Shown: positions 1 to 62,977 of the stretch, piece after piece
Layout of the letters: every line of letters begins with the position of its first letter
Position numbering within the stretch: the stretch's first letter is position 1
Origin: Candidatus Gottesmanbacteria bacterium
GTDB lineage: Bacteria; Patescibacteriota; Microgenomatia; JACOXO01
Direction: 5' to 3'
Assembly (NCBI GenBank): GCA_016182365.1
Contig: JACOXO010000015.1
Coordinates: 1-62,977 of the forward strand
Length of the DNA: 62,977 bases
Made by a program: the position numbers and the translations under genes
Notes under the pieces: generated by a model
Seen by the model: only the letters and a program-made list of their open reading frames with translations
Told to the model about the DNA's origin: nothing
Databases searched by the model: none

Positions 1-178
1 AGGGCCAGTGGACCTTCGTGCCATCGCTTCGGCCGCGAAACTTATTGACTTTTTCGTCAAGCTCCGCAACCTTTTCGTTGGTCAACTCGAGTCCCTGGGC
101 CAGCTGATGGAGATTCTCCACAGTCCCTTCACCGTTATCATCCAGTTCGAGACCCTTCGGTTCATTATTGTCAGGCAT
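1..178 (-). CDS. Partial acidic coiled-coil-like protein (N-terminal 59 residues)
   Basis: On the minus strand an ATG at 176-178 is preceded by a perfect AGGAGG (184-189) at 5-nt spacing. The frame is open to the window edge, so the C-terminus is missing. The visible part begins MPDNNEPKGLELDD and continues as a heptad-like helix rich in Leu, Glu and Lys (for example LAQGLELTNEKVAELDEKV), which suggests a coiled coil. No enzyme motif is visible and I do not recognise the family. The strong Shine-Dalgarno and higher G+C contrast with most genes in the window, so the first 0.6 kb may have a different origin. An opposite-strand frame here (8-193) has no start signal and reads like antisense. Confidence 0.7.
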   Translation of the reverse strand, partial: MPDNNEPKGLELDDNGEGTVENLHQLAQGLELTNEKVAELDEKVNKFRGRSDGTKVHWP

Positions 179-408
179 TTTAACCTCCTATAGGTTTGCC
201 TTTCACAATTTTCTTATCCAAGATCACTGTTGATCTGGATTTCAATTCACTGCTTCAATCAGGCAAAGTGGAGAATCTTTTCAGATTTTCTCCTCTCGGT
301 AGACGAAACTACTTTTTTCTATTCGTCTTCCGGCCTGCCTGACTCCTATTTCCTAGTCCTCATTGACTTCGGTTTGTAACGGGGATAGGTCTCCCGTTTA
401 TGCTGCTG
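179..408 (-). promoter_or_regulatory. Structured leader with four successive hairpins
   Basis: Between the small membrane gene (409-582) and the start at 178 the minus strand can form four hairpins in a row: arms 378-383/393-398 (AACGGG/CCCGTT), 301-307/322-328 (AGACGAA/TTCGTCT), 270-275/288-293 (GGAGAA/TTCTCC) and 216-220 plus 222-226 with 231-240 (ATCCA, GATCA). The last hairpin ends 27 nt before the AGGAGG of the downstream gene. This is more structure than expected for a spacer and could be a cis-regulatory RNA leader or linked processing and terminator hairpins. I do not recognise a known riboswitch class. Confidence 0.4.
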
Positions 409-582
409 TCAGCTTTTTTTACGACGAATGAGATCAACAAGGGTTATGAGTGCAAGACCTAACAATATATAGTCCTGTTTACTTATGACTCCTTGTTGAT
501 ACGAAGCTATGAATGTTAGCGCCACTAGTACAATCCAGACGATTGAAAAGAGATCAAACACTGTGTTCAGAATTTTTTTCAC
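409..582 (-). CDS. Small single- or two-pass membrane protein (57 aa)
   Basis: A GTG start at 580-582 follows a GGGAGG Shine-Dalgarno (590-595 region) on the minus strand and the frame ends at a TGA at 409-411. The product of 57 residues has two hydrophobic stretches (about residues 13-27, containing IVWIVLVALTFIA, and 39-50, containing YILLGLALITLV) and ends in the basic tail RRKKS, as expected for a small inner-membrane protein with a cytoplasmic C-terminus. It is codirectional with the partial gene at 1-178, possibly one transcript. Family not recognised. Confidence 0.65.
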   Translation of the reverse strand: MKKILNTVFDLFSIVWIVLVALTFIASYQQGVISKQDYILLGLALITLVDLIRRKKS

Positions 583-940
583 GGTATCCTCCCGAGTTTT
601 TTTAGGCAGTTGCTCAACCTAAACACTAGATTTTAAACTAATGTATAAACTGGGCATGCCTAAAAAAGTGGAGAATTTTTTCTCAACAATTTGATACGTT
701 AGGTTATAAACCAAACGCTCATACTCAATAGCTTGCGCAAAATTGCAAGTTTTGAGATTTGAGTATTTTTATTTAATTTCCTGTATGCCTATGTTAAAGT
801 GCGAAGAATAGTTGCACGCCGTAGTCTCGCATTTATTGAAACTACTTTGTATTGCTATTCTTTTTCTGATCACTAATGTAATCAGAAGTTAATCCCGACT
901 GAAACGTCGGGACTTGCTTCTAACTACTTAATCATTTATT
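583..940. other. Gene-free stretch with hairpins and a GC-rich palindrome
   Basis: I see no convincing gene in these 358 bases. The word AAGTGGAGAAT near 266 recurs near 666. On the minus strand 671-684 gives a GAGAA/TTCTC hairpin followed by CACTTTTTT, which could be a weak terminator. The palindrome CCCGAC-6 nt-GTCGGG lies at 894-911 and its exact reverse complement recurs at 36356-36376. Confidence 0.45.
893..913. repeat. Dispersed GC-rich palindrome (copy 1)
   Basis: The 21 bases here are the exact reverse complement of 36356-36376 inside the YerC-like gene. Arms CCCGAC and GTCGGG enclose a 6-nt loop. A related palindrome (CCCCGAC/GTCGGGG) lies in the sortase gene at 32547-32566. It stands out against the AT-rich surroundings. 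Confidence 0.7.
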
Positions 941-1180
941 ATGTTAAATATGTTAACTAATTCTGATACACAAGTAATTTCCAATATCATTAAGACAGAA
1001 TTAAAACCCGTTAAAGATGACCTTAAGGTAATAAAAAAAGACCTTAAAGATTTAACCAATTTTGTTAAAGACTCTATACCTCCAATCTTTGAATGGACTG
1101 ATGACATACATAAATCTATTGTTAAAGAAAAACTTCTTGAAAGAGTAAAAGATCTCGAAAGAACTCTTAAAACTTCTTGA
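941..1180 (+). CDS. Small coiled-coil protein (79 aa)
   Basis: The frame runs from ATG 941 (an alternative in-frame ATG is at 950) to 1180. The product is lysine- and leucine-rich with repeated segments such as VKDDLKVIKKDLKDL and ends in a second helix, LERVKDLERTL. This resembles the small coiled-coil 'phage-tail-fibre-like' or hypothetical proteins common in CPR genomes, with hydrophobic positions spaced as in a coiled coil. No Shine-Dalgarno is visible. The antisense frame 928-1203 is a mirror of this composition and is not a gene. Function unknown. Confidence 0.55.
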   Translation: MLNMLTNSDTQVISNIIKTELKPVKDDLKVIKKDLKDLTNFVKDSIPPIFEWTDDIHKSIVKEKLLERVKDLERTLKTS

Positions 1181-1242
1181 TCCATTTTTATACTTTTTCT
1201 CATATTGACTGATTATCTTTTTGGGATTATTCTTTCCTTCCT

Positions 1243-1425
1243 ATGTCTTCAAAAGATTTTTGTGATGATTGCAACAAAGAACTAAAGCTTTACCATAAAG
1301 TAAGACTTTGGATATGGGGAGACCATTCCTTAAGAGACAAAGATTTCTGCTTTGATTGTTTTGCTAAACACTGGAAACCTATCCAAGAAAAATTCTCAGT
1401 TTATAAATCTACCAAATCTATTTAA
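1243..1425 (+). CDS. Small putative zinc-ribbon protein (60 aa)
   Basis: Starts MSSKDFCDDCNKEL and carries two CxxC pairs (FCDDC near residue 7 and FCFDC near residue 36), a spacing typical of a treble-clef or zinc-ribbon fold. A possible promoter (TTGACT near 1205, ATTATT near 1228) lies just upstream and the start lacks a Shine-Dalgarno. Its small size and lone zinc knuckle suggest a nucleic-acid- or protein-binding role, but that is inference; the family is not recognised. Confidence 0.5.
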   Translation: MSSKDFCDDCNKELKLYHKVRLWIWGDHSLRDKDFCFDCFAKHWKPIQEKFSVYKSTKSI

Positions 1426-1448
1426 TTTTTAAAGTGCTATTTAAGTCT

Positions 1449-1497
1449 CCGCCAGTCGGCGGATTGATCGACTGGTAAATGCTCCGCCAGCTGGCGG
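1449..1497. repeat. Two GC-rich palindromes, CCGCC...GGCGG type
   Basis: CCGCC-agtc-GGCGG occupies 1449-1462 and the perfect 14-bp palindrome CCGCCAGCTGGCGG occupies 1484-1497, both followed by GATT or ATT. The same 14-mer recurs inside the PEGA gene at 33689-33702. They are likely members of a dispersed palindromic repeat family. Confidence 0.7.
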
Positions 1498-1518
1498 ATT
1501 ACTAACCAGTCATCAAAA

Positions 1519-1616
1519 AGCCCGGGTGTTTCGATAACTTAATAAGAACAAGCAGGGGACAGTCTACTTATTTTTATCTCGCCTTTTAAAGGGCGGATTA
1601 TCAAAATACCCGGGCT
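1519..1616. repeat. 98-bp element with 19-bp terminal inverted repeats
   Basis: The left arm begins AGCCCGGGT (1519-1527) and the right arm ends ACCCGGGCT (1608-1616). The match extends inward (GTTTCGATAA against the complement of TTATCAAAAT), giving about 17 of 19 pairs. A further small hairpin CGCC/GGCG with a TTTTAAAG centre sits inside. No coding capacity. It may be a MITE-like unit or a long terminator hairpin between two converging genes. Confidence 0.5.
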
Positions 1617-1622
1617 CTATAA

Positions 1623-1657
1623 CCAAATTACAAAATCCAAAATCCAAATATCAAAAA
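1623..1657. repeat. Heptad array, word CCAAAAT
   Basis: Five units in exact 7-nt register: CCAAATT, ACAAAAT, CCAAAAT, CCAAATA, TCAAAAA. It lies just past the 3' end of the minus-strand surface-protein gene. Unlike the other heptad loci I see no inverted partner array nearby. Confidence 0.55.
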
Positions 1658-1667
1658 CTATTTACCC

Positions 1668-2402
1668 TTATTTAATTAACTTCTCAGCTTTTTTTCTCAA
1701 AACTACTCCGGCTCCAAGAACACTTGATAAAGCGGCAAATGACAATACAACTTCTTGAGGTCCAGTACTTGGAATCTCCTTAACAGGAGGAATTACTTTT
1801 TTTCCAGTAATTACTTTGTCTCCTCTTTGGATACAGAATTTTGCAATGTCTTCATTAAATCTGTCGCCACTTGCACTAATTTGTACACGGTTTACTAAAT
1901 CACATCTTATAGGATTTGGTATGTTTTCGGCTTTATAAACTCTACCTGTAAAGTGATATTCTCTTGATTCACCATCAGCTAAGTTATTAATTTTAAACTT
2001 AACTGCTCCGTTAACTCCTTGATCTTTTGTATATTCACCAGGACCAGAAATAAAGGTTACAAATTCTGGCCAGATATCAGTAACAGTGATTTCATCAATC
2101 ATTGCTCCACCTGTGTTTCTGACAAAGATTCTGAATTCTATTTCCTCTTCTGGTTTGAATTTTCTAACATCAAATTCTGTGATATTATCAACCCAGGATT
2201 CTACATTTCCGCCTTTTTCAACACGTGAGTATTTGATTTGTTTATCAACAATCATTTCTCCTCTTTTAGGACAAGTAACTCCACCACCATAAATAGGGGT
2301 ACAACCACTATCAGCAATTACATTACTCGCAAACAAAAGACTTCCGAGGAATAACCCAGAAGTAATTACTATATTTTTGAGGATAGATTTTGTGTATCTC
2401 AT
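1668..2402 (-). CDS. Secreted DUF11-like surface protein with IPSTG sorting-type signal
   Basis: The 244-residue product has an N-terminal signal peptide (hydrophobic stretch about residues 11-30, ending near ASNVIADS), then a DUF11-like/Ig-like domain with the phrase VRNTGGAMIDEITVTDIWPE, where a charged domain pairs 'conflicting' strands as in cell-wall adhesins. The C-terminus has IPSTG near residue 211, a hydrophobic segment (VVLSFAALSSVLGAGVVL) and a KKAEKLIK tail. This is the layout of a sortase substrate, with IPSTG in place of LPXTG. A sortase is encoded at 32339-33088, which could process it. A promoter lies at 2491-2519. No Shine-Dalgarno precedes the ATG. Confidence 0.75.
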   Translation of the reverse strand: MRYTKSILKNIVITSGLFLGSLLFASNVIADSGCTPIYGGGVTCPKRGEMIVDKQIKYSRVEKGGNVESWVDNITEFDVRKFKPEEEIEFRIFVRNTGGAMIDEITVTDIWPEFVTFISGPGEYTKDQGVNGAVKFKINNLADGESREYHFTGRVYKAENIPNPIRCDLVNRVQISASGDRFNEDIAKFCIQRGDKVITGKKVIPPVKEIPSTGPQEVVLSFAALSSVLGAGVVLRKKAEKLIK

Positions 2403-2425
2403 AAATTTTTTATATATAAAAAATT

Positions 2426-2446
2426 CTATTAGTACAAAACTAATAG
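2426..2446 (-). promoter_or_regulatory. 5' UTR hairpin of the surface-protein gene
   Basis: CTATTAG (2426-2432) and CTAATAG (2440-2446) form a 7-bp stem with a 7-nt loop in the roughly 80-nt leader of the minus-strand gene starting at 2402. It could affect mRNA stability or translation; no further evidence. Confidence 0.35.
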
Positions 2447-2490
2447 AACTATAAATTAATACTCTTTACTGTATCGTTTACAGTTGGGGA

Positions 2491-2519
2491 AATATAGCAC
2501 AAAAAGTATTAAAAGTCAA
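2491..2519 (-). promoter_or_regulatory. Sigma70-type promoter for the surface-protein gene
   Basis: On the minus strand TTGACT (2514-2519) and TATATT (2491-2496) are separated by 17 nt. The predicted transcript starts near 2484 and has a leader of about 80 nt containing the 2426-2446 hairpin. Confidence 0.65.
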
Positions 2520-2541
2520 CTATAGGATGTGGTTAGGGATC

Positions 2542-2618
2542 AGGTTTTAGGTTGTAGGTTTTAGTAAAGAAAATTTGCTTGAATTCCTATAACCTAACAC
2601 CTAGAACCTATAACCTAA
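2542..2618. repeat. Inverted heptad arrays, word AGGTTNN
   Basis: The left array is AGGTTTT, AGGTTGT, AGGTTTT (2542-2562). The right array, read on the minus strand, is AGGTTAT, AGGTTCT, AGGTGTT, AGGTTAT (2589-2616). Both keep a strict 7-nt period and face each other across about 24 nt, so the region folds as a long imperfect hairpin. It lies between two divergent genes, directly upstream of the -10 at 2624-2632. Confidence 0.7.
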
Positions 2619-2623
2619 TTTTG

Positions 2624-2632
2624 TGTTAGAAT
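2624..2632 (+). promoter_or_regulatory. Extended -10 promoter, probably leaderless
   Basis: TGT-TAGAAT ends 8 nt before the ATG at 2641, so transcription should begin at or within a base or two of the start codon. No Shine-Dalgarno is present. Confidence 0.5.
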
Positions 2633-2640
2633 ATCTTTGT

Positions 2641-4818
2641 ATGGTTAATGCCCAAACTAATAGGGTGCTTCTTGAGGTCCGTGTGCCTAAGTCAACCGAG
2701 CAAACCTCTGCCCATTTCGAGCAGATCCTAAGTAACTTATCCCGCCTGGGGCCTCAAACAATAAGTGAGAAGTTACTCCTTAGAAAGCCTTCATTTACCT
2801 TTGAGATTGTTTCAGCTTCGGGTACAGTACATTTTGTTATATCCACTCCGCCTCAACTTAGAGGGTATCTTGAGTCTCAGCTTGCAGCCCAATACCCTAA
2901 GATTGTAATAAGTCCCATCAGGGAATACATGGGTTTGTTTGAGGGTAAGAATATTGAGGTAGCACGATTAGTATTTAACTTCCCCTCATATTTCCCTTTA
3001 AAAACAGCAGAGGACTTTGGGGAAATAGACTCATTATCAGGTGTTTTGGGTACTCTTGCAAAGGTTCCGGCAGATTGCCTAGCCTTGGTTCAGATACTAA
3101 TCCGGCCTATGGGTTCATCCTGGAGGGGAGCAGGACATAGGGTTATTGCAAGGGGGGTAAAAGACCCAACAAATGGGACTCAGAAATCCCACCCTCAGGC
3201 ATCTTTAATACAGACTAAAATTGACAAAAACGGCTTTGCTTTTGAGCTGCGCCTCGCCGTCAAGGCGGGCTCACCGATAGCAAGCCGCGAGCTGCTCTTT
3301 TCTCTAGCCGGAGCCTATGGGGTATTTGACCTTGGTGAGGGTAACAGCTTCAGGCTGGCCAGACCTATTCCACCTTTGAGACCAAATCTGCTCGGGCTTA
3401 TTAAGTCAAGGCGTTTGACCTTATTTAGGCCATGGGAGTTTGCCAATACAGCAGAGCTTGCTGGACTTTACCATTTGCCCAATAAAAACATTTCGGGAAT
3501 CAGAAATCTAGCTTGGGGACGTACCTTTTTAGGAGAACCTCCGGAGAACCTTCCAGTGGCTCAAAATGCGACTGAGAAAGAAAAGCATGCTATCAACTTC
3601 TTTGGCAGGACAGAATATAAGAATAAACAGACAATATTTGGAGTTAAAAGAGGGGACAGACGTCGCCATATGTACGTTATAGGTAAAACTGGCGCAGGAA
3701 AATCGACCTTAATTGCCAATATGGCCATCAATGATATGCGCAATAAAGAGGGAGTAGCTGTAATTGACCCTCATGGAGATCTATCTAGCATTATGCTTGA
3801 CTACATACCCTCGTATCGCTTAAATGACGTTGTTTATTTGGACCCTTCAGATACTAAAAACCCTTTCCATTTTAACCCTCTTGAGGTCAAAGCCTCACCT
3901 GAAAACAAGGAGCTCATAGCCTCAGGCATAGTATCTATATTCTACAAACTCTACGCTCATTCCTGGGGACCCAGGCTCGAATATATCCTCAGAAATACCA
4001 TTCTTACTCTTCTCGAGTATCCCAATGCAACCCTGGTTGATGTGGCTCCGCTTTTAACTAATGACGCATTCAGGGACAGGGTATTATTGAAGGTAACTGA
4101 TCCAGTTATAAAGCGCTTCTGGGTGGATGAATTTGCCAATATGCACCCACGGCTTAAAAGTGAGGCTATAGCTCCGATACTTAATAAAATAGGTCAGTTT
4201 GTAACCAGTCCGCTTATAAGGGGGATTATAGGTTCGCCAGTTTCTACAATTGACCTGCAGGAAATTATGGATAAAGGCAAGATCCTTATTCTCAATCTCT
4301 CCCAGGGTAAGCTGGGCGAGGATAACGCAGCTTTACTTGGAGCTATGTTTATTACCAAAATGCAGCTTGCTGCCATGCACAGGGTCTATCAGGAGGAGGA
4401 GAAAAGGAAAGACTTTTACATGTACGTAGATGAATTCCAGAATTTTGCCACAACCTCATTTATTAAAATTCTATCAGAGGCCAGGAAATACAGGCTTAAC
4501 CTGATTCTTGCTAACCAATATATAGGCCAGATTCATGAGGATGTGCAAAAAGCTATTTTTGGAAATACAGGCTCCCTTCTATGTTTTCCAATTGGCGCAG
4601 GCGATGCACATCTTCTGGCCCGGGAATTTGCAGGACTTTATAAAGATGAAGAGCTGGTCAGTTTATCCAACTACCAGATAATTCTTAAACTGGCAATTGA
4701 TAACATAACCAGCATGCCTTTCTTTGCCACCACCTTGCCTCTTCCAAGTTCCAAGAATAAAAATAAGGAGAAAGCGATTAAGAATTCACGAGAACGTTAT
4801 ACTAAAAAGGCCAAGTAA
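2641..4818 (+). CDS. VirD4/TraD-like conjugative ATPase (type IV secretion family)
   Basis: A 725-residue P-loop ATPase of the HerA/TraD/VirD4 superfamily that would pump DNA or protein through a membrane complex. Walker A GKTGAGKST is near residue 347, a second conserved VAVIDPHGDL lies about 30 residues later, and the Walker-B-like YMYVDEFQNFAT is near residue 594. The N-terminal 330 residues are the family's poorly conserved domain, with no clear membrane segment. I prefer ATG 2641 because the GTG at 2623 would lie inside the promoter. The gene is richer in G+C than its neighbours and carries a CGCC/GGCG palindrome (3248-3265). No other T4SS gene is in the window; solo copies are usual in CPR genomes. 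Confidence 0.8.
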   Translation: MVNAQTNRVLLEVRVPKSTEQTSAHFEQILSNLSRLGPQTISEKLLLRKPSFTFEIVSASGTVHFVISTPPQLRGYLESQLAAQYPKIVISPIREYMGLFEGKNIEVARLVFNFPSYFPLKTAEDFGEIDSLSGVLGTLAKVPADCLALVQILIRPMGSSWRGAGHRVIARGVKDPTNGTQKSHPQASLIQTKIDKNGFAFELRLAVKAGSPIASRELLFSLAGAYGVFDLGEGNSFRLARPIPPLRPNLLGLIKSRRLTLFRPWEFANTAELAGLYHLPNKNISGIRNLAWGRTFLGEPPENLPVAQNATEKEKHAINFFGRTEYKNKQTIFGVKRGDRRRHMYVIGKTGAGKSTLIANMAINDMRNKEGVAVIDPHGDLSSIMLDYIPSYRLNDVVYLDPSDTKNPFHFNPLEVKASPENKELIASGIVSIFYKLYAHSWGPRLEYILRNTILTLLEYPNATLVDVAPLLTNDAFRDRVLLKVTDPVIKRFWVDEFANMHPRLKSEAIAPILNKIGQFVTSPLIRGIIGSPVSTIDLQEIMDKGKILILNLSQGKLGEDNAALLGAMFITKMQLAAMHRVYQEEEKRKDFYMYVDEFQNFATTSFIKILSEARKYRLNLILANQYIGQIHEDVQKAIFGNTGSLLCFPIGAGDAHLLAREFAGLYKDEELVSLSNYQIILKLAIDNITSMPFFATTLPLPSSKNKNKEKAIKNSRERYTKKAK

Positions 4819-4822
4819 TAAG

Positions 4823-5200
4823 TTATTTTTCCCAATACGCATTAACACCGGTAACTCCCAGCATTTTTTTATCAAAACTGGCAAGCCACCCTTTTTGGGA
4901 GTGGGCGATAATTATACAGTCAGCTATATCCAGATTTGTTTGTTCAAATATTTTTACTGCTTTTTTAATAAATACAGACGTTTTTACATTTTTTTGAGAA
5001 ATAAGAAAGTTAAAAAGCTCAATAAGTTTATTGCGGTCTACTTTATACCCTTGGGTTAATACGTATTCAATTTCAGGAAATACAACTTCAGGAATGATTA
5101 TAACTTTTTCTGTATCAAATATTTTTTTTACTTTCTGAGCCTGAATTGGAATATCGTTAGTAAAGAAGCGTATCAATGAATTGGTATCTAAAAATACCAT
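4823..5200 (-). CDS. PIN-domain toxin (VapC-like ribonuclease)
   Basis: The 125-residue protein starts MVFLDTNSLIRFF, the usual PIN motif with Asp5, and retains acidic residues in PEIEYVL (Glu46), DIADCII (Asp93) and ASFDKKM, which together bind the catalytic metal. PIN toxins cleave RNA, often tRNA. It follows the AbrB-type antitoxin gene by 12 nt and is convergent with the T4SS ATPase gene (4-nt gap). It should be transcribed from the promoter at 5463-5491. Confidence 0.85.
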   Translation of the reverse strand: MVFLDTNSLIRFFTNDIPIQAQKVKKIFDTEKVIIIPEVVFPEIEYVLTQGYKVDRNKLIELFNFLISQKNVKTSVFIKKAVKIFEQTNLDIADCIIIAHSQKGWLASFDKKMLGVTGVNAYWEK

Positions 5201-5212
5201 ATAAGGTAAAGC

Positions 5213-5452
5213 CTATTTAAATTTTTTAATAACAGCCCTTTTTATAATATCTTTTTGATCATTTTTAGTAAGAACTTTAGTTGTTTTAATAGAGCCAAAA
5301 GCTTTATCAACTGTAATTACAGGCCGTGCAATAATTGTATTGTCAATAACATCAAACATGATTTTAGTTGATGGTATAAGATTAAATTTTTGCCTTATTG
5401 AGATAGGTATAACAATCTGACCTTTGGTAGTGATAGTTGAGACTTGGTTCAT
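5213..5452 (-). CDS. AbrB/MazE-like antitoxin (SpoVT-AbrB domain)
   Basis: The product (79 aa) starts MNQVSTITTKGQIVIPISIR, the swapped-hairpin AbrB DNA-binding motif, and has a basic C-terminus (IIKRAVIKKFK) that would bind the PIN toxin. The frame is open further upstream to 5491, but the consensus promoter occupies that stretch, so ATG 5450-5452 is the true start. Antitoxin first and toxin second is the standard order. The antitoxin is expected to repress its own promoter. Confidence 0.85.
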   Translation of the reverse strand: MNQVSTITTKGQIVIPISIRQKFNLIPSTKIMFDVIDNTIIARPVITVDKAFGSIKTTKVLTKNDQKDIIKRAVIKKFK

Positions 5453-5462
5453 AGTAAGATTA

Positions 5463-5491
5463 ATTATATACAGTATTACTTCATTTGTCAA
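5463..5491 (-). promoter_or_regulatory. Consensus sigma70 promoter of the AbrB-PIN module
   Basis: On the minus strand TTGACA (5486-5491), a 17-nt spacer and TATAAT (5463-5468): a perfect match to the sigma70 consensus. The -10 ends 10 nt before the antitoxin ATG, giving a very short leader. Confidence 0.8.
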
Positions 5492-5549
5492 GTATTACAT
5501 TGATAAAATAAGAAATACGTCTACCCCTTGATTTCATTACATATTAATG

Positions 5550-5558
5550 TGTTACAAT
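5550..5558 (+). promoter_or_regulatory. Extended -10 promoter, probably leaderless
   Basis: TGT-TACAAT ends 7 nt before the ATG at 5566, placing the predicted transcription start on the start codon. Confidence 0.5.
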
Positions 5559-5565
5559 CATTTTT

Positions 5566-6825
5566 ATGTCTGTAGATAGACCTTCTTTTGTAAACTTAAC
5601 TCCAAATAAAGACATCAGTCAAAGATTGCCGTTGGTAGATATTCCAATGAACGCAGAACAATTGATTAAAAGTGCAGTTTGGGAATATTATTCATACGGA
5701 GAAAACGGCAGTACTATATCTGGAGTAGTAGGACATTGGGGAAGAAATGTTAATAACGAAGAACTAGCATTTTTTTATAACAATCGTTGTTTACAGGATA
5801 AAGATGGCAGAGTATTTACACCAGAAAGCGAAGAAATAGTAAAACCAGGTTTTGAAAGACGTTTTAGTTACCCGATTAGAACTAGTAAACAGGATGCTTT
5901 TGAAGCTGAGATTGAGATTGGTATACAAGCAATAAAGACAGCTTGTGAAGTAAGAGGCGTTAAGCCAAACCAAATAAGGTTGATGTTTGTATCAGGTGAG
6001 TTTTTAGGATTGCCCGATAAACCAGAACACAATGCTTTAATTCCTAGAATGTTAGCTGATAGATCAGGTATATCTAAAAGTGCACATGTTCATAATAATG
6101 TTTTAGCATGTAATTCAGGTTCAGAAGCAAGGCGTATGGTCGGGGAAAGTCAAACAGAACTTGATGGTCAGCATGTTTTGTATGTTGAACTTGAAGGTTT
6201 AACTAAAGTTACACCTCCTAGTTTTTCTGATGCTGGAGTTCCTGTATTTACAAATGAGGTACAGGCTGGAGTGCAACAGGTAGGAGTTGATTACTCGATT
6301 ATTCCTGGAAAATTTGAAGTAATACCGGATCCAGAAGGTTCAATTACTGGTCCATTTTATTGGCCAAAAACTGAAGTTAATAAGCATGGTTTAATGATAT
6401 TAACAGATGCTAAGCGTCAACCCTTACCGAATCCTGATAATAGTTATGATGGTAGTATGAATCCTTTTAAAACAATAAGGTGGGTTTTAAGATATGTAAA
6501 ACCGTCCTTAGTTAAATCATTTAATGAACTTAGGAATGCAGGATATTTTCAAAATGGTGTGCTAACAATATCCCATCCAGCTAGCTTTCCAGTTCAATCT
6601 AGATTATACACCCAAGCCTCAAAGGAGTTAGGTATTGATTTAAATTCAGTTTGGTATAAGACAGATGGAAATTCAAGCTGTGCAGCTTCTCCTGTTGTTC
6701 TTTTACGGGCCTCTAGAGACGGGGTATTAAGGGAAGCAGAGGAACAAGGTAGGGATATATTCTATTTCGGATTTGGCGTTGGTGGTAATTGTTCAGGTAT
6801 GGTTATAAAAAATACATACAAATAG
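5566..6825 (+). CDS. Divergent ketoacyl-ACP synthase III (FabH)-like thiolase-fold protein
   Basis: The 419 residues show the layout of the KAS III branch of the thiolase superfamily. A nucleophile-like Cys182 sits in ACNSGSEA, a His337 in TISHPASFP corresponds to the HQAN histidine, and Asn369 in DGNSSCAASP corresponds to the GNTSS asparagine; the C-terminal glycine-rich FGFGVGGNCSG matches the family's end. All three catalytic positions are kept, so condensation or acyl transfer chemistry is plausible. It is about 90 residues longer than FabH, and no other fatty-acid gene is nearby. CPR bacteria generally lack fatty-acid synthesis, so the substrate is unknown; a HMG-CoA-synthase-like role is an alternative. 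Confidence 0.65.
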   Translation: MSVDRPSFVNLTPNKDISQRLPLVDIPMNAEQLIKSAVWEYYSYGENGSTISGVVGHWGRNVNNEELAFFYNNRCLQDKDGRVFTPESEEIVKPGFERRFSYPIRTSKQDAFEAEIEIGIQAIKTACEVRGVKPNQIRLMFVSGEFLGLPDKPEHNALIPRMLADRSGISKSAHVHNNVLACNSGSEARRMVGESQTELDGQHVLYVELEGLTKVTPPSFSDAGVPVFTNEVQAGVQQVGVDYSIIPGKFEVIPDPEGSITGPFYWPKTEVNKHGLMILTDAKRQPLPNPDNSYDGSMNPFKTIRWVLRYVKPSLVKSFNELRNAGYFQNGVLTISHPASFPVQSRLYTQASKELGIDLNSVWYKTDGNSSCAASPVVLLRASRDGVLREAEEQGRDIFYFGFGVGGNCSGMVIKNTYK

Positions 6826-6927
6826 ACATTATTAAATGAAGTAACTCCGTTCAAGCGCTTTCGATAACCCTATAGTAATTGATATTCCTTATATATTTTG
6901 ATAGACTTTAATACTTTTAATCAATTT

Positions 6928-7641
6928 ATGAATACGGAAAGACTTAGACATCTATATAAAAATGTTGTTAATTTTCCAAGACAACTATTAAAACCAAAAG
7001 TAGCTGATTTGGCAATTGACGAGGAATTAATTACAGCTCAATTGCAAGATGAATCTAATTTGCTTCTTAGAAAATTATATATTGATCCTGGTTATTGGTC
7101 TGAGATTAATAGAATATTGGGAACAGACTTCAATCCTGACGAAGATATACTTTACAAAGCAGTAAGAGCGGGAAAAACAGTAAAAACTGATGTTTTAAAA
7201 AAGGTTATCCAAAGTAGGGAAAATATATACAGAATAGGAGTGAACGATAATTATAGCGGTGTTCATATAATTTTGGATTTTATAAATGTTGGTCAACTAA
7301 TTTTTCCTCTTGCGGCTAAAATACCGCGTTTAGGCAAATTGTTATTTATACCTGTGTTTGATGGTAAGTCGGCTGAGATTACCGAGCCAATAGAAATAAG
7401 GCATAGACTTAATCAATTAAGTTTGGTTGATGATGCAAGTTATTTACTGGATAGAACAGATCATAATAAAGAAGGTAGCTTATCATGGGTTAAATTTGAT
7501 AATGTATTGAGCAACAAAGATAAAGAAAGCTTTATGTTTTTTACAATAAACAGGTTGAATTTTCAACATTCTACATCAGCTGGAGGTTTATATCTCAGTC
7601 TTGTTGAAGACGACAGAAAAAGAAAATATATAAATAGCTAA
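6928..7641 (+). CDS. Hypothetical protein following the KAS-III-like gene
   Basis: I chose ATG 6928 (237 residues); a TTG at 6898 would extend the frame by 10 codons but sits on a TATATT -10-like box. Composition is mixed alpha/beta, with a hydrophobic stretch around IILDFINVGQLIFPLAAKIP and no signal peptide. No catalytic motif is recognised. It shares orientation with the KAS-III-like gene 100 nt upstream and could be cotranscribed, but a functional link is only suggested by position. Confidence 0.6.
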   Translation: MNTERLRHLYKNVVNFPRQLLKPKVADLAIDEELITAQLQDESNLLLRKLYIDPGYWSEINRILGTDFNPDEDILYKAVRAGKTVKTDVLKKVIQSRENIYRIGVNDNYSGVHIILDFINVGQLIFPLAAKIPRLGKLLFIPVFDGKSAEITEPIEIRHRLNQLSLVDDASYLLDRTDHNKEGSLSWVKFDNVLSNKDKESFMFFTINRLNFQHSTSAGGLYLSLVEDDRKRKYINS

Positions 7642-7721
7642 TTATGTTATCTTCGAACGTGAATTATATATTGTACTTAATGCTCTCCTGGAGGCAGATA
7701 AAGAATTGGATAAACATGACA

Positions 7722-7838
7722 ATAGATGATTGATAATAGAGGATAGTTGTAGACAATTGAAAATTGAAGATAGATATTTCTATAATCTACAATCTACCTT
7801 CTACAACTACCATCAATATTCTATTTTCTATTGTCTAA
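7722..7838. repeat. Long hairpin of inverted heptad arrays, word ATAGANN/ATTGANN
   Basis: Left array in 7-nt register: ATAGATG, ATTGATA, ATAGAGG, ATAGTTG, TAGACA (6 nt), ATTGAAA, ATTGAAG, ATAGATA (7722-7776). The right array (about 7780-7834), read on the minus strand, is ATAGAAA, ATAGAAT, ATTGATG, GTAGTTG, TAGAAG (6 nt), GTAGATT, GTAGATT, ATAG. Even the single 6-nt unit is in the same place in both arms, so the two arms are colinear and make a stem of about 55 positions with a tiny loop. It fills the spacer between the 6928 gene and the M16 peptidase gene. Confidence 0.75.
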
Positions 7839-7903
7839 GAAATATGGCCTATAGCCAACTACTGCTTGCTATTTAGCTCTATTTCTCTTAAAATATTGTT
7901 TCT

Positions 7904-9175
7904 ATGGATGGCTTCAAGAAACACACTCTTCAGAACGGTCTTCGCTTAATTTCAGTCCCCATGCCTCATGTTGAGTCTGCAACAGTTATGATTTTAGTTG
8001 GAGCAGGTAGTAGATATGAGCTTAAAACAAATAACGGCATATCCCACTTTTTAGAACACATGGCATTTAAAGGTACAGTTTCCCGGCCTTCAGCATTAAT
8101 TATATCTAGCCTCATTGAAGGTATTGGCGGAGAATTTAACGCTTTTACTAGCAAAGACCATACAGCCTACTATATTAAAGCAGCAAAAAAGCATCTCCCG
8201 CTACTTTTTGACATATTATCAGACATGCTGTTGCATTCAAAGTTTGATCATGCTGAGATTGAGCGGGAAAAAGGAGTAATCACTGAGGAAATTAACCTTT
8301 ATGAAGATACTCCCATGCGCAGGATCGGAACAATATTTGAAGAATTACTATACGGAGACCATCCTCTTGGCTGGGATATAGCAGGTAAAAAAGAAGTTAT
8401 CAAAAGTCTAAAAAGAGAAGATTTTATTAAATACGTAGGAGGCTTATACTCTCCCAACAACACAATTATTTCTGTTGCCGGCGGAATTGGAACTAATGGC
8501 GAATCGCTCGGATTATCAGAAAAATGCCTTGGTAGTTGGAAAAAAAGAGATGTTTGGCAGTTTAAAAAAGTTACTGCTAACTCTGCAAAGGATAAGCTTA
8601 GGGTTGTATATAAAAAGACTGAGCAGGCACATCTTTGTTTAGGAGTACCATCATTTGATGGCGATCATCCTGACCATTATGTATTGGAAGTCCTGGCTGC
8701 AATTTTAGGTGGGGGAATGAGTAGTAGATTATTTATTGAAGTAAGAGAAAGAAGAGGTCTTGCTTATTATGTAAGGACAGATACCACAGATTACCATGAG
8801 ACTGGAAATTTGGTAACTCAAGCTGGAGTTGATTTAAAAAGAATTGATGATGCTATCAAAGTAATACTTTTTGAATATCAAAGGATCACTAAAGAACCGG
8901 TTTCTCACTCAGAGTTGACAAAAGCAAAAGAATTCCTTAAAGGAAGGCTAATTCTGGAAATGGAAGACAGTAGGAATATCGCAGCTCTTTATGGGACACA
9001 GGCTCTTCTTAATAAAAGAATAGATACCAGTAGGGACATGCTAGATAAAATTAGTAAAGTAACTCAATCAGATATCACAAGAGTTGCAAAAACAGTATTA
9101 AAAGCTAGAGAAATGCGTCTTGCTGTCATTGGTCCATTTAAAGATAAACAAAGATTTGCTAAACTATTAAAATAA
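7904..9175 (+). CDS. M16-family zinc metallopeptidase (processing-peptidase-like)
   Basis: A 423-residue single-domain-pair M16B peptidase. The inverted zinc motif HxxEH is at His48-Glu51-His52 (ISHFLEHMAFKG), with the distal ligand glutamate in GVITEEINLYED (about residue 128-129). The C-terminal half has the typical VRERRGLAYYV signature used to close the chamber. These enzymes degrade or process short peptides; bacterial homologues are often near essential genes. It ends 1 nt before ndk starts, so the two are one operon. Confidence 0.9.
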   Translation: MDGFKKHTLQNGLRLISVPMPHVESATVMILVGAGSRYELKTNNGISHFLEHMAFKGTVSRPSALIISSLIEGIGGEFNAFTSKDHTAYYIKAAKKHLPLLFDILSDMLLHSKFDHAEIEREKGVITEEINLYEDTPMRRIGTIFEELLYGDHPLGWDIAGKKEVIKSLKREDFIKYVGGLYSPNNTIISVAGGIGTNGESLGLSEKCLGSWKKRDVWQFKKVTANSAKDKLRVVYKKTEQAHLCLGVPSFDGDHPDHYVLEVLAAILGGGMSSRLFIEVRERRGLAYYVRTDTTDYHETGNLVTQAGVDLKRIDDAIKVILFEYQRITKEPVSHSELTKAKEFLKGRLILEMEDSRNIAALYGTQALLNKRIDTSRDMLDKISKVTQSDITRVAKTVLKAREMRLAVIGPFKDKQRFAKLLK

Positions 9176-9176
9176 T

Positions 9177-9596
9177 ATGGAAAGATCTGTTGTACTTATA
9201 AAACCCGATGGGATGAAAAAAAGAGTTATTGGGGAGGTTATAAACCGGATGGAGAAATCGGGACTTAAGGTTGTTGGACTTAAGATGATTAAACTTTCCG
9301 ATGCACTTTTAGATGTCTGGTATGCACATCATAAACAAAAACCTTATTTTGCCGGGATTAAATCCTATATGATGTCAACACCAGTTGTTGCCATGATCTG
9401 GGAAGGGGACAATGCTGTTAAAATTATTAGGGATCTTGCAGGGCCTACTGATTCAACAAAAGCTGCAAAAGGGACAATAAGAGGGGATTTAGGCAAAGAT
9501 ATTCAGGAAAATGTCATTCATGCCTCAGATTCCAAAGAGTCGGCAGAAAAAGAAGTGTCCCTGATGTTCCAGCCCGACGAAATCCACGAGCTATAA
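9177..9596 (+). CDS. ndk: Nucleoside diphosphate kinase
   Basis: Transfers the gamma phosphate of ATP to NDPs through a phosphohistidine. The active-site His115 is in NVIHASDS, the P-loop-like lysine is in IKPDG, and RGDLG is present. Length (139 aa) is normal. It starts 1 nt after the M16 peptidase stop. It supplies dTTP and dCTP together with folA, thyA and dcd elsewhere in the window. Its last 41 nt are repeated in diverged form at 10319-10359, on the far side of the downstream toxin-antitoxin module. Confidence 0.95.
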   Translation: MERSVVLIKPDGMKKRVIGEVINRMEKSGLKVVGLKMIKLSDALLDVWYAHHKQKPYFAGIKSYMMSTPVVAMIWEGDNAVKIIRDLAGPTDSTKAAKGTIRGDLGKDIQENVIHASDSKESAEKEVSLMFQPDEIHEL

Positions 9597-9601
9597 TTTT
9601 G

Positions 9602-9624
9602 CCTCAAAAAGTCTGACCTTTTTG
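9602..9624. repeat. Palindromic repeat AAGTCTGACCTT (copy 1)
   Basis: CCTCAAAAAGTCTGACCTTTTTG sits just after the ndk stop. Related palindromes lie at 10905-10930 (inverted) and 21408-21427. It marks the left junction of the toxin-antitoxin module. Confidence 0.6.
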
Positions 9625-9631
9625 TGTGATC

Positions 9632-9670
9632 TTGACAGATATAAACGACCATGGTACCATGACTATGGTA
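9632..9670 (+). promoter_or_regulatory. Promoter with palindromic operator, Phd-PIN module
   Basis: TTGACA (9632-9637), a 17-nt spacer and TACCAT (9655-9660). The palindrome ATGGTACCAT (9651-9660) covers the -10 and its half site ATGGT recurs at 9665-9669. This is the expected place for autorepression by the antitoxin-toxin complex. Confidence 0.65.
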
Positions 9671-9686
9671 ATTAATTAAAAAATAT

Positions 9687-9914
9687 ATGCAACAAGTAGT
9701 GTCTAAATCAGAACTTAAAGCAAAAATTCTTGAGTACCTGAGAAACGTGGAGAAAGAAAAACAGGAACTTATTGTTACCCATGCAGGCAAGCCTGTTGCC
9801 AAAATAATTCCCTACAAAGAAAAAGCTATCCTAGATTCGCTTAGGAATACTGTAATTTACTACAAAGATCCAACTGAATCTGTAGGAGAAGAAGAGTGGG
9901 AGCTGCTTAAATGA
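9687..9914 (+). CDS. Phd/YefM-type antitoxin
   Basis: A 75-residue protein beginning MQQVVSKSELKAKILEYLRNVE, the helix of Phd/YefM proteins, followed by the strand-turn ELIVTHAGKPVAKIIPY, which is diagnostic of the family (KPVARLVP-like). The acidic C-terminus (DPTESVGEEEWELL) would wrap around and neutralise the toxin. It overlaps the PIN toxin by 4 nt (ATGA), giving translational coupling. Confidence 0.85.
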   Translation: MQQVVSKSELKAKILEYLRNVEKEKQELIVTHAGKPVAKIIPYKEKAILDSLRNTVIYYKDPTESVGEEEWELLK

Positions 9915-10309
9915 TACTTTTAGATACCCACGTATTAATTTGGTATGTTAATAGCCCGGATAAACTATCGGAAAAGTCCTCTAAAAAAATAAATCTGGAA
10001 ATTAAGAACAAAAATGATATATTAATTTCCTCGATAACTGTATGGGAAATTTACATGCTTGTTAAAAAAGGAAGGCTTAAGCTTAGTTTGGATGTAGATA
10101 CATGGATTGAGAAAGTAGAGAAACTCAGCTTCTTACAGTTTGTACCAGTTAACAATAAAATAGCTGCAAAAAGTGTTATCCTGCCAGGCTCTTTTCATAA
10201 AGATCCAGCTGATAGGATTATTGTATCTACAGCATTACAAAATGGTGCCACGTTAATAACCAGTGATAGAAGGATTCTAAAATATTCCCCACTTCAATCG
10301 TTATGGTAA
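9911..10309 (+). CDS. PIN-domain toxin (VapC-like ribonuclease)
   Basis: The 132 residues begin MILLDTHVLIWYV with the first catalytic Asp, then ISSITVWEI supplies Glu, HKDPADRIIV supplies the third acidic centre, and ITSDRRIL the fourth. This is a complete PIN active site for Mg-dependent RNA cleavage. It belongs to the Phd-paired PIN subgroup ('YcgL/VapC' with WYV motif). Together with its antitoxin it lies between ndk and a diverged copy of the ndk 3' end, indicating insertion at that site. Confidence 0.88.
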   Translation: MILLDTHVLIWYVNSPDKLSEKSSKKINLEIKNKNDILISSITVWEIYMLVKKGRLKLSLDVDTWIEKVEKLSFLQFVPVNNKIAAKSVILPGSFHKDPADRIIVSTALQNGATLITSDRRILKYSPLQSLW

Positions 10310-10318
10310 TTCAAAGGC

Positions 10319-10359
10319 TGTCCCTAATTTTTCAGCCAGACGAAATCCACGAAGTTTAA
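10319..10359 (+). pseudogene. Duplicate of the ndk 3' end
   Basis: These 41 bases match 9556-9596, the last 13 codons and stop of ndk, at 34 of 41 positions, with a 14-nt identical core. Translated in the same frame it reads LSLIFQPDEIHEV and stop, against VSLMFQPDEIHEL and stop in ndk. The stop overlaps the stop of the converging gene 10356-10850 by 4 nt, suggesting that this was the original end of ndk before the toxin-antitoxin module arrived. Confidence 0.8.
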
Positions 10360-10850
10360 TAATCCTTATTTCCATTACCCTTTCCTGTAGATCTATTTTT
10401 TGAATAATCAAAAACAGTTATGATTTGTATTTTGGGAAGCTCAACCATAGACAATCCCAACCTATTTGCTTCGTAGGATGATAACTGTATTTTTGCTCCA
10501 GCTCCATCGATGTAGCCTAGTTGCCGGGGAATAATATTATCGCCAATTTGAATTGGTGGCCTATCATAAGGAGGATATCTTTTAAATACCGTGCGTTCCA
10601 TTTGAATTCTTTGTTTTAAGTTATTATCAGCGATTTCTGCTTGTTCTTTCTCTCTTTTATAATGGTCTACTGTTCTATCGACTATTTTTTTCAATAGAGT
10701 AAACTTGAGGATTTCTGCAATACTTTCTTGCCGTCTAATTTCATATGGAGTTAGTTTTCTACCTCCATTTTTTTGATATTGTTTAGATAGTCTTTGAGCT
10801 CTTTTTCGTGCCTTATGGATATCCCTTAAATTTGCTTTCCTTTCATTCAT
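10356..10850 (-). CDS. Hypothetical basic protein (164 aa)
   Basis: The N-terminal 60 residues are strongly basic and helical (KARKRAQRLSKQYQKNGGRKL), followed by a mixed segment with proline-rich RYPPYDRPPIQIG and a C-terminal beta-like stretch. No known domain is recognised. Its stop overlaps the ndk-end copy by 4 nt in convergent orientation. It has no Shine-Dalgarno and is preceded by an AT-rich spacer of 48 nt from the next minus-strand gene. Confidence 0.55.
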   Translation of the reverse strand: MNERKANLRDIHKARKRAQRLSKQYQKNGGRKLTPYEIRRQESIAEILKFTLLKKIVDRTVDHYKREKEQAEIADNNLKQRIQMERTVFKRYPPYDRPPIQIGDNIIPRQLGYIDGAGAKIQLSSYEANRLGLSMVELPKIQIITVFDYSKNRSTGKGNGNKDY

Positions 10851-10898
10851 AATAAAATTAAATTATTAATAAAAAATTATTAAACAACAAGGGATCAT

Positions 10899-11819
10899 TT
10901 AACTTGCAAGGTCAGACCTTTTTAGGTCATCTCTTTTTGCTACATAATCTGCAACTTTTTCATCTGTTGTATACCATCTGCCTAGGAAATACACGGCATC
11001 TAGGAAGTCTAATACCCTATCGAGTTTTATAAATCTTAATTTATATTCTGACAATCTTCTGATTCCTGCAGGGAATATCAATTCTTCATCAATTAGTATT
11101 CTGGCTTTTGAGAGGTGTGTATTAACTGCGTATTCTGAAGTATGTGTTATTCTTGAGATTTCTTGGTGACCTTTATGTTTTAAACGCATTTCCAATACAC
11201 GAATTTGAAAGGGAGTAAGATTAATTTTATAAACATCAAGCCAAACTAACAAGTCATCAAATACTTTTTGATCCGCATCATATATAATATTGACACTAAG
11301 TTCACTTTTTAATTTTGATTTGAGTCTCTTTTGTGCTTCTAGTCTTTTCAAAGAGGCATATTTTGCAGTACTAAAAAACCATTCTTTAAATCCAACTGTT
11401 ACTCCTCTTTCTAATAAGCGTGGATAATGAGGTAATGTTCTTTTAGTTTCATAGTATTGTTTAATCAACTCCTCAGTTGAATACCAGATATTTAGTATTT
11501 TTATTCCTTCGAGCCTTCCTGCTGAGACAGCCGTAACTAATGGGTGATCGTGATACTCGCTTACTCTCTTTAATCCTGCCGGAAAAATAACGTGTTCTTC
11601 AATCTTTTGTCTGGCAAATAATGTTCTTTGAGAAATTGGATGTTCATTTCTACCTAATGCTTGAGCTATTTCGTTCCTGTTCATTCCAGAAGAATGCAGT
11701 TTTAGAATTTCAGCTTCAAGAGGAGATAAAAGACCATCTGGTATAGCCTGGAGGAAACCTGCTTCGGAATCAGATGTCTTATGATCGGTTATGACACGTT
11801 CTGATTCTTTCATAATCAT
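10899..11819 (-). CDS. Protein with two sigma-region-4/LuxR-like HTH repeats
   Basis: The 306-residue protein has an internal duplication. Residues 30-90 contain LSPLEAEILKLHSSGMNRNEIAQALG and then IFPAGLKRVSEY; residues 200-265 contain LTPFQIRVLEMRLKHKGHQEIS and then IFPAGIRRLSEY. Both halves look like the helix-turn-helix of sigma70 region 4 or LuxR proteins, each followed by the shared motif IFPAG(L/I)(K/R)R(V/L)SEY. No region 2 is present, so it is unlikely to be a full sigma factor; a DNA-binding regulator is the best guess. The last codons (DLKRSDLAS and stop) are made from a copy of the AAGGTCTGACCTT palindrome. Confidence 0.6.
   Translation of the reverse strand: MIMKESERVITDHKTSDSEAGFLQAIPDGLLSPLEAEILKLHSSGMNRNEIAQALGRNEHPISQRTLFARQKIEEHVIFPAGLKRVSEYHDHPLVTAVSAGRLEGIKILNIWYSTEELIKQYYETKRTLPHYPRLLERGVTVGFKEWFFSTAKYASLKRLEAQKRLKSKLKSELSVNIIYDADQKVFDDLLVWLDVYKINLTPFQIRVLEMRLKHKGHQEISRITHTSEYAVNTHLSKARILIDEELIFPAGIRRLSEYKLRFIKLDRVLDFLDAVYFLGRWYTTDEKVADYVAKRDDLKRSDLAS
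10905..10930 (-). repeat. Palindromic repeat AAGGTCTGACCTT (copy 2)
   Basis: On the minus strand the core AAAAAGGTCTGACCTTGCAAG closely matches 21410-21429 and lies inside the last codons of the 10899-11819 gene. The palindrome thus contributes the C-terminus and stop of a coding sequence. Confidence 0.6.
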
Positions 11820-11914
11820 ACGATATTATATGTCTTTCTATAGTCTTTAGACTTAAACCGTATCTTTAGTATAAAATATCCGGAATTGTTTAACTGAGGT
11901 AAGAGAAGTTCAAT

Positions 11915-12505
11915 TTATCTAGTTGGACCGCCTGGTGGGGGTAGTAAAATTGCATGTGTTTGTTGTGTGGCTTGTAACTCTCTCATAAAACCAGAATGAG
12001 ACGGGCCTGTATCACTTTGAAGTAAAATATGAATAGGTCTGATGCCAGGTAACTTTCCAGTTTTAATTCCAGGTTGATCAATTTCCTCAAGTTCTTTAAA
12101 TGTAGTACCGCCCCTAACAACTTTTCTCTTAATTGATGTTTTTATTTGATAAATTGGTTCTAAATCAACTTGTTTTAGAAAACCCATCATTACTTCTCTT
12201 GTTTTGAGATTAGAACTCTTTCTAGCTTCACTTCCGGGAGGAGTATCTGTTGTTATGACAAGATCAATGTCTCTTGCTTTTGCTGCATCTTTAGGAGTAT
12301 TTGCATCAGCTATAGAACCTAAACCAATCACTTTTATCCCAGGGTTATCTTGAATTGCTTTAGCCATTCCAAGTATATGTTCCACTTTAGATCTTTCTTC
12401 CGGCTCAAGCCTACCTAAGAAAGTCTCCGAAGATATCACTTTTGGTTCTGGTATTGTTACTTCTTTTTTACGTCTTCCTAATAATCTTTCAAAGATTGAT
12501 GTCAT
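11915..12505 (-). CDS. Putative nucleotidyltransferase-like protein
   Basis: The segment KVIGLGSIADANTPKDAAKARDIDLVI (about residues 58-84, quoted here only in outline: GLGSIAD then ARDIDLVI) resembles the GS...DxD active site of polymerase-beta-fold nucleotidyltransferases. The rest of the 196 residues is unassigned, and the C-terminus is proline-rich (LLPPPGGPTR). The N-terminus is basic. I do not recognise a specific family. It is divergent from the 12593 gene. Confidence 0.45.
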   Translation of the reverse strand: MTSIFERLLGRRKKEVTIPEPKVISSETFLGRLEPEERSKVEHILGMAKAIQDNPGIKVIGLGSIADANTPKDAAKARDIDLVITTDTPPGSEARKSSNLKTREVMMGFLKQVDLEPIYQIKTSIKRKVVRGGTTFKELEEIDQPGIKTGKLPGIRPIHILLQSDTGPSHSGFMRELQATQQTHAILLPPPGGPTR

Positions 12506-12547
12506 ATAAAAACTATAACGGATCTTAACTTACCAAATAAATTTGTC

Positions 12548-12586
12548 AAGGGGTTTTGATAGATTGCCTATTTTGTGATATACGTA
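12548..12586 (+). promoter_or_regulatory. Putative promoter of the 12593 gene
   Basis: TTGATA near 12559 and TATACG near 12582 are separated by 17 nt, with the ATG only 8 nt further on, again suggesting an almost leaderless mRNA. Confidence 0.4.
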
Positions 12587-12592
12587 TTACAG

Positions 12593-13609
12593 ATGGAAAA
12601 AGGTTCTTCTTTTTATTCTAGATTCGAAACCTTTAAACAAAGAACACATGCAACACTTGCCGGTAAGGATAGAGTTATAAATGAGCAAGGGGTAGCAAGT
12701 CTAACAATTGATGCGAGGCACCCACAGGCAATAATTTATGAAGATGGTGAGATAACGATTCAACTAGGTGATAAAGCTGAGATTACGCTTGAAGACGAAG
12801 CTTTTTTTAATGGAATTATAACAAGCGACGAAGATGATTCAGATAGAGACAGTTTAATAATACACTATCCGTTTACAGGTAATCCCTCTGATGGGCCTCT
12901 AACAGTTATAAAATTAAAAGCTAGAGATGGTTTGAATATTCTTAAAAGAAAAAGCCGCGATCTGGGTTTAAAATGGGACATTGTTGCTTCATTTTTTAAA
13001 GAACAACATAATCAGATTAAAGATACTCCAGCAACAGTTAAACTAAGCGGACTGGGAGTTTTAATCAAAATTATTGATAAAGCAAAAGAATTTACATTTA
13101 GTTCTCAGCAAAAAAGAGACTCATTTGACTTTGGTTCCTATACCTGTCGAGATAAATTATCAATTAAAAATCTTCCAACTATTGGTCAGGTTAATATGGT
13201 TGCAACTAATCCTCTGGAAATTTGGCCAGTAGAAGCAGGATTATTGTACCGAAGAGGCGGAAAAATACTTAACCCTGTACGTCTTGTTGCAAGTATAGTT
13301 GGTGGAGAATTTTGTGAAGGGTTAGAAGTTGATGATCCTAGGGATCGAAAAATTTTTGCTTATTATCTTGATTATGATGGTGAGTCAAGAGAAGCAAAAA
13401 CCATTCTAACAATGAGTTTAGCTGACGCAGCACAATTGTTAATTAGATGTTGCACTGAAAAACTTAATATCCACAAAGATCTTGTTTCTACAGTGTTAGC
13501 TGGATATAGTAATACATTGCAAGAGTTATCAAATGAAGATATAAGAAAACATCATCAATTTGATATAGTCAATAGCCTCAGAAAATATTTAGTTGATGGG
13601 CAGATTTAA
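12593..13609 (+). CDS. Hypothetical protein (338 aa)
   Basis: I use ATG 12593 because the GTG at 12575 falls within the promoter. The product is an acidic mixed alpha/beta protein without signal peptide or membrane segment. An N-terminal beta-rich segment (ITIQLGDKAEITLEDEAFF) is followed by a helical middle and a cysteine pair RCC near the end. No motif is recognised. It is 6 nt upstream of a methyltransferase gene and probably cotranscribed with it and the Tat-signal protein. Confidence 0.6.
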   Translation: MEKGSSFYSRFETFKQRTHATLAGKDRVINEQGVASLTIDARHPQAIIYEDGEITIQLGDKAEITLEDEAFFNGIITSDEDDSDRDSLIIHYPFTGNPSDGPLTVIKLKARDGLNILKRKSRDLGLKWDIVASFFKEQHNQIKDTPATVKLSGLGVLIKIIDKAKEFTFSSQQKRDSFDFGSYTCRDKLSIKNLPTIGQVNMVATNPLEIWPVEAGLLYRRGGKILNPVRLVASIVGGEFCEGLEVDDPRDRKIFAYYLDYDGESREAKTILTMSLADAAQLLIRCCTEKLNIHKDLVSTVLAGYSNTLQELSNEDIRKHHQFDIVNSLRKYLVDGQI

Positions 13610-13615
13610 ATACAA

Positions 13616-14311
13616 TTGGTATGGATCAAAGAAAATAAACTTGTGAACAATTTAGAATCTGAAAAACAAAAAATAGAATTAGAATTGCGTAAATCTTTTT
13701 TCAGAAGGGCAGCAGGAATTGCATCTATAATTCTATTTGCCCAAAAACAAGGATTAATTGAGGGTAGGTGGCAGGGGAAGAGAGTTGTTGAACTGGGTTG
13801 TGGTGCTGGAGGGGGGCTATGGGCATTAAGATCTCTTGGGGCAGATGTAATTGGAGTTGATCTTCAAAAGTATCCAAGTTATTTTGTGAAAAGTCCGTTA
13901 GTTTCAGATCTCCCCTTTGCGGTAACTACGTCCCTTGATTTCTTAAAGTGGCAGCAACAGCAATCATTTGATGCAGTTTTAGCATTTAATACAGAGTCTG
14001 ATGTATTTACCCCTGAAGTTGCAAGTCAAGTTCACCGGGTTTTAAAACCTGATGGGGTAGTTGCTGTAACATGGCAACAAAAAGATCTGAGTCATGTAAG
14101 CGGCAGGTGGCCTAAGTGGTCGATTCCGTGGCCGTACAACAAATATCAACTGCAGTTGTATAATCCTGAACAAGGAAAAATTGCCGGGAGTCTAATCACT
14201 ACCTTTATTGATCCCAACGGTTTAGCAAGAGGTGAGGTTCGTGTTAATGATAAACTCTCACGCAGTGAAGTAGATATATTTGATGAGTTTTTAATGGTAG
14301 GGAGGAAATAA
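13616..14311 (+). CDS. Class I SAM-dependent methyltransferase
   Basis: Motif I VVELGCGAGGGLWAL (about residues 57-71) binds the methionine of SAM, the acidic end of strand 2 is VIGVDLQ, and motif IV/post-I includes FDAVLAFNTESD; LKPDGVVAVTW matches the strand-5 region. The substrate is unknown. The start is uncertain: TTG 13616 gives 231 residues and GTG 13643 gives 222. It lies in a three-gene run with the 12593 gene and the Tat-signal protein at 14314. Confidence 0.75.
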   Translation: MVWIKENKLVNNLESEKQKIELELRKSFFRRAAGIASIILFAQKQGLIEGRWQGKRVVELGCGAGGGLWALRSLGADVIGVDLQKYPSYFVKSPLVSDLPFAVTTSLDFLKWQQQQSFDAVLAFNTESDVFTPEVASQVHRVLKPDGVVAVTWQQKDLSHVSGRWPKWSIPWPYNKYQLQLYNPEQGKIAGSLITTFIDPNGLARGEVRVNDKLSRSEVDIFDEFLMVGRK

Positions 14312-14313
14312 TA

Positions 14314-14979
14314 ATGAAAGAATCTCGAAGACTTTTGCTAAAGGGAATTATAACTGCACCTGTTGCAGTTGCTACACTGGTAGCAACCAATAAGTTAGGT
14401 GAACTTCTATATCCTCAGACGGGTGGAGTTCGCCGGCTTTTTGATTTTGATCTGAGTCCAAAAAGTGATTTCAGAGGTTTTTGGCCACGTGACCAAAGAC
14501 AACTCGAACATTTTACTGTTTCAACTTATCTTCCACCTATGGCTATTGCATTAAACCAGTCTAATTTAGAAACAATAGCAAAAAATTATTCAATACCCTT
14601 GCCATCCGATCCTAATAGCATTCATGTCTATATTGTTAACCAAGATCCAAAGACTTTTAATAAGATAGTTCAAAGGGATAATAGTATTAAAGAAACAATT
14701 ACTGGATCCTATGTGGCATTTGTTGAACCTAGCGGAAAGCTTGAAGCTGTTATAAATATAGGAGAGTATTTAAAGAGTTTGAAAGATCTTGAAAAGGAAA
14801 AAGGATCTGCTTATAGCTATAAAGAGAGAAGTGATTATATGTCAAAAGAATTTTCTATTGATTTACTTAGAGCTTTTTTAGAAGGGGCCAATGAGCACAA
14901 CATAAAGACTTTGCAATATTACAAAGACCACCTAACCCGTGACTCCAAGCCTTTATTTATCGGGAGAATGGGAGAGTAG
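14314..14979 (+). CDS. Hypothetical exported protein with Tat-like signal
   Basis: The N-terminus MKESRRLLLKGIITAPVAVATLVA has a twin-arginine-like SRRLLLKG motif and a moderately hydrophobic stretch ending near residue 24. The 221-residue body has a mixed composition, without recognised motifs. A strong Shine-Dalgarno (GGGAGGA, 14300-14306) precedes the ATG, 2 nt after the methyltransferase stop, so it is clearly coupled to that gene. Whether this organism has a Tat translocase cannot be seen here; a Sec-type anchor is the alternative. Confidence 0.6.
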   Translation: MKESRRLLLKGIITAPVAVATLVATNKLGELLYPQTGGVRRLFDFDLSPKSDFRGFWPRDQRQLEHFTVSTYLPPMAIALNQSNLETIAKNYSIPLPSDPNSIHVYIVNQDPKTFNKIVQRDNSIKETITGSYVAFVEPSGKLEAVINIGEYLKSLKDLEKEKGSAYSYKERSDYMSKEFSIDLLRAFLEGANEHNIKTLQYYKDHLTRDSKPLFIGRMGE

Positions 14980-15017
14980 TTTGCGATAAAAGACATCATT
15001 ATTGACATACTAAGATC

Positions 15018-15070
15018 AAAGAGTAGAATTTGTAGAGTAACCCAGCACCATGGATGGTGGTGGGTAAATT
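15018..15070 (+). promoter_or_regulatory. Promoter and leader hairpin of the sigma-like gene
   Basis: TTGACA (around 15003) and TAGAAT (around 15025) lie 16 nt apart. The leader then holds CCCAGCACCAT (15041-15051) and ATGGTGGTGGG (15054-15064), an 11-bp stem with one mismatch and a 2-nt loop. The 3' arm contains the only purine-rich Shine-Dalgarno-like stretch (GGTGGTGGG), 7 nt before the ATG at 15071, so folding would hide it. Confidence 0.5.
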
Positions 15071-16054
15071 ATGCCACATCCTGAATTAGTATTTTATAAA
15101 CCAACTGACGATAGCGGTTCTTTAGGTCAAGGAGGCAATGAATTTCAACAACCATTTGAGAATAAACAACCTCAAAGAATATTGTTTACCAGGTCAATGT
15201 TTCCAGAGAATAGTATAGGATATACTGTCTTTCCCGATAATTTAGAAGGCAGAATGAGGTCAGAGGCAATTCTTGATAAACCTCTTTCCAGAATTTTTAG
15301 TCCCGATAATAAAGGAATTCCATTTTTAACCCAAGCTGGAATTTCTTCATTGGGGCAACTTTTATTAACAGAAACAGATAGTTTAGATTCTCTTCTTGAT
15401 CCAAGACATCAAAAAAATATAAGAAAAAGGTTAACAGAACATCTGCAACATTATAGTCTTACCTCTCATGCGCATCTATTACAAGATATTTTTGAAGGAC
15501 GTTCTAAGGATGAGGAAAGAAAACATCAGGAATATCCTGTGCCTTTCGAGAGAGAAAAAGAACTTGTTGATGGGGTTGAAGAACAAGTTCAAAAACTTAA
15601 AGAGCTTGAGACCGATATTATAACCCGTTACTATGGTCTCAAAACAGACGTACCACAAACATATGAAGAAATTAGACCCGAATATGGCCTTACTAAACAT
15701 ATGATTTCAATTAAAGTAAATCAGATTTTAAGAAGACTTCGTCATCCTTTTTTTTCCGTAGAACTGAGAAAATATAGATCTTTATCTCCACAATCAGTTG
15801 GTCGTCAGATTGGCGGACACATTTTTTATAAAGATATCCCTGAGGTTCCGAGGTATATTAGTACTGAATTATTATCCACAGCTACCTTAAATGAACTTCT
15901 AAGTAAGGCAGCTGATCCTTCAGAATTTCCTGATTTATTAAAAGACTTGTTTAAATTTCAACTTAGAAAAGATAGCCCTGATTTATCTAGGGAAACAGTT
16001 GAAGATATAAAAACCTTCATCGAGGATATGAAAACAGATAGAGGTACGGATTAG
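15071..16054 (+). CDS. Protein with alphaCTD-like HhH and sigma-region-4-like HTH
   Basis: In the 327 residues, about 85-130 (FLTQAGISSLGQLLL ... NIRKRLTEHL) resembles the helix-hairpin-helix of the RNA polymerase alpha C-terminal domain. Residues 175-225 (LKELETDIITRYYGL ... YEEIRPEYGLTKHMI ... QILRRLRHP) match the region-4 HTH of sigma70, including the 'RYGL' and 'LRHP' landmarks. Region 2 (the -10 reader) is missing. It may be a transcription regulator that recognises a -35-like sequence. A leader hairpin precedes it. Its stop overlaps the stop of the converging HAD pseudogene by 4 nt. Confidence 0.6.
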   Translation: MPHPELVFYKPTDDSGSLGQGGNEFQQPFENKQPQRILFTRSMFPENSIGYTVFPDNLEGRMRSEAILDKPLSRIFSPDNKGIPFLTQAGISSLGQLLLTETDSLDSLLDPRHQKNIRKRLTEHLQHYSLTSHAHLLQDIFEGRSKDEERKHQEYPVPFEREKELVDGVEEQVQKLKELETDIITRYYGLKTDVPQTYEEIRPEYGLTKHMISIKVNQILRRLRHPFFSVELRKYRSLSPQSVGRQIGGHIFYKDIPEVPRYISTELLSTATLNELLSKAADPSEFPDLLKDLFKFQLRKDSPDLSRETVEDIKTFIEDMKTDRGTD

Positions 16055-16872
16055 AAAGTTTGTAAATACCTGCCTAGTGCTTCTGGGGATTCCTGTCTAA
16101 TAGCATCAGCAGGAATATTAACAATACCAATTCCATCTCCTACAAAAATTTTCATGCCAACTGGTAAATCAAACATTGGAAGATCATTATAATCGTTTCC
16201 AGCAACCAGAGTTTCAGAAAGAGGAATATTTGTGATATCACTTATTTATACCACTCCAGTTCCTTTATTTACATTCTGATGATTTACTCCAACAAGCCTT
16301 CCGCTTGTAGAAGCATTAAGTCCGGCAGGTAATTCTTTAAGTAATTTTTCACTATCTACTGATGATAGAGGACGAATAATTATCATAGCTGGTTGATCAT
16401 CAATTGCTTGTTTCTCTAAAACTTGTAAAGTTGTACTTATTACATCTACATTATTTCCGAAATTTTGTTGCAAACCTGCAGCCTGTTTTTTATCAGGTGT
16501 CCAAACTACTCCATTTTTTTGAGGAGAATGTGGGAAATACCCTAAAAATGAAACTGTATCTATTGAAGCAATTCGCAAAACTTCTTGAATTTCTGATGTT
16601 GTTAAAGGGAAATAAACAAGATTTGAGCCGTCTTGTTTAACAATTCTTCCTCCGTTTTCTATTGCAAGTGGTGCGTTTGCTGAAATAATTCTTTCCCAAA
16701 AAGGGTGAAGATATTGGTGAATAAATGGTAAATTACCTCCAGATATAACCGATGTTAATACGTCCCGCGATCGAAGATTATCAAAACCTTCTAAAACACT
16801 ATGAGGTATTATACCTTCTTTATTACGTATGGTTCCTTAGATATCAAAAGCTCCCAATCGCACTCTTTCCAT
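16051..16872 (-). pseudogene. HAD-superfamily (Cof/IIB-type) phosphatase with two in-frame TAA codons
   Basis: The frame from ATG 16870-16872 to the TAA at 16051-16053 is continuous for 274 codons except for two TAA codons (16837-16839 and 16246-16248). Motif I reads FDI-stop-GT, so the second catalytic Asp of DxDGT is replaced by the stop. The C-terminal half retains NKGTGV ... ISDITNIPL ... VAGNDYNDLPMF, the class IIB motif III/IV. Everything else is conserved, so the damage is recent, or the sequence has errors. Downstream of the second stop the coding potential is still good. Read as a pseudogene of a sugar-phosphate or phosphoglycerate-type phosphatase. Confidence 0.75.
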
Positions 16873-16900
16873 ATCAAGAATTATATCATACCACAACGTA

Positions 16901-16928
16901 TTGACATATTAGGCTAAAGATGTAAAAT
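16901..16928 (+). promoter_or_regulatory. Sigma70-type promoter of the 16945 gene
   Basis: TTGACA (16901-16906) and TAAAAT (16923-16928) lie 16 nt apart and 16 nt before the ATG. Confidence 0.5.
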
Positions 16929-16944
16929 CGTAACAATTAAAACT

Positions 16945-17517
16945 ATGCCAGCAGAAACTTATAAAGTAATTGACTTTGCTGCCCATTTTAAAGTTATTCC
17001 TCCAGAACTTGTTAAAGCAAATGTTCAAGAAATAAAAAAAATATCTCATAACTCCCTTGTTCCTGGTGATTCTCGCTCTAGAGAAATAGGTGAGAACATT
17101 GCTGTTGCTGCTTTATGCGCTGGTGGAGTAGCTGAAGGTTTGTTGATCAATAATAATCTTGCTGTAATACCTGTGATATCTGTTAATAAACATAGATTAA
17201 TTGCTATCCCTAGGGAAAATGACAAATCTGTTCTTTTATGTGAGTTAAATTCAGATGTTTTATCAACTTTTAATCGTTGTAGGTTATCACAAGGAGGAGT
17301 TGTTGAGCCTGGTTATTTAAGTTTGCATGCAAAAAATTTTCGTTTTTCAGCTGAAGAAGAAGCGGGTATGTACGATTATAGAACTGCGCCAGTTTCAAGA
17401 TACGCGACTCAAGTTCATGCTATAGCAAGTCAAAATTCAGATAAAGATAATATATTACAAATAGAGAATTTTTTATTAAATATGTGGTTAAACATGACTA
17501 CTTTTCCAGGTCTATAA
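16945..17517 (+). CDS. Hypothetical protein (190 aa) converging on folA
   Basis: Compact alpha/beta protein with a glycine-rich hydrophobic stretch (AALCAGGVAEGLLINNNLAVIPVI) but no signal peptide. No motif recognised. Its last 20 nt overlap the 3' end of folA on the opposite strand, so the final residues (TTFPGL) share DNA with the dihydrofolate reductase C-terminus. It has its own promoter upstream. Confidence 0.55.
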   Translation: MPAETYKVIDFAAHFKVIPPELVKANVQEIKKISHNSLVPGDSRSREIGENIAVAALCAGGVAEGLLINNNLAVIPVISVNKHRLIAIPRENDKSVLLCELNSDVLSTFNRCRLSQGGVVEPGYLSLHAKNFRFSAEEEAGMYDYRTAPVSRYATQVHAIASQNSDKDNILQIENFLLNMWLNMTTFPGL

Positions 17518-17992
17518 AGACATAGTTTAAATCATTTTCAGTTATTTTTTCCTCATAAACTTTTTTAGTAAACTTAGAATAATCGGGGAAGCAGGCGTCT
17601 GCCTCAGGGTAGGATTTATCTATTATAGTTAGATATAATTTGTCAGCAATTGATATTGATTGCTGATAAATTTGCGCCCCACCAATAATAAAAATCTCTC
17701 CTTGCCTCGCCGAAACGGCAAATTCTATCGCTTTGTCAATTGATGGAAAAACATATGCTCCTGGGACTTTGTAGTCTTTATTTCTGGTTACTATTATATT
17801 GGTTCTGTGTCGTAACACACGCCCAATTGACTCAAATGTCTTTCGGCCCATTATTATTGGATGATTTCTGGTTTTGTCTCTAAACCGTTTCATGTCCCCT
17901 GGAAGGGACCATAGGAGTTTGTTATTCTTACCAAGCTCCCTGTTTTTCCCAATTGCTGCGATGATTGAAATAATAGTCTTATTCATATGCAA
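17498..17992 (-). CDS. folA: Dihydrofolate reductase
   Basis: Reduces dihydrofolate to tetrahydrofolate with NADPH; needed to recycle the cofactor used by thymidylate synthase (23844-24782). Family landmarks are IISIIAAIGKNRELGKNNKLLW at the N-terminus (substrate loop with LLWSLPGDMKRF), the NADPH site IIMGRKTFESIGR and the IFIIGGAQIYQQS segment. Length (164 aa, or 162 from the second Met) is normal. A GC-rich mini-palindrome (TGCC/GGCA) lies in the gene at about 17703-17719 and encodes part of SARQGE. Confidence 0.93.
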   Translation of the reverse strand: MHMNKTIISIIAAIGKNRELGKNNKLLWSLPGDMKRFRDKTRNHPIIMGRKTFESIGRVLRHRTNIIVTRNKDYKVPGAYVFPSIDKAIEFAVSARQGEIFIIGGAQIYQQSISIADKLYLTIIDKSYPEADACFPDYSKFTKKVYEEKITENDLNYVFIDLEK

Positions 17993-18002
17993 TGTTATAA
18001 TA

Positions 18003-18079
18003 GCATGAGATCAAAAGAACAAAAGATCAGTGGTTTATAAAGAGGTATAAATCAGTTCAACAGTTTGAACCGTTGAACC
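18003..18079. repeat. Short inverted and 8-nt-period repeats upstream of folA
   Basis: AGATCAAA, AGAACAAA, AGATCAGT (18008-18031) keep an 8-nt period. A palindrome GTTCAAC ... GTTGAAC with inner GTT/GAAC follows (about 18055-18078). It resembles, more weakly, the word arrays elsewhere in the window. Confidence 0.4.
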
Positions 18080-18085
18080 AGTAAT

Positions 18086-18301
18086 TTATTTTGGGACTAT
18101 TTTATCTACAACTTTGATAAATTGCTTTATTACTCCTACAACTCCTGTGATTAACCGCAGTTCTATATACGTTTTTACTCTATCACCAGTTGACATCAAA
18201 CCTAAATATTTGATAATTTCTCCATCATCAATATTTGTTCCTATGATACGGACTTTGTCATCTGGAGACAAGTTTTCCGGCCCTCCAATACGCTCTGGCA
18301 T
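18086..18301 (-). CDS. Small hypothetical protein (71 aa)
   Basis: Starts MPERIGGPENLSPDD and has a beta-like middle (KVRIIGTNIDDGEIIKYLG) and an amphipathic C-terminal helix (VVGVIKQFIKVVDKIVPK). The opposite-strand frame at 18114-18308 has a less protein-like composition and I take it as a shadow. Just upstream of the start is a small palindrome (GATAT/ATATC). No family recognised. Confidence 0.45.
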   Translation of the reverse strand: MPERIGGPENLSPDDKVRIIGTNIDDGEIIKYLGLMSTGDRVKTYIELRLITGVVGVIKQFIKVVDKIVPK

Positions 18302-18343
18302 GATATGAAGTATATCATTTAGTCTATTTATTTACAAAATTTT

Positions 18344-18372
18344 TTGACATCTGTGGCTAAAATCACTAAAAT
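18344..18372 (+). promoter_or_regulatory. Sigma70 promoter of the 18387 gene
   Basis: TTGACA (18344-18349), a 17-nt spacer and TAAAAT (18367-18372), with the ATG 14 nt downstream. Confidence 0.65.
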
Positions 18373-18386
18373 AACGGTTAAATTTT

Positions 18387-18965
18387 ATGGGACAGGTATT
18401 AGAAGCAAGAACAATAGAAAGAGGGCCAGATCCAAATCAGGTAGATCAGTTGAAAGTGGCAACTCAACTTCTTAGGAATATGGGCTTTTTTCTAAGTGAT
18501 TTTACTGGTAATACTTCTTCTTATTCAGAACTTACAATAGCACAAGAAGGAATACCTTATACTTCTATATATAACGAGCCTCCAATAGAGTCCACTTTAA
18601 GATTTAAAGCATCAAACGCATCTTCTGAACCATTCAAGTATGTGGTTGTAGACAAAAAGACAAGAGATGCTTCACCAAGTTATGGGAGTGTATTATATTA
18701 CGGTAGACAAGTTATAAAAATCCTTAAAGGTCATATTCATTTTGTTACACAAACCTGGCTTAGATTCTATCAAGATGTGGAGACTAATTTTGCAAGATTA
18801 GAGCTTCCTGAAAGTTTAATTGACACTCATGCTGTTGTTTTTGGTAGTAGTAGAGTAGTAGGTCTTGAATTTCGACCAAAAGTTCCTTCCAATCGAAATA
18901 TTCCTTCCACACAACATGGCAGGGTAACCTTAATTCCTCTTCCCGCCTCGCCTCGAACCACTTGA
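18387..18965 (+). CDS. Hypothetical protein (192 aa)
   Basis: Soluble protein, no signal peptide. A tyrosine-rich middle region (SVLYYGRQVIKILKGHIHFV) and a basic, proline-containing tail are visible; no known motif. It has its own consensus-like promoter. The TGA stop (18963-18965) lies inside the -35 box of the following toxin-antitoxin-like operon, so the two transcription units are packed together without a spacer. Confidence 0.55.
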   Translation: MGQVLEARTIERGPDPNQVDQLKVATQLLRNMGFFLSDFTGNTSSYSELTIAQEGIPYTSIYNEPPIESTLRFKASNASSEPFKYVVVDKKTRDASPSYGSVLYYGRQVIKILKGHIHFVTQTWLRFYQDVETNFARLELPESLIDTHAVVFGSSRVVGLEFRPKVPSNRNIPSTQHGRVTLIPLPASPRTT

Positions 18966-18990
18966 CTTTCGATGAATATCGAAATATAAT
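18962..18990 (+). promoter_or_regulatory. Promoter with operator palindrome in its spacer
   Basis: TTGACT (18962-18967), 17-nt spacer, TATAAT (18985-18990). The spacer is itself the inverted repeat TTCGAT-GAAT-ATCGAA, and a third ATCGAA half-site follows at 19009-19014, inside the gene. A repressor bound there would sit between the -35 and -10 boxes, as expected for autoregulation by the HTH protein encoded at 19000. The -10 ends 9 nt from ATG. Confidence 0.65.
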
Positions 18991-18999
18991 ACTTTTTAT

Positions 19000-19596
19000 A
19001 TGATGAAAATCGAAACAATTTATCATTACTTGCTATATTCAGCCTTGCAGGAGAAAAGGTTTAGCTTTACCCAACAGGAGTTAGCTAAAAGCTTTGATTA
19101 TTCCTTAAGTACGATAAGCCATGCTTTGAAAATACCAGAGGAGCTAGGAGCCATTAAAAAAACTTCAAAATTTTTTGTTTTGCAGGATTTTAAAAAACTT
19201 CTTTATTATTGGGCAACTGTCAGACGGTTTAAGAAAGATATTATATATCAAACTTACATTGATGCGCCTGTAGTTGAAATTGAGGGTTTGGTTCCGGCAG
19301 GGACTATTTATGCTTGTTATAGTGCAGGCAGAAGAATTTTAGAAGATGCCCCGGCAGATTATGCAAAGGTTTATTTTTACTTTGATAAAGAAAAAGTAGA
19401 AATAGTTAAAAATCGTTTTCCCGAAGTAAATAACAGAGAAGCAAACCTTTTTGTTATTGCGAAGTCTTTTGATATGGATAAATATGGTTTGATAACAACA
19501 ATTCCTCAAACATTTGTTGATATTTGGGGTCTTTCTGATTGGTATGGCCGGGATTTTATTTTAGCTTTGGAGGAGAAAATAGATGGACTATTATAA
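19000..19596 (+). CDS. Winged-helix regulator, likely antitoxin of a nucleotidyltransferase module
   Basis: The N-terminal 60 residues form a winged-helix HTH (FTQQELAKSFDYSLSTISHALKIPEELGAI), as in MarR or AbiEi-like regulators. The C-terminal 130 residues (ending LSDWYGRDFILALEEKIDGLL) resemble the C-terminal domain of AbiEi-type antitoxins, but I am not certain. It overlaps the nucleotidyltransferase gene by 14 nt. The palindromic operator in its promoter suggests autoregulation. Taken together a type IV-like (AbiE/MNT-HEPN-like) toxin-antitoxin pair is likely. Confidence 0.65.
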   Translation: MMKIETIYHYLLYSALQEKRFSFTQQELAKSFDYSLSTISHALKIPEELGAIKKTSKFFVLQDFKKLLYYWATVRRFKKDIIYQTYIDAPVVEIEGLVPAGTIYACYSAGRRILEDAPADYAKVYFYFDKEKVEIVKNRFPEVNNREANLFVIAKSFDMDKYGLITTIPQTFVDIWGLSDWYGRDFILALEEKIDGLL

Positions 19597-20191
19597 CGAT
19601 TTAATTACTAAAAAAAGTTGGGAAGAGCTTTTAAGCCTGAAAAAACTCACCGATTTTATGCTGATTGGTGGTTGGGCAGTTTATTTATACACCAAAAGCC
19701 TAAAATCGAAAGATGTAGATATTATTGTTAATTTTGATAAGTTGGCCATTTTAAGAGAGAAATATGAAGTTACTAGAAATGAAAAATTAAAGAAATATGA
19801 AGCAAGAAAAGACGTTGTACAAATTGATGTTTATTGTCCTTATTATTCAAACATCGGTATTCCAGTTGAGGATTTATTAAAGCATGTAGAAAATATCGAA
19901 GGATTTTCTATTGTTAATATTAACTACTTAATGGCTTTAAAAATTTATACTTTAGCTCAAAGAGGAAGAAGGCCAAAGGGAAGAAAGGATTTAATAGATA
20001 TTATTTCTTTATTTCTAACAAATAGAATAGATTTTGTTTTAGTTAAAAAAATTTTAAAAACCTATAAATTAGAAAATCATTTACAGAATTTGGTAGTATT
20101 TTTAAAAGAAAACTTTGAGATTTTAGAGTTAGGATTAAACAGACACCAGTTTGCAAAAGTCAAAAAAGATATTTTAGGGAAGATTGGATAA
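19583..20191 (+). CDS. Polymerase-beta-fold nucleotidyltransferase, likely toxin
   Basis: The 202-residue protein has the nucleotidyltransferase core MLIGGWAVYLYTKSL followed by SKDVDIIV, that is GG(W) and the DxD metal-binding pair, and a third acidic residue in VQIDVYCPY. This fold is used by AbiEii/MenA-type toxins that modify tRNA. Its overlap with the HTH gene and shared promoter support a toxin-antitoxin pair. A housekeeping nucleotidyltransferase is less likely given the context. Confidence 0.7.
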   Translation: MDYYNDLITKKSWEELLSLKKLTDFMLIGGWAVYLYTKSLKSKDVDIIVNFDKLAILREKYEVTRNEKLKKYEARKDVVQIDVYCPYYSNIGIPVEDLLKHVENIEGFSIVNINYLMALKIYTLAQRGRRPKGRKDLIDIISLFLTNRIDFVLVKKILKTYKLENHLQNLVVFLKENFEILELGLNRHQFAKVKKDILGKIG

Positions 20192-20225
20192 AGTTTATCT
20201 CATAATTCTAGCATAGAGAATCGGT

Positions 20226-20231
20226 TATAAT
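20226..20231 (+). promoter_or_regulatory. -10 box giving a leaderless mRNA
   Basis: TATAAT ends 6 nt before the ATG at 20238, so the predicted first transcribed base is the A of the start codon. Confidence 0.55.
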
Positions 20232-20237
20232 TAGATT

Positions 20238-20987
20238 ATGCTTAAAAAGAAAATTATTCTTTCCGGCTACCGGGATTCAATTGCCCACAATCTCCATATT
20301 CCTCGGGAAAAAGATGATTTATTTGGAATTGATGATGTTGATTTTATGGAATTTTACTCCTTCCCAATTGAATATTATTTATCACTTGAAGGTTATAATA
20401 GAAACTGGGAAGTAGAAGAAGAAAAACATGCCCAGACTGATATAGTGGGTTATGAAATAAGGAAAGCATTCTATTTACTGCAAAACTGTAATCCAAATGT
20501 AATGCTTTTCTTGTATAACAAGCCAGAATACTACCAACATATTTCAAGAAGTGGTGAGTTACTTCTTAAAAATAGAGAGTTGTTTATAAGTAAACGTCGA
20601 ATTAAAGAAGCCTTTGTAGGTTATGCAAACGATCAACTTAATAGATTAATACATGGAGCTTTTAGAGGATACATGGGTGAAAAAAGGAAACGTATAGTTA
20701 AGGAGTATGGATATGATACCAAGAACGCTACTACGTTAATTAGGCTGTTAAGGCAGGGCAGAGAGTTTTTAGACATTGGAGAACTTAAAGTTTATAGAGA
20801 TGATGACCGTAAATTACTGCTTGATGTTAAGATGGGTAAATACTCTTTAGACAAGTTGCAGAAAATGGCTAAAGAAGAATTTTTAAAAGTTGAAGAAAGT
20901 TACAAAAATTCAAAACTTCCCATGGAAAACAATAAATCTAAAATTAATAATTTGCTAGTTAAAATTATCAGGATTGAAAATTCCTAG
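20238..20987 (+). CDS. Predicted nucleotidyltransferase (RlaP/PF10127-like)
   Basis: Resembles the RlaP-type predicted nucleotidyltransferases: residues 8-40 (SGYRDSIAHNLHIPREKDDLFGIDDVDF, in outline SGYRDS then DDLFGIDD) fit the active-site loop. The middle YEIRKAFYLLQNCNPNVMLFLY matches the family's 'E...K.L.L...GNPNVLE.L' signature. The C-terminus is helical and basic. The typical GS dipeptide is changed to SG, so activity is not assured. The substrate is unknown. It follows the nucleotidyltransferase toxin by 46 nt but has its own -10 box. Confidence 0.6.
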   Translation: MLKKKIILSGYRDSIAHNLHIPREKDDLFGIDDVDFMEFYSFPIEYYLSLEGYNRNWEVEEEKHAQTDIVGYEIRKAFYLLQNCNPNVMLFLYNKPEYYQHISRSGELLLKNRELFISKRRIKEAFVGYANDQLNRLIHGAFRGYMGEKRKRIVKEYGYDTKNATTLIRLLRQGREFLDIGELKVYRDDDRKLLLDVKMGKYSLDKLQKMAKEEFLKVEESYKNSKLPMENNKSKINNLLVKIIRIENS

Positions 20988-21018
20988 ATTTTTTGTGAAC
21001 TTGTTAGAGTTAATTTAC

Positions 21019-21231
21019 ATGCTTAATGTTGATAAAAACTGGTTTCTTATACTTTCAGAATTTTTTGTTAACTTAGCTGCTGGTTGGTTCGGAGCATTAT
21101 TGATTGTCCCAAACTTTACAGGAGTAAATTACCCATTCAATATTTTAATCTTGACAGGAGATAGTACCCTTTGTATAGTGAGCTTGCTGATCGGATTAAA
21201 ATTTAGAAAGTTAGCAAGGAGAAGAAAATGA
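21019..21231 (+). CDS. Small two-helix membrane protein (70 aa)
   Basis: From ATG 21019 the product has two hydrophobic helices (WFLILSEFFVNLAAGWFGALLIV and ILILTGDSTLCIVSLLIGL in outline) and a basic C-terminus (KFRKLARRRK). An upstream TTG (20974) would overlap the previous gene and is less likely. It overlaps the next small gene by 4 nt (ATGA), so the two probably act together in the membrane. Function unknown. Confidence 0.6.
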   Translation: MLNVDKNWFLILSEFFVNLAAGWFGALLIVPNFTGVNYPFNILILTGDSTLCIVSLLIGLKFRKLARRRK

Positions 21232-21362
21232 TTAATATATGGGATGCAAATGCCAGAGCAATTATTGCATTTAGTCTAGCCTTGATTGCTGGAGGAGTTA
21301 TTTATATTGCTTTTAAACTTTCTGGAAAAGACTCAAAGTCCTCAAAGAAACACCGCCGTTAA
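21228..21362 (+). CDS. Small membrane protein with Ser/Lys-rich tail (44 aa)
   Basis: ATG 21228 overlaps the preceding stop (ATGA) and follows AAGGAGAAG, a good Shine-Dalgarno. The 44-residue product begins MINIWDANARAIIAF, has one transmembrane helix (IIAFSLALIAGGVIYIAF) and ends in SGKDSKSSKKHRR. A very similar Ser/Lys-rich tail occurs in the small membrane protein at 51476. Function unknown. Confidence 0.6.
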   Translation: MINIWDANARAIIAFSLALIAGGVIYIAFKLSGKDSKSSKKHRR

Positions 21363-21370
21363 AACCTTTT

Positions 21371-21405
21371 ATAGACAAAAAGCTCCGATCGGAACAATTT
21401 GTCAA
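21371..21405. repeat. CCGATCGGA palindromic repeat (copy 1)
   Basis: ATAGACAAAAA, then TCCGATCGGA, then AATTTGTCAAT. A second copy at 49007-49042 has the same three blocks with only the two dinucleotides between them changed (32 of 36 bases identical). The outer GACAAA/TTTGTC and central TCCGATCGGA make it a nested palindrome. Confidence 0.7.
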
Positions 21406-21406
21406 T

Positions 21407-21430
21407 AGCCTCAAAAGGTCTGACCTTGCG
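21407..21430. repeat. Palindromic repeat AAGGTCTGACCTT (copy 3)
   Basis: CTCAAAAGGTCTGACCTTGCGAG matches the inverted copy at 10905-10930 at 18 of about 20 core bases and the copy at 9602 more loosely. It sits just upstream of the 21453 start. Confidence 0.6.
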
Positions 21431-21452
21431 AGGTCGAAATCTATATTATACA

Positions 21453-21875
21453 ATGTTTCAACTTATGAATCTTCCAGAAAATTTACAATCACCACTACCT
21501 GAAATTAAACCAATAAGTCAGTTAATCGAAGATGTTGTTCAAAGACACAGTGTTCAGGAAACCTTTGTTTATGAAGGTAAACATTTTGGATATTTTACTA
21601 TCCACGCTTGTGCTGATGTATTAAGTTCAGAAGTTGAAAGAGGAGTCAGTATTGATCAATTATTTTCAAACCTAACTAGCCAAACCTCTATAACTCCTTT
21701 AGATATCAATAAGAGATATGATTTAAGTTCCATTGAGGTTAGTACCTGGGAAGAATTTAAGATGACCATGAACGAGTTTATTCTAGATATGGAAGTTGAT
21801 ATAAAGTATCCCAGGTTAGTTATTGAAGATAACAGGAGAATGGATAAATGGGATCCAAAGGCTTTAGGTTATTAA
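21453..21875 (+). CDS. Small hypothetical protein upstream of the RelE-like-domain protein
   Basis: ATG 21453 follows a TATTAT box (about 21444-21449) by 3 nt. A TTG at 21399 would run through the palindromic repeat, so I reject it. The 140-residue product is acidic, with no recognised motif. It ends 30 nt before the 21905 start, in the same direction, so it may be a partner (possibly an immunity or antitoxin protein) of the downstream protein with the RelE-like C-terminus. That role is inference from position only. Confidence 0.55.
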   Translation: MFQLMNLPENLQSPLPEIKPISQLIEDVVQRHSVQETFVYEGKHFGYFTIHACADVLSSEVERGVSIDQLFSNLTSQTSITPLDINKRYDLSSIEVSTWEEFKMTMNEFILDMEVDIKYPRLVIEDNRRMDKWDPKALGY

Positions 21876-21894
21876 ATCTTAAAACCCTCCCCAC
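21875..21894 (-). repeat. Possible remnant of the thyA 3' end
   Basis: AATCTTAAAACCCTCCCCAC here is close to AATCTAAAACCCTCCCAC at the end of thyA (23841-23858), differing only by two single-base insertions. It lies just 5' of the inserted gene 21905-23842. The match is short, so the relationship is suggestive. Confidence 0.45.
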
Positions 21895-21904
21895 CTTTTT
21901 TAAT

Positions 21905-23842
21905 ATGTCATCATTACCTGAAAGTCAATATAAACAATTCAGATTGCCGGACAATACTCCACCTCAGGAAGTTCGAGATGAATCAAGCTATTTTAGATTA
22001 ATTGGATATGATACTGATGTACTTGAGAAAGAAAAAGAAGTCTTCTTAGCTAGGTTTGAGGAAATAAATGGTAATTTAAGGAGTCAACTTCTTGGTCCGC
22101 CTGGTTTTATTTCTCAAAAGGATCTAACAAATTTAAGAAGATACGAAAATGAGAGTACAGAAATTACTAATGCCGAAAGACATCTATCATTAAGAAGAAA
22201 GCAGGGAGATAGATCGATAAGCGATTTTACACTTTTATGTATTCATGTGGGTGGTAACATACTTAGAAGTCGAGCTAATAATAAGTTAGAGAATATAGTA
22301 AGAGAATATAATGTAAATCCACAACTACTAGATCAATTTGTAAAATGCACAAATGTAGTAGTTTTGCCATTTGTTACGACCAAACTTAAAGGTATGTCCC
22401 TTGAAGATTTCCTAACTAAAACCGGTGAATATACACCTACACAGATATTAGATTTTTTAATGTTACCACAAAGATATTTATATAGATATCTCTATTCAGA
22501 TCAAAATCCAGAAGCTTTTAGTGATCTTTTAGAAGGAAACGACCCAGAATTTGTAAGAGAATACCCTGTTTATAGCATAGTCAATACATATTGGGCTCTA
22601 CGTGGAATATATGCTTTAATGAGTAATCAATTTAATATTGCAAGCAATAATGAACATATAAAACAAATTGTATTTGCAATACAGGAAATTATTAAAAAAA
22701 CTAATCACATTCAAGAAAGATTAGTAAGCTATCTACTTAATCCAACTGAAGATAAAGACAATATTGATTTAAGGAATAGATCCAAGGAATATCTTGAAAG
22801 TGATTCAGACTTTGCTGAATTTCTATGGATAATAAGTGTCGCAGAAAATGATAAGATGTCTGGTATATACCGTCGAGTTGTTGATCTTTCTAAAGGAGCG
22901 GTAGATGTAGATTTTTATCGGTTGTTAGGGGATAGAATTGTTCAATTTCTGGAAAATCCTCCCCAAAACATCATATTAGATGATGACATTGGTCTTACTA
23001 TTGGTCAACTTTTGGATTTAACTAGTGATGATTATACTCCAGATTTGTCTAAACCTAAATCTTCGATTCATTCTGTTTCAAGAGCTTTTAGTGATATATT
23101 TAAAAAATCATTAGCTGAAAAATATCAATTTGATCCTTCCGAGCTGGGTAATAAACAAGGTCTATTCGACCCTCACGCTATAACGGTTGATTTTAAAGAT
23201 AGGCTAAAAAAGAGATTTACTATTACTCTTCACTGGTATAATGAAGATACCGGTGAATCATCAAATATGTATATATTTTTTGATTTAAATAACAAATCAA
23301 TTGATTGGAGTATCCTTGATTCACTTGATTTTCCTGAAAATAGTCACTTTAAACAATGGTTTATAGATTATTCTAGTGAAATTCTTAACCATATATTAAC
23401 TAATAAAATCAGCCTTAAAACAGCCCAGGATAGAGATCCTGTCTATAAAATGAGAAAGGATGCAAGAAAAATAACAAGGGATTTAAATGGTATAAGTTAC
23501 GGATTAAATTTACAACCTGAAGAACAAAAGCTGAGAAGAGAAATAGTAGGGTTTGTTGACGATTCTGTTATTTCAGCTCTAAATAAATTAAACCCGCAAG
23601 ATAGGGAAGCTATAGAGAGGGCAATTAAGAAATTAAATGATAGTGGTCTAGGAGCAATTGAGAAAATAAGCCCACCAGCAAAAGACGGAGTAGAGCGTTA
23701 CCGATTAAAATCAAATACTCCGTCTGGTCCGTTTCGAATATTATTAATACAAACAGAGTCAACTAGTGGGGTAGAAAGGTTTTTAATTGAAGATATAGGA
23801 AGAAGAAAAGATATTTATAGAAGAAAAGGATATAGATTTTAA
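21905..23842 (+). CDS. Large hypothetical protein with C-terminal RelE/ParE-like domain
   Basis: From ATG 21905 the product has 645 residues. The first 540 or so are mainly helical and unrecognised. The last 90 resemble RelE/ParE toxins: LNPQDREAIERAIKKL, then YRLKSNTPSGPFRILLI, then FLIEDIGRRKDIYRRKGY, the order and spacing of the helix, YR(I/V)LY strand and 'GHRKDVYRR' motif of that fold. Such a long N-terminal extension is unusual. The annotated upstream ATG at 21848 would overlap the previous gene and thyA-like repeat. It converges on thyA with 1 nt between the stops. Confidence 0.6.
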   Translation: MSSLPESQYKQFRLPDNTPPQEVRDESSYFRLIGYDTDVLEKEKEVFLARFEEINGNLRSQLLGPPGFISQKDLTNLRRYENESTEITNAERHLSLRRKQGDRSISDFTLLCIHVGGNILRSRANNKLENIVREYNVNPQLLDQFVKCTNVVVLPFVTTKLKGMSLEDFLTKTGEYTPTQILDFLMLPQRYLYRYLYSDQNPEAFSDLLEGNDPEFVREYPVYSIVNTYWALRGIYALMSNQFNIASNNEHIKQIVFAIQEIIKKTNHIQERLVSYLLNPTEDKDNIDLRNRSKEYLESDSDFAEFLWIISVAENDKMSGIYRRVVDLSKGAVDVDFYRLLGDRIVQFLENPPQNIILDDDIGLTIGQLLDLTSDDYTPDLSKPKSSIHSVSRAFSDIFKKSLAEKYQFDPSELGNKQGLFDPHAITVDFKDRLKKRFTITLHWYNEDTGESSNMYIFFDLNNKSIDWSILDSLDFPENSHFKQWFIDYSSEILNHILTNKISLKTAQDRDPVYKMRKDARKITRDLNGISYGLNLQPEEQKLRREIVGFVDDSVISALNKLNPQDREAIERAIKKLNDSGLGAIEKISPPAKDGVERYRLKSNTPSGPFRILLIQTESTSGVERFLIEDIGRRKDIYRRKGYRF

Positions 23843-23843
23843 T

Positions 23844-24782
23844 CTAAAACCCTCCCACAACCGTCACCTCGCCTTTGATTGGGGGATAAGGATTATAGTT
23901 TTCTAGAGTAAAGTCTTCAAATTTAAAATCATCAATATTTTTAACCCTAGGGTTTATCTTCATTTTAGGAAATGGACGGGGCTTTCTTTTTAATTGCTCT
24001 TTTACTTGTTCAAAATGATCACTATAAATATGTGTATCTCCAAGCGTGTGTACAAATTCTCCCGGTTTAAATCCGGTTACGTGAGCTACCATCATTGTAA
24101 GCAGGGCATATGAGGCTATATTGAATGGTACTCCCAAAAACATATCAGCGCTTCTTTGATAAAGCTGAAGTGATAAACGATTGTCCCTTACGTTAAATTG
24201 ATAAAGAGTATGGCATGGGGGAAGGGCCATGGATTTACCAGGCGTTGCCATTTCGTAGATAAACTCCGGATTCCAGGCAGAGACGACAATTGATCTTCTA
24301 AATGGAGTTGTTTTAAGTTCATTTAATGTCCAGGCAAGCTGGTCAATAGTTCTTCCATCTGATGTTTTCCACTTTCTCCATTGTACTCCGTATACATTTC
24401 CAATATCTCCCCATTTATTAGCAAAAGTTTTATCAGTTTTAATTTTTTCAATAAACTTTTCCTGGATCATGAAAGGCACTTTTCTTTTTTCTGCTAAAAG
24501 TTTATATGGTTTATATGCCCATTCATCCCAGATGTGTACATTATTATCTACCAGGTATTTTATATTTGATGCTCCCTGCAAAAACCAAAGAAGTTCGTAG
24601 ATGATTGCCCGCAGGTAGACTTTCTTGGTTGTTAATAGAGGAAAGCCTTGGGCAAGATCAAACCTCATCTGCCTTCCAAACACACTTTTAATTGTATTTT
24701 TTGAATTAAATACAATTTTATTAGTCCCATTTTTCATTACATCCTTAAGGATATCTAAGTATTGGTATTCAGGATGCTTCAT
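23844..24782 (-). CDS. thyA: Thymidylate synthase
   Basis: Converts dUMP to dTMP with methylene-tetrahydrofolate. The catalytic Cys190 is in [12 protein letters not shown], with [21 protein letters not shown], the [11 protein letters not shown] and the arginine pair in [12 protein letters not shown] also present. Length (312 aa) is slightly over the E. coli enzyme because of an insert around residues 95-125, as in several bacteria. Its neighbour dcd produces dUTP/dUMP precursor and folA recycles its cofactor. Confidence 0.96.
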
Positions 24783-24785
24783 AAG

Positions 24786-24884
24786 AATTTTTAATTTATA
24801 ATTTGTAATTTGAATTGAATATGATAATTTAAAAATTAATTAAATAAAAATTAAATTCAAATTTTAAACTTTAAATTTCAAATT
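24786..24884. repeat. Inverted heptad arrays, word AATTTNN
   Basis: Left array: AATTTTT, AATTTAT, AATTTGT, AATTTGA, ATTGAAT (24786-24820). The right array read on the minus strand: AATTTGA, AATTTAA, AGTTTAA, AATTTG (6 nt), AATTTAA (24851-24884). It lies between thyA and dcd, upstream of the thyA start. Low complexity makes this example less certain than those at 7722 or 2542. Confidence 0.6.
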
Positions 24885-24943
24885 GAGAGATACTGTGTAG
24901 TTTTTATCTCACTTTAGAGTGTTTGGCAATAGGTAAAAGTGGA

Positions 24944-25486
24944 TCAAACTTGGGTTTCTCTGGATTTTGTAGTTACTCTGCCGCCTTGCCACTGGCCGCG
25001 GTACATGGAACCTCCGCCGTCAACCCAGTAAAATTGGGCATGGATTATCCTGCAGCCCATTTCAAGAGTAACAGGGATTGGTCCTTCGTTTTTTAAAGCA
25101 AAAGTTAATACGCCTTTATATCCAGGGGCAACATTTCCTGTACGAAGATATATTCCCGAGCGGAAAGTAGTTGTTCTGGGTTTAAAGTTAACCGTCATGT
25201 TTTTGGGAATATTAACTTTTTCAATAGTTGTTGCAAGAAGATATTCTCCTGGAGAAATTGTGTATACATTTTTTTTAATTTTGTTATACTTTATAATAGA
25301 TTGTAATATTGGAGTTTGTCTTTCAGTTTCTCCTAAAAAAGCTTTTCCGCCCACTATTTTAAAAAGTTCCCCAAGACGAAGATCAAAACCTGCTCCTTCA
25401 GGGTTACTAAGTTCTCTTTGGGACAGTCCCTCAACGAGTTTTTGTTTTTTTACAAGTTTCAGTAATTTTTTAGGTCCAATAATCAT
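24944..25486 (-). CDS. dcd: dCTP deaminase / dUTPase-fold enzyme
   Basis: A 180-residue member of the dUTPase superfamily. Residues FDLRLGELF, then the motif TTTFRSGIYLRTGNVAPGYKG (in outline RTTTFRSG and APGYKG) include the catalytic and nucleotide-binding positions; EGPIPVTLEMGCRIIHAQF closes the sheet. It deaminates dCTP to dUTP (or acts as bifunctional DCD/DUT), feeding dUMP to thyA, next door. Promoter at 25496-25524. Confidence 0.85.
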   Translation of the reverse strand: MIIGPKKLLKLVKKQKLVEGLSQRELSNPEGAGFDLRLGELFKIVGGKAFLGETERQTPILQSIIKYNKIKKNVYTISPGEYLLATTIEKVNIPKNMTVNFKPRTTTFRSGIYLRTGNVAPGYKGVLTFALKNEGPIPVTLEMGCRIIHAQFYWVDGGGSMYRGQWQGGRVTTKSRETQV

Positions 25487-25495
25487 AGTCTAAAG

Positions 25496-25524
25496 TTTAT
25501 ATCATACTAGTTTGTTAGTATCAA
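25496..25524 (-). promoter_or_regulatory. Extended -10 promoter of dcd
   Basis: Minus strand: TTGATA (25519-25524), 17-nt spacer, TATAAA (25496-25501) preceded by TGA. The leader to the dcd ATG is about 10 nt. Confidence 0.6.
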
Positions 25525-25575
25525 CTGGATAAAAAGTTGATAAGAGATGTAAAGTTTAAGTATACTTAGTATTCT

Positions 25576-26634
25576 ATGGGCGTAGAACAGAATAATCCAC
25601 CCGATCCAAATGAAGTAATTCCACCAAAATTTAAAAATCAACTTAGTCCGTCAACAGTTAACATTTTAACTTCAGAAGGCATTATTTTCACTGTAGAAGC
25701 AAATATGCAAGCTACGACAGGTGAAAAAACTAGATTTAAGAAAACCCCAAAAATGGTAAAGGTAGAACAAATAGTAGGAGGTGATTTAAGATCGTATTTA
25801 ATAGCAACTTACAAAAAAGGAAAAATAAGCCAGCAAGAATTAGGAAACAAAATTAAGAAACTTGCAGAAACTAATGGTGAAACCATCTCTTTACACAAGT
25901 CTGAAATAAGCACTTGGTTTAAATTATTAGGTATAAAAGGGGTGAGAGGTAGATCAAGGTCACAACAAGAGAAAAATGAATTCGCCAGGCTCGTAAGGGC
26001 AAGAAAAGCAAAACTAAGAAGAAATGCTATGAGGCAAGCTTTCGGATTATCTGAAAATGAAAATCCTTCAGATTTTCTGAAAGACATACACCATGTTCAA
26101 AAACTATCCGTTAAGGAAATTGCAAGATGTTATAATCAATCGTCTCACAGAATTGAAGCTTGGTTGGAAAATGAGGGAATTAAAAGAATTTATCCTGAAT
26201 ATCTTGCTGGCTTAAAAATTATTCTTATTGCAAAAGAAGTAGGCTTATTTAGCTTGTTAACCCCTCTACAGCGTGAATATATAGAAGAATATTATTTTAA
26301 TGTTCCTTATACAAAAAAACCTCCTGATTACTCTGCCATTGCAAGAAAAAAAGGTGTAACTAGAGAGAACGTCACACAACAAATTGCTAGCGCATTGAAA
26401 ACAGCAAAAAGTTTATTGTCTCCAGATTATCAGAAAGATGGTACTTGGATTGGAGGTTTACCAATAAAGATCGTAGTTGAACAACGGCTTAAAGAGCTAG
26501 GAATTTATAACAGTCTTTCAGAGTACATTAGTGCAGAATACAACAAGGGAAGGAAAATTACTCATATTGCTCAAGAAATACAAGATCTTACTGGAGTAAA
26601 ATTTTCCCTTAATTCAATTTACAGTTGGTTTTAA
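25576..26634 (+). CDS. Protein with sigma-region-4-like and other HTH domains
   Basis: A 352-residue protein. Residues 80-125 (LIATYKKGKISQQELGNKI ... ISTWFKLLGI) and 175-205 (LSVKEIARCYNQSSHRIEAWL) look like helix-turn-helix units, and residues 235-290 (LTPLQREYIEEYYF ... YSAIARKKGVTRENVTQQI) resemble sigma70 region 4. The C-terminus has yet another HTH-like stretch. It lacks region 2. A TATACT box at 25561 lies 9 nt from the ATG. The gene overlaps the converging metzincin gene by 21 nt at its 3' end. Confidence 0.6.
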   Translation: MGVEQNNPPDPNEVIPPKFKNQLSPSTVNILTSEGIIFTVEANMQATTGEKTRFKKTPKMVKVEQIVGGDLRSYLIATYKKGKISQQELGNKIKKLAETNGETISLHKSEISTWFKLLGIKGVRGRSRSQQEKNEFARLVRARKAKLRRNAMRQAFGLSENENPSDFLKDIHHVQKLSVKEIARCYNQSSHRIEAWLENEGIKRIYPEYLAGLKIILIAKEVGLFSLLTPLQREYIEEYYFNVPYTKKPPDYSAIARKKGVTRENVTQQIASALKTAKSLLSPDYQKDGTWIGGLPIKIVVEQRLKELGIYNSLSEYISAEYNKGRKITHIAQEIQDLTGVKFSLNSIYSWF

Positions 26635-27357
26635 ACTATTATCTATTTCTTCCAAATCCTCTCTACAATAAGTAGTCATAAAAGCCGTTGGTCTGCCTGA
26701 TATATTTTCAACTTTCTCACTCATAATACAGTTATCTTTATTAATATGCCCTGCCCCTAAAAGATGTCCGAATTCGTGGAGAATAGTTGATGTTTCAACT
26801 GCTGCAGGACTCCTACCTCCTGTGATACTTGCAATCGGCTTTGTAAAAAGGAATATGGTATTAGCATTATTAACAATGCCAGCATAGGTGGGAATTGGTG
26901 TATATTCATCTAAAACAAAAATTTTAAGGTAGGTAATATTATTTTTAGGTAGACTATAGGAATTGGCTAGTTTTTTAAGATCGTCATCATCAACAATTCC
27001 ATTTACACTCTCCTCAAGTTTTTTTTCTGTGAAGACAACCTGTTTAGGTTGTTTTACTAGCGAATATATTTGGTCGGCAACTTTGGCATAAGTATCAGGA
27101 TTTAATTTGTGATTATCTTTCTGATAGATGATAATTTCCAGATTTTTGTTGTTATTTTCAACAAATTCATATCTATAGTCTCCGACTTGATGGAGTCTTA
27201 GGATGTTGCGAAGCAGAGGATACTTTATTACTTGATTTCTATATTTTTGATTGAGCCAGTGAGAGGGGTCGGAAAGATTGAATGAGTAATACAGCATCGC
27301 ATATAGGCCAAAAACTACGATAATAATAAGAAGAAAAATTGTTGCAAATATCTTCAC
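26614..27357 (-). CDS. Membrane-anchored metzincin-type metalloprotease
   Basis: One N-terminal transmembrane anchor (about residues 4-24, IFATIFLLIIIVVFGLYAML) followed by an extracellular domain of about 220 residues. The zinc site HExxHxxGxxH is at His194-Glu195-His198-Gly201-His204, with a likely Met-turn Met212 (NCIMSE), as in archaemetzincin-like proteins. The C-terminus overlaps the converging HTH gene by 21 nt. It lies 18 nt downstream of PBP1A on the same strand, so an envelope role is likely. Confidence 0.75.
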   Translation of the reverse strand: MKIFATIFLLIIIVVFGLYAMLYYSFNLSDPSHWLNQKYRNQVIKYPLLRNILRLHQVGDYRYEFVENNNKNLEIIIYQKDNHKLNPDTYAKVADQIYSLVKQPKQVVFTEKKLEESVNGIVDDDDLKKLANSYSLPKNNITYLKIFVLDEYTPIPTYAGIVNNANTIFLFTKPIASITGGRSPAAVETSTILHEFGHLLGAGHINKDNCIMSEKVENISGRPTAFMTTYCREDLEEIDNSLKPTVN

Positions 27358-27375
27358 AATATTATTATAGACAGA

Positions 27376-29958
27376 TTATGGATTTGATGCCACAGCCGGG
27401 CAGTTGACCAGGGCTTTTCCAATCTCATCAGGTGATTTACCTTCTTTTTCCAGTTGAGATTTTTTAGATGTACAATCCTGTACACTTGGGAATGAGCAGG
27501 CTGTTTTAGGTTCTGTTCCCGGGATGAAAAATTCCTCAGTTTCTCTTGGGCATCTGGCACAGGTTAATAGTCCGTTTGTAGCGCAGATTTTGACTTTAAT
27601 CATTCCGGATGGTGTTGCATATATTTCCTGAGGTTTATCTTCAATTAAACCGGTCATGATTTCATTCCAGATTGGTGCAGCTCCGGTAATACCTGAAGTT
27701 AAGTGCGGGTTCATAGGGCTGTTATCATTATTGCCAACCCAGGTAGCAACTAAAACATCCGGAGTATACCCAATGGTCCAGTTGTCCCTAATATTATTGG
27801 TTGTTCCTGTTTTAACTGCAACTTTATGTCCTGGTACTTCAAGCCGCGCATAAGGGCCAAAAGCTGGCATACGGGCTGCATTGTCAGATAATATGCTTGT
27901 TATTTGATAAGCAGTATATTCGGGAATAACATTTGTATCTTCAGCTGCCTGGGCCTGGGAAATAGAGAAGATATTTTTCTGTTGCCGATTGGTTAAGTCT
28001 GCAAGCAATTTTCCATCTCTTTTGTCAATTTTTTCAACAGCATAAAGATCAACTCTTTTACCTAAATTGGTAAAAGTTCCATATGCTGTGGCAAGCTCGG
28101 TCATTTTAACTTCACCAGCACCCAAAGTAAGAGATAAACCATAATGTTGTAAATCTTTCCAGGATTCAATTCCCATTTTAATTCCCAATTCTCTCATTTT
28201 GTCTGGTCCATACATATTAAGAACTTTAACAGCCGGAATATTTAAACTCATAGCTAAAGCCTGTCTTACGGTCACATTTCCTCTAAACTTCCCGTCATAA
28301 TTTTTTGGTGTATATGTTTCCCAAGCATTGGAGTAGGAAACAGGACTATCTGAAAGTACTGAACCAGAATTTAATCCAGCATATGAAAGTGCATATGCGT
28401 AATTAATTGGTTTAATTGATGAGCCTGGTTGTCTTTTGGATAATGCTACATTAACCTGTCCGTCATGTGTTTCATCAAAATAATCACGTGATCCTACCAT
28501 GGCAACAATTTTTCCGGTTTTTGGTTCAGTAACCAGTGCTGCAGCATTTGAAATCCAGTATGGTTTTTCTAACTCCTCAACATTTTCTTTGACAATTTGC
28601 TCGGCTTTAAGTTGAGTAGGTAAATCAAGAGTGGTATGAATTGTTAAGCCCCCTTCCTGGACCAGCTTTTTTCCATAGCTGCCTTCTAGCTGATCTAAAA
28701 CCCAGAAAACGAAGTGAGGGGCATATATCTGATTATCAATTGAATAAAAAGCCAGTTGCTGATTTTGGGCTTCTTCCCTTTGTTGTTGGGTTATAAATCC
28801 ATATTCCTGCATTTTTTCTAGAACTCTTTTTTGGTTCCCCTTATAAACCTCAGCTGAGGCTGAGAAAGGAGAGTATATGCTTGGTGCAGATGGCAATGAT
28901 GATAAAAGAGCAGCTTCGGCAAGAGTTAACTCAGTTGCATTTTTGCCAAAATATTTTCTGGCTGCAACTTCTATCCCATAGGCAGTACCTCCATATGGGG
29001 CATTGTTAAGATACATTTCAAGGATCTGGTCTTTGGAATATTTTTTCTCAACCATTAATGCTAGGTATGCTTCCTTAACTTTCCTTGAGATAACTTTTCT
29101 ATTGTCCTTAAGGAGTGCAATTTTAACAAGTTGTTGGGTAATGGTTGAGCCACCTTGTGTCGGCTGGTCATTGAGATTATTAATAAAAGCCCTGGAGAAT
29201 CCTCTTATGGAAAAACCCTGATGAGAATAAAATTCATGGTCTTCAACTGCAATGGTAGCATCTTTGACATGTTTTGGAATAGAGGATAATGGAATAGGTA
29301 CTCTGTTGATTTGCCCGTTGTAAGCGATGTATAAAAGATCACCATTCCTGTCAACTACTCTTGAAGATTGAGGTAAGGGTTTATTGGTAAGATCAGAGGC
29401 TTGCGGAAGCGTCCTTAAAAAACCAATATAAAATCCCCCGTAAAGTATTAATATTGCCGACAGGGCAACAGAGGTTGCAAAAGACGGTTTCGGCAGAGTA
29501 AGGCTTGTAAAATACTCAACAGTTGAATTGAGCGCCTGTTTAAGATTAATGTTTGAGATGCTGCCGGCTAAATATGATTTTGCATTATGTAGTCTTCCTT
29601 TTTTTGCACCTTGGCTAATTACTCCAAAATGAGTAAGTAAAAATTCTATGGCAACCCAAGTGGCAAAAGCCCCAAGAATTGTTGCCTCACCTATAAATTG
29701 GATAAAAGAAACAACTCTTTTAAATGTTTTTTTTACGCTTTTAAAGTAAACGCGAGTAGCTTTACCTATAATTAGAATACCAATCAGTGTTGTTTGACCT
29801 ATTGCTTCTAAAGCTTTTAGAGTAAATTTAATAAAAGTTAGTGTGACTTCTCCGATTGTTTGAATTAAAAGAAGAGGAAATTTAATTACAGGGAATAGTA
29901 GAGATTGATTACTAACACTAATTTTTTTAGTTTTTTTAATCCTTTTTCTCTTGTTCAT
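27376..29958 (-). CDS. Penicillin-binding protein, class A (1A family)
   Basis: An 860-residue bifunctional peptidoglycan synthase. The N-terminal 190 residues have several hydrophobic stretches and a membrane anchor at about 163-182. The glycosyltransferase (GT51) domain has EDHEFYSH near 239-246 and GGSTITQQLVK near 269-279. The transpeptidase domain has the SxxK motif (S513-K516), SxN (S571-N573) and KTG (K716-G718). A cysteine-rich C-terminal tail (CATNGLLTCARCP) is present. The extended hydrophobic N-terminus is unusual compared with standard PBP1A but is seen in CPR homologues. Confidence 0.93.
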   Translation of the reverse strand: MNKRKRIKKTKKISVSNQSLLFPVIKFPLLLIQTIGEVTLTFIKFTLKALEAIGQTTLIGILIIGKATRVYFKSVKKTFKRVVSFIQFIGEATILGAFATWVAIEFLLTHFGVISQGAKKGRLHNAKSYLAGSISNINLKQALNSTVEYFTSLTLPKPSFATSVALSAILILYGGFYIGFLRTLPQASDLTNKPLPQSSRVVDRNGDLLYIAYNGQINRVPIPLSSIPKHVKDATIAVEDHEFYSHQGFSIRGFSRAFINNLNDQPTQGGSTITQQLVKIALLKDNRKVISRKVKEAYLALMVEKKYSKDQILEMYLNNAPYGGTAYGIEVAARKYFGKNATELTLAEAALLSSLPSAPSIYSPFSASAEVYKGNQKRVLEKMQEYGFITQQQREEAQNQQLAFYSIDNQIYAPHFVFWVLDQLEGSYGKKLVQEGGLTIHTTLDLPTQLKAEQIVKENVEELEKPYWISNAAALVTEPKTGKIVAMVGSRDYFDETHDGQVNVALSKRQPGSSIKPINYAYALSYAGLNSGSVLSDSPVSYSNAWETYTPKNYDGKFRGNVTVRQALAMSLNIPAVKVLNMYGPDKMRELGIKMGIESWKDLQHYGLSLTLGAGEVKMTELATAYGTFTNLGKRVDLYAVEKIDKRDGKLLADLTNRQQKNIFSISQAQAAEDTNVIPEYTAYQITSILSDNAARMPAFGPYARLEVPGHKVAVKTGTTNNIRDNWTIGYTPDVLVATWVGNNDNSPMNPHLTSGITGAAPIWNEIMTGLIEDKPQEIYATPSGMIKVKICATNGLLTCARCPRETEEFFIPGTEPKTACSFPSVQDCTSKKSQLEKEGKSPDEIGKALVNCPAVASNP

Positions 29959-30205
29959 TGGCAGAATAATCCAAAGATTTTCTTTGGGTCATTAATTCAT
30001 CCTAAGACTTATAAAATATATTTGTCAATAAGCAGTTTGGCAATACGGGTACTTTTTTTACTCATATAAAGATGCTGTCAATTCAATAAAAAATGGGTTT
30101 AGTGGATACTGATTTGCAGATTAGCAATCGCCGTGAAAATACTACAGGTTTTCATGAAACTTTTCTTGATTTGCATAGCGTTGGAGGATTTGATACCATT
30201 TTCTT

Positions 30206-31114
30206 ATGGCTCGAAGAAGTGAAACTTTTATTTTAAAAGAATTTCTTGTAGGGCTGATTGTTCTTTTATTTTTTCTATTCATTTTTCTATTCATCGCCAG
30301 GAAATTTACGGCAAGCAATAGTTATAAAAAACTATTTCCTACAAAAATTCAAAATGTTTTTGTTGCTACCCAGGACAATTGCGGTGAACTTGGGTTTGGC
30401 TTTATTGCCAAAAGCACAAATAGCAATTTTACAAGGGTAGTAACCCGTCCTGGTTATCAACAGGAGGATCATCCTTTTGTGTTGTCGGTTGCGCCTTCTG
30501 GCCAAAACAGTTTTATTATCGAAACAGTAAGTACAACCAATGAAGTTCCTCAGGAAAAAATTAATGCTCAATGTTCTTCTGATTCGATCAATATTAAACC
30601 GCCAAATCTATTAATCTCTTCTTTGTTAAACGTATTTCCTCAGGATTATTCTGCTTCCCAATATGAATTAACAGAACCTAAAGTTTTAATAATTACCAGA
30701 CAATCTAGAATAGAAGGCGCTCCTTGGGAGAATTCATTTACCATAAGAGGAGTAATGAACGGATCTTGTTTCTCAACAAAAGCTCAGGGTTTGTCAGCTC
30801 TTACAAAATCTGACAACTTAACTATAACGACCAATTGGGTTGCAACAACGTCAGCAAATCCGTCAAATGATAAATCGTTAACAGATTGTTTGACTAACGA
30901 GCAATATGGTCAAAGCGTAAAAGTTGAAGTAGAGGAGATGTACAAAATATCAGAAACAGACGGTATTATACAATATGATATATCTGCCAAAGGAATAGTT
31001 GGCCAGGCATCATTATTGCCTAACGGCTATATACAAGCTTCATATTCAAATATCCCTTCCCAAGAGCCTACTGGCGAGCCGACTTTGCAGCCAAGCCTAA
31101 CTCCGGCTCAATAA
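30206..31114 (+). CDS. Membrane-anchored hypothetical protein with PT-rich tail
   Basis: An N-terminal transmembrane helix (FLVGLIVLLFFLFIFLFIA) is followed by a 265-residue extracellular-like domain, rich in Ser, Thr and Asn, and a proline-threonine tail (PSQEPTGEPTLQPSLTP). No motif recognised. It faces away from the PBP1A gene and has a loose purine-rich stretch 20 nt upstream rather than a clear Shine-Dalgarno. The spacer 29959-30205 has a CCAAAG/CTTTGG hairpin near 29975 and no gene. Confidence 0.6.
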   Translation: MARRSETFILKEFLVGLIVLLFFLFIFLFIARKFTASNSYKKLFPTKIQNVFVATQDNCGELGFGFIAKSTNSNFTRVVTRPGYQQEDHPFVLSVAPSGQNSFIIETVSTTNEVPQEKINAQCSSDSINIKPPNLLISSLLNVFPQDYSASQYELTEPKVLIITRQSRIEGAPWENSFTIRGVMNGSCFSTKAQGLSALTKSDNLTITTNWVATTSANPSNDKSLTDCLTNEQYGQSVKVEVEEMYKISETDGIIQYDISAKGIVGQASLLPNGYIQASYSNIPSQEPTGEPTLQPSLTPAQ

Positions 31115-31120
31115 CTAAAG

Positions 31121-31193
31121 TCGGGGTAGCCAGACTCGAACTGGCGGCCTCATCGTCCCGAACGATGCGCGCTACCAACTGCGCTACACCCCG
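31121..31193 (-). tRNA. tRNA-Pro (anticodon CGG)
   Basis: Reading the minus strand from 31193, all four arms fold: acceptor CGGGGTG/TACCCCG, D arm GCGC/GCGC, anticodon stem CATCG/CGATG with loop TTCGGGA (anticodon CGG), T arm GCCAG/CTGGC with TTCGAGT. The discriminator base is A and CCA is not encoded. Confidence 0.95.
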
Positions 31194-31249
31194 TTTTGCT
31201 TTCAATTGTAGCCTATTATTATGCTAAAATACAAATAGGCAAAACATAC

Positions 31250-31321
31250 GTCCCCGTAGCTCAACGGATAGAGCAGACCCGTCCTAAGGGTAAGATGGGG
31301 GTTCAATTCCCTCCAGGGACA
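31250..31321 (+). tRNA. tRNA-Arg (anticodon CCT)
   Basis: Acceptor GTCCCCG/CAGGGAC (one mismatch), D arm GCTC/GAGC, anticodon stem GACCC with loop GTCCTAA (anticodon CCT, Arg AGG codons), T arm GGGGG/CCCTC with loop TTCAATT, and discriminator A. CCA is not encoded. Its last 18 bases recur 89 bp downstream. Confidence 0.92.
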
Positions 31322-31412
31322 CAAAAATTATTCGGGGTTTCCCGCGAAGCGGGATCCCGCATTCCTTAGAATTTAGAATTAAATGTGCGGGACAATTCCC
31401 TCCGGGGACACA
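31304..31412 (+). repeat. tRNA-Arg 3'-end direct repeat flanking a hairpin
   Basis: CAATTCCCTCCAGGGACACA (31304-31323, the tRNA 3' end) recurs at 31393-31412 with one difference (19 of 20). The 69 bases between hold the palindromes TCCCGC/GCGGGA (340-345/349-354 within the 31 kb region) and a second TCCCGC/GCGGGA pair (31355-31360/31387-31392). This is the layout of an attachment-site duplication after integration at a tRNA 3' end and loss of the cargo, or a small cassette remnant. Confidence 0.6.
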
Positions 31413-31441
31413 TAAAACCTATAGTATATTTAGACCTCATT

Positions 31442-31450
31442 TGATATAAT
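31442..31450 (+). promoter_or_regulatory. Extended -10 promoter of the 31488 gene
   Basis: TGA-TATAAT lies 37 nt upstream of the ATG at 31488. The same nine bases recur at 37470, 58027 and 60463. Confidence 0.55.
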
Positions 31451-31487
31451 CTTCTTCATAGAATTTTAATTCTAGTGAATACAAGTT

Positions 31488-32333
31488 ATGAATGGTAGAG
31501 AACGATTAGTACAGATAACAGTTCCTAAAACACCTGTAGAAATTAAAAAAATGGCAGATTTGGTTCAACAAGCTGAGCCTGTTAATTTTAAGGTTACCAA
31601 GGAAGAACTTCTAACGCTTCGTCTTCATGTTATTTATCAATTTATACAGGAACAATTAAAGTCATATGCTGGAATCATTAATCGTCGTATGGAACATCTT
31701 GATATTGGTGTTTGGGAGGGCGTTTATGAAGAATATTTAACATCTCTAGAGCAAGAATTAGCTGTAATTTATGGAATTGATAAGAGTGAAAGAAGAATAG
31801 GACAAACTGCAGGTAGGGAAGAATTAATACCTCATATTATAAGCGGAAGACTTCGTTTATTCAGACAGGATGGTACTACTATGGAGGCATTAAAAGGGAG
31901 AAAGTTTGATAGTATTTCAGCAATTGAAATTGTTGTAGGAATGAAAAGTGGACAAGAGGTTCCTTTAATTAGACAGATGAGTGAGCATTTAAAAGATGAT
32001 GGAATAGCCTTTATAACCTTTGACGATGAAGACAGTAATATTTCAGAAGGACATACATGGAGTAAAGGTAGTATAGTATATCCCCAACCATATATTGAGA
32101 CTGTAGTAGATGAGCAATCAGAGAATACTGCTTCTGTTCAGTGGTTTGGTCAGCTTCCAATTGACAAGACTACAGATGGAAGAGTAATTTGGCCATATTA
32201 TAAAACAGGAGGAATATTTGAGGTATCCTCTCATAATTTAAGGGTGTTTGAAGTCCCATTTGATGAGTTTAACGCGCCACTAAAAAAACCGTTATCATGG
32301 ATTGGAGTAATTAGAAAAAATTCTCTACAATAG
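31488..32333 (+). CDS. Hypothetical protein, weakly methyltransferase-like
   Basis: The 281-residue product has a strand-helix segment (FDSISAIEIVVGMKSGQEVPLIRQMSEHLKDDGIAFITF, in outline ISAIEIVVG then LKDDGIAFITF) that resembles motifs IV-V of class I methyltransferases, but I see no clear glycine-rich SAM motif. It is 5 nt upstream of the sortase gene, with which it is probably cotranscribed. Function unknown. Confidence 0.5.
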   Translation: MNGRERLVQITVPKTPVEIKKMADLVQQAEPVNFKVTKEELLTLRLHVIYQFIQEQLKSYAGIINRRMEHLDIGVWEGVYEEYLTSLEQELAVIYGIDKSERRIGQTAGREELIPHIISGRLRLFRQDGTTMEALKGRKFDSISAIEIVVGMKSGQEVPLIRQMSEHLKDDGIAFITFDDEDSNISEGHTWSKGSIVYPQPYIETVVDEQSENTASVQWFGQLPIDKTTDGRVIWPYYKTGGIFEVSSHNLRVFEVPFDEFNAPLKKPLSWIGVIRKNSLQ

Positions 32334-32338
32334 ATTTA

Positions 32339-33088
32339 ATGAAAAAGTATACACCTACCCAAATTCGTTTTCTTGCAATCCGCACTCTTGGTAATTTTCT
32401 TGTACTAGGTTCAATACTTGGCATGTTTCTTACTTTTGGCCCTGCAGTTAAGACAGAAATAGAATACAGGTACAATAAATGGAAAGGAGTGACTTATGTT
32501 GTTGCTGATGACCTCCCACAAGATCAGAATATATCACCAACATTTACCCCGACCGAAGCGTCGGGGCCTACTCCAAAGCAAAATGTATTCTTTTCTGATA
32601 TTCTAGCAAGACAGCCGACAGTACAAGTATTAAGTCCAGTTGATACTGAATTTGGGATTGTAATACCGAAGATTGCGGCCAATACGAAAGTCATATCTGA
32701 CGTTGACGCATCAAATTATGATGAATATATAGAGGCTTTAAGGGAGGGTGTTGCCCATGCATTAGGCACGTATTTCCCGGGAGAACAGGGTAACATCTAT
32801 CTTTTTGCCCATTCAACAGATAACTTTTGGAATGTAGGAAGATATAATGCTGTGTTTTATCTTCTTAAAGAACTTGAGGCAGGGGATGAAGTAGATTTAT
32901 ATTATCAAGGGATAAGACATCGCTACACAGTTACTCAAAGGGAAATAGTAGATCCTGATGACACCCATTTTCTCACAGACGCCAAAGATACCGAGACCTT
33001 AACATTGCAGACTTGCTGGCCTCCTGGGACTACCCTAAAACGCCTTATTGTTGTTGCCAAACCAGTATCAGATCTCCAAGATAATTAA
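32339..33088 (+). CDS. Sortase (class D/E-like transpeptidase)
   Basis: An N-terminal transmembrane anchor (about residues 14-35) and an extracellular catalytic domain. The catalytic triad is present: His158 in FAHSTDNF, Cys226 in TLQTCWPPG, Arg235 in TLKRLIVV. A Pro/Thr linker at about 66-80 is partly encoded by a GC-rich palindrome (32547-32566). It should cleave LPXTG-like signals and attach proteins to the wall; the IPSTG protein at 1668-2402 is the only candidate substrate in this window. Confidence 0.85.
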   Translation: MKKYTPTQIRFLAIRTLGNFLVLGSILGMFLTFGPAVKTEIEYRYNKWKGVTYVVADDLPQDQNISPTFTPTEASGPTPKQNVFFSDILARQPTVQVLSPVDTEFGIVIPKIAANTKVISDVDASNYDEYIEALREGVAHALGTYFPGEQGNIYLFAHSTDNFWNVGRYNAVFYLLKELEAGDEVDLYYQGIRHRYTVTQREIVDPDDTHFLTDAKDTETLTLQTCWPPGTTLKRLIVVAKPVSDLQDN

Positions 33089-33094
33089 ACAAGA

Positions 33095-33177
33095 TTAAGA
33101 GTTCACCCGAAATTTTCCGTGCTCGACTCCCACAAGTGGGCTCCGGCTGCGCGCGAAAAATTTGGGTTCACTCTTAA
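33095..33177. repeat. 83-bp inverted-repeat element after the sortase gene
   Basis: The ends begin TTAAGAGT and end ACTCTTAA. The arms continue inward (about 20 of 25 pairs), and the centre contains a second hairpin CCCAC-AA-GTGGG (33129-33140) and G+C-rich DNA (CTCCGGCTGCGCGCG). It begins 6 nt past the sortase stop. It may act as a terminator or be a non-autonomous MITE-like unit. Confidence 0.5.
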
Positions 33178-33257
33178 GCATTTGTATACTATAAGTTATT
33201 GACAAATTATATGCAGTATGATAATTTCATACTTTTAAGGTATTATAAACATTAGGT

Positions 33258-33449
33258 ATGGAAAATAAACCTAGGTCACCAGTTGTTCCGGAGATCGTAA
33301 ACGGTAAGCAGATTACATTTAAAAAACAACAGTTTAGTACGGAAGAAGGTCAAATTACAGTTTTCTCTCAAACCGAATTTGATCCTTCTCAAATTCATGT
33401 AGTTGGTTCTACCGGTATTGTAGTAGGACATGGTAAGACCAGTCAGTAA
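33258..33449 (+). CDS. Small hypothetical protein (63 aa)
   Basis: Begins MENKPRSPVVPEIVNGK, mostly beta-like with a glycine-rich end (VGSTGIVVGHGKTSQ). Upstream are TTGACA (33198-33203) with GATAAT 15 nt further on, and a TATTAT box 11 nt before ATG. It converges on the PEGA gene (1-nt gap). No family recognised, and small size leaves some doubt that it is a gene. Confidence 0.45.
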   Translation: MENKPRSPVVPEIVNGKQITFKKQQFSTEEGQITVFSQTEFDPSQIHVVGSTGIVVGHGKTSQ

Positions 33450-33450
33450 T

Positions 33451-34734
33451 TTATCTTATATTTATCGCATACAGGTTGGGTTTGGAGCCGGGTTGAGGAT
33501 TGAGCGTTGTTAATATGACAATTTTACTCCCATTAGGCCAGGGGGCAATAAGGTTATCAAAAAATGGTCCTGCATACAGTGTTACCTTATTTAACCCGTC
33601 ATAATCCATTACAGAAATTTTACCCTCTTCAGCCAGTAGCAGATGAGAAGAGGTGGGAAACCACATTAACGGAAATTCCAAGTTCCATCCGCCAGCTGGC
33701 GGGCCAAGTTCCAAATTATTTTTTGATACATTTTGAGTATTTTTGGTTGGGACGGTAGTTGGGGAAGGTTTAAGTCCATTTTTATCAACTATAAAAAAGT
33801 TTTTATCCTCTTTGATATCATATACATATATTTGACCCGGTTTTAAATTTCTTTCTTCTCCTGTTGGGTTTGTTCCAATAAGAGCAGGTTTGATTATTTG
33901 TGGTATTGTTGCTGATGCTGTTGCTTGGTAAAGAATTTTAGTCTCGTCAGGCGACCATATCAGATTTGTTGCTGAATTGTTTAAGATTCCCGCAAGATCT
34001 GGTTTTAATGTTCCCAATCTTTCTTGTTTTAAGATTTCCTCTTCTTCATTCCAACTGTCATATACGTTATCCAATGTTAGAGTAACATTTTGTGGTGCGG
34101 TGTTTAATATAGAAGTATCCAGAAGATAATATTTATCATCAATAAGAGCAAGAAGTTGTTTGCCTGTAGGCGACCATTGATATGTTGCATTTTCAAATGA
34201 CAGAATAGGACTGTCTTTGGCAATCTGTCTTGTATTTCTGGTTGCTCCAAGGGGTCTATCTGTAAGTTCCAGGATAAAAACACCATTTCCTTCAAAAGGA
34301 TCTTCATTTCCATTATTGCTTTTAGATACACTAAAGACTATTTTGGTAGTATCCTGAGATACTTTAGGATTTGATACGCCCGAGACAGTAATAGGACTTA
34401 ACGAGGGGTTGATTGGAAATAAAACTGCATCTGTTTTTGCAACTACTTCTCCTTGGACACGGACGTCCTTTTGCCAGGGAGAATACCCTTCTTTTTCCAT
34501 TCTTACGTTGTACCAGCTGGGTTCTAATGTAATTGTAGTGTTTGTTGCTGAACTAAGTTTGTCATTTACAAATATCTGAGCCCCGTTTGGCTGGGAATTG
34601 GCAACGAGTAAACCTTTAGGTTCAAATGAACCTTGGGATAAATTAAATCTATAACCCCGTCCATAAAAGATAAGAAGTAATGATACCCCGATAATAAAAG
34701 TGATAGCAAAAGCAGGAGCTAGGAACTTTTTCAT
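33451..34734 (-). CDS. PEGA-domain protein with beta-propeller-like repeats
   Basis: A 427-residue protein with an N-terminal membrane anchor (AFAITFIIGVSLLLIFYG), a PEGA domain (GAQIFVNDKL ... YNVRMEKEGYSPWQKDV, residues 45-95) and a C-terminal WD40/TolB-like propeller with repeated 'W/Y-SP-x-G/D-x-K/Q-LL' units (YQWSPTGKQLLAL, LIWSPDETKILYQA, MWFPTSSHLLLA). Found often in Microgenomates envelopes. A 14-bp palindrome (33689-33702) inside the gene encodes the PPAGG sequence of a linker between propeller units. Confidence 0.75.
   Translation of the reverse strand: MKKFLAPAFAITFIIGVSLLLIFYGRGYRFNLSQGSFEPKGLLVANSQPNGAQIFVNDKLSSATNTTITLEPSWYNVRMEKEGYSPWQKDVRVQGEVVAKTDAVLFPINPSLSPITVSGVSNPKVSQDTTKIVFSVSKSNNGNEDPFEGNGVFILELTDRPLGATRNTRQIAKDSPILSFENATYQWSPTGKQLLALIDDKYYLLDTSILNTAPQNVTLTLDNVYDSWNEEEEILKQERLGTLKPDLAGILNNSATNLIWSPDETKILYQATASATIPQIIKPALIGTNPTGEERNLKPGQIYVYDIKEDKNFFIVDKNGLKPSPTTVPTKNTQNVSKNNLELGPPAGGWNLEFPLMWFPTSSHLLLAEEGKISVMDYDGLNKVTLYAGPFFDNLIAPWPNGSKIVILTTLNPQPGSKPNLYAINIR
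33689..33702. repeat. GC-rich palindrome CCGCCAGCTGGCGG inside the PEGA gene
   Basis: Identical to 1484-1497. It lies in frame in the PEGA gene, coding for PPAGG, and interrupts nothing obvious. Confidence 0.7.
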
Positions 34735-34783
34735 TTTATGATTGTAATTATATAACGGCCGGTGTTAAAATACCAACAGTTAT

Positions 34784-34890
34784 AAATTCGAAATTCGAAT
34801 ATCGAAGCTCGAAACAATACTTTAAGTTTTAAAAATTCGAATTTAAAAAATTATAATTTGTTTCGTATTTCGGATTTCGTGCTTCGGATT
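34784..34890. repeat. Inverted heptad arrays, word CGAANNN
   Basis: Left: CGAAATT, CGAATAT, CGAAGCT, CGAAACA (34789-34816). Right: TTCG at 34862, 34869, 34876 and 34883, that is four CGAANNN units on the minus strand, ending at CGAAAC on the inner side. A single central ATTCGAAT lies at about 34836. The region separates the divergent PEGA gene and mreB and reads into the mreB start; the 14 codons upstream of ATG 34900 are this repeat, not coding sequence. Confidence 0.7.
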
Positions 34891-34899
34891 TTAAATTAT

Positions 34900-35904
34900 A
34901 TGTTTTCAAAACGTATCGGAATTGATCTAGGTACCGCAAACTCATTAGTCTACCTTGCTGGTCAAGGAATTGTCCTTAATGAACCTACAGTGGTTGCAGT
35001 GACAGTTGAAGAAAGAAGAGTGGTTGCTGTAGGAAATGAGGCTAAAGAAATGTTAGGCAGAACGCCCGGTAACTTAACCGCACTAAGACCTCTTAGGGAG
35101 GGGGTAATAGCTGATTACGAAGTAACTGAGGCTATGCTTAGGTATTTTATTGATAGAGTAATTGGGGCAAATAGAATCTTTAAGCCTGAGGTTATGGTAT
35201 GTATTCCAGCAGGATGCACGCAGGTTGAAAGGAGAGCTGTTATGGATGCAACTCTTTCTGCCGGAGCCAGGAATGTATATTTAATTGAAGAACCTTTGGC
35301 TGCAGCAATTGGGGCTAAAATTCCAATAGCCCTGCCTTCCGGCAATATGATTGTAGATTCCGGCGGAGGTTCAACAGAAGCTGCAATCATTTCATTAGGT
35401 GGAGTTGTAGCTCATAAAAGCGCTAGGGTAGCCGGTACAAAACTTGATGAAGCTATAGCCTCATATGTTAGGAAAAAACACAATCTTATAATCGGTGAAT
35501 TAGCTGCGGAAAACATTAAAATAACAATAGGGTCTGCAGTTAAACTCCAAAAAGAGGAAAAAATGGAAGTTAGAGGAAGAGACATGTTTTCTGGTTTACC
35601 CCGGATGATCGAGCTTACGTCTACTGAAGTCACTCAAGCTTTAGAATCAGCATTGCAGCTAATGATAGGAGCTATTAAAGGAGCCCTTGAACATACTCCT
35701 CCAGAATTAGCTTCAGACATAATTGACAAAGGCATTGTTTTAACCGGAGGAACTTCATTGCTTCGCAATTTTGACAAGTTGGCAACACGTGAGATTGGAG
35801 TAGTTTGTCATGTTGCCGAAGATCCATTATTTTGCGTAGCCAGAGGTACTGGAGTTGCTCTTGAAAATCTAGAACTTTATAAAAGAAGTGTATCAAAGTA
35901 TTAG
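34900..35904 (+). CDS. mreB: Rod-shape-determining protein MreB
   Basis: An actin-like ATPase of 334 residues that forms membrane filaments guiding lateral wall synthesis. Signature stretches: IGIDLGTANSLVYL (phosphate 1), VCIPAGCTQVERRAV, LIEEPLAAAIGA (connect), MIVDSGGGSTEAAII (phosphate 2) and IVLTGGTSLLRNFD (adenosine). I start at ATG 34900 because the earlier TTG lies in the heptad repeat. mreC and mreD are not adjacent. It works with PBP1A (27376) and the glycosyltransferase run. Confidence 0.93.
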   Translation: MFSKRIGIDLGTANSLVYLAGQGIVLNEPTVVAVTVEERRVVAVGNEAKEMLGRTPGNLTALRPLREGVIADYEVTEAMLRYFIDRVIGANRIFKPEVMVCIPAGCTQVERRAVMDATLSAGARNVYLIEEPLAAAIGAKIPIALPSGNMIVDSGGGSTEAAIISLGGVVAHKSARVAGTKLDEAIASYVRKKHNLIIGELAAENIKITIGSAVKLQKEEKMEVRGRDMFSGLPRMIELTSTEVTQALESALQLMIGAIKGALEHTPPELASDIIDKGIVLTGGTSLLRNFDKLATREIGVVCHVAEDPLFCVARGTGVALENLELYKRSVSKY

Positions 35905-35909
35905 TCAAT

Positions 35910-35984
35910 AGATCAGCAGATCAATAGATCATAGGATCAAATTATATTCTTTTTGTTTTTTTTTTCTTTTGATCTCTTGATCTT
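35910..35984. repeat. Inverted 8-nt-period arrays, word AGATCANN
   Basis: Left: AGATCAGC, AGATCAAT, AGATCATA, GGATCAA (35910-35940). Right, minus strand: AAGATCAA, GAGATCAA (35969-35984). Here the period is 8 nt, the only such locus with both arms. It lies between mreB and the YerC-like gene. Confidence 0.6.
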
Positions 35985-35991
35985 TTGTTTT

Positions 35992-36408
35992 ATGTCTCAA
36001 GTTTCTAAAACAAACCTAATTCCTAAAGTCCAACAGGGAATATACAATCAATTATATTGGGTGATTTCAAAATGCCAGGATTCTAAAGAGGTGGGTAATC
36101 TTCTTACTGAATTATTAACAAAAACAGAAAGAACCATAATAGCAAAAAGATTATTCATAGGAATATTACTCACAAAAGGATACAGCTATAGGCAGATAAG
36201 AACATTACTAAAAGTCTCATTTCCAACAATAACTATGGTAAAATTCTGGCTTGAGCATGGGGGTGGTGGATATAAAATTGCAATTGAGCGTATTCTAGGT
36301 AAAGATGAATTTAATAACGTCTTACAATTAATAGATAAGATCATAGACAGAAATAGTCCCGACGTTTCAGTCGGGATCCCGACCGCAAGCGCCGGGAATA
36401 ACTTATAG
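35992..36408 (+). CDS. YerC/TrpR-family HTH protein
   Basis: From ATG 35992 (138 residues) the protein matches the TrpR-like superfamily: TELLTKTERTIIAKRLFIGILL, GYSYRQIRTLLKVSFPTITMVKFWLEHGG, with a TrpR-like HTH (residues 60-100). YerC proteins are regulators of unknown ligand, not tryptophan repressors. The earlier start at 35953 lies in a T-rich stretch and is rejected. The C-terminal 20 residues (NSPDVSVGIPTASAGNNL) are encoded by two GC-rich palindromes and look like an acquired tail. Confidence 0.8.
   Translation: MSQVSKTNLIPKVQQGIYNQLYWVISKCQDSKEVGNLLTELLTKTERTIIAKRLFIGILLTKGYSYRQIRTLLKVSFPTITMVKFWLEHGGGGYKIAIERILGKDEFNNVLQLIDKIIDRNSPDVSVGIPTASAGNNL
36356..36394. repeat. GC-rich palindromes inside the YerC-like gene
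   Basis: CCCGAC-6 nt-GTCGGG (36358-36375) is the reverse complement of 893-913, followed by a second CCCG...CGGG hairpin (36378-36394). Together they encode the C-terminal PDVSVGIPTASAG. Confidence 0.7.
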
Positions 36409-36649
36409 TATATAATATAAAGTAGTCACCGAAAGAAATCGTTTTAAAACACAAAAGCATTAGGCCAAAATTGGAAAGAGCATTATATTAAATAAGACTA
36501 AAAGTTTTAAAAATGGCTGCTACCGATTGCAGTATTAATAAGTTTAGATTGTAATAAAAGTAATTTTATATAAAAACAAAATTTACTCAATATTTGATAA
36601 AGCATCAAAATAGAGTATGTAAAAATAAAACTTATAGTAATATACTATT
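36409..36649. other. Gene-free AT-rich spacer upstream of the glycosyltransferase run
   Basis: No open frame, no clear hairpin and no repeat is visible in these 241 bases. TATAGT/TATACT boxes (36631-36646) directly before ATG 36650 suggest a promoter with little or no leader. Confidence 0.4.
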
Positions 36650-37447
36650 ATGGAAGATACAATAAAAGTACTAGACATAAATATAACAACACTACCAGAG
36701 AATGATATCCTGGAGAGAATCGAAAAATACATAAAAAGTGTTAAGCGGGAAGCGGAAAGGGGAAAGAATTCCGGGCAGAAACCACTTACTATATTCACTC
36801 CAAATCCGGAAATAATAATGTATGCGCGTTCTCACCAATGGTTTGCCGAGATTGTCAATAAAGGCCAAATTAATATTCCTGATGGAGCCGGAGTTGTATG
36901 GGCGGTAAAAAGAAAAGGATATCCTGTAAACGGAAGAATTGCTGGTGCGGATTTAGCTTATAAACTGATTAGGCAGGCAAACAAACAGAACGTCACCATA
37001 GGACTTATAGGAGGAAAAGTTAAAATAGCACTTAGGGCACTCGAGTGCTTAAAGGAAGATTTACCGAGCTTAAAAGGTTGGGCAGAAGAAGGACCTGATA
37101 TAAAATTCGAAATTCGAAATTCGAAATTCGAAATTAGCTATGGAAACTGGAATATGGACGAGTTTATTAAAAGGGTACAAGAGAGAAACACTAAGGTTCT
37201 CCTCGTTGCTTTTGGTTTTCCAAAGCAAGAGCTATTTATAGATCAAATTTCCAAAAAACTTGAAGATATTGTGATTATGTCAGTGGGCGGTACCTTTGAC
37301 TACTGGTCAGGTAGTGTTAAAAGAGCACCAAGATGGATGCAGCAGAATAATTTAGAGTGGTTTTATAGATTATTAAAACAGCCCCACAGAATCAAAAGAC
37401 ATATTAGTGGATCAAAATTCTTCTTTTATAGTTATATAAATAAATAG
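36650..37447 (+). CDS. WecG/TagA/CpsF-family glycosyltransferase
   Basis: A 265-residue GT26-family enzyme that adds a UDP-linked amino sugar to a lipid carrier in wall or exopolysaccharide synthesis. Conserved blocks are all seen: IFTPNPEIIMYAR, IPDGAGVVWAVKR, RIAGADLAYKL, TIGLIGG, VLLVAFGFPKQELFID and VGGTFDYWSGSVKRAPRWMQ. A tandem CGAAATT repeat inside the gene (37102-37135) inserts KFEIRNSKFEI between the strand after GWAEEGPDI and the next helix. Likely first gene of the run to 43504. Confidence 0.88.
   Translation: MEDTIKVLDINITTLPENDILERIEKYIKSVKREAERGKNSGQKPLTIFTPNPEIIMYARSHQWFAEIVNKGQINIPDGAGVVWAVKRKGYPVNGRIAGADLAYKLIRQANKQNVTIGLIGGKVKIALRALECLKEDLPSLKGWAEEGPDIKFEIRNSKFEISYGNWNMDEFIKRVQERNTKVLLVAFGFPKQELFIDQISKKLEDIVIMSVGGTFDYWSGSVKRAPRWMQQNNLEWFYRLLKQPHRIKRHISGSKFFFYSYINK
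37102..37135 (+). repeat. In-frame tandem heptamer repeat (CGAAATT)x4 in the GT26 gene
   Basis: Four perfect CGAAATT units (37108-37135) preceded by AAAATT. Because 7 is not a multiple of 3, gain or loss of one unit shifts the frame, and three units restore it. The same word starts the mreB-upstream array at 34789. Confidence 0.85.
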
Positions 37448-37469
37448 TTTGTATTATTAATAGGTAATT

Positions 37470-37478
37470 TGATATAAT
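37470..37478 (+). promoter_or_regulatory. Extended -10 promoter TGATATAAT
   Basis: TGATATAAT lies 61 nt before ATG 37540, followed by a TTGACT / TAAAAT pair nearer to the start. Confidence 0.45.
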
Positions 37479-37539
37479 AGAAGAAATTTTTGACTAGTTA
37501 GTGTATGATAAAATAAGCTAATAACAATCGATCGGTTCT

Positions 37540-38760
37540 ATGATCGTAAAAAATAAAAAATCCCACAAAATTAAAGTCCTTTATCTTTACATGTTTCCAT
37601 TATGGGGAAATGGGAGTGGAGCCTGGCTCAGAGAAATGGTAACCAGGTTGGCAAAGAGAAAAAATATAGAGGTTGGAATTTTGGCTCCTGATGAACGCAA
37701 ACTCCCAGGAGTAAAGCATTTCTACATTAAGCCCCCTCAAATGGGGGTTTTTGTTGGTAATCCTGAGCTTAAAGGTGTTCAAAGATATCAAGATATGAAT
37801 GGTAAGGAAATAACTGATATATATACTTCTTACTTAACCCGGACCGTACGTGTGGTTGAAGAATTTAAACCTGATATTATCCATGCGTTTCACACAGCTT
37901 TTATTCCGCCTTTAGCAAGATATCTCAAAGTGTTATATGGGACTAAATTTATCATAACAACCCACGGAAGCGATCTTCATTATTTAGAACAGGACAGAAG
38001 GCTTATAGGATTAATTAAGGATGCAGCTAGGGTATCATCTTACATTACAGCAAATAGCACATTTACCAGGAATTGGTTTTTGGAAATGTTTGGCAGGGAA
38101 CTATCTTATAAAACCAGGACAATTCCCGGCGGGGTTACTATAAAAGATGTAAGAGGTATGGTTGATAAGATTAACAAGGATTACAACTTAAAAGGTAAAA
38201 AAGTAGTTATATTTACAGGAAGGTTGACGGTACATAAAGGAGTTGAGTATTTGATAAAAGCAGCAAGAAAAATTCAAGGAGAAGTTTTGATATTAGGTGA
38301 CGGGCCGGAAAGAAATTATCTACAAAGTCTTATTAATCAATATAAATTAACCAACGTTAAAATTCTAGGATATTTCAGCAGTAATGAAAGAGATATTCTT
38401 GATGCTTTTTATAGAAGAGCAGATGTCTATGTTGCTCCATCAGTATGGAATGAACCACTAGGACTTGTAATACTTGAGTCTATGGCTCAAGAAACCCCTG
38501 TTATTGTTACAAGAACCGGCGGTATTACTTCGATAGTTAAGAATGGTTATAACGGTTATCTGGTAAGGCCAAGAAACGCTAATGAGATTGCAGAAAAAGT
38601 CAACAAATTGCTTTCAGATGATGCTTTAAGAGCAAGAATGGGTGAAAGAGCAAAGCAAACAGTAATCAGAAGGTTTACATGGGATAAAATCACCAACAGG
38701 TTCCTAAATTTGTATCGTAAGTTTTCAAACGGCAACGGAAAAAATAAAAGACCTCATTAA
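37540..38760 (+). CDS. GT4-family glycosyltransferase
   Basis: 406 residues of the GT-B fold. The N-terminal acceptor domain has FPLWGNGSGAWLREM and THGSDLHYLEQD; the C-terminal donor domain has VIFTGRLTVHKGVEYLI and the family's donor-binding glutamate motif PSVWNEPLGLVILESMAQETPVI, followed by GITSIVKNGYNGYLV. Transfers a sugar from an NDP donor. The second gene of the glycan run, 92 nt after the WecG-type gene. Confidence 0.88.
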   Translation: MIVKNKKSHKIKVLYLYMFPLWGNGSGAWLREMVTRLAKRKNIEVGILAPDERKLPGVKHFYIKPPQMGVFVGNPELKGVQRYQDMNGKEITDIYTSYLTRTVRVVEEFKPDIIHAFHTAFIPPLARYLKVLYGTKFIITTHGSDLHYLEQDRRLIGLIKDAARVSSYITANSTFTRNWFLEMFGRELSYKTRTIPGGVTIKDVRGMVDKINKDYNLKGKKVVIFTGRLTVHKGVEYLIKAARKIQGEVLILGDGPERNYLQSLINQYKLTNVKILGYFSSNERDILDAFYRRADVYVAPSVWNEPLGLVILESMAQETPVIVTRTGGITSIVKNGYNGYLVRPRNANEIAEKVNKLLSDDALRARMGERAKQTVIRRFTWDKITNRFLNLYRKFSNGNGKNKRPH

Positions 38761-38812
38761 AGTTCATCTTGATTATTGTCAACAATCTTAATAGTTAGTA
38801 CTATATAATCAA

Positions 38813-39796
38813 ATGATTAAAGCATCTGTTGTGATGCCCACATTTAAAAGGATAGAGCAGACCAAAAAAACCCTCAAACTTCTTTTGGACTCAGACGGTA
38901 TTGGAAACCAATGTAACATAGAGTTTATTGTTAGTGACTGTACTCCTGATGATAGTTTAGAAAAAGCTATTTTGAAAGATTTTGGAAATAAAATTAAGTA
39001 TACACGGCCGCAATATCAGGGAATAAGTAATAATAAAAACAATGGAGCAAAGTTTGCCTCAAACCAGATTTTAATTTTCTGCGATTCAGATATTGAGGTT
39101 AATAAAGATACTCTTTTAAAAACAATAAATGCACTCAAAGAAAATCCCAAAGCAGCAGCGGTTACAGGTAAGGTTATCTGGCGAGGCGGAGAGAAAAACG
39201 GTTTAGTTGATAGACCAAGCAGTGATAACTCAATTGTTAAGGTAAAACAGTTTTCATATATAGATGTAATTTATTCAAGATATATATCAACCTATAAAGA
39301 TGTATTTTTCAATGTTGGAGGATACGATGAGGCTGCCTTTAACATGCATGGAGAGGGATCTGATTTGTCAATAAGATATTGGAGATCTGGATACCCTTTA
39401 ACATATGAAAAAAACGTAATTATTCATCATGTTCATGAAGCACCTTTTTCCGCAGCCATAAGAGTAAATAGTCCTGAGCTTAGGGTAGCTATGGATTTGG
39501 TTTTACTTATGTACAAATATGATATGTCAAGTAGTGAAAATCCCAATTTCTCAAGAGTTCTTTATAATATCTTCAAAAAGTATAATAAAAATGCAAGTTA
39601 CAAAGTGTTGCAGGGAATTGTTAAAAACTTACCTGATATTGTAAGAATGATTTCTAAGATAGATTCATACAAAGCATCAACAAATACTCTTTATGATTTT
39701 AAGTTTCTTGAGGTTTTTTCAAATAAAAAACAATTTTTAGACTGTATACAATCAGCGGAAGAAAGATTAAAAGCGGTAAGAACAATATTTAACTAA
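38813..39796 (+). CDS. GT2-family glycosyltransferase
   Basis: 327 residues beginning VVMPTFKRIEQTKKTLKLLL, the usual GT-A start, with the DxD-like metal site ILIFCDSDIEVNKDTL and a WYRSGYPLTYE-like acceptor loop (FNMHGEGSDLSIRYWRSGYP). It ends 1 nt before the next gene, so translation is probably coupled. Confidence 0.85.
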   Translation: MIKASVVMPTFKRIEQTKKTLKLLLDSDGIGNQCNIEFIVSDCTPDDSLEKAILKDFGNKIKYTRPQYQGISNNKNNGAKFASNQILIFCDSDIEVNKDTLLKTINALKENPKAAAVTGKVIWRGGEKNGLVDRPSSDNSIVKVKQFSYIDVIYSRYISTYKDVFFNVGGYDEAAFNMHGEGSDLSIRYWRSGYPLTYEKNVIIHHVHEAPFSAAIRVNSPELRVAMDLVLLMYKYDMSSSENPNFSRVLYNIFKKYNKNASYKVLQGIVKNLPDIVRMISKIDSYKASTNTLYDFKFLEVFSNKKQFLDCIQSAEERLKAVRTIFN

Positions 39797-39797
39797 A

Positions 39798-41234
39798 ATG
39801 TATATATTTGTAACCTATGGCATACCCGGTTGGCGGGGTGTACAAGCGAGAGGAGTAGCTATAGCCAAATACTTTGATAAAAAAGAGGTTATATTTTGGA
39901 ATGGATACGATAGTGATTTTATTAAGGATCACGGATTCAAATGTCAGACTATTGATTTAAGTTTGACTGATCCCAATAAAATAAAAATTCCCAAGGAGAC
40001 GAAGGCTATAGTTTATGCGGATTTACCTACAAATGAACTTTTCAACTTCTCTTTGTTCATATCTGCGAAAAAACAGGGTATTCCTATTGTTATTCTGGAT
40101 CAAATATACAGACGAGGTCAAATGAAAGAAGGGGTTTATAAAATGTTTGCAAAATATGCTGACTTATTTTTAGTAAATGGACTTGATTTTATGAAATCAG
40201 AAGAGTCAGACAATGTCAAACTTATTCCTCCTCTTCCTGAGTATACTAAAAATCCAATTGCTAAGGAAGTTTTTGCAAAAAGATACAATATTGATATAAA
40301 TAAAACTTGGATATGTGTTTCAGGTTATTATAAACCAGCACTTGATCTTGCAAAGCAGGCTCTTGAACTTATTCCTCACCACAAAAAAAAATATGAGCTT
40401 ATTCTAACTGGTGAAAAAAGAGACAAATTATACAGGCAAGATAATATACTGTTTATGCCTTATCAAACTCAAGAAGAGTTTTTAGCAACTATTGATGCTT
40501 CAGATATTTTTATCTCTAAGTTTGGATTCCTTCAAATCCTTGAAGCTCTTGCCTTATATACCCCAACAATTATTGCTGGTCAAGGAGGTTATGTACTTAA
40601 AAAAGAAATCTTAGACAAAAATCTTCTTGATGTTCTTAGATTTTCAGATAATCCTAATAATTTAGCTGAAGGTATAGAAGAATTATCTAAAGATAAAATT
40701 TCAAGACAGTGGATTATAGATAAACTAGAAAAATATCATTCAAGCGGACAGTATGGTGCAAAAATTGCAAGCGAGCTTATCAAAAAAATAAAAAGATTAA
40801 ACAGTAAAACAAAATTAATAACTCATAAAAAGCTTTTTATTGTAGTTAATGAAGAACTAGAAAAAGTGGATGAGTTTATCAGCGATAAACCTGGCGCCTA
40901 TATTTTAGGTTTAATAGCTTCAGTTTCAAGTCCCGGACCGGATCTTAATCCTGTTAAAAAACCCAATCGCGAATTATTAAATTTACCAATTGCGGGAATT
41001 ATATCTGAACAGAAAGGTGAAATTTTACCTCATACATTTAAGGAAGTTTTTATCCTTTCCCAAAGAAAGTACGATGGACTTTTAGATATTATACCTTGGT
41101 ATGATGATTGGATTAAACGTTTATTAGATCTATTTAAAAATAGCGACGAAATATACATTACAGAAAAAGCATTATATTTGGTATTTAATTTATTGAGACC
41201 ATATAATACTAAAATAAAAGTTATAAAACTATAA
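39798..41234 (+). CDS. GT-B-like protein with extra C-terminal domain
   Basis: 478 residues. The N-terminus GIPGWRGVQARGVAIAKYFD and the segment FISKFGFLQILEALALYTPTIIAGQGG resemble MurG-like or UDP-glycosyltransferase donor sites. The last 140 residues are an unassigned domain, containing IIPWYDDWIKRLLDLF. The reaction cannot be named. It lies between two clear glycosyltransferases (1 nt and 3 nt gaps), so a role in the same glycan is likely. Confidence 0.6.
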   Translation: MYIFVTYGIPGWRGVQARGVAIAKYFDKKEVIFWNGYDSDFIKDHGFKCQTIDLSLTDPNKIKIPKETKAIVYADLPTNELFNFSLFISAKKQGIPIVILDQIYRRGQMKEGVYKMFAKYADLFLVNGLDFMKSEESDNVKLIPPLPEYTKNPIAKEVFAKRYNIDINKTWICVSGYYKPALDLAKQALELIPHHKKKYELILTGEKRDKLYRQDNILFMPYQTQEEFLATIDASDIFISKFGFLQILEALALYTPTIIAGQGGYVLKKEILDKNLLDVLRFSDNPNNLAEGIEELSKDKISRQWIIDKLEKYHSSGQYGAKIASELIKKIKRLNSKTKLITHKKLFIVVNEELEKVDEFISDKPGAYILGLIASVSSPGPDLNPVKKPNRELLNLPIAGIISEQKGEILPHTFKEVFILSQRKYDGLLDIIPWYDDWIKRLLDLFKNSDEIYITEKALYLVFNLLRPYNTKIKVIKL

Positions 41235-41237
41235 TTT

Positions 41238-42380
41238 ATGAAAAGATTAAGAATTGCTGTTGCCGGAATACTTAATAAACCTATCCAGCAGAACTCGATT
41301 GGTGGTACTGAAGTTTTTACCTATCAATTAATTGAAGGACTAGTAAAGAAAGGTCATCACGTTATTCTATTTGCAACATCCGATAGTAAAACAAGTGCCG
41401 ATAAAATATCGGTTTGCAGCTCAAAGGATATAAGAGGAATTGTTGAGGGAGGAATTGAAACACGTTTTCCTTATCACCTGTTGCAAAGTCGTAATATTAT
41501 CGATAAAAGTAATAAATTTGATATTATCCACAACAACTATTTTGACTCTTTTCTGTTTACTGCATTTAGCGAATGGCTAAAATGCCCGCTTATTACAACT
41601 GCACATAATGATTTTTGGCAATTTCCTCACTTAAGTAAAATTCTAAAAAGTTTTCATAGACACAAAAGAGACGGACTTATTTTTGTATCGGAAAAAGCCC
41701 GGGAGTTAGCCAAATATCCTCCTGATTCATTTACCATATACAATGGTATTGATGCAAACACATATAAGTTCGATAGTGTTGGTGGCGATTATGGACTGTG
41801 GTTAAGTCGAATGGTTCCCCATAAAGGAGCTAAAGAAGCCGTTGAAGTAGCTAATAAAGCAAATATTAAATTAAAATTAAATCATTATTCAACAATTAAA
41901 CCAGAATATACGCAATATTATCAGGAACATGTTAAAAAATTTCTCAATAAAAAAATAATGATTGTTTATAACGACGATTTGCCTTCCAAAATTAATTTGT
42001 ATCAAAAGGCTAAAGTATTTCTTTTTCCAGTCATGTGGGAAGAACCATTTGGATACGTATTAATTGAGGCAATGGCTTGTGGTACTCCAGTAGTTGCATA
42101 CGCAAAAGGGGCAACGCCTGAAGTAATTGAAGACGGTGTGACTGGTTTTTTAGTTAATCCATCGGATAATGACAAGAGAGGAAACTGGATAGTTAAACAA
42201 TCAGGTATAACAGGTTTGGTTAAAGCTATTAATATAATAAAGCAGATGTCTCAAACTAACTATATAAACATGAGAAAAAAATGTCGTGAGAGAGTCGAAA
42301 AATACTTTACTATAGATAGAATGGTAGACCAATATCTAGAACTGTACAATAAATTAATATTAGACTATAAACCTATATGA
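41238..42380 (+). CDS. GT4-family glycosyltransferase (paralogue A)
   Basis: 380 residues, GT-B fold. N-terminus GTEVFTYQLIEGLVKKGHHV, then LITTAHNDFWQF, and the donor motif WEEPFGYVLIEAMACGTPVVAYAKG. It is closely related to the next gene (shared WEEPFG(Y/L)VLIEAMACGTPV and NPS(D/E)xDKRGNxIVK). The two genes overlap by 4 nt (ATGA) and look like a tandem duplication. Confidence 0.88.
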   Translation: MKRLRIAVAGILNKPIQQNSIGGTEVFTYQLIEGLVKKGHHVILFATSDSKTSADKISVCSSKDIRGIVEGGIETRFPYHLLQSRNIIDKSNKFDIIHNNYFDSFLFTAFSEWLKCPLITTAHNDFWQFPHLSKILKSFHRHKRDGLIFVSEKARELAKYPPDSFTIYNGIDANTYKFDSVGGDYGLWLSRMVPHKGAKEAVEVANKANIKLKLNHYSTIKPEYTQYYQEHVKKFLNKKIMIVYNDDLPSKINLYQKAKVFLFPVMWEEPFGYVLIEAMACGTPVVAYAKGATPEVIEDGVTGFLVNPSDNDKRGNWIVKQSGITGLVKAINIIKQMSQTNYINMRKKCRERVEKYFTIDRMVDQYLELYNKLILDYKPI

Positions 42381-43504
42381 AAGTAGGACAAATTGCCCCT
42401 ATTTGGTACGGAATTCCTCCTAAAAAATACGGTGGCACTGAAAGAATAGTTTCACTCTTAACAGATGGTTTAGTTAATAATGGTATTAAAACTACTTTAT
42501 TTGCAACAGGTGATTCTATAACAAAGGCGAAATTACAAAGTATTATTAATAAAGGATTAGTTGAACTAGGTTACGGTTTTTCAAACGTAGGATATCCATT
42601 ATATCATTTTGTTAGCGCTCTTCACGCACAAAATGATTTTGACATTATTCATCTCCATTTCACCACTAAATTTGACTATACAACACTTTCATTAGCTTTA
42701 CCTTTTATAAATAAAACTGTAGTAACGTTTCACACGCCTTTTCCTATTAATGAAGAATTACAAGATCGAAAAAAACTTTTGGAAGAAAAATTAAATAATT
42801 TTAACTATATATCAATTAGCGATGATCAAAGAAAAAACATGAAGCTAAATTTTGTAAACACAGTTTATAATGGGCTTAAACTATCAGATTTCCATTTTAG
42901 CCCATATTCTGGAGATAAAATGCTTTGGTTATCAAGAATCGCTCCAATAAAAGGGACTCTTGAAGCAATTCAAATAGCTCAAACATCTAATAAAAAAATA
43001 ATTATTTGCGGAATAATAGGCGAGTATGATAAAGCTAAACACGCTAGTTATTTTAAATCAGTTGAAAAGTTTAGAAAAAGTAAATTCGCAATTTTTGTAG
43101 GAGAAAAATATGCCAAAGATAAAATAAATTTATTTCAACGTGCCAAAGTCTTTATTTTTCCTCTTCAATGGGAAGAGCCATTTGGTTTGGTATTAATTGA
43201 AGCAATGGCATGTGGTACTCCGGTTATTGCCTATGCCCGTGGTGCAATTCCAGAAATTATTAAAGATGGAGAAACCGGATTCATTATTAATCCTTCGGAA
43301 AAGGATAAAAGGGGAAATTTCATTGTTAAAAAAACAGGGCAAGCAGGATTTGTTGAAGCAATAAATAAAATTTACAATATGTCACCCGAAGAATACGAAG
43401 TTATGCGTTGCGCATCCCGTGCACACGTTGAAAATTCTTTTACTGATGAAGCTATGGTTAAAGAATATATTAAAGTGTACCAAAAGGTACTTGCCCGGAA
43501 TTAA
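42377..43504 (+). CDS. GT4-family glycosyltransferase (paralogue B)
   Basis: 375 residues. N-terminal KYGGTERIVSLLTDGL, then VVTFHTPFPINEEL, and the donor motif WEEPFGLVLIEAMACGTPVIAYARG. Overlaps paralogue A by 4 nt. It is the last gene of the glycan run; the AbiE module begins 47 nt later. Confidence 0.88.
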   Translation: MKVGQIAPIWYGIPPKKYGGTERIVSLLTDGLVNNGIKTTLFATGDSITKAKLQSIINKGLVELGYGFSNVGYPLYHFVSALHAQNDFDIIHLHFTTKFDYTTLSLALPFINKTVVTFHTPFPINEELQDRKKLLEEKLNNFNYISISDDQRKNMKLNFVNTVYNGLKLSDFHFSPYSGDKMLWLSRIAPIKGTLEAIQIAQTSNKKIIICGIIGEYDKAKHASYFKSVEKFRKSKFAIFVGEKYAKDKINLFQRAKVFIFPLQWEEPFGLVLIEAMACGTPVIAYARGAIPEIIKDGETGFIINPSEKDKRGNFIVKKTGQAGFVEAINKIYNMSPEEYEVMRCASRAHVENSFTDEAMVKEYIKVYQKVLARN

Positions 43505-43509
43505 TTCCC

Positions 43510-43550
43510 TTGACATTTGATTATTTATCCTGTACAATAATGTACAGGAT
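43510..43550 (+). promoter_or_regulatory. Promoter and 24-bp palindromic operator of the AbiE module
   Basis: TTGACA (43510-43515), 17-nt spacer, TACAAT (43533-43538). The perfect palindrome ATCCTGTAC-AATAAT-GTACAGGAT (43527-43550) covers the -10 and the predicted start and ends directly at ATG 43551. AbiEi proteins repress their own promoter by binding inverted repeats, so this is a strong operator candidate. Confidence 0.8.
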
Positions 43551-44096
43551 ATGAAAATAGACAGACTAGGAATACTACTTAAGCAGAAACAAAAATTGTT
43601 TCATACAGGTGATTTAGCGTTGCTCTGGGGAATTAGTAATAATTCAACTCTTTATACAACAATTAGCCGTTATATCAAGAAAAAAATTCTGTTCCCAATT
43701 CATAAAGGTTTATATTCTGTTGTTCTACCTGACGAACTCAATTCATATACTTTAGGTATAGGATTTCTTCATAGGTTTGCTTACATAAGCTGCGAAACAA
43801 TACTAGTTAAAGCCGGAATTATCATGCAAAACATTTATCCAATAACTTTAGTTTCTGACGTTTCAAGAAGTTTTGTTTTATATAATAAAATGTATCTTTG
43901 TAGGAAGCTAAAATTGGAGTATCTACATAATACTGTTGGTATTTTAGAAAGTGATGGAATACTTACAGCCGTGGTTGAAAGAGCTATCGCTGATTTATTA
44001 TATTTCAATCCTCATTATCATTTTGATAATAAAGATAGGGTTGACTGGGATAAAGTAAAATTTATTAGAAAGGAAATAGGCTATGATTCTGGTTAG
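43551..44096 (+). CDS. abiEi: AbiEi-type antitoxin
   Basis: 181 residues. The N-terminal winged helix (LFHTGDLALLWGISNNSTLYTTISRYIKKKILFPIHKGLYSV, in outline FHTGDLALLWGI then RYIKKKILFPIHKGLYSV) is typical of AbiEi and binds DNA; the C-terminal domain carries AVVERAIADLLYF. It overlaps the toxin gene by 14 nt. AbiEi represses the operon and counteracts the nucleotidyltransferase toxin. Confidence 0.85.
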   Translation: MKIDRLGILLKQKQKLFHTGDLALLWGISNNSTLYTTISRYIKKKILFPIHKGLYSVVLPDELNSYTLGIGFLHRFAYISCETILVKAGIIMQNIYPITLVSDVSRSFVLYNKMYLCRKLKLEYLHNTVGILESDGILTAVVERAIADLLYFNPHYHFDNKDRVDWDKVKFIRKEIGYDSG

Positions 44097-44817
44097 ACCA
44101 GAGGATTTAATTCATAAAGTCTGGCTTCTTAGACTATTAACCGAGATAATTGATAGTGACTATTTATCCCAAAACTTGTATTTTAAAGGCGGTACAGCTG
44201 CTTCAATGTTGGGTTTTCTGGATCGTTTTTCTGTTGATCTGGATTTTGACCTTAAAAAAGGAGGCAATAAAGAAAGAATAAGAAAACAATTCTATCAAAT
44301 TTTCAAAAAAATTGACTTGAAAATTTACTATGAAAATCCGAAAAATCTTCTATTCTCATTAAAATATTCTGCAAACAAAGATCAAAGAAATACAATTCGT
44401 TTAAGTATTACAGACGAGCTTTATAAGAACAATATTTATATTCCAAAATATCTTCCTGAAATTGATAGGATTGTTAACTGCCAAACAATTGAGACTATGT
44501 TTGCCCACAAAATGGTTGCAGTTATTGATCGTTTTGCCAAATACAAAGCAGTTGCCGGAAGAGATATTTATGATATTCATCATTTTTTAATTTCCGGGTA
44601 CAATTATAGTAAAGATATTATTGAGGAAAGAACAAATTTTTCCTTAAAAGATTTTTTACAAAAACTAATTTCTTTTATTGAAAAATATTTAACCCAAACT
44701 ATTATTAATCAAGATTTAAACACACTTTTACCACAAGATATTTTTCAAAAAATAAGGAAGCGGCTCAAAACAGAAACTTTAATGCTTTTAAAACAGGAGC
44801 TTAAAAAATATGAATAA
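44083..44817 (+). CDS. abiEii: AbiEii-type nucleotidyltransferase toxin
   Basis: 244 residues with the family signature LYFKGGTAASMLGFLDRFSVDLDFDL: GG-T for nucleotide and DLDFD for metal. The later lysine/histidine region (MFAHKMVAVIDRF and GRDIYDIHHFL) also fits AbiEii. These toxins add nucleotides to tRNA or other targets, blocking growth or phage multiplication. Its 3' end overlaps the CoA enzyme gene by 8 nt. Confidence 0.88.
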   Translation: MILVRPEDLIHKVWLLRLLTEIIDSDYLSQNLYFKGGTAASMLGFLDRFSVDLDFDLKKGGNKERIRKQFYQIFKKIDLKIYYENPKNLLFSLKYSANKDQRNTIRLSITDELYKNNIYIPKYLPEIDRIVNCQTIETMFAHKMVAVIDRFAKYKAVAGRDIYDIHHFLISGYNYSKDIIEERTNFSLKDFLQKLISFIEKYLTQTIINQDLNTLLPQDIFQKIRKRLKTETLMLLKQELKKYE

Positions 44818-45781
44818 AAAATACAGTCTTGTAGCTACAGGTGGAACTTTTGACCGGTTTCATAGGGGACACGAGGCTCTTTTAACAAAAGCTTTTGAAG
44901 TTTCAAACAGAGTCATTATTGGTATAACCAGTGATGAGATGGTAAAAAGAGAAAAAAGAGTACTCAAAGACCACGTTTTACCTTATAACAAAAGGGTCGT
45001 GGATGTTAAGAAATTTCTTAAGCTGCAAGGTTGGTTAGGTAGAGAAGTAATTGCACCTCTAAATAATGTTTATGGCCCCACTGTTTTAGAGAATCCAGTT
45101 GAGGCAATTGTTTGTACTCGGGAAACCAGATTCGGTGCAACAGCTATAAATAGGGCAAGAGTTGAAAAAGGACTACAGAAGGCAGATATTATCGAAAGTA
45201 AATTTATAGTTTCGCAAGATAAGAGGCATATTTCCTCAACAAGAATTCGTCTTGGGGAAGAAGATAGACAAGGCTTTTTATTCAAAGTGGCAGCAAATGA
45301 TAAAAAACTTCCTCAAAAACTGCGAGACTCATTACATTTTCCAATAGGCGATTTTTATACCAACTTAGAGTCTATTTTAAGCAAATATTCACATACCACA
45401 ATGATAATTTCTGTCGGTGATTTTTTATACCAAAGCATGCTCAAAGCTTACAATAAGCCAAATTTAGCATTTATTGACAATAAAAATGATCATTTTGACT
45501 ATCAGGCTAAAAATCCGGCAGGTAGGGTAACTAAAAATCTTTTTACAGTAACTAAAAAGGCTATCAAAGACTATTTATCAAACAAGAAAAATTTAGTAAT
45601 CTATGTAAACGGCGAGGAAGATTTAACAGTATTGCCGGCAATTTTGTTAAGCCCTTTGGATAGCCTTATTCTTTATGGTCAACCGGCAATTGATAGCCAA
45701 AAATCAGGAATAGTAGCTGTTGTAGTTTCCGAAGAGAAGAAAAAGTGGGCATCTGACATATATAATCAATTTGATATATGA
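44810..45781 (+). CDS. coaD: Fused PPAT (CoaD-like) and archaeal-type GTP-dependent dephospho-CoA kinase (DUF359)
   Basis: 323 residues. N-terminal 150: nucleotidyltransferase with TGGTFDRFHRGHEALL (HxGH at His18/His21) and SSTRIR, similar to the archaeal/eukaryotic-type phosphopantetheine adenylyltransferase. C-terminal 150: DUF359, the archaeal GTP-dependent dephospho-CoA kinase, with VGDFLYQSML, AKNPAGRVT, YVNGEEDLTVLPAILLSP (about residue 267) and YGQP. The two would carry out the last two steps of CoA synthesis. Overlaps the toxin gene by 8 nt and glgA by 4 nt. Confidence 0.82.
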   Translation: MNKKYSLVATGGTFDRFHRGHEALLTKAFEVSNRVIIGITSDEMVKREKRVLKDHVLPYNKRVVDVKKFLKLQGWLGREVIAPLNNVYGPTVLENPVEAIVCTRETRFGATAINRARVEKGLQKADIIESKFIVSQDKRHISSTRIRLGEEDRQGFLFKVAANDKKLPQKLRDSLHFPIGDFYTNLESILSKYSHTTMIISVGDFLYQSMLKAYNKPNLAFIDNKNDHFDYQAKNPAGRVTKNLFTVTKKAIKDYLSNKKNLVIYVNGEEDLTVLPAILLSPLDSLILYGQPAIDSQKSGIVAVVVSEEKKKWASDIYNQFDI

Positions 45782-47172
45782 GAATTTTATTTGCAACATA
45801 CGAAGTAGCCCCATATTTCCAAACAGGAGGTTTAGGTGAAGTTGCTAGGGATTTACCCAATGCTCTGGGGAAATTTGGTGTAAAAACTACAATAGTTTTA
45901 CCTAAATATAAATTATTAAAACTGCCTAACAAAACAGAATTTATTAAGAATCTGGATATTCATTTTGCAGGAAAAACCGAGAAAGTTGGAGTTTATAAGA
46001 TGAACATTAACAGGGAAAAAAATCTTTATTTAATTTCTCACCCATTTCTTTTAGATCCAAGAAACAGTAAAGAACCTGTCTTAATGTTTGTATTATTTTC
46101 CAAAACTATTTCTCAATTGATTCTTAATCAAGGTAAGATTTTTGGTAATTTTGACATAATTCATCTTAATGATTTACATCCAGCAATGGTGGCTTATTTC
46201 TTGAAACATTCAGATATCATTAATACACCTGCTACGATCCTAACGATACATAATTTATTATATCAAGGTCCAGTCGAAAGAATTAAGTTATCCCAGTTTT
46301 TAGATATTAACTTTGGCAGTGAAGGTTGGACAAGTCTATTAGAACAAGGCATTATAAATGCTGACTATATAACTACTGTTTCGCCAACATATGCAAAGGA
46401 GATAATTAAAACTAGGAAAGGTGCTAATTTAAGAAAAATACTACAACAGAAACAAAATAGAGTTTTTGGTATATTAAACGGGATTGATTATAGACTGTGG
46501 AATCCTCAAACTGATAAATTAATTACAAAAAATTTCAACATCAACAACATTTTTGAGGTCAAACAAGAAAACAAATTAGCCTTAAAAAAAAGATTAAAAA
46601 TTCACTCTGACAGCTCTTTACCTTTAGTTTCTTTTATAGGTAGACTTGAGCCTAATCAAAAAGGGATTGATATTACTTATGAAATGTTTAAAACAATACT
46701 ATCTGAAAGCATCTGTCAGGTCGTTCTATTGGGAACCGGTAATGAAATATGGGCTAAAAAAATGGGGTATTTAATTAAAAAATATCCAAAAAGATTCAGT
46801 TTTATAAATAAATTTGATGAGGTGCTGTCACATCAAATCTATGCTGCTTCAGACATTATTCTTATTCCATCAAAATACGAACCCTGCGGGCTTGTACAAA
46901 TGATTGCTATGCGGTATGGAACTCTTCCATTAGTAAGAAAAACTGGCGGACTTGCTGATACAGTAAAAGATGGTATTAATGGCTTTGTATTTGAAAGATA
47001 TAGTTCTACAGAACTAACTAGGACTTTAAGGCTTGTATTAAAATTATTTAAAGAAAATCCGGAAAAAATTGCCAAAATGAGGGAAAATGCCATGAAAGAA
47101 GATTTCTCCTGGGATAAATCAGCAAAAGAGTACAAAAAACTCTACCAGAAACTAATAAAAGAAAATAAATAA
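45778..47172 (+). CDS. glgA: Glycogen (starch) synthase
   Basis: 464 residues, GT5 family. Transfers glucose from ADP- or UDP-glucose to glycogen. Motifs: TGGLGEVARDLPNAL (the KTGGL loop as QTGGL), DIIHLNDLHPAM, TIHNLLYQG, ILNGIDYRLWNP and IPSKYEPCGLVQMIAMRYGTLPLVRKTGGLADTV. Overlaps the CoA gene by 4 nt (ATGA). No branching enzyme or ADP-glucose pyrophosphorylase is in the window. Confidence 0.9.
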   Translation: MRILFATYEVAPYFQTGGLGEVARDLPNALGKFGVKTTIVLPKYKLLKLPNKTEFIKNLDIHFAGKTEKVGVYKMNINREKNLYLISHPFLLDPRNSKEPVLMFVLFSKTISQLILNQGKIFGNFDIIHLNDLHPAMVAYFLKHSDIINTPATILTIHNLLYQGPVERIKLSQFLDINFGSEGWTSLLEQGIINADYITTVSPTYAKEIIKTRKGANLRKILQQKQNRVFGILNGIDYRLWNPQTDKLITKNFNINNIFEVKQENKLALKKRLKIHSDSSLPLVSFIGRLEPNQKGIDITYEMFKTILSESICQVVLLGTGNEIWAKKMGYLIKKYPKRFSFINKFDEVLSHQIYAASDIILIPSKYEPCGLVQMIAMRYGTLPLVRKTGGLADTVKDGINGFVFERYSSTELTRTLRLVLKLFKENPEKIAKMRENAMKEDFSWDKSAKEYKKLYQKLIKENK

Positions 47173-47182
47173 TCCTCCTTTG

Positions 47183-47191
47183 TGCTATAAT
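47183..47191 (+). promoter_or_regulatory. Extended -10 promoter TGCTATAAT
   Basis: TGC-TATAAT, 24 nt before ATG 47215. Confidence 0.55.
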
Positions 47192-47214
47192 CTGCCGGAT
47201 TTATTTTATATTTC

Positions 47215-48306
47215 ATGTTAACAGAAAAAACAATCGATATTCCGTCAATTTATTTACCTCCTAAAGAAAATTATAGAGCTAGAGTTGAAAGGGATTTTGA
47301 ATTGTTGAAGTCTTTAAGGGATGGTAATGAATTATCCCCAGTATATCGAGTTACAGATGCAGATCCGTATGGATTGTCATTAGAGGAACTATACAAAGTA
47401 ATAGAAACTAAGGCTTCCTTTCGAGCCTTTGGTGATTTTCTTGTACGCCAATTTGATGGTGATAATCCAACAGACGTATTAGATATAGGAGTAGGTGGTG
47501 GATATTCAATAATTGCCATGTTCGATGAGTACTATGCGCGAGGACAGTACTTAAGATTAACAGGTATAGATAACGGAACATCTCCAGAATATTTAAACCC
47601 TAAAAGAGAGTGGAGACCAAAAAGTTCAGTTTTAGATACTCTTAAAGCTTATGATATAAGTCTTTATCCCCAATTAACAAAAAACAGTGCAACATTGTTA
47701 AATGGAGATGTAAGGATGTTTTCTAAATTTGCTATTGAAAACTATCGTCAGGTTAATGAAGTCCTTATTTGTGATCCAGCTACAGAAGGTTTTGGACCAA
47801 AAGGAATAAGATCACAGCAATATAGTATGAGAAAATTTATGGAAGAAGTTGCCAAAGTATTAAAATTTAGCGGAAGACTGCTTATTATAGGTACGGGTAT
47901 GACCAAATTAGAAGAAACTCTTATAGCAGTTGCTGAAAAACGTAGTGATCAGTTTATAGACATTTTTAATCGACCATTAGTAATTCAAAGCCCAAGTTTA
48001 TACGCTGTTCCATCGCAAAAGACCTCACCATTGTTTGCTCATGCACTTCGCGCGATAGAAAAAGAGGTTGAAGAGGGTGAAGCAAGATTAGTTGAAGCTA
48101 GAATAACTGACAGCGCTAATTATATGGAACAGTCATTATGGCCATCAGAAGCAAGGAGAATGAAAGAATTTTTTGATGAGATTAGAAGAAGCGATCTAGA
48201 TACCCAAGTTGCATTTAACGATTTTAGAGCAATGCTAAAAACTAAAGTAATTAAACCCAAAGGTTATTCTAATTTAATTATTGCTGAGAGAAAGAGTCAA
48301 AATTAA
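47215..48306 (+). CDS. SAM-dependent methyltransferase-like protein (363 aa)
   Basis: The motif DVLDIGVGGGYSIIAMF (about residues 83-99) fits the SAM-binding glycine loop, followed by LTGIDNGT (acidic end of strand 2) and VLICDPATEGF / FSGRLLIIGTGMT (strands 4 and 5). It is longer than most class I enzymes because of a C-terminal region of about 100 residues. Substrate unknown. It is followed by a short GC-poor hairpin (CTCAC-TTT-GTGAG, about 48326-48338) and the cyclase gene. Confidence 0.65.
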   Translation: MLTEKTIDIPSIYLPPKENYRARVERDFELLKSLRDGNELSPVYRVTDADPYGLSLEELYKVIETKASFRAFGDFLVRQFDGDNPTDVLDIGVGGGYSIIAMFDEYYARGQYLRLTGIDNGTSPEYLNPKREWRPKSSVLDTLKAYDISLYPQLTKNSATLLNGDVRMFSKFAIENYRQVNEVLICDPATEGFGPKGIRSQQYSMRKFMEEVAKVLKFSGRLLIIGTGMTKLEETLIAVAEKRSDQFIDIFNRPLVIQSPSLYAVPSQKTSPLFAHALRAIEKEVEEGEARLVEARITDSANYMEQSLWPSEARRMKEFFDEIRRSDLDTQVAFNDFRAMLKTKVIKPKGYSNLIIAERKSQN

Positions 48307-48334
48307 CCTCAGGCTAGTAAAAAAACTCACTTTG

Positions 48335-48343
48335 TGAGATAAT
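48335..48343 (+). promoter_or_regulatory. Extended -10-like box with CTCAC/GTGAG palindrome
   Basis: TGA-GATAAT overlaps the right arm of CTCACTTTGTGAG, 23 nt before ATG 48367. Possible regulated promoter for the cyclase gene. Confidence 0.35.
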
Positions 48344-48366
48344 AGGGGTAAGTTAAGGGTAAATTG

Positions 48367-49008
48367 ATGAAAATATACGACTTATCTGTTCCTATTAAAC
48401 AAAACATGGTTGTTTGGCCCGGACAACCTAAACCAAAAATAACTGTTAAAACCGATGGGAAGGCCGATAGCGCTTCTTTGACTAATTTTACCCTCAATTC
48501 ACACAATGGCACTCACGTTGATGCCCCCAAGCATTTCATAAAGTCAGGTAAAACTATTGATAAAGTTGAGGCTGAAAAATTGGTTGGCAATTGTAAAATC
48601 CTGGATCTTACCAACTTCTTCAAAACCGGTGGCCCGGCTGAGATAGGTTGGGCTCATTTTGGTGGCTTAAAAGTCAAAAAAGGGGACAGGATTCTTATTA
48701 AAACAGGAAATTATAAGTTTCTGGAGGGTAAGAAATTCACCACAGATTATATCTCTCTTTCTTTGGACGCTGCTAAAAACCTGGTTAAAAAACAAATATC
48801 TTTAATTGGTATTGATTATTTTGGTATAGAGAAGAAAGGGAATCCGGGTCATCCGGTTCACAAGATGCTTCTTAGAGAGGGCATTATCATAGTTGAAGGG
48901 CTTAACCTTAAAGATGTTCAAAAAGGTGAATACACACTTGTATGTGCTCCTCTTAAGCTTGAAGGCGCCGACGCCTCCCCAGCAAGGGTATTTTTAATCA
49001 AAGAATAG
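48367..49008 (+). CDS. Cyclase-family metal-dependent hydrolase (KynB-like)
   Basis: 213 residues. The signature HNGTHVDAPKHF (about residues 47-58) is the metal-binding HxGTHxDxPxH motif of the cyclase/arylformamidase family, with IKTGNYKF, LIGIDYFGIEK and the late HPVHKMLL supplying further ligands and substrate contacts. Family members hydrolyse formylkynurenine, isatin or cyclic amides, but the tryptophan context is absent here. I start at ATG 48367. Confidence 0.75.
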   Translation: MKIYDLSVPIKQNMVVWPGQPKPKITVKTDGKADSASLTNFTLNSHNGTHVDAPKHFIKSGKTIDKVEAEKLVGNCKILDLTNFFKTGGPAEIGWAHFGGLKVKKGDRILIKTGNYKFLEGKKFTTDYISLSLDAAKNLVKKQISLIGIDYFGIEKKGNPGHPVHKMLLREGIIIVEGLNLKDVQKGEYTLVCAPLKLEGADASPARVFLIKE

Positions 49009-49042
49009 ACAAAAATATCCGATCGGAGTAATTTGTCAATCT
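49007..49042. repeat. CCGATCGGA palindromic repeat (copy 2)
   Basis: Matches 21371-21405 at about 32 of 36 bases; it begins over the stop of the cyclase gene and ends 50 nt before the zwf start. Confidence 0.7.
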
Positions 49043-49091
49043 TAAATTTAGAACCTTGCAAAAAGTCATTCTACATTCTAAACTCATTGTT

Positions 49092-50507
49092 ATGATTCCT
49101 CCTTTTTCTTTAGTAATATTTGGTGCAACAGGTGATTTGACCCAGAAAAAACTAATCCCTTCGCTTTTCAAGCTCTTTTTAGATAAAAAGTTGCCTTCAG
49201 AGTTTGTAATTATTGGTTTTTCCAGAAGACCTATAGCTAAAGAAGAATTTTATATTCTTATTCAATCTGTTATTAAACGCAAGAAGAGTTATAACGAAGT
49301 AATATGGCGAGAGTTTACAAAACACGTTGTATATATTCAGGGAGAGTTTGAAAATAGAGAAGCGTACGGCAAGATTAAAGAATATCTTAATAAAGCAAAT
49401 ACAATGTTGTATTTGGCAACCCCTCCTAAATACTATGAAACAATTCTTGATAATATTGCCGCTTCGGGTCTAGCCCAGAAGACACAAAAAGGCTGGACTA
49501 GAATATTAATAGAAAAGCCTTTCGGAAAAGATTTGCAAACGGCAGTCATGCTTGATTCTAAATTAGATACTTTATTTAAAGAAGAACAGATTTACAGGAT
49601 AGATCATTACCTGGGTAAAGAAACTGTTCAAAACATTATAGCCTTTCGGTTCGCAAACGGTATTTTTGATCCTGTTTGGAATAATAATTATTTAGACCAT
49701 GTACAGATAACACTTTCAGAAAAAGAAGGTGTAGAAAATAGAGGCGCATTCTATGATGGCGTTGGTGCTTTAAGAGATGTTACCCAAAATCATCTGATGC
49801 AGCTGGTTGCCATGATTGCTATGGAAAGCCCGCGTTCTTTTTCTAGCCAGGGTGTTAGAGAGGCAAGAAGCAAGGCAATCAGCGTAGTAAGATGTATCTC
49901 TGAGGATGAGGTTAGCAATAATGTGGTAAGAGGGCAGTATGAAGGGTATAAAACTGAGAAAAATGTTTCTGCAAATAGCCAGACTGAGACATTTGTAGCT
50001 TTAAAATTATTCGTAGATACCGAAAGATTTAAAAGAGTTCCATTTTACATAAGAAGCGGAAAAGGAATGAAAGAAGATGTTGTTGAAATCTCGCTTGTTT
50101 TTAAACAGGTTTGTCATATACTTTTTAAAGAGGTAGGTTGTCCTGAGGAAGGAAACATTCTGACCATGAGAATTCAGCCTAATGAGGGCATAAGACTTAT
50201 ATTTATAGCTAAAGAACCGGGACATGAAATGAAACTATCTGCTATAAATATGGCCTTTACTTATGAATCAGAATTTAAGTCAAAAGAAGTGGTTGATGCC
50301 TACGAGAGGGTACTTGAGGATGCTTTTATGGGAGATCAAATGCTATTTAATAGATCCGATGAGCTAGTTTCATCCTGGAGGTTTATAACCGAAATATTAA
50401 AAGGTTGGGAAAAAGGACAAAGTAAATTATTAATTTATCCCAAAGGATCAGCTGGTCCAAAAGAAGCAGATGATCTTATCAAAAGAGACAGGAGGAAATG
50501 GGTATGA
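49092..50507 (+). CDS. zwf: Glucose-6-phosphate 1-dehydrogenase
   Basis: 471 residues from ATG 49092, the first codon that sits directly before the Rossmann start. NADP site VIFGATGDLTQKKLIPSL; substrate/catalytic motif RIDHYLGKETVQNI; further blocks FGKDLQTAVMLD and LRDVTQNHLMQLVAMI. Commits glucose-6-phosphate to the oxidative pentose-phosphate route. It overlaps gnd by 4 nt (ATGA). 6-phosphogluconolactonase is not in the window. The TTG at 49056 is a less likely start. Confidence 0.93.
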   Translation: MIPPFSLVIFGATGDLTQKKLIPSLFKLFLDKKLPSEFVIIGFSRRPIAKEEFYILIQSVIKRKKSYNEVIWREFTKHVVYIQGEFENREAYGKIKEYLNKANTMLYLATPPKYYETILDNIAASGLAQKTQKGWTRILIEKPFGKDLQTAVMLDSKLDTLFKEEQIYRIDHYLGKETVQNIIAFRFANGIFDPVWNNNYLDHVQITLSEKEGVENRGAFYDGVGALRDVTQNHLMQLVAMIAMESPRSFSSQGVREARSKAISVVRCISEDEVSNNVVRGQYEGYKTEKNVSANSQTETFVALKLFVDTERFKRVPFYIRSGKGMKEDVVEISLVFKQVCHILFKEVGCPEEGNILTMRIQPNEGIRLIFIAKEPGHEMKLSAINMAFTYESEFKSKEVVDAYERVLEDAFMGDQMLFNRSDELVSSWRFITEILKGWEKGQSKLLIYPKGSAGPKEADDLIKRDRRKWV

Positions 50508-51412
50508 AAATCGGTTTTATTGGTTTAGGAAGAATGGGGCAGCTGGTCGTTGAAAAGCTAGTTGAGGGTGGCATCGAAGTTGTTGTTTATAACAGGACTA
50601 AAGATATTACAAACAAGTTTAGTTCAAGAATTGCAAATCCCATCTTAGAGCCCGCTTATAATCTTAAGGAGTTTATACAAAAATTAGGATCTCCTAGAAT
50701 TATTTTTATAATGGTTAAAGCTGGTAGACCTGTTAGTCAAATGCTTGAAGGATTATTGTGGGAAGGTTTGGGAAAAGGTGATATTGTTGTTGATTTAGGT
50801 AATTCCTATTTTAGAGATTCGGCAAGAAGATCCAAAAACTTAAAGGACAAAGGCATATATTATCTTGATATTGGAACTTCCGGTGGCATTAAAGGTGCCC
50901 AAAACGGTTTCTCGTTTATGGTAGGTGGGGAAAAGGGTGCTTTTGAAATAATAAGCCCGCTTCTTGAGATTTTAGCAAAACCTAACGGATCTTTTGATTA
51001 TTTTGGTAAGTCCGGATCAGGGCACTTCGTCAAGATAGTTCATAATGGCATCGAATACGGAATGCTTGAGTCTATAGCCGAAGGCTTTTCTATGTTACAT
51101 TCAAGGGGCGAATATGATATTGAGCTTATAAAAGCAGCCAAAGTTTGGAGTAAAGGTAGTATTGTTAGGGGTTATCTTATGGATCTAATGAAAATTGCTT
51201 TAGAAAAGGACCCAAGTCTTAATTCTATTGAAGGTGTTGCAGGAGGTGGAGAAACAGGAGAATGGGCTTTAAAAACAGCACATGAGTTAGGGCTGGAAGT
51301 ACCTGTAATTGAAGATTCAGTAAATGAGAGAAAAAAAACAACTACAAAGCCAACGTTTACAGGTAAAGTTATTGCGGCGCTAAGGCTGGAATTCGGCGGC
51401 CACAAGGTTTGA
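50504..51412 (+). CDS. gnd: 6-phosphogluconate dehydrogenase, short form
   Basis: 302 residues from ATG 50504, which has AGGAGG at 8-nt spacing and overlaps the zwf stop (ATGA); the ATG at 50498 is too close to that Shine-Dalgarno. Motifs: IGFIGLGRMGQLVVEKL (dinucleotide), the catalytic GTSGGIKGAQNGFSFMVGG, VKIVHNGIEYGMLE and VAGGGETGEWALKTA. This is the roughly 300-residue GndA-type enzyme rather than the 470-residue form. Oxidises 6-phosphogluconate to ribulose-5-phosphate. Confidence 0.9.
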   Translation: MKIGFIGLGRMGQLVVEKLVEGGIEVVVYNRTKDITNKFSSRIANPILEPAYNLKEFIQKLGSPRIIFIMVKAGRPVSQMLEGLLWEGLGKGDIVVDLGNSYFRDSARRSKNLKDKGIYYLDIGTSGGIKGAQNGFSFMVGGEKGAFEIISPLLEILAKPNGSFDYFGKSGSGHFVKIVHNGIEYGMLESIAEGFSMLHSRGEYDIELIKAAKVWSKGSIVRGYLMDLMKIALEKDPSLNSIEGVAGGGETGEWALKTAHELGLEVPVIEDSVNERKKTTTKPTFTGKVIAALRLEFGGHKV

Positions 51413-51475
51413 CGCTTTACGCTTATCCCTTTTTTATGTTATTCTAATTCTAAGGAGGTGATTTTTTAACTGCCT

Positions 51476-51622
51476 ATGAACCCATTTTTTGTATTTATAA
51501 TTCTTCTAGGAGGAGCGGCTCTTCTTTTGTTAATGACACAAAAGGAAGAAAGATCTAGTCCATCAAGGAAGTCATCAAAATCTTCCAAGAAAAAGTCTTC
51601 CCGCAAAAAGAAGAGGAGCTAA
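51476..51622 (+). CDS. Small membrane protein with Ser/Lys-rich tail (48 aa)
   Basis: A 48-residue product: transmembrane helix (FFVFIILLGGAALLLLM) then SSPSRKSSKSSKKKSSRKKKRS. A perfect AAGGAGGTGAT lies 17 nt before the ATG, too far for normal use but the only anti-SD-like match nearby. Stop and the next gene's ATG overlap (TAATG). The tail resembles that of the protein at 21228-21362. Function unknown. Confidence 0.55.
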   Translation: MNPFFVFIILLGGAALLLLMTQKEERSSPSRKSSKSSKKKSSRKKKRS

Positions 51623-52500
51623 TGGAGAATCGGACCAAAGCTTTAATTGCTATACTGGTTATTTAGGTAATAGGAGGTGCAATTGCTCCGGTTACCAAAA
51701 TTGGTTTGAGAGAAATTCCTTCGATATCTTATGCTTTTATAAGATTTTTAATAGCATCTTTGATTGTTATTCCAATACTTCATTCTAAAAGTCACCTTAA
51801 AATAAAAACTCTTAAAGACATTATTCCCATATCACTATTTGCATCAGTTAATATTATTTTTTTTGTATTAGGTGTTAAATTAACAACAGCCAATGTAAGC
51901 CAGCTTTTATATACAGCAACTCCGCTTCTAACAGCAATTATTCTATTTATGGTATTTAAAGAGACATTATCTAAACAAAAAATTATAGGTCTTATAATTG
52001 GTCTTTTAGGAGTCGCTCTTATAATCATTCTGCCAATAATTCAAAATACCAATCCTTTTTCAGGAGATTTAACAGGAAATCTTCTTGTAGCAACTGCTGT
52101 TATTTCCTGGTCATTTTATATGGCGTTTTCTAAAAAACTGCTTGCTAACTATTCACCTTTTACCGTAACTAGTGTATTTATAATAATAACAACTATTGTC
52201 TTATTCCCGCTTTTTCTGTATCAGTTTAGCTTAGATTCATCATGGATATTGAAGCTAAGCGGGCAGGCAATAACCTCAGTTTTATATGTAGCTCTATTGG
52301 GAACAATTGGAGCATATTTTCTTAACCAGTACGCAATCAAGCATGGAGGAGCGGTATTTGCTTCAATGGCTTATTACTTAAATCCATTGGTTACTTTTCT
52401 TTTATCATTTATTCTTCTGGGGGAGAAATTAACAATAGCTGTTTTAACAGGAGGATTGTTTGCTTTGTTAGGGGTTTACATAGTTACCAAAAAAAGATAA
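51622..52500 (+). pseudogene. EamA/DMT-family transporter with in-frame TAG at codon 15
   Basis: The reading frame from ATG 51622 is intact over 293 codons except for TAG at 51664-51666, inside transmembrane helix 1 (ILVI-stop-VIGGAIAPVTKIGL). TGG (Trp) to TAG is a single change and Trp is common there. The remainder has ten-helix DMT/EamA features: an internal duplication, IRFLIASLIVIPIL, YTATPLLTAIILFMVFKETL and ASMAYYLNPLVTFLLSFILLGE. A TTG internal start at 51706 could give a helix-1-less product. Function before damage: metabolite export. Confidence 0.7.
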
Positions 52501-52520
52501 AAATAAATAAGGACTAATTT

Positions 52521-52979
52521 ATGAAGGTATATTTAGGTGCAGACCACGGTGGTTTTGAGCTTAAGGAAAAAATAAAAGAACAGCTTGTTAGTGAAGGTTA
52601 TGAAGTTTTAGATTTAGGAAACGATCATTTTGACTTCCAGGATGATTACCCTGATTTTGCTTTTAAAGTAGCTGAAGCTGTAAGCAAAGATCTAGAAAGC
52701 CGGGGAATACTTTTTTGCCGTTCAGCAGCAGGTATGATTATTGCTGCCAACAAAGTTAAAAATGTAAGAGCTACAGCGGTTTGGGATCTCAAATCAGCAA
52801 TTCATTCCAGAGATAATAATGATGCTAATATCATTGGTCTGTCAGGTGATTGGTTATCAGACGATGAGGCTAGAGAAATAGTTAAGATATGGCTTACTAC
52901 CAAGTTTAACCAGGAAAAAAGGCATGTAAGGAGAATTGAAAAGATCTCTAATTACGAGCGTCTAGCGTCTAGGAGCTAG
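52521..52979 (+). CDS. rpiB: Ribose-5-phosphate isomerase B
   Basis: 152 residues. RpiB motifs: YLGADHGGFELKEKIK, the YPDFAFKVAEAV region, the catalytic-loop Cys66 (LFCRSAAGMIIAANK) and DLKSAIHSRDNNDANII. Interconverts ribulose- and ribose-5-phosphate. The loop is CRSAAG rather than the usual CGTGIG. The last nine residues (NYERLASRS) are encoded by the heptad repeat that flanks the next gene, so the natural C-terminus may have been altered. Confidence 0.88.
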   Translation: MKVYLGADHGGFELKEKIKEQLVSEGYEVLDLGNDHFDFQDDYPDFAFKVAEAVSKDLESRGILFCRSAAGMIIAANKVKNVRATAVWDLKSAIHSRDNNDANIIGLSGDWLSDDEAREIVKIWLTTKFNQEKRHVRRIEKISNYERLASRS

Positions 52980-52987
52980 CGTCTAGT
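52958..52987 (+). repeat. Left heptad arm flanking the four-helix-bundle gene
   Basis: GCGTCTA, GCGTCTA, GGAGCTA, GCGTCTA then GT up to the ATG at 52988. It starts inside the rpiB coding sequence and includes its TAG stop. The matching inverted arm is at 53360-53394. Confidence 0.8.
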
Positions 52988-53362
52988 ATGACTTACATTA
53001 AATCATATAAAGAACTTATAGTTTGGCAAAAGTCCATAGAACTTGTAAAAGAAGTGTATATTCTAACTAATAAATTTCCTAAATCAGAGCTTTATGGTAT
53101 TGTTAATCAAATGAGAAGAGCGGCAATATCGATTCCATCAAATATTGCTGAAGGTTATGGTAGATCCTCAATAAGAGAGTATAAACAGTCTTTTTCAATT
53201 GCATACGGCTCAGCGTTAGAATTAGAAACTCAAATTATAATAAGTAAAAAGTTACAATTTATGGAAAACAAAGAATTTTCAAGAATAGAATCTCTATTAG
53301 AAGAAGTTTTAAAGATGCTAAATAAAATGCTAAGTAATATTAGAAATAAATTGTCTGATTAA
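52988..53362 (+). CDS. Four-helix-bundle protein (IVS/S23-type)
   Basis: 124 residues: YKELIVWQKSIELVKEVYILTNKFPKSELYGIVNQMRRAAISIPSNIAEGYGR (in outline WQKSIELVKEVY, FPKSELYGIVNQMRRAAISIPSNIAEG) is the TIGR02436 signature of the family first found in 23S rRNA intervening sequences. The protein folds as a pentameric four-helix bundle and its role is unknown. CPR genomes carry many copies in variable positions. Here it splits rpiB from rpe and is bracketed by inverted heptad arrays. Confidence 0.9.
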   Translation: MTYIKSYKELIVWQKSIELVKEVYILTNKFPKSELYGIVNQMRRAAISIPSNIAEGYGRSSIREYKQSFSIAYGSALELETQIIISKKLQFMENKEFSRIESLLEEVLKMLNKMLSNIRNKLSD

Positions 53363-53394
53363 ACTAAACGCTAGACGCTATTAACTAAACGCTA
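53360..53394 (-). repeat. Right heptad arm flanking the four-helix-bundle gene
   Basis: TAAACTA, AACGCTA, GACGCTA, TTAACTA, AACGCTA (53360-53394), that is TAGCGTT/TAGCGTC units on the minus strand. It is inverted with respect to 52958-52987 and ends 5 nt before the rpe ATG. Confidence 0.8.
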
Positions 53395-53398
53395 ACTT

Positions 53399-54025
53399 AT
53401 GATTGAAGTTATTCCAGGCATTAACGAACAGACTTTTTCAGGTATTGAAAATAAACTTCATTTGGTTGAAAACTTGGTTCCCTGGGTTCATCTTGATATT
53501 GTTGATGAGCTATTTAACTTCAGCACATTCCGTGACCCTGTTCCTTTTAAAAATCTTAAATCCAAAGTTAAATGGGAAGTACATATGATGATAAATAATC
53601 CTGAAGATACAGTTGGGGATTGGGTGGATGCAGGGTTTTTACGGTTTATTGGTCATGTTGAAGGTATGAAAGACATAGGTAACTTTATTAAGACTGTAAG
53701 AAGTTATAAAAAAGAAGTGGGGTTGGCAGTTGATATTGTTACGCCTGTTTCTGTTATAGAGCCATACCTAACTAAAATTGACAATGTTCTAGTTATGAGT
53801 ATTCATACAGGTAAAAGCGGCCAGTCATTTATGAGCGAAGCTTTGGATAAAATAAGACAGGTTAGGCGCTTGAGCGGACAGATGCCCATTGAGGTTGATG
53901 GAGGAGTAAATCTAGAAACAGGCAAAATGGCAGTTGAGGCTGGAGTAACAAGACTTGTTTCAACAAGCTACATATTTAAGGCTCCAAATATCCAAAACGC
54001 AATTAAAATCCTGCAAGATCACTAA
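53399..54025 (+). CDS. rpe: Ribulose-phosphate 3-epimerase
   Basis: 208 residues with a TIM-barrel: WVHLDIVDELF (metal-binding His and Asp), HMMINNPEDTVGDWVDAG, VLVMSIHTGKSGQSF and IEVDGGVNLETGKMAVEAG. Interconverts ribulose- and xylulose-5-phosphate. It probably formed an operon with zwf-gnd-rpiB before the intervening gene arrived. Its stop overlaps the converging Nudix gene's stop by 4 nt. Confidence 0.88.
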   Translation: MIEVIPGINEQTFSGIENKLHLVENLVPWVHLDIVDELFNFSTFRDPVPFKNLKSKVKWEVHMMINNPEDTVGDWVDAGFLRFIGHVEGMKDIGNFIKTVRSYKKEVGLAVDIVTPVSVIEPYLTKIDNVLVMSIHTGKSGQSFMSEALDKIRQVRRLSGQMPIEVDGGVNLETGKMAVEAGVTRLVSTSYIFKAPNIQNAIKILQDH

Positions 54026-56604
54026 CCTGCTTCAAACACAACAACCCCATCTTCTTGCGTTTTTGGTCTAGTTTTTGAATCTGCATATCTAAGCATTACT
54101 TCTTCATATGCTTTATTTATGTTAACTCCAGAAATGATCAAAATTGGTGGATAGTAACCATCTTTATGAGATTTTAACAGCCTATCCAGTCCGAAACGTT
54201 GATCATCAGGGGCTTTTTTCTTCACGTCCTCGACCGAAGGAAAAAACTGAAGTTCCTCTTCTTCTTCAGACGAGCCTTTTTTAATAGTATGAACAAATTT
54301 AAGCCAATCCCAATCAATTTTTTTAGCAGCACTTCCTGGGTACTGTTTCTTTTCAAGTGGTTCTATACCCAGAGATGCCAATATACCTTCACAATTACCT
54401 TGTTCTTGAACTTTACATACCTGATATTCATAACCGTCTTGTTGGAGTTTTAAGTATTCTTCAATGATACTCTTGATTACCTCTTTGGCTATAGCTTCGA
54501 TTATGACTTTTACATCTTTTTTATCGATCTTCGGAAATTTCGCTTGTAATTGTTTTTTAAGACTTTCATCGTCGACAACAATCATTCCACGGAAAAAATC
54601 AGTTATCTGTTCAAATAATTGATCTTTCTGTTCTTCCTCGCTTAAATTAATTGATTGCGGACCACGTTCAAGAATTTTTCTTATAAAAGAGTAAAAATTT
54701 TTATCTCCGCTATCGGCATAAAAAAAGACTGAAAAATCAGATATGTTGATTTTCTGGTCAGCATTCCCTACAGATACGCTAACTATATTTGTAATAGGTT
54801 TATTCAACTGATATTTAGTAAGTGCAAGATTTTCAGTAATATTAATTTCTCCATAAGAAACTCTAGTTACAAATCTCTCAAAAATTTGTCGTAGATGATA
54901 AGTAAATGTGCCCATTTTTTCGTTAAAAAGTAATCTAGCTTGAGCAATTGTTTGGATAAGATTCAATTTAGTCCACGCACCTGATTGAGTTTCCAGAGAA
55001 ACATTGTCATCTCGATACTGATTAAGACCAAATGCAACTAATAATAGTTCCTCAATAGAGGAAGTTCCAAGGTATGTTTTATCAGGGAAAAGTCTTTTAA
55101 GAATATCAGGATTAGATATTTTTTTCAGGTAAGGAGCTAAAAAATCAAGGAATTCATTTGCATTATTAGCAAATTCTCCAACACGTTTAGGATCAACATT
55201 GATGCCAGAAAAATCAGTAAAATACATCCGGAAAATACTTTCTGTTGCTGGATCACGCTCATTTGACACACCCATTTTGCTATTTCGGTGCTCAGTCATT
55301 TTTTCAAGTAATTGCTGATACCAGTTAGGATTGTGTTGGATATCTACATTGAAAACTGCACATACAGTGTCGAAGATTGCCGCTACCTCGGGAGAAATAT
55401 TTTTAATCAGGTGATATTCTTCATTTGTAATATCCAAACCTCGTTGAAGAAGTACCTGTGCAAGAATATACGGTTTTTGTGAGCCAGAACGTTCGATAAA
55501 AGGCAAACTATGTTCAAAGACTACTCTCTTTACAGCTCTCTCAAGTTCTTGGGTAAAACGAATTCGTTTTTTGATAGGATCGATAGAAATTTTTTTTAAT
55601 TTAAATTTTGCCTCAAGTTCTTGAAATTGTTCAGGTAGAGTGAAATCACTTGTTTGATATGAGCGTTCAAAACTCTTTATCAACCCTTCGTATTCGTTAA
55701 AAAAACTTTCAAGTTTCTTCGGATGACTAGTCTTAATTTCTTCCCACCTTTTTCTATAAGTATCTTTTTGCTGATGGTTTGTTATTTCAAGTAATGTTTC
55801 AACAATACGAGATCTAATATCTGCTTCAAACTGGGTTCCGCTTTGTAAAATTCTTTTTCTGACATGCTCTTCCTTTCCATCGGTACTGACCTGGGCTAGT
55901 GGGTGGAGTTGATTACGCTGGATAGGCGGTAGAAGACTATCTAAAAGTGAGCTTGTAACTCCTGTTACTGGATCCTTATATTCTCCCGTCTCAAAAAGAA
56001 TTTTTACTTGTTGAGGATTAAGTCTTTTTATTCCTTCTGCTTTATCTTTTTGATCAAATGATTTTGGTTCCAAAAATGGTGGAATTTCCGTATGTACGAT
56101 ATTTTCACTAATGTTCCATTCTATACGCTTGTCATCTTGTTGCTCTGTAAGCGTGTAAGATCTTCCGGTGAGTATTTTAACTTTTGAAAGCGGAATGCCA
56201 AAAAGATGCAGTTCCTCACTTAATTCACGAACAGCAGTTTGCTCGATTTCCTCTTGCTCACCAAGTCTATTTCCTCCTGGAAGCATAAGTTGGTTGGGAT
56301 TTCTTGCCTTTTTTCCTTTAAGCATCCAATTAATTTGAGTAAACCATATATCTGGTGGGGCCAATTTATATGGCTTAGTTTGCTTGGTCAAATCTAATTC
56401 ATTTTCGATATCTGTTAAATTTAGTATAAGATCTGGAGCTATCTGTTGCCATGAGAGAATCTGTAGAGGTACAATGCGTACAACATTTTTATGATCTTGC
56501 CTTGCTTCAGATTCTTTAAAAACACGATCAAGACCATGTCTGAGTGTCTGTCTTACCCTTTCTTTTATCGGTGGTGTTATTGGCGATGGTTTTTCTCCGC
56601 TCAT
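54022..56604 (-). CDS. Large hypothetical protein with N-terminal Nudix domain
   Basis: 860 residues. About residues 95-190 contain a Nudix-like box (LPGGNRLGEQ then AVRELSEELHLFG), which binds Mg and hydrolyses nucleoside-diphosphate-linked compounds. The remaining 650 residues have no recognised domain; they are helical with several Lys/Glu-rich stretches and end near GVVVFEAG. Such a large extension is not typical of Nudix hydrolases. It overlaps rpe by 4 nt at the stop. Start at ATG 56602-56604. Confidence 0.55.
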   Translation of the reverse strand: MSGEKPSPITPPIKERVRQTLRHGLDRVFKESEARQDHKNVVRIVPLQILSWQQIAPDLILNLTDIENELDLTKQTKPYKLAPPDIWFTQINWMLKGKKARNPNQLMLPGGNRLGEQEEIEQTAVRELSEELHLFGIPLSKVKILTGRSYTLTEQQDDKRIEWNISENIVHTEIPPFLEPKSFDQKDKAEGIKRLNPQQVKILFETGEYKDPVTGVTSSLLDSLLPPIQRNQLHPLAQVSTDGKEEHVRKRILQSGTQFEADIRSRIVETLLEITNHQQKDTYRKRWEEIKTSHPKKLESFFNEYEGLIKSFERSYQTSDFTLPEQFQELEAKFKLKKISIDPIKKRIRFTQELERAVKRVVFEHSLPFIERSGSQKPYILAQVLLQRGLDITNEEYHLIKNISPEVAAIFDTVCAVFNVDIQHNPNWYQQLLEKMTEHRNSKMGVSNERDPATESIFRMYFTDFSGINVDPKRVGEFANNANEFLDFLAPYLKKISNPDILKRLFPDKTYLGTSSIEELLLVAFGLNQYRDDNVSLETQSGAWTKLNLIQTIAQARLLFNEKMGTFTYHLRQIFERFVTRVSYGEINITENLALTKYQLNKPITNIVSVSVGNADQKINISDFSVFFYADSGDKNFYSFIRKILERGPQSINLSEEEQKDQLFEQITDFFRGMIVVDDESLKKQLQAKFPKIDKKDVKVIIEAIAKEVIKSIIEEYLKLQQDGYEYQVCKVQEQGNCEGILASLGIEPLEKKQYPGSAAKKIDWDWLKFVHTIKKGSSEEEEELQFFPSVEDVKKKAPDDQRFGLDRLLKSHKDGYYPPILIISGVNINKAYEEVMLRYADSKTRPKTQEDGVVVFEAG

Positions 56605-56709
56605 AATATAACAAAAACCCTCAATCCTACCCCGATTTAAGGGTGTGGAGAATGATCATAAAACTAAAATATTGCATATGAATGGCATATTATACCATAA
56701 TAGAGAGGT
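56605..56709. other. Spacer between two divergent genes
   Basis: AT-rich, with a GCATAT/ATATGC-type palindrome near 56675-56692. No repeat array or rpe-end remnant is seen here. Confidence 0.3.
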
Positions 56710-58029
56710 GTGATTTTAATTTTCATCTTCATTTTATTTTTCACCCCGTCAATTGACCCTGATTTAGGCTGGTATATAAGGGGAGCAGGGGAGAATCTAA
56801 CTTACTTTTTACCTGACTATAGGTTTGAAAACCCTTATAGTTTGTACTCATATCTTGCGGGAATTATCTGGAATACTCTAGGTCATTTAGGCTTTGCATT
56901 AGTTTATGCCTTACTTATGGTTTTTGCTTTTTACCTGGTTCAGAGAATCTACCCTAGAGCAAAAACTATTGCCCCTGCCTCACTACTTATTGCTCTTACC
57001 CCTTTATATTCCTATTTTATCTTAGGTTTAAGATCTCAAATCATTACATTTGTAGGTCTAGTAGTATGTTACTTTCTTGTATTAACCGATAGGTCTTTGA
57101 AAAAGTCAATTGTTATCACTTTTCTGTTATTTGCTATTTGGGCAAACATGCATGGAGGATTCCCAATAGGACTTGTAGTTATATTAGTTAGTATTTTGAT
57201 AAACAGAAAGAATATTTACTTATTGTTAGCAGGATTTGCTGGTTCTTTGATAAATCCTTACGGACTCTCACTATATTTGTGGACTTTAAAGCATTTTACT
57301 ATTCCACTTAATACCATGATTGCGGAGTGGACTCCGCCAAATATTTTTATACAGATTGTTATATTTTGTATATCTTTTTTAACTTTTGTTATATTAATTT
57401 CAACCAGACACAAAAGAAGACTTTTCTGGCTGATACTTCTTGTAATATTTACTTATCTTGCATTAAGAGCAAATAGAAATCTTGCCCTTTATAATTTGAC
57501 AGTTGTACTAATAATTATTGACTTAAGTTACAACAGATTGCAAAAAATTGGAAATCAACCAGGTTTTCCCAAACTGGCAAATCTACTAACTGCATTATTG
57601 ATTGTTATTGTTGGCTATTTTAGTTTATCCCGAAGCATTCCTCTTATTTTTGATGAAAAAGCATACTGCAATCAAATCCAAAAATATCCCTGTGAGGCTA
57701 TAAAATATCTTAAGGAAAATCCCCTAGGAATAAATAACGTATTTGCTCCTTATGAATGGGGCGGGTTTTTAGAGTGGAAATTACCGGAATATAAATATTT
57801 TAGCGACGGAAGGATGGTTGTTTGGCAGTCACCAGAAGGAGAAAGCCCATATCTTACAAATCTTAAAATCATGCAGGCAAAAGAAAAATATCAGGATATT
57901 TTGGACCGCTATAATACTCAAACTCTTCTTATTCCTTCGGGAAGTTCTCTGGATTTGGATATTCAAAATAGTAAAACTTTATGGAATGAAATCTACAGAG
58001 ATGAAGTATCTGTAATTTATCTTAAATGA
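56710..58029 (+). CDS. Polytopic membrane protein (GT-C/dolichyl-mannosyltransferase-like)
   Basis: 439 residues with about ten transmembrane helices in the first 310 (for example LFALLLVYALLMVFAFYLV-like and YFVLTDRSLKKSIVITF) and a soluble C-terminal domain (APYEWGGFLEWKLPEYKYFSDGRM). The N-terminal loop after helix 1 has PSIDPDLGWYIRGAG, reminiscent of the acidic D-x-D loop of GT-C glycosyltransferases. Start GTG 56710 has AGAGAGG upstream. Function inferred only. Confidence 0.6.
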   Translation: MILIFIFILFFTPSIDPDLGWYIRGAGENLTYFLPDYRFENPYSLYSYLAGIIWNTLGHLGFALVYALLMVFAFYLVQRIYPRAKTIAPASLLIALTPLYSYFILGLRSQIITFVGLVVCYFLVLTDRSLKKSIVITFLLFAIWANMHGGFPIGLVVILVSILINRKNIYLLLAGFAGSLINPYGLSLYLWTLKHFTIPLNTMIAEWTPPNIFIQIVIFCISFLTFVILISTRHKRRLFWLILLVIFTYLALRANRNLALYNLTVVLIIIDLSYNRLQKIGNQPGFPKLANLLTALLIVIVGYFSLSRSIPLIFDEKAYCNQIQKYPCEAIKYLKENPLGINNVFAPYEWGGFLEWKLPEYKYFSDGRMVVWQSPEGESPYLTNLKIMQAKEKYQDILDRYNTQTLLIPSGSSLDLDIQNSKTLWNEIYRDEVSVIYLK

Positions 58030-58035
58030 TATAAT
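58027..58035 (+). promoter_or_regulatory. Extended -10 promoter over a stop codon
   Basis: TGATATAAT: the TGA is the stop of the membrane-protein gene and also the TGN of the promoter for the 58065 gene. Confidence 0.5.
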
Positions 58036-58064
58036 AAACTATAGGTTTATTTAATAAGTATAAT

Positions 58065-58577
58065 ATGATATCTGAGAATCCCAATCAACAGAAACTAACG
58101 CTACTATCTCAGAGAGCAGTTGAGGTGGTGAAGGGCATACATGGAAACATGTACACAAATTTTTCACTGGAAGGCGCCATTGACGAGCCTTTGAACCCCC
58201 GCTCATTTATTGTTATTCTTCCTGAACTTGGCCAAAAAGATTTTACCCTAGCTACTTTTAATTTGCCATCTAAAGGAAGAGAATCTACCTTAATGGAACT
58301 ATATCATCAAGTAGTGCGGCTTGGTATTCCTGACCGGGTAAGAGAACTAGAGACTCAAATATATGGAGAACAGCAAGGGGACGAGTTAGAATTTGAGGAA
58401 CAAATAAAAGTTGGATTAGGAGCTATGCGAATGCCTTTGGCAATTCTACTATTTAGTAATACATCGAGAGACAATACTTCGACAGTTCATATATATCATC
58501 ATACTAATATAAGACCTTCCAGAGCGCTTTTTCTCATGCAGGAGCGGGTAAAACAGAGAATTGCAAACTTCAACTAA
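58065..58577 (+). CDS. Hypothetical protein (170 aa)
   Basis: No signal peptide or motif recognised. The middle has a short hydrophobic strand (FIVILPELGQ) and the C-terminus is helical (ALFLMQERVKQRIANF). It is 8 nt upstream of the next gene in the same direction and has an extended -10 promoter. Confidence 0.55.
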   Translation: MISENPNQQKLTLLSQRAVEVVKGIHGNMYTNFSLEGAIDEPLNPRSFIVILPELGQKDFTLATFNLPSKGRESTLMELYHQVVRLGIPDRVRELETQIYGEQQGDELEFEEQIKVGLGAMRMPLAILLFSNTSRDNTSTVHIYHHTNIRPSRALFLMQERVKQRIANFN

Positions 58578-58585
58578 TCTAATAT

Positions 58586-59581
58586 ATGGCTAAGGATAGA
58601 CTTTCATACAAACACGCATTAGAACAGTCCGCTTTTTTACGGGAACGAATCCCAGAACCTAAAGGTCATCCAATTACTGATTATATTCGCGCACCTGTTA
58701 ACTTTGTTATACAAAACGCTTTGGCAGGATCTGGTATTCAAGTTTTTCAGAAAGATCATATTAGGGTACTTCCTGATTCTGATTTCGATGGTTTTTTTAA
58801 TGACATGTTTGAACTTACAACTCATCCTTTTACCGAAGTCACATTTCAAGAATTAATTGAAGATGATAATTCTGATGATGAAATAAGAATGTATAACGAT
58901 AGTTTTGGCCGTTCAAAGAAAATATATCTTCGGCAATCACTTCTAACTACAAATGAAGATAACGATCAAATTCCAAGCGATGAAATACAAATAGATCAAG
59001 TTTTAAAAATTGCTCCCGCTTTATTACAGTATAGTATACGAAGAGTAGCAAAACCACGAATAATAGCTATTGACTCCGATTACAAAAGACAATTTGTTGA
59101 AAGGATCATTCAAGCAGATGCATCAAGGGCAAGTCCAGTTTTCAGCTTAGAAAAACAGACGGAATATATACAAAGATTACTTGAGTATTGCAAAGATAAA
59201 TCCTTAAATGTAATTTGTACTGGGGTAAGAGTTGGTTTAGAAGTAGAAGGAAGAATTCTGGCTATGGCGCAGGATTACTTTGATTATACTGTACTTGCTT
59301 CGTTTGTTAAACCCATCTTACCTGCGCTTATTGCCTGTTTAAAGGGTCGATACGACAACTATAGGGTTAATACCCTTGGAAAAAGTCCAGAGACGCTTTC
59401 TGATAGATACTATAGTCAAACACTTGCTAATAGTATGTACGGGATTGCACAATCTACAGTTGATGAGCGACTTGAACAATTGGGAGGTTTCGAAGATCAA
59501 GAAAAATTAAGACTTTACCATTCAGGGAGATATTTTGAAAATCATCTACAAATATTCCCAGAAAGAGGCTTTCTTTCTTAG
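58586..59581 (+). CDS. Hypothetical protein (331 aa)
   Basis: Soluble, slightly acidic protein with no recognised motif. Two hydrophobic segments (VRVGLEVEGRILAMAQDYF and TVLASFVKPILPALIACL in outline) are too short or too polar for clear membrane spans. It ends with FPERGFLS. Probably cotranscribed with the 58065 gene. Confidence 0.5.
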   Translation: MAKDRLSYKHALEQSAFLRERIPEPKGHPITDYIRAPVNFVIQNALAGSGIQVFQKDHIRVLPDSDFDGFFNDMFELTTHPFTEVTFQELIEDDNSDDEIRMYNDSFGRSKKIYLRQSLLTTNEDNDQIPSDEIQIDQVLKIAPALLQYSIRRVAKPRIIAIDSDYKRQFVERIIQADASRASPVFSLEKQTEYIQRLLEYCKDKSLNVICTGVRVGLEVEGRILAMAQDYFDYTVLASFVKPILPALIACLKGRYDNYRVNTLGKSPETLSDRYYSQTLANSMYGIAQSTVDERLEQLGGFEDQEKLRLYHSGRYFENHLQIFPERGFLS

Positions 59582-59634
59582 GCCGCATCCGTTAATAACA
59601 TAATCTTTAATTTCAGATGAAGATGTGGCACAAA

Positions 59635-59679
59635 GGGCCGTAACCATCAATACCTATCAGATTATTGATGGACGAGCCC
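59635..59679 (+). terminator. Two-tier hairpin downstream of the 58586 gene
   Basis: Outer GGGC (59635-59638)/GCCC (59676-59679) and inner CCATCAATA (59644-59652)/TATTGATGG (59663-59671) around a 10-nt loop. It lies 54 nt past the stop. No T-tract follows, so it may be a processing hairpin rather than an intrinsic terminator. Confidence 0.45.
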
Positions 59680-59712
59680 TTAGAAAACTGTCCTCAAGTA
59701 TCTGTTCTTTTC

Positions 59713-59721
59713 TGTTATAAT
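59713..59721 (+). promoter_or_regulatory. Extended -10 promoter, leaderless
   Basis: TGT-TATAAT ends 7 nt before ATG 59729, so transcription would start at the start codon. Confidence 0.6.
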
Positions 59722-59728
59722 ACAAACC

Positions 59729-60061
59729 ATGGGAGTTACCACTGTTAAGGTAATTGTCAAAAATCCGCTTACACCTTCTAATTCTAGTGAAGGGGAATTT
59801 CTAGTTGATAGTGGCGCTCATTATACGGTTTTACCTGATACTGTGGTTAAAAAACTAAAACTCAAACCCTCATATACTCAGGAATTTTCATTGGCTGACG
59901 GTAGAATAATTAAAAGAAAATTGGGAAGCGCTCTAATTAATTTTAAAGGACGCGAGCTGGCAGTTCCGGTTGTATTAGGTGAGAAAGGCGATAGCGCCCT
60001 TTTGGGGGTAACTACTCTTGAAAGTTTCGGTGTCGGCCACAGCAAATTAATACTTGCTTAA
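59729..60061 (+). CDS. Retropepsin-like aspartic protease domain protein
   Basis: 110 residues. The motif FLVDSGAHYTVLP (Asp27 in D-S-G-A) is the single-lobe aspartic-protease signature of clan AA, with the downstream hydrophobic-hydrophobic-Gly block LLGVTTLESFG. Proteins of this type act as homodimers. It has no signal peptide. Function unknown; the leaderless promoter is consistent with an independent transcript. Confidence 0.7.
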   Translation: MGVTTVKVIVKNPLTPSNSSEGEFLVDSGAHYTVLPDTVVKKLKLKPSYTQEFSLADGRIIKRKLGSALINFKGRELAVPVVLGEKGDSALLGVTTLESFGVGHSKLILA

Positions 60062-60081
60062 CGTTCAAATGAGATTTAAAG

Positions 60082-60384
60082 TTATTCTTCAAAAAGACAA
60101 TGATAGATAATTCCACATTCCTGACAATCAAATTTAGCCTCAACAATACCACTTTCGTCGATACGTGGTCTAACAAAAATCAGATTTTCAGTAACAGGGC
60201 TGACTGTAATAGTTATCTTTCCTGGTTCAACAGGGAGTGGAGGTGTTTGCGAAGAATGCATACAGCCAAGTGTAATTTCTTTACCCTGTTGGAGCCAACT
60301 TAAATTAAGAAATGACCGTATTTGGCCCCCTGTTTTAGGACAAGTAAAGACAACCTCTCTTTTTTGAAAACTTCTCTCTGTCAT
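60082..60384 (-). CDS. Small zinc-ribbon-like protein (100 aa)
   Basis: Two cysteine clusters (FTCPKTGG near residue 14 and FDCQECGIIYHC near residue 86) could form one zinc site, as in rubredoxin-like ribbons, with a beta-rich middle. It converges on the protease gene with 20 nt between stops and is divergent from kamA. No family recognised. Confidence 0.5.
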   Translation of the reverse strand: MTERSFQKREVVFTCPKTGGQIRSFLNLSWLQQGKEITLGCMHSSQTPPLPVEPGKITITVSPVTENLIFVRPRIDESGIVEAKFDCQECGIIYHCLFEE

Positions 60385-60462
60385 ATACCCATAAACAATG
60401 AATAATTTTAAAGTAATTATATATTAAGGATTCAATATATAGCTTTCTATTAACATAAGGAC

Positions 60463-60471
60463 TGATATAAT
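60463..60471 (+). promoter_or_regulatory. Extended -10 promoter, leaderless
   Basis: TGA-TATAAT ends 6 nt before ATG 60478; the mRNA would begin at the start codon. Confidence 0.6.
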
Positions 60472-60477
60472 TGCACA

Positions 60478-61506
60478 ATGTTATCTAAATCTGACTTTGT
60501 ATTTTCAACTTCTGAGCTTAAAACATATCTTGGTCAGAAGGGGATTAATATGAATAAAGCGGGCATGGATGTAAAGCATCCATTTTTCATGATGGTGCCT
60601 AAATACTATCTGGATTTGATTGACTGGAATGACAATAATGATCCTTTGCGAAAAATGGTGATTACCAGTTCACTTGAGAATGATATTAAAAAATATGAGT
60701 TAACTGATCCTATTGGTGATAGGCCTCATACTCCTGTTCCTGGAATTGTGCACAGGTATCAAGATCGTTGTCTTCTTATGCTTTCAAATGTTTGTGCAGT
60801 ACACTGCAGATTTTGCTTTAGGAAAAATCTTCTGAATTCAAATACCTATGATTTCAAAAAAAGTATTGAGTATATAAAAAAGCATAAGGAAATTTGGGAA
60901 GTAATTCTGTCAGGAGGGGATCCTTTTATGATGGAAGATATATTTTTGCAGAAGATAATTACAGCTTTGAAACAAATTAAACATATTAAAATGATCAGAT
61001 TTCATACTCGTACTCCAGCTGTTTATCCAAAAAGAATAACAGACGATTTTGTAAAAATCATTTCCCAAGCTAAACCATCAATAATTGTTTTTCATATTAA
61101 CCATCCAAGGGAGATTACTCCTGAATTTATACAGTCAGTTGCCAAGTTAAAAAAAACATCAAGTATACTCTTATCACAGACAGTGTTATTGAAGGGTGTA
61201 AATGACAATACACAGACTTTAACAAGGTTATTTAAGAGTTTAGTTGAGATTGGAATAAAACCTTATTATCTTCATCATCTCGACTACACGGTTGGGACAG
61301 ATTATTTTAGAATTTCGGTTGAGGAGGGAAAAAAGATTTATAGGGAGTTAAGCAGTATTTCCGGTCACTGTATTCCTGAATACGTAATAGATATTCCTGG
61401 TGGTTTAGGTAAAATCCCTGTTTTCTGGTTTAATCACGTTGGAAAAAATAAGTATCAAGCCACCGACTTTGCAGGGAAAAAAGTAGTTTACAGCGACCCA
61501 TCTTAA
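60478..61506 (+). CDS. kamA: Radical SAM enzyme of the KamA family
   Basis: 342 residues. The 4Fe-4S motif CxxxCxxC is Cys106-Cys110-Cys113 in CAVHCRFCFRKN; downstream VILSGGDPFMMED and IRFHTRTPAVYPKRI match lysine 2,3-aminomutase. Length fits both lysine aminomutase and EpmB-type lysine-moving enzymes; no epmA is visible, so the substrate is uncertain. Its last 18 codons recur in diverged form at 62912-62965, on the far side of the converging HTH gene. Confidence 0.85.
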   Translation: MLSKSDFVFSTSELKTYLGQKGINMNKAGMDVKHPFFMMVPKYYLDLIDWNDNNDPLRKMVITSSLENDIKKYELTDPIGDRPHTPVPGIVHRYQDRCLLMLSNVCAVHCRFCFRKNLLNSNTYDFKKSIEYIKKHKEIWEVILSGGDPFMMEDIFLQKIITALKQIKHIKMIRFHTRTPAVYPKRITDDFVKIISQAKPSIIVFHINHPREITPEFIQSVAKLKKTSSILLSQTVLLKGVNDNTQTLTRLFKSLVEIGIKPYYLHHLDYTVGTDYFRISVEEGKKIYRELSSISGHCIPEYVIDIPGGLGKIPVFWFNHVGKNKYQATDFAGKKVVYSDPS

Positions 61507-62843
61507 TCAGAATCTAACAGCCCTAAGAAGTGTAATCCGCGATTTTTAAGCATCATAATTGCCTGTTTAGATACTCCTCTTTCAAGAGCAATTGCTTCAA
61601 ATGTTTTGTGATTGGTTTCTTCTTCTAAACCGTAATAAGCATTAAGAACTGTATAATAGTTAGGTTTACTATCTCTTAGCTGGTCAAATAATTCAGGTCG
61701 ATTTTTCCTAAGCAGCATAATTTTTTGCCACATTTCCCACTGAGAGATTATCAGTTTAGCAGGGGGAATTCGATCATCTACTTTACACTTTTGTCTTAAT
61801 TCGAATCTACTTTTTGCTTCACCATTGGCTTTTCCCCAATAAAGTACCCGATCAGTCAGGTTATTAGCGCGGGTTATTATTGCTTTATCATTTGATGGTA
61901 TGCCACACCAGTGCATAATAGTACTGAAAAGGCGATGTGTAATAACAGTTGTCAGACCAATTTTTTTGGCAATTTTTCTAAGACTCAATGGATTGCTTGT
62001 GTCAAAATACATTAAAGCAACCAATGGTTCATTAAGCTCGAAATCCTGCATAAGCTGGAAAATTTTCCCTTTTTCAGGATTTTGAAGCGTTTCCTCAAAT
62101 GCAACTTTTTTTGCTTTGAAGTCTAACGGTCTTCTTGATTCATTATATATTTCACTTTCTTTAATCCGTCCTGTAGCGATTTCTATTCCATAGCTTTGAG
62201 CTAATTTCCGGATAGAAGGTCCAACCATATTATCGAATAAACTTGGAGGAAGGTGGATTGTTTTAAGATTAGGACAGATCCCAATTATTTTTTGAATCGT
62301 TGCAACGGTAACAAAACTACCCTGGGTAATATGTATAAAAGACGTGAATTCTCCTAGATCCCCGAGATCTTCTTTTGCCGATAGAATGCTAAAAGAGGGT
62401 TGCTTATGTTGAAAGATTACTTGCGAATCCTTGATCCTTCTGGATCGTTCAAATTCAGATGCTTGTTTAGATTCTTTAATTCCTTTCCTGTTCTTTGGTT
62501 TTTCTGTATTTGGTTCCCGCTTAAAAGTTGGTTGATTAGATTCCATTGCCGAAGCTTTCATTTCTGTTTCTATTACGCTTCTTAAATAGCTTAATGTGGT
62601 TTTATCTCCAAGTAGTTGTTCGCGCCGTGTAAGAAATATTTCCCTTTTAGGATCTAATAAATATTCTTTGAGAGCAGCGGGGGGTTTTCTTCTGGAAACG
62701 TAAATGTCTCTTAAAAGCGAATCTGCTTCGGTCACGACCTGCAATTTATAAGGGTCCTGGCCTATTACTTGTTCGAGTTTAGTAGGTTTTTTAACCTGAG
62801 CTAATTTTTGTTCCTCTGGTGGTCTTTTATAACTATCTTGCAT
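61503..62843 (-). CDS. Protein with sigma-region-4-like HTH domains
   Basis: 446 residues. An extended, basic N-terminus (about 1-150) is followed by two HTH-like regions: LVALMYFDTSNPLSLRKIAKKIGLTTVITHRLF (about 280-315) and YYGLEEETNHKTFEAIALERGVSKQAIMMLKNRGLHFLG (about 405-445), both resembling region 4 of sigma70. Like other proteins of this type in the window it has no region 2. Its stop overlaps kamA's by 4 nt, and a copy of the kamA 3' end lies 69 nt upstream of its start. Confidence 0.6.
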   Translation of the reverse strand: MQDSYKRPPEEQKLAQVKKPTKLEQVIGQDPYKLQVVTEADSLLRDIYVSRRKPPAALKEYLLDPKREIFLTRREQLLGDKTTLSYLRSVIETEMKASAMESNQPTFKREPNTEKPKNRKGIKESKQASEFERSRRIKDSQVIFQHKQPSFSILSAKEDLGDLGEFTSFIHITQGSFVTVATIQKIIGICPNLKTIHLPPSLFDNMVGPSIRKLAQSYGIEIATGRIKESEIYNESRRPLDFKAKKVAFEETLQNPEKGKIFQLMQDFELNEPLVALMYFDTSNPLSLRKIAKKIGLTTVITHRLFSTIMHWCGIPSNDKAIITRANNLTDRVLYWGKANGEAKSRFELRQKCKVDDRIPPAKLIISQWEMWQKIMLLRKNRPELFDQLRDSKPNYYTVLNAYYGLEEETNHKTFEAIALERGVSKQAIMMLKNRGLHFLGLLDSD

Positions 62844-62911
62844 AGATAAGTAGGATTATATCATTTCCTATAGGTCTATAAACAATGGATTTAAATATTT
62901 GAGAATTTTTT

Positions 62912-62965
62912 AAATACCAAGTTACCGACTTTGCAGGGAAAAAAGTATCCTATAAAGATTCCTAA
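62912..62965 (+). pseudogene. Duplicate of the kamA 3' end
   Basis: Read in frame this gives KYQVTDFAGKKVSYKDS and stop, against KYQATDFAGKKVVYSDPS and stop at the end of kamA. Twenty-four consecutive bases (62924-62947) are identical to 61462-61485. It is the far boundary of the inserted gene 61503-62843. Confidence 0.85.
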
Positions 62966-62977
62966 TAGATAGAATTT

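Follow-up and report, generated by a model that had tools for sequence, protein, structure and literature searches.

Inverted heptad hairpins of a CPR genome as probable ORF-less relatives of elements carrying an rRNA intervening-sequence protein gene

The inverted arrays of degenerate 7-nt and 8-nt words in the intergenic DNA of a CPR genome are most likely non-autonomous members of an element family whose complete form carries the gene for the 23S rRNA intervening-sequence protein (IVP, PF05635). On this reading, to which we assign a probability of about 0.78, minimal mobile elements form the family and the hairpins are its ORF-less, MITE-like members. The reading rests on an IVP gene found inside such arrays, from dispersed hairpin copies, from empty sites, from an element lodged in a 16S rRNA gene, and from a prediction that held in another genome. 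Comparison between loci places the arrays at both ends of the IVP gene, and the complete element would consist of an array of a degenerate 7/8-nt word, the IVP gene, and an inverted array of the same word. The window analyzed here is the whole of contig C19 (62,977 nt) of the 1.04-Mb genome G000 (42 contigs).

A sequence-only reading of this window had described a 7-nt period at six loci and an 8-nt period at a seventh, and all were recovered. Period 7 is present at 1623-1657, 2542-2618, 7722-7838, 24786-24884, 34784-34890, and 52958-53394, and the period-8 array spans 35905-35993. When self-similarity was scanned at each shift, 43 intergenic period-7 arrays were detected in G000 versus 2-3 in Markov shuffles, followed by period 14 (a harmonic, 22 arrays), period 8 (19), and period 16 (17), with lower counts for the others. 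Strict inverted pairs numbered 19 for heptads and 9 for octads in the genome and zero in shuffles of intergenic composition. A low-complexity artefact is thereby ruled out, and the definition of the class by period and inversion stands; the period is also kept in IVP-bearing relatives. Within the window, three heptad pairs and one octad pair were strict (none in 30 shuffles each), which upholds the earlier claim of inverted pairing in part: the array at 1623-1657, possibly a lone arm, had no inverted partner that we could find. Folding far exceeded that of dinucleotide shuffles at four of the six loci checked (2525-2620, z -5.2; 7712-7845, z -5.9; 34778-34906, z -3.3; 35900-35993, z -5.0) and showed no gain over them at 24786-24884 (z -0.5) and 1600-1670. 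The features are as follows.

52955..52987, + strand: 5' arm of the complete IVP element, (C)TAGCGT words
52988..53362, + strand: IVP gene, the element's only gene, for a four-helix-bundle protein (PF05635, E 1.4e-38; TIGR02436)
53363..53394, - strand: 3' arm, inverted GACGCTA/AACGCTA words, ending just 5' of an rpe-like start codon at 53399
2529..2618, + strand: ORF-less hairpin, word AGGTNTT; relatives at C20 16321, C38 13989, C16 4505, and the ends of the C16 6888-7255 IVP element
7718..7838, + strand: ORF-less hairpin, word GANNATA, the hairpin singled out by the sequence-only reading; second copy at C33 31888-32017
24786..24884, + strand: ORF-less hairpin, word AATTTGA; relatives on C15, C20, C31, and at both ends of the C23 2124-2609 IVP element
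34784..34891, + strand: ORF-less hairpin, word CGAAATT, upstream of mreB in the spacer of a divergent gene pair; copies on C35 and C32
35905..35993, + strand: ORF-less hairpin, 8-nt word AGATCAAA; relatives on C4, C7, C14, and C23 (two)
1623..1657, - strand: single array, word CCAAAAT
37103..37135, no strand assigned: perfect AAATTCG x4.7 array inside a WecB/TagA/CpsF glycosyltransferase ORF, with the word of the 34784 family

The locus at 52958-53394 had been listed as one more hairpin and its gene overlooked: the inverted arrays enclose a complete PF05635 ORF, and the loop is the IVP gene itself. Eight IVP genes, one of them split, were identified in G000, and arrays of 7-9 nt, some weak, adjoin all eight; five pass the threshold for 7/8-nt arrays on both sides. 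Their words include AGGTNTT (C16), AATTTGA (C23), ACCAATT (C24), and octads (C21 and C36), and on C39 they are AATTGATA and a weaker 8-9-nt array. The AGGTNTT-flanked gene on C16 (6934-7177) is split between two frames, so the sole resident IVP gene with the word of 2542-2618 looks broken.

The association extends well beyond this genome. Of the 59 class genomes, 47 contain IVP genes, a scan of bacterial and archaeal genomes added 80 loci, and a viral scan yielded 32; 157 IVP loci were compared in all. Contigs were scanned with a ten-sequence alignment, as the full IVP alignment is too diverse. Arrays of 7/8 nt stood on both sides of 104 of the 157 IVP loci compared with 12 of 208 control ORFs from the same loci, and an inverted flank alignment score of at least 18 was reached by 83 and 6, respectively. 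One third of IVP loci had no both-sided arrays at the threshold used. Arrays on one side occurred in 28% of control ORFs, probably a consequence of the numerous ORF-less copies in these genomes. The density of period-7 windows in the 200 bp upstream of IVP genes was roughly ten times that found elsewhere (16% versus approximately 1.5%). Array-bearing IVP loci were recovered from Bacteroidota, Acidobacteriota, Planctomycetota, Chloroflexota, Bacillota (Clostridia), Elusimicrobiota, Omnitrophota, Kiritimatiellota, Ignavibacteriota, Pseudomonadota, Cyanobacteria, CPR, Methanophagales archaea, and viral contigs. On cyanobacterial, Riemerella, and Gemmatirosa plasmids, as in the class of G000, the flanks are mostly inverted arrays with words of each lineage's own. 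The earlier comparison with cyanobacterial heptamers was well placed, since cyanobacterial IVP genes carry the same inverted heptads. IVP elements also lie between cas6/cas4 and cas10/cmr3 in cyanobacterial plasmid CRISPR modules (L116, L120, and L121), and IVP genes have been noted in cas loci before (PMC3936711).

The accessory protein Avd (bAvd) of diversity-generating retroelements (DGRs) belongs to the same four-helix-bundle superfamily and has the same fold. Unlike IVP loci, Avd loci adjoin a reverse transcriptase (RT) and carry no both-sided arrays or inverted heptads (0 of 5). The bAvd genes of CPR relatives (L139-L142) have a DGR-like context and variable-repeat-like sequence and are without heptad arms.

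The arms adjoin the IVP ORF closely, with medians of 9 nt before the start codon and 4 nt after the stop codon, and have a median length of 37-38 nt, most commonly 4 to 5.5 units. They are polar with respect to the gene: the 5' arm is G-rich in 87% of IVP loci (n = 120) and the 3' arm C-rich in 79% (n = 96), while TAG occurs 1.73 times per arm read inward versus 0.38 times read outward across all collections. Repeats of period 7 or 8 shift through the reading frame from unit to unit, which those of period 6 or 9 do not. A three-frame stop array was considered as the purpose of the arms and rejected, because all frames were closed in only 45% of arms despite the inward enrichment of TAG. Relative to both neighboring genes, IVP genes of the genome collection were sense in 42 cases and antisense in 3 (p = 9e-10); viral IVP loci, which represent few lineages, were antisense in 19 of 32. 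No clear orientation bias was seen among ORF-less hairpins, so that the bias of IVP genes is more likely due to dependence on read-through expression than to insertion itself.

The words track the IVP protein. Their similarity was 0.90 between loci whose IVPs are more than 80% identical, 0.69 at 70-80%, and approximately 0.12 below 50%, and after removal of background composition the partial Mantel correlation was 0.24, compared with 0.088 for the best of 500 permutations. This correlation could reflect plain linkage. Periods 7 and 8 did not cluster on the IVP tree, a result at odds with a period dictated by the geometry of the protein. One word per IVP protomer, with the protein setting the period, is conceivable in that arms of 4-5.5 units would suit a pentamer, but the scatter of periods counts against it. 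Xanthomonas S23p is a homopentamer (PMC4990558), and PDB entries 2gsc and 2rld each contain five chains. For the arms at 7722-7838, held by the sequence-only reading to be colinear unit by unit, the shared 6-nt unit is present but the colinearity finds no statistical support, because shuffled unit order scores equally well (p = 0.38). Colinear arms are no general rule either, as they reached p <= 0.05 in just 3 of 58 IVP loci.

The hairpins without an ORF are dispersed copies. Each locus had been credited with a word of its own, and this could not be sustained, as relatives of each paired ORF-less locus occur at other places in G000. For the hairpin at 34784-34891, copies of 86% identity lie at C35 28841-28964 and C32 8844-8949, and for that at 7718-7838 a copy of 74% identity over 130 bp lies at C33 31888-32017; the flanks of these copies are unrelated and score as shuffles do. 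Strong relatives numbered four for the 24786 hairpin, two for 2542, and five for 35905, and shuffled queries returned none. Furthermore, the two ends of the IVP element on C23 both match the 24786 hairpin, and the 2542 hairpin matches the C16 IVP element. Like MITEs, then, the hairpins form many copies with unrelated flanks, and the AATTTGA and AGGTNTT families share their ends with a resident gene-carrying element. The CGAAATT and AGATCAAA families do not, there being no resident IVP for either in the 92%-complete G000 assembly. The ORF-less arrays of G000 scored 0.578 against resident IVP words versus 0.441 against those of other genomes, and those of G037 scored 0.627 versus 0.458; both resident matches lay above all 200 resamples. 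Heptad arrays reach very high copy number in the relatives G030 and G037, and near-identical TTAGNNN arms occur at at least 10 places in G030.

Mobility of the elements is well supported by sites that are occupied in one genome and empty in another. In Picosynechococcus PCC 7003 an IVP element separates cas10 from cmr3, genes that lie approximately 11 nt apart in PCC 7002, and the nrdB-nrdA spacer holds an IVP element in Nostoc edaphicum and none in Calothrix NIES-4105. A third candidate, Dolichospermum versus Anabaena 90, was set aside because another insertion confounds it. Within a single genus, IVP elements occupy a site in both G017 and G037 that is empty in the IVP-less G053. The two elements have different words and proteins 43% identical, suggesting independent insertions at one site. 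Across 31 syntenic sites, 66 arrays were counted in G037 and 3 in G053, and the length difference equaled the element length (median off by 5 nt). At several of these sites G037 combines arrays of unlike words, a pattern expected of nested insertion. Genome-wide, period-7 arrays amounted to 298 per Mb in G037 and to 68 per Mb in the 0.44 Mb of G053 examined, the latter being about its period-6 level. Among the 59 class genomes, the number of TTAGNNN arrays rose with IVP count (rho = 0.61, p = 3e-7), and the twelve IVP-free genomes held one such array in total. Neither a target-site duplication nor a within-species insertion was discernible, the closest genome pair being approximately 74% identical at the compared sites. 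These comparisons show the elements to be present or absent as blocks and to exist as dispersed ORF-less copies, with words that follow the IVP lineage and an array abundance that depends on IVP.

An element in G037 joins this class to the classical rRNA intervening sequences. At C1 774141-774793 (L308), an IVP gene with TTAACNN/GTTAANN arms lies inside helix 6 of the 16S rRNA, an assignment that rests on position and pairing, and further along the same 16S gene is an ORF-less CAACNNN/GTTGNNN hairpin. Both insertions are absent in G053, and G017 has an IVP there. The intervening sequences of Leptospira, Coxiella, and Brucella carry the same lone PF05635 gene (S23p/IVP) with terminal inverted repeats and the ORF in the loop. 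That of Coxiella has tandem GACAGAT heptamers, variable in unit number, before the S23p ORF, and a 28-bp stem, with excision by RNase III (PMC4990558). IVP genes have also been noted in CPR rRNA insertions (PMC11270868). At 52955-53394, PF05635 is likewise encoded in the loop of inverted repeats; the ORF-less hairpins of the window do not encode it. The elements differ from rRNA intervening sequences in that those of the window are intergenic rather than in an rRNA helix, as the one in the G037 16S gene is, and that nearly all adjoin protein genes, with many 7/8-nt words and many ORF-less hairpins alongside.

Other repeat systems resemble the hairpins in part. REP/BIME sequences with RAYT (TnpA-REP) are dispersed hairpins, non-autonomous in that they rely on a small protein encoded separately; IVP, however, has no Y1 transposase domain, and the arms are degenerate tandem words rather than one palindrome. 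MITEs of DNA transposons are likewise internal-deletion derivatives that keep inverted ends, whereas here arrays of degenerate words form the ends, no transposase is encoded by the full element, and target-site duplications were not discerned. The short tandemly repeated repetitive (STRR) heptamers of cyanobacteria, with which comparison was by published description, the GGGAATC repeats of Xanthomonas, and the TAACTGA repeats of Beggiatoaceae are intergenic tandem heptamers as those here are, but have been described as single words in particular genomes and without an associated gene. For GGGAATC, 70-75 convergent inverted pairs per genome have been reported in Xanthomonas (PMC4692102).

Given this, we asked whether a genome with GGGAATC arrays also holds a GGGAATC-flanked IVP gene. 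Of 369 genomes sampled from a gammaproteobacterial class, one (G428) had such an array, and its single IVP gene is flanked by GGGAATC and GATTCCC units, so that the prediction held. The reversed pattern led to G216, in which an IVP gene lies between GGGCCAA and CCTTGGCC arrays. Where viral contigs carried GGGAATC arrays, the stretches examined showed no IVP, and no relative of the IVP XCC0516 (PDB 2gsc) was found among phage records.

Several other explanations were weighed. The arrays might be simple repeats, made in place by polymerase slippage and inverted by template switching, with IVP settling nearby. Among long simple repeats, heptamers are the most frequent in many bacteria (PMC4679880), unit number varies, also in the Coxiella intervening sequence (PMC4990558), and the lone array at 1623-1657 and the perfect array inside the ORF at 37103 look the part. 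Near-identical dispersed hairpins with unrelated flanks, block presence or absence at the 31 orthologous sites, the lack of arrays in IVP-free genomes, words that follow the IVP lineage, and a strand polarity set by the gene all make this account distinctly improbable, although slippage may change unit number after insertion. It is also unlikely, if somewhat easier to entertain, that the hairpins are host-owned REP/BIME-like repeats moved by another enzyme and that the IVP gene is a parasite homing into them. Some word families without a resident IVP, the lack of a known catalytic domain in IVP, and an orientation bias in IVP copies with no clear one in ORF-less hairpins are in line with it, but IVP-free class genomes and a same-genus genome are without arrays, empty sites lack both array and IVP, and words match resident IVPs.

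Regulatory roles for neighboring genes, as terminators, attenuators, or RNA-processing sites, would suit the intergenic position near starts and stops and the stable folds at four of six loci. Members of one family nevertheless adjoin unrelated genes, are absent at orthologous sites, and occur inside operons and 16S rRNA, so that we consider such roles very unlikely as an explanation. The least credible account has IVP, like its relative Avd, helping an RT to copy element RNA. Homology to Avd and the sense orientation of IVP copies speak for it; against it, ORF-less hairpins show no sense bias, and RVT_1 was found neither in G000 nor in 21 of 28 class genomes with at least three IVPs. An RT is thus not required in the same genome; one encoded there is essentially refuted, and an outside RT would be needed.

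For the preferred reading, in which the hairpins are ORF-less members of the IVP-element family, a mechanism can be proposed. IVP, as an oligomeric (pentameric) ring, would recognize its own word in the folded arm and act in trans on hairpins bearing that word. The copying chemistry would come from host enzymes, because the element has no recognizable nuclease, transposase, or reverse transcriptase. By analogy with rRNA intervening sequences, RNase III would cleave the double-stranded arms in host transcripts, which could make insertions in operons and rRNA helices tolerable. IVP probably lacks its own promoter and persists only at places where read-through allows its expression, which would account for its sense orientation. 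We see even odds that a ring-forming four-helix-bundle protein reads the degenerate 7/8-nt word of the inverted terminal arrays and drives copying of whichever hairpins bear it, and that rRNA intervening sequences, STRRs, Xanthomonas heptamers, and CPR hairpins are one system, a previously unrecognized class of minimal mobile elements that bacteria, archaea, and viruses all harbor. The open-access papers contained the separate pieces, with no statement that heptamer arrays generally flank IVP genes or that heptad hairpins are their ORF-less relatives. If the hairpins and IVP elements are so related, cyanobacterial and Xanthomonas heptamers, CPR intergenic hairpins, and the intervening sequences that fragment rRNA would have one origin. 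The very widespread PF05635/TIGR02436 'four helix bundle protein', which has a solved structure and no known role, would be accounted for as well, and its role would become directly testable through own-word binding and hairpin movement.

Arrays also reach into coding sequence. The 5' array of the IVP element at 52955-53394 supplies the last codons and the stop of the rpiB-like ORF at 52521-52979. A perfect AAATTCG array within a predicted ORF, like that at 37103-37135, was also found at C39 12477-12510. In the WecB/TagA/CpsF ORF of the window, 187 residues align with 174 profile positions, which fits an in-frame insertion of approximately 12 residues (KFEIRNSKFEIS).

Follow-up and report, generated by a model that had tools for sequence, protein, structure and literature searches.

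Restriction-modification systems are described as inserting with long, variable target duplications (Nobusato et al. 2000, cited in PMC3031569 and PMC3874152). Minimal mobile elements are described in Neisseria (Saunders and Snyder 2002, cited in PMC1538595). Homology-facilitated illegitimate recombination joins small linear DNA by homology at one end and illegitimately at the other (PMC3240628). The pdif modules of Acinetobacter are small, rich in toxin-antitoxin (TA) genes and without a recombinase of their own (PMC6449649). It is not settled how TA modules move among chromosomes when no mobility gene is apparent, above all in bacteria that are streamlined and host-dependent.

The DNA analysed here, referred to as the window, is a stretch of 62,977 nucleotides from Candidatus Gottesmanbacteria and constitutes an entire contig (C19) of an assembly of 1.04 Mb, 42 contigs and 92% completeness. 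Genomes of class relatives are given G-numbers and sampled stretches L-numbers. The small size of the genomes and the genes present point, by inference, to Patescibacteria. The kamA and ndk loci of the window are two of at least a dozen small cassette insertions of the same kind in the genome and its class. The results suggest that these cassettes carry a piece of the neighbouring gene instead of an insertion enzyme of their own. Each gene-end copy is the readable scar of a single insertion that records site, orientation, cargo and donor relatedness, and such copies can be tallied in whatever genome is at hand.

The kamA and ndk loci

The kamA-like host gene (60478..61506, + strand) is intact and encodes a KamA-family radical SAM protein (TIGR00238, 281 bits, cut-off 199). 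Its last 57 nt (61450-61506, +) form the proximal gene-end copy. The cargo gene for a 446-aa protein (61503..62843, - strand) is convergent with kamA, the two stops overlapping by TTAA. Beyond it, the kamA 3′ end recurs as a distal copy of 18 codons, counting the stop, in the same frame (62912..62965, +). It reads KYQVTDFAGKKVSYKDS followed by the stop, compared with KYQATDFAGKKVVYSDPS and stop at the kamA end; identity is 89% over 37 nt, with a 24-nt identical run at 62924-62947. No kamA-derived sequence was found upstream of the distal copy. The preliminary description had reported that 54 nt of the kamA end, in frame and with a stop, are repeated beyond an inserted convergent gene, and both the copy and the orientation of the gene are borne out.

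The distal copy ends 12 nt before the contig end and, as the window is the whole contig, the sequence beyond it is not visible. A misassembly at this copy is unlikely, because many positions differ between the two copies and the single-contig genomes G007 and G064 contain this layout internally. When contigs were scanned with kamA, a single distant match was obtained and no empty kamA site from a close relative was found. The closest kamA in the class (G082, 56%) has no insert, and the native copy cannot be told from it because its 3′ end is too different; the native copy at kamA is only inferred.

The kamA cargo protein has a C-terminal sigma-region-4-like HTH and a middle Rossmann-like/DUF1699-like alpha/beta domain. 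Its score against sigma-70 region 4 (PF04545) was 11.8 bits, below the cut-off of 24.1. The structure model was built from four sequences (mean pLDDT 71); the fold of its C-terminal domain matched sigma region 4 locally (probability 0.99, TM by target 0.78, but E 0.89), and no significant match was obtained for the whole protein. The protein is rare, with homologues in 3 of 372 other class genomes searched, one of which adjoins a pheT 3′ end as judged by eye, and it was absent from the viral contigs, phages and plasmids searched. It is taken as a lineage-specific DNA-binding protein of unknown target that was carried in the same way as the TA modules.

A retropepsin-like aspartyl protease ORF was observed just 5′ of kamA (59729-60061). 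It is of the same family as cargo of the glmS and first glyA cassettes described below, in which the retropepsin-like gene comes after a small ORF, resembling a two-gene conflict module.

The second case of the window, also claimed in the preliminary description, is likewise real. The host gene ndk (9177..9596, +; NF001908, 180 bits, cut-off 155) is followed by a Phd/YefM antitoxin gene (9687..9914, +; PF02604, 35.9 bits, cut-off 29.8) and a VapC-like PIN toxin gene (9911..10309, +; PF01850, 67.2 bits, cut-off 23.6). The toxin stop is separated by 9 nt from the distal copy of the ndk 3′ end (SLIFQPDEIHEV and stop; 10319..10360, +), which overlaps the stop of a convergent gene at 10356-10850. 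The proximal copy is the last 41 nt of ndk, and the ndk end (9556-9597) and the distal copy are 83% identical over 42 nt. By gene content, with adjacent antitoxin and PIN genes both above their family cut-offs, the Phd/YefM-VapC insert is a predicted type II TA module. All 30 class relatives of this VapC lie elsewhere and none adjoins ndk; two weak repeat matches were seen among these places.

Two other features of the window were recorded. A second PIN toxin gene (4823-5200) is convergent with the gene at 2623-4818 and has no detectable gene-end copy. Two overlapping ORFs like an AbiEi/AbiEii toxin-antitoxin pair (43551-44817) lie within a run of glycosyltransferase genes.

Frequency, cargo and borders of the gene-end copies

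Stretches of the same genome totalling ~420 kb (~40% of the genome) and stretches of class relatives were sampled. ORFs were called by a simple, crude script, the last 90-120 nt of each were searched within 4-5 kb downstream, and copies in frame and ending in a stop were retained, a filter that missed glmS. Among 349 ORFs, 8 in-frame 3′-end copies were found in addition to glmS, compared with a mean of 0.10 and a maximum of 1 in 40 permutations of the gene/downstream pairs. No inverted (reverse-complement) copies were seen, none of 201 ORFs in 200 kb of E. coli K-12 had a copy, and widening the search to 80 kb gave no strong copies beyond 2 kb. The preliminary description had proposed comparing such copies with a shuffled background and determining their orientation; the former comparison is clearly positive and the copies are direct only.

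Chance similarity, truncated tandem gene duplication or assembly artefact could be invoked for the weak cases (bcp in L036, L022b and the C-terminal tails in L030), which may be chance or common tails, and for kamA, whose copy sits at a contig end. As a general account, these explanations are refuted by the permutation test. The absence of inverted copies and of paralogous sequence 5′ of the copies, and the occurrence of cases inside single-contig genomes, also speak against them, and they are considered barely credible.

Among the 8 filtered copies, two are C-terminal tails common to neighbouring L030 ORFs and one (bcp) is doubtful. The reliable set consists of kamA, ndk, glmS, glyA (two in tandem) and a clp gene (two short); L022b and L037 are weaker. 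With extra stretches selected for their PIN genes, the list grew by pyrE, leuS and a femX-like gene. Gene-end copies are less frequent in class relatives than in this genome, the cases there being mrdA (G007), uridine-kinase-like and glycosyltransferase-like genes (G064) and dnaB (G012). Host genes were checked against NCBIfam, except the femX-like, clp and G064 glycosyltransferase-like genes.

Other candidates were set aside. The bcp copy is of low complexity, and the copies in G053 (L061) and G002 are tandem paralogues. The DQWL tails of L030 stand apart from the cassettes and belong to three neighbouring ORFs with a common C-terminal tail; these consecutive ORFs (L030 51-4184; 400, 603 and 368 aa) end in ADQWLNEMLKES, VDQWLDDMLKQS and ADQWLDEMLRGN, perhaps a common docking or targeting tag. 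L037 was kept as a weaker case: at 103-3113, the last ~35 codons of a 486-aa gene recur (65%) beyond a 482-aa membrane glycosyltransferase-like ORF, probably an old and strongly diverged case of the same kind.

The inserts span 0.65-1.95 kb and hold 1-4 genes, and host-sequence repeats of 24-65 nt (one diverged copy of 104 nt) are present at 12 or more loci. The cargo is mostly toxin-antitoxin (PIN/Phd/RHH/MazE/Fic/NYN). This share is only indicative because stretches with PIN genes were over-sampled; in unselected stretches, PIN or NYN genes are present in 4 of 9 cassettes. Phd-VapC pairs are found at ndk and mrdA and RHH-VapC pairs at pyrE and leuS, the leuS PIN gene and its RHH-like partner being reversed beside a 272-aa gene. 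The femX-like gene has MazE-type-PIN and Fic cargo, and dnaB (G012) has PIN_3 with a SpoVT/AbrB-like small gene that lacks a Pfam match. PIN_3 is also the cargo of the second glyA cassette, PIN that of L022b and NYN that of the second clp cassette. Retropepsin-like two-gene units occupy the glmS and first glyA cassettes, while a nucleotidyltransferase and a PPDK_N protein are found in G064 and the sigma-region-4-like protein at kamA. Thus, when the cargo families are listed as had been suggested, TA genes prevail and the HTH gene at kamA is an unusual cargo. Domain searches recognised no recombinase in any cargo.

The last cargo stop is often within ~30 nt of the gene-end copy. In the pyrE, second glyA and dnaB cassettes the toxin ORF continues in frame into the host copy and uses its stop. 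The earlier proposal of a general way of inserting genes at 3′ ends holds in that the same layout follows many genes, but 5′ ends are also used. In a mirror case, 66 nt of the 5′ end of a yifB/comM-type gene flank a nucleotidyltransferase (G012), and in a weaker one an AbiE-like pair, named by eye, lies between copies in G053. The gene-end rule is therefore not strictly 3′.

Apparent terminal inverted repeats at leuS were explained as two promoter -35 boxes. An Rfam search of the stretches examined returned tRNAs only. An intergenic hairpin, TTTCCACCTTAGAGGTGGAACAGCCTCGCCACCTCGGG, lies directly 3′ of glyA (L022 7085-7135) and is repeated elsewhere in the contig; it has no Rfam match.

Divergence of the copies and the insertion route

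The 15 copy pairs have 45 codons with synonymous and 21 with non-synonymous differences. If as many bases were substituted at random, 14.1 +/- 3.4 synonymous codons would be expected (maximum 26 in 2000 simulations). In nearly all pairs the match extends no further than the stop codon (or start codon); L022b is the only pair to match past the stop, by about 10 nt. The mostly synonymous differences mean that each copy evolved as a functional gene end, the two in separate lineages. Such coding-type divergence is not expected if a duplicate decays, but it is if gene ends evolved separately and were then juxtaposed. Judged from the sequences, the copies are two diverged gene ends brought together. 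The copy earlier described beyond the inserted gene is real but, with this excess of synonymous changes, not a fresh duplication.

A long target duplication, as proposed for restriction-modification genes, would have duplicated the recipient target, with decay of one copy. The small addictive cargo, the lack of a transposase and the long, variable direct repeats could be accounted for in this manner. The synonymous-rich divergence could not, nor could copies that end at the stop or start codon and do not run into the flank (except the ~10 nt at L022b), nor a dnaB end common to another genome (G095). This explanation is regarded as improbable.

The dnaB gene of G012 is 68-77% identical to those of ten family members. 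Its identity to dnaB of G095 is 75% overall but rises to 91% over the final 66 nt; of 419 windows along the gene, none is more G095-specific. Beyond dnaB, G012 and G095 share the promoter/antitoxin leader of the cassette, and the toxins differ. The G095-like end of G012 dnaB and the common leader indicate that the gene end travels with the cassette. The order in G012 is cassette, second dnaB end, 1 nt and tRNA-Leu(caa); unrelated cargo fills this interval in seven other relatives. The dnaB-tRNA-Leu(caa) interval (L241-L251) is a cargo hot spot, with different cargo in each of 8 family members. At mrdA, the 3′ end can be read in 13 family members, and the copy and cassette are absent from all of them. 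In contig G065:C16 (L252, L253, L255), DnaB was observed in a single 1352-aa open frame in which the helicase is divided in three, a pattern that two inteins would give.

The favoured mechanism, held with moderate confidence and with its enzymology unproven, is an additive insertion guided by homology that needs no dedicated recombinase. The layout and its frequency, the coding-type divergence, the dnaB 3′ end common to two genomes and the cassette-free relatives are observed; the recombination route is inferred. Donor DNA would consist of the last tens of bases of a related organism's gene plus cargo, usually a toxin-antitoxin pair, and would recombine with the recipient's version of the same gene. 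With its left end fixed by homology, the insertion would keep the host gene whole and give it the donor 3′ end. On the right, the cargo would join recipient DNA 25-65 nt ahead of the native stop, so that the recipient's own gene end would persist downstream as the second copy. Toxin addiction, inferred from the type of cargo, may then favour retention of the cassette. The route is analogous to homology-facilitated illegitimate recombination of the additive kind.

If the join fell farther downstream, recipient DNA would be replaced without a copy being left, a possible reason for the lack of copies at most PIN loci. No copy was found at 29 of 29 other PIN loci in the class; the route therefore accounts for few TA insertions, or else its marks are lost with time. 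A donor was identified for neither the kamA nor the ndk cassette among the genomes searched, none of which is of the same family. Against the route, the joins cluster at the toxin stop, with three toxin ORFs entering the host copy, more tightly than a purely illegitimate join predicts. The copies are also short for RecA, and the kamA cargo is not a TA module. ComEC is present in the genome, but the match has in-frame stops.

A Campbell-type circle insertion or a trans-acting integrase leads to nearly the same product. Site-specific integration would require a tyrosine recombinase, either trans-acting or later lost, and a circle whose att site mimics the gene 3′ end, the copies being attL and attR. 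The geometry is that of phage 21/e14 at icd, where the restored gene end is mostly synonymously diverged, and of SCC at rlmH. The copy lengths (24-65 nt) are att-like, the tandem glyA cassettes resemble SCC arrays, and the whole genome has two tyrosine recombinases, a number that is also counted against a site-specific enzyme. However, an integrase was recognised in no cargo, and no larger integrase-bearing element with such copies was found within 80 kb. No 9-mer is common to any two of the unrelated host gene ends, which argues against a common recombination core. Nor was a dif site found at the borders (best 14-17 of 28, background mean 15.4, maximum 18). Site-specific integration is considered unlikely.

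In the form of homology-guided insertion proposed here, the mobile units would form a class of their own in small-genome bacteria. Each would be a gene end plus a toxin-antitoxin pair without a recombinase, addressed by the core-gene end that it has captured, which spreads between species by gene homology, repairs the gene and leaves the old end behind. This broader proposal is tentative and is held with slightly less than even confidence. If the model holds, core genes would be landing pads patched with foreign ends, and gene phylogenies would be affected at their tips.

Comparison with known systems

Among known systems, long target duplications and minimal mobile elements come nearest. Like the long target duplications, the cassettes combine small selfish cargo without a transposase with long, variable direct repeats of host sequence. 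Here, in contrast, the copies are diverged homologues, coding only and at gene ends, so that one would be imported, and the cargo is mostly type II TA. The expectation that the repeat arises by duplication of the recipient's own target is not met (45 synonymous against 14.1; dnaB end common to G095).

Integrase islands (SCC at rlmH, e14/phage 21 at icd) share the restored gene end and the displaced native end. The cassettes differ in having no integrase, no common core and a cargo of 1-4 genes. An integrase encoded in the element, as in such islands, is lacking; the kamA insert of the window is a single HTH gene. Unlike pdif modules, the cassettes have no 28-bp dif-like XerC/XerD border sites, and their borders are host coding sequence.

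As in minimal mobile elements, varied cargo without a mobility gene lies between the same conserved genes at dnaB to tRNA-Leu; the criterion of varied cargo between conserved flanks is met at dnaB-tRNA-Leu(caa) in 8 relatives. A gene-end duplicate is not known to belong to the description of minimal mobile elements. Homology-facilitated illegitimate recombination is known from experiments, whereas here the illegitimate end recurs within the last 25-65 nt of the same gene.
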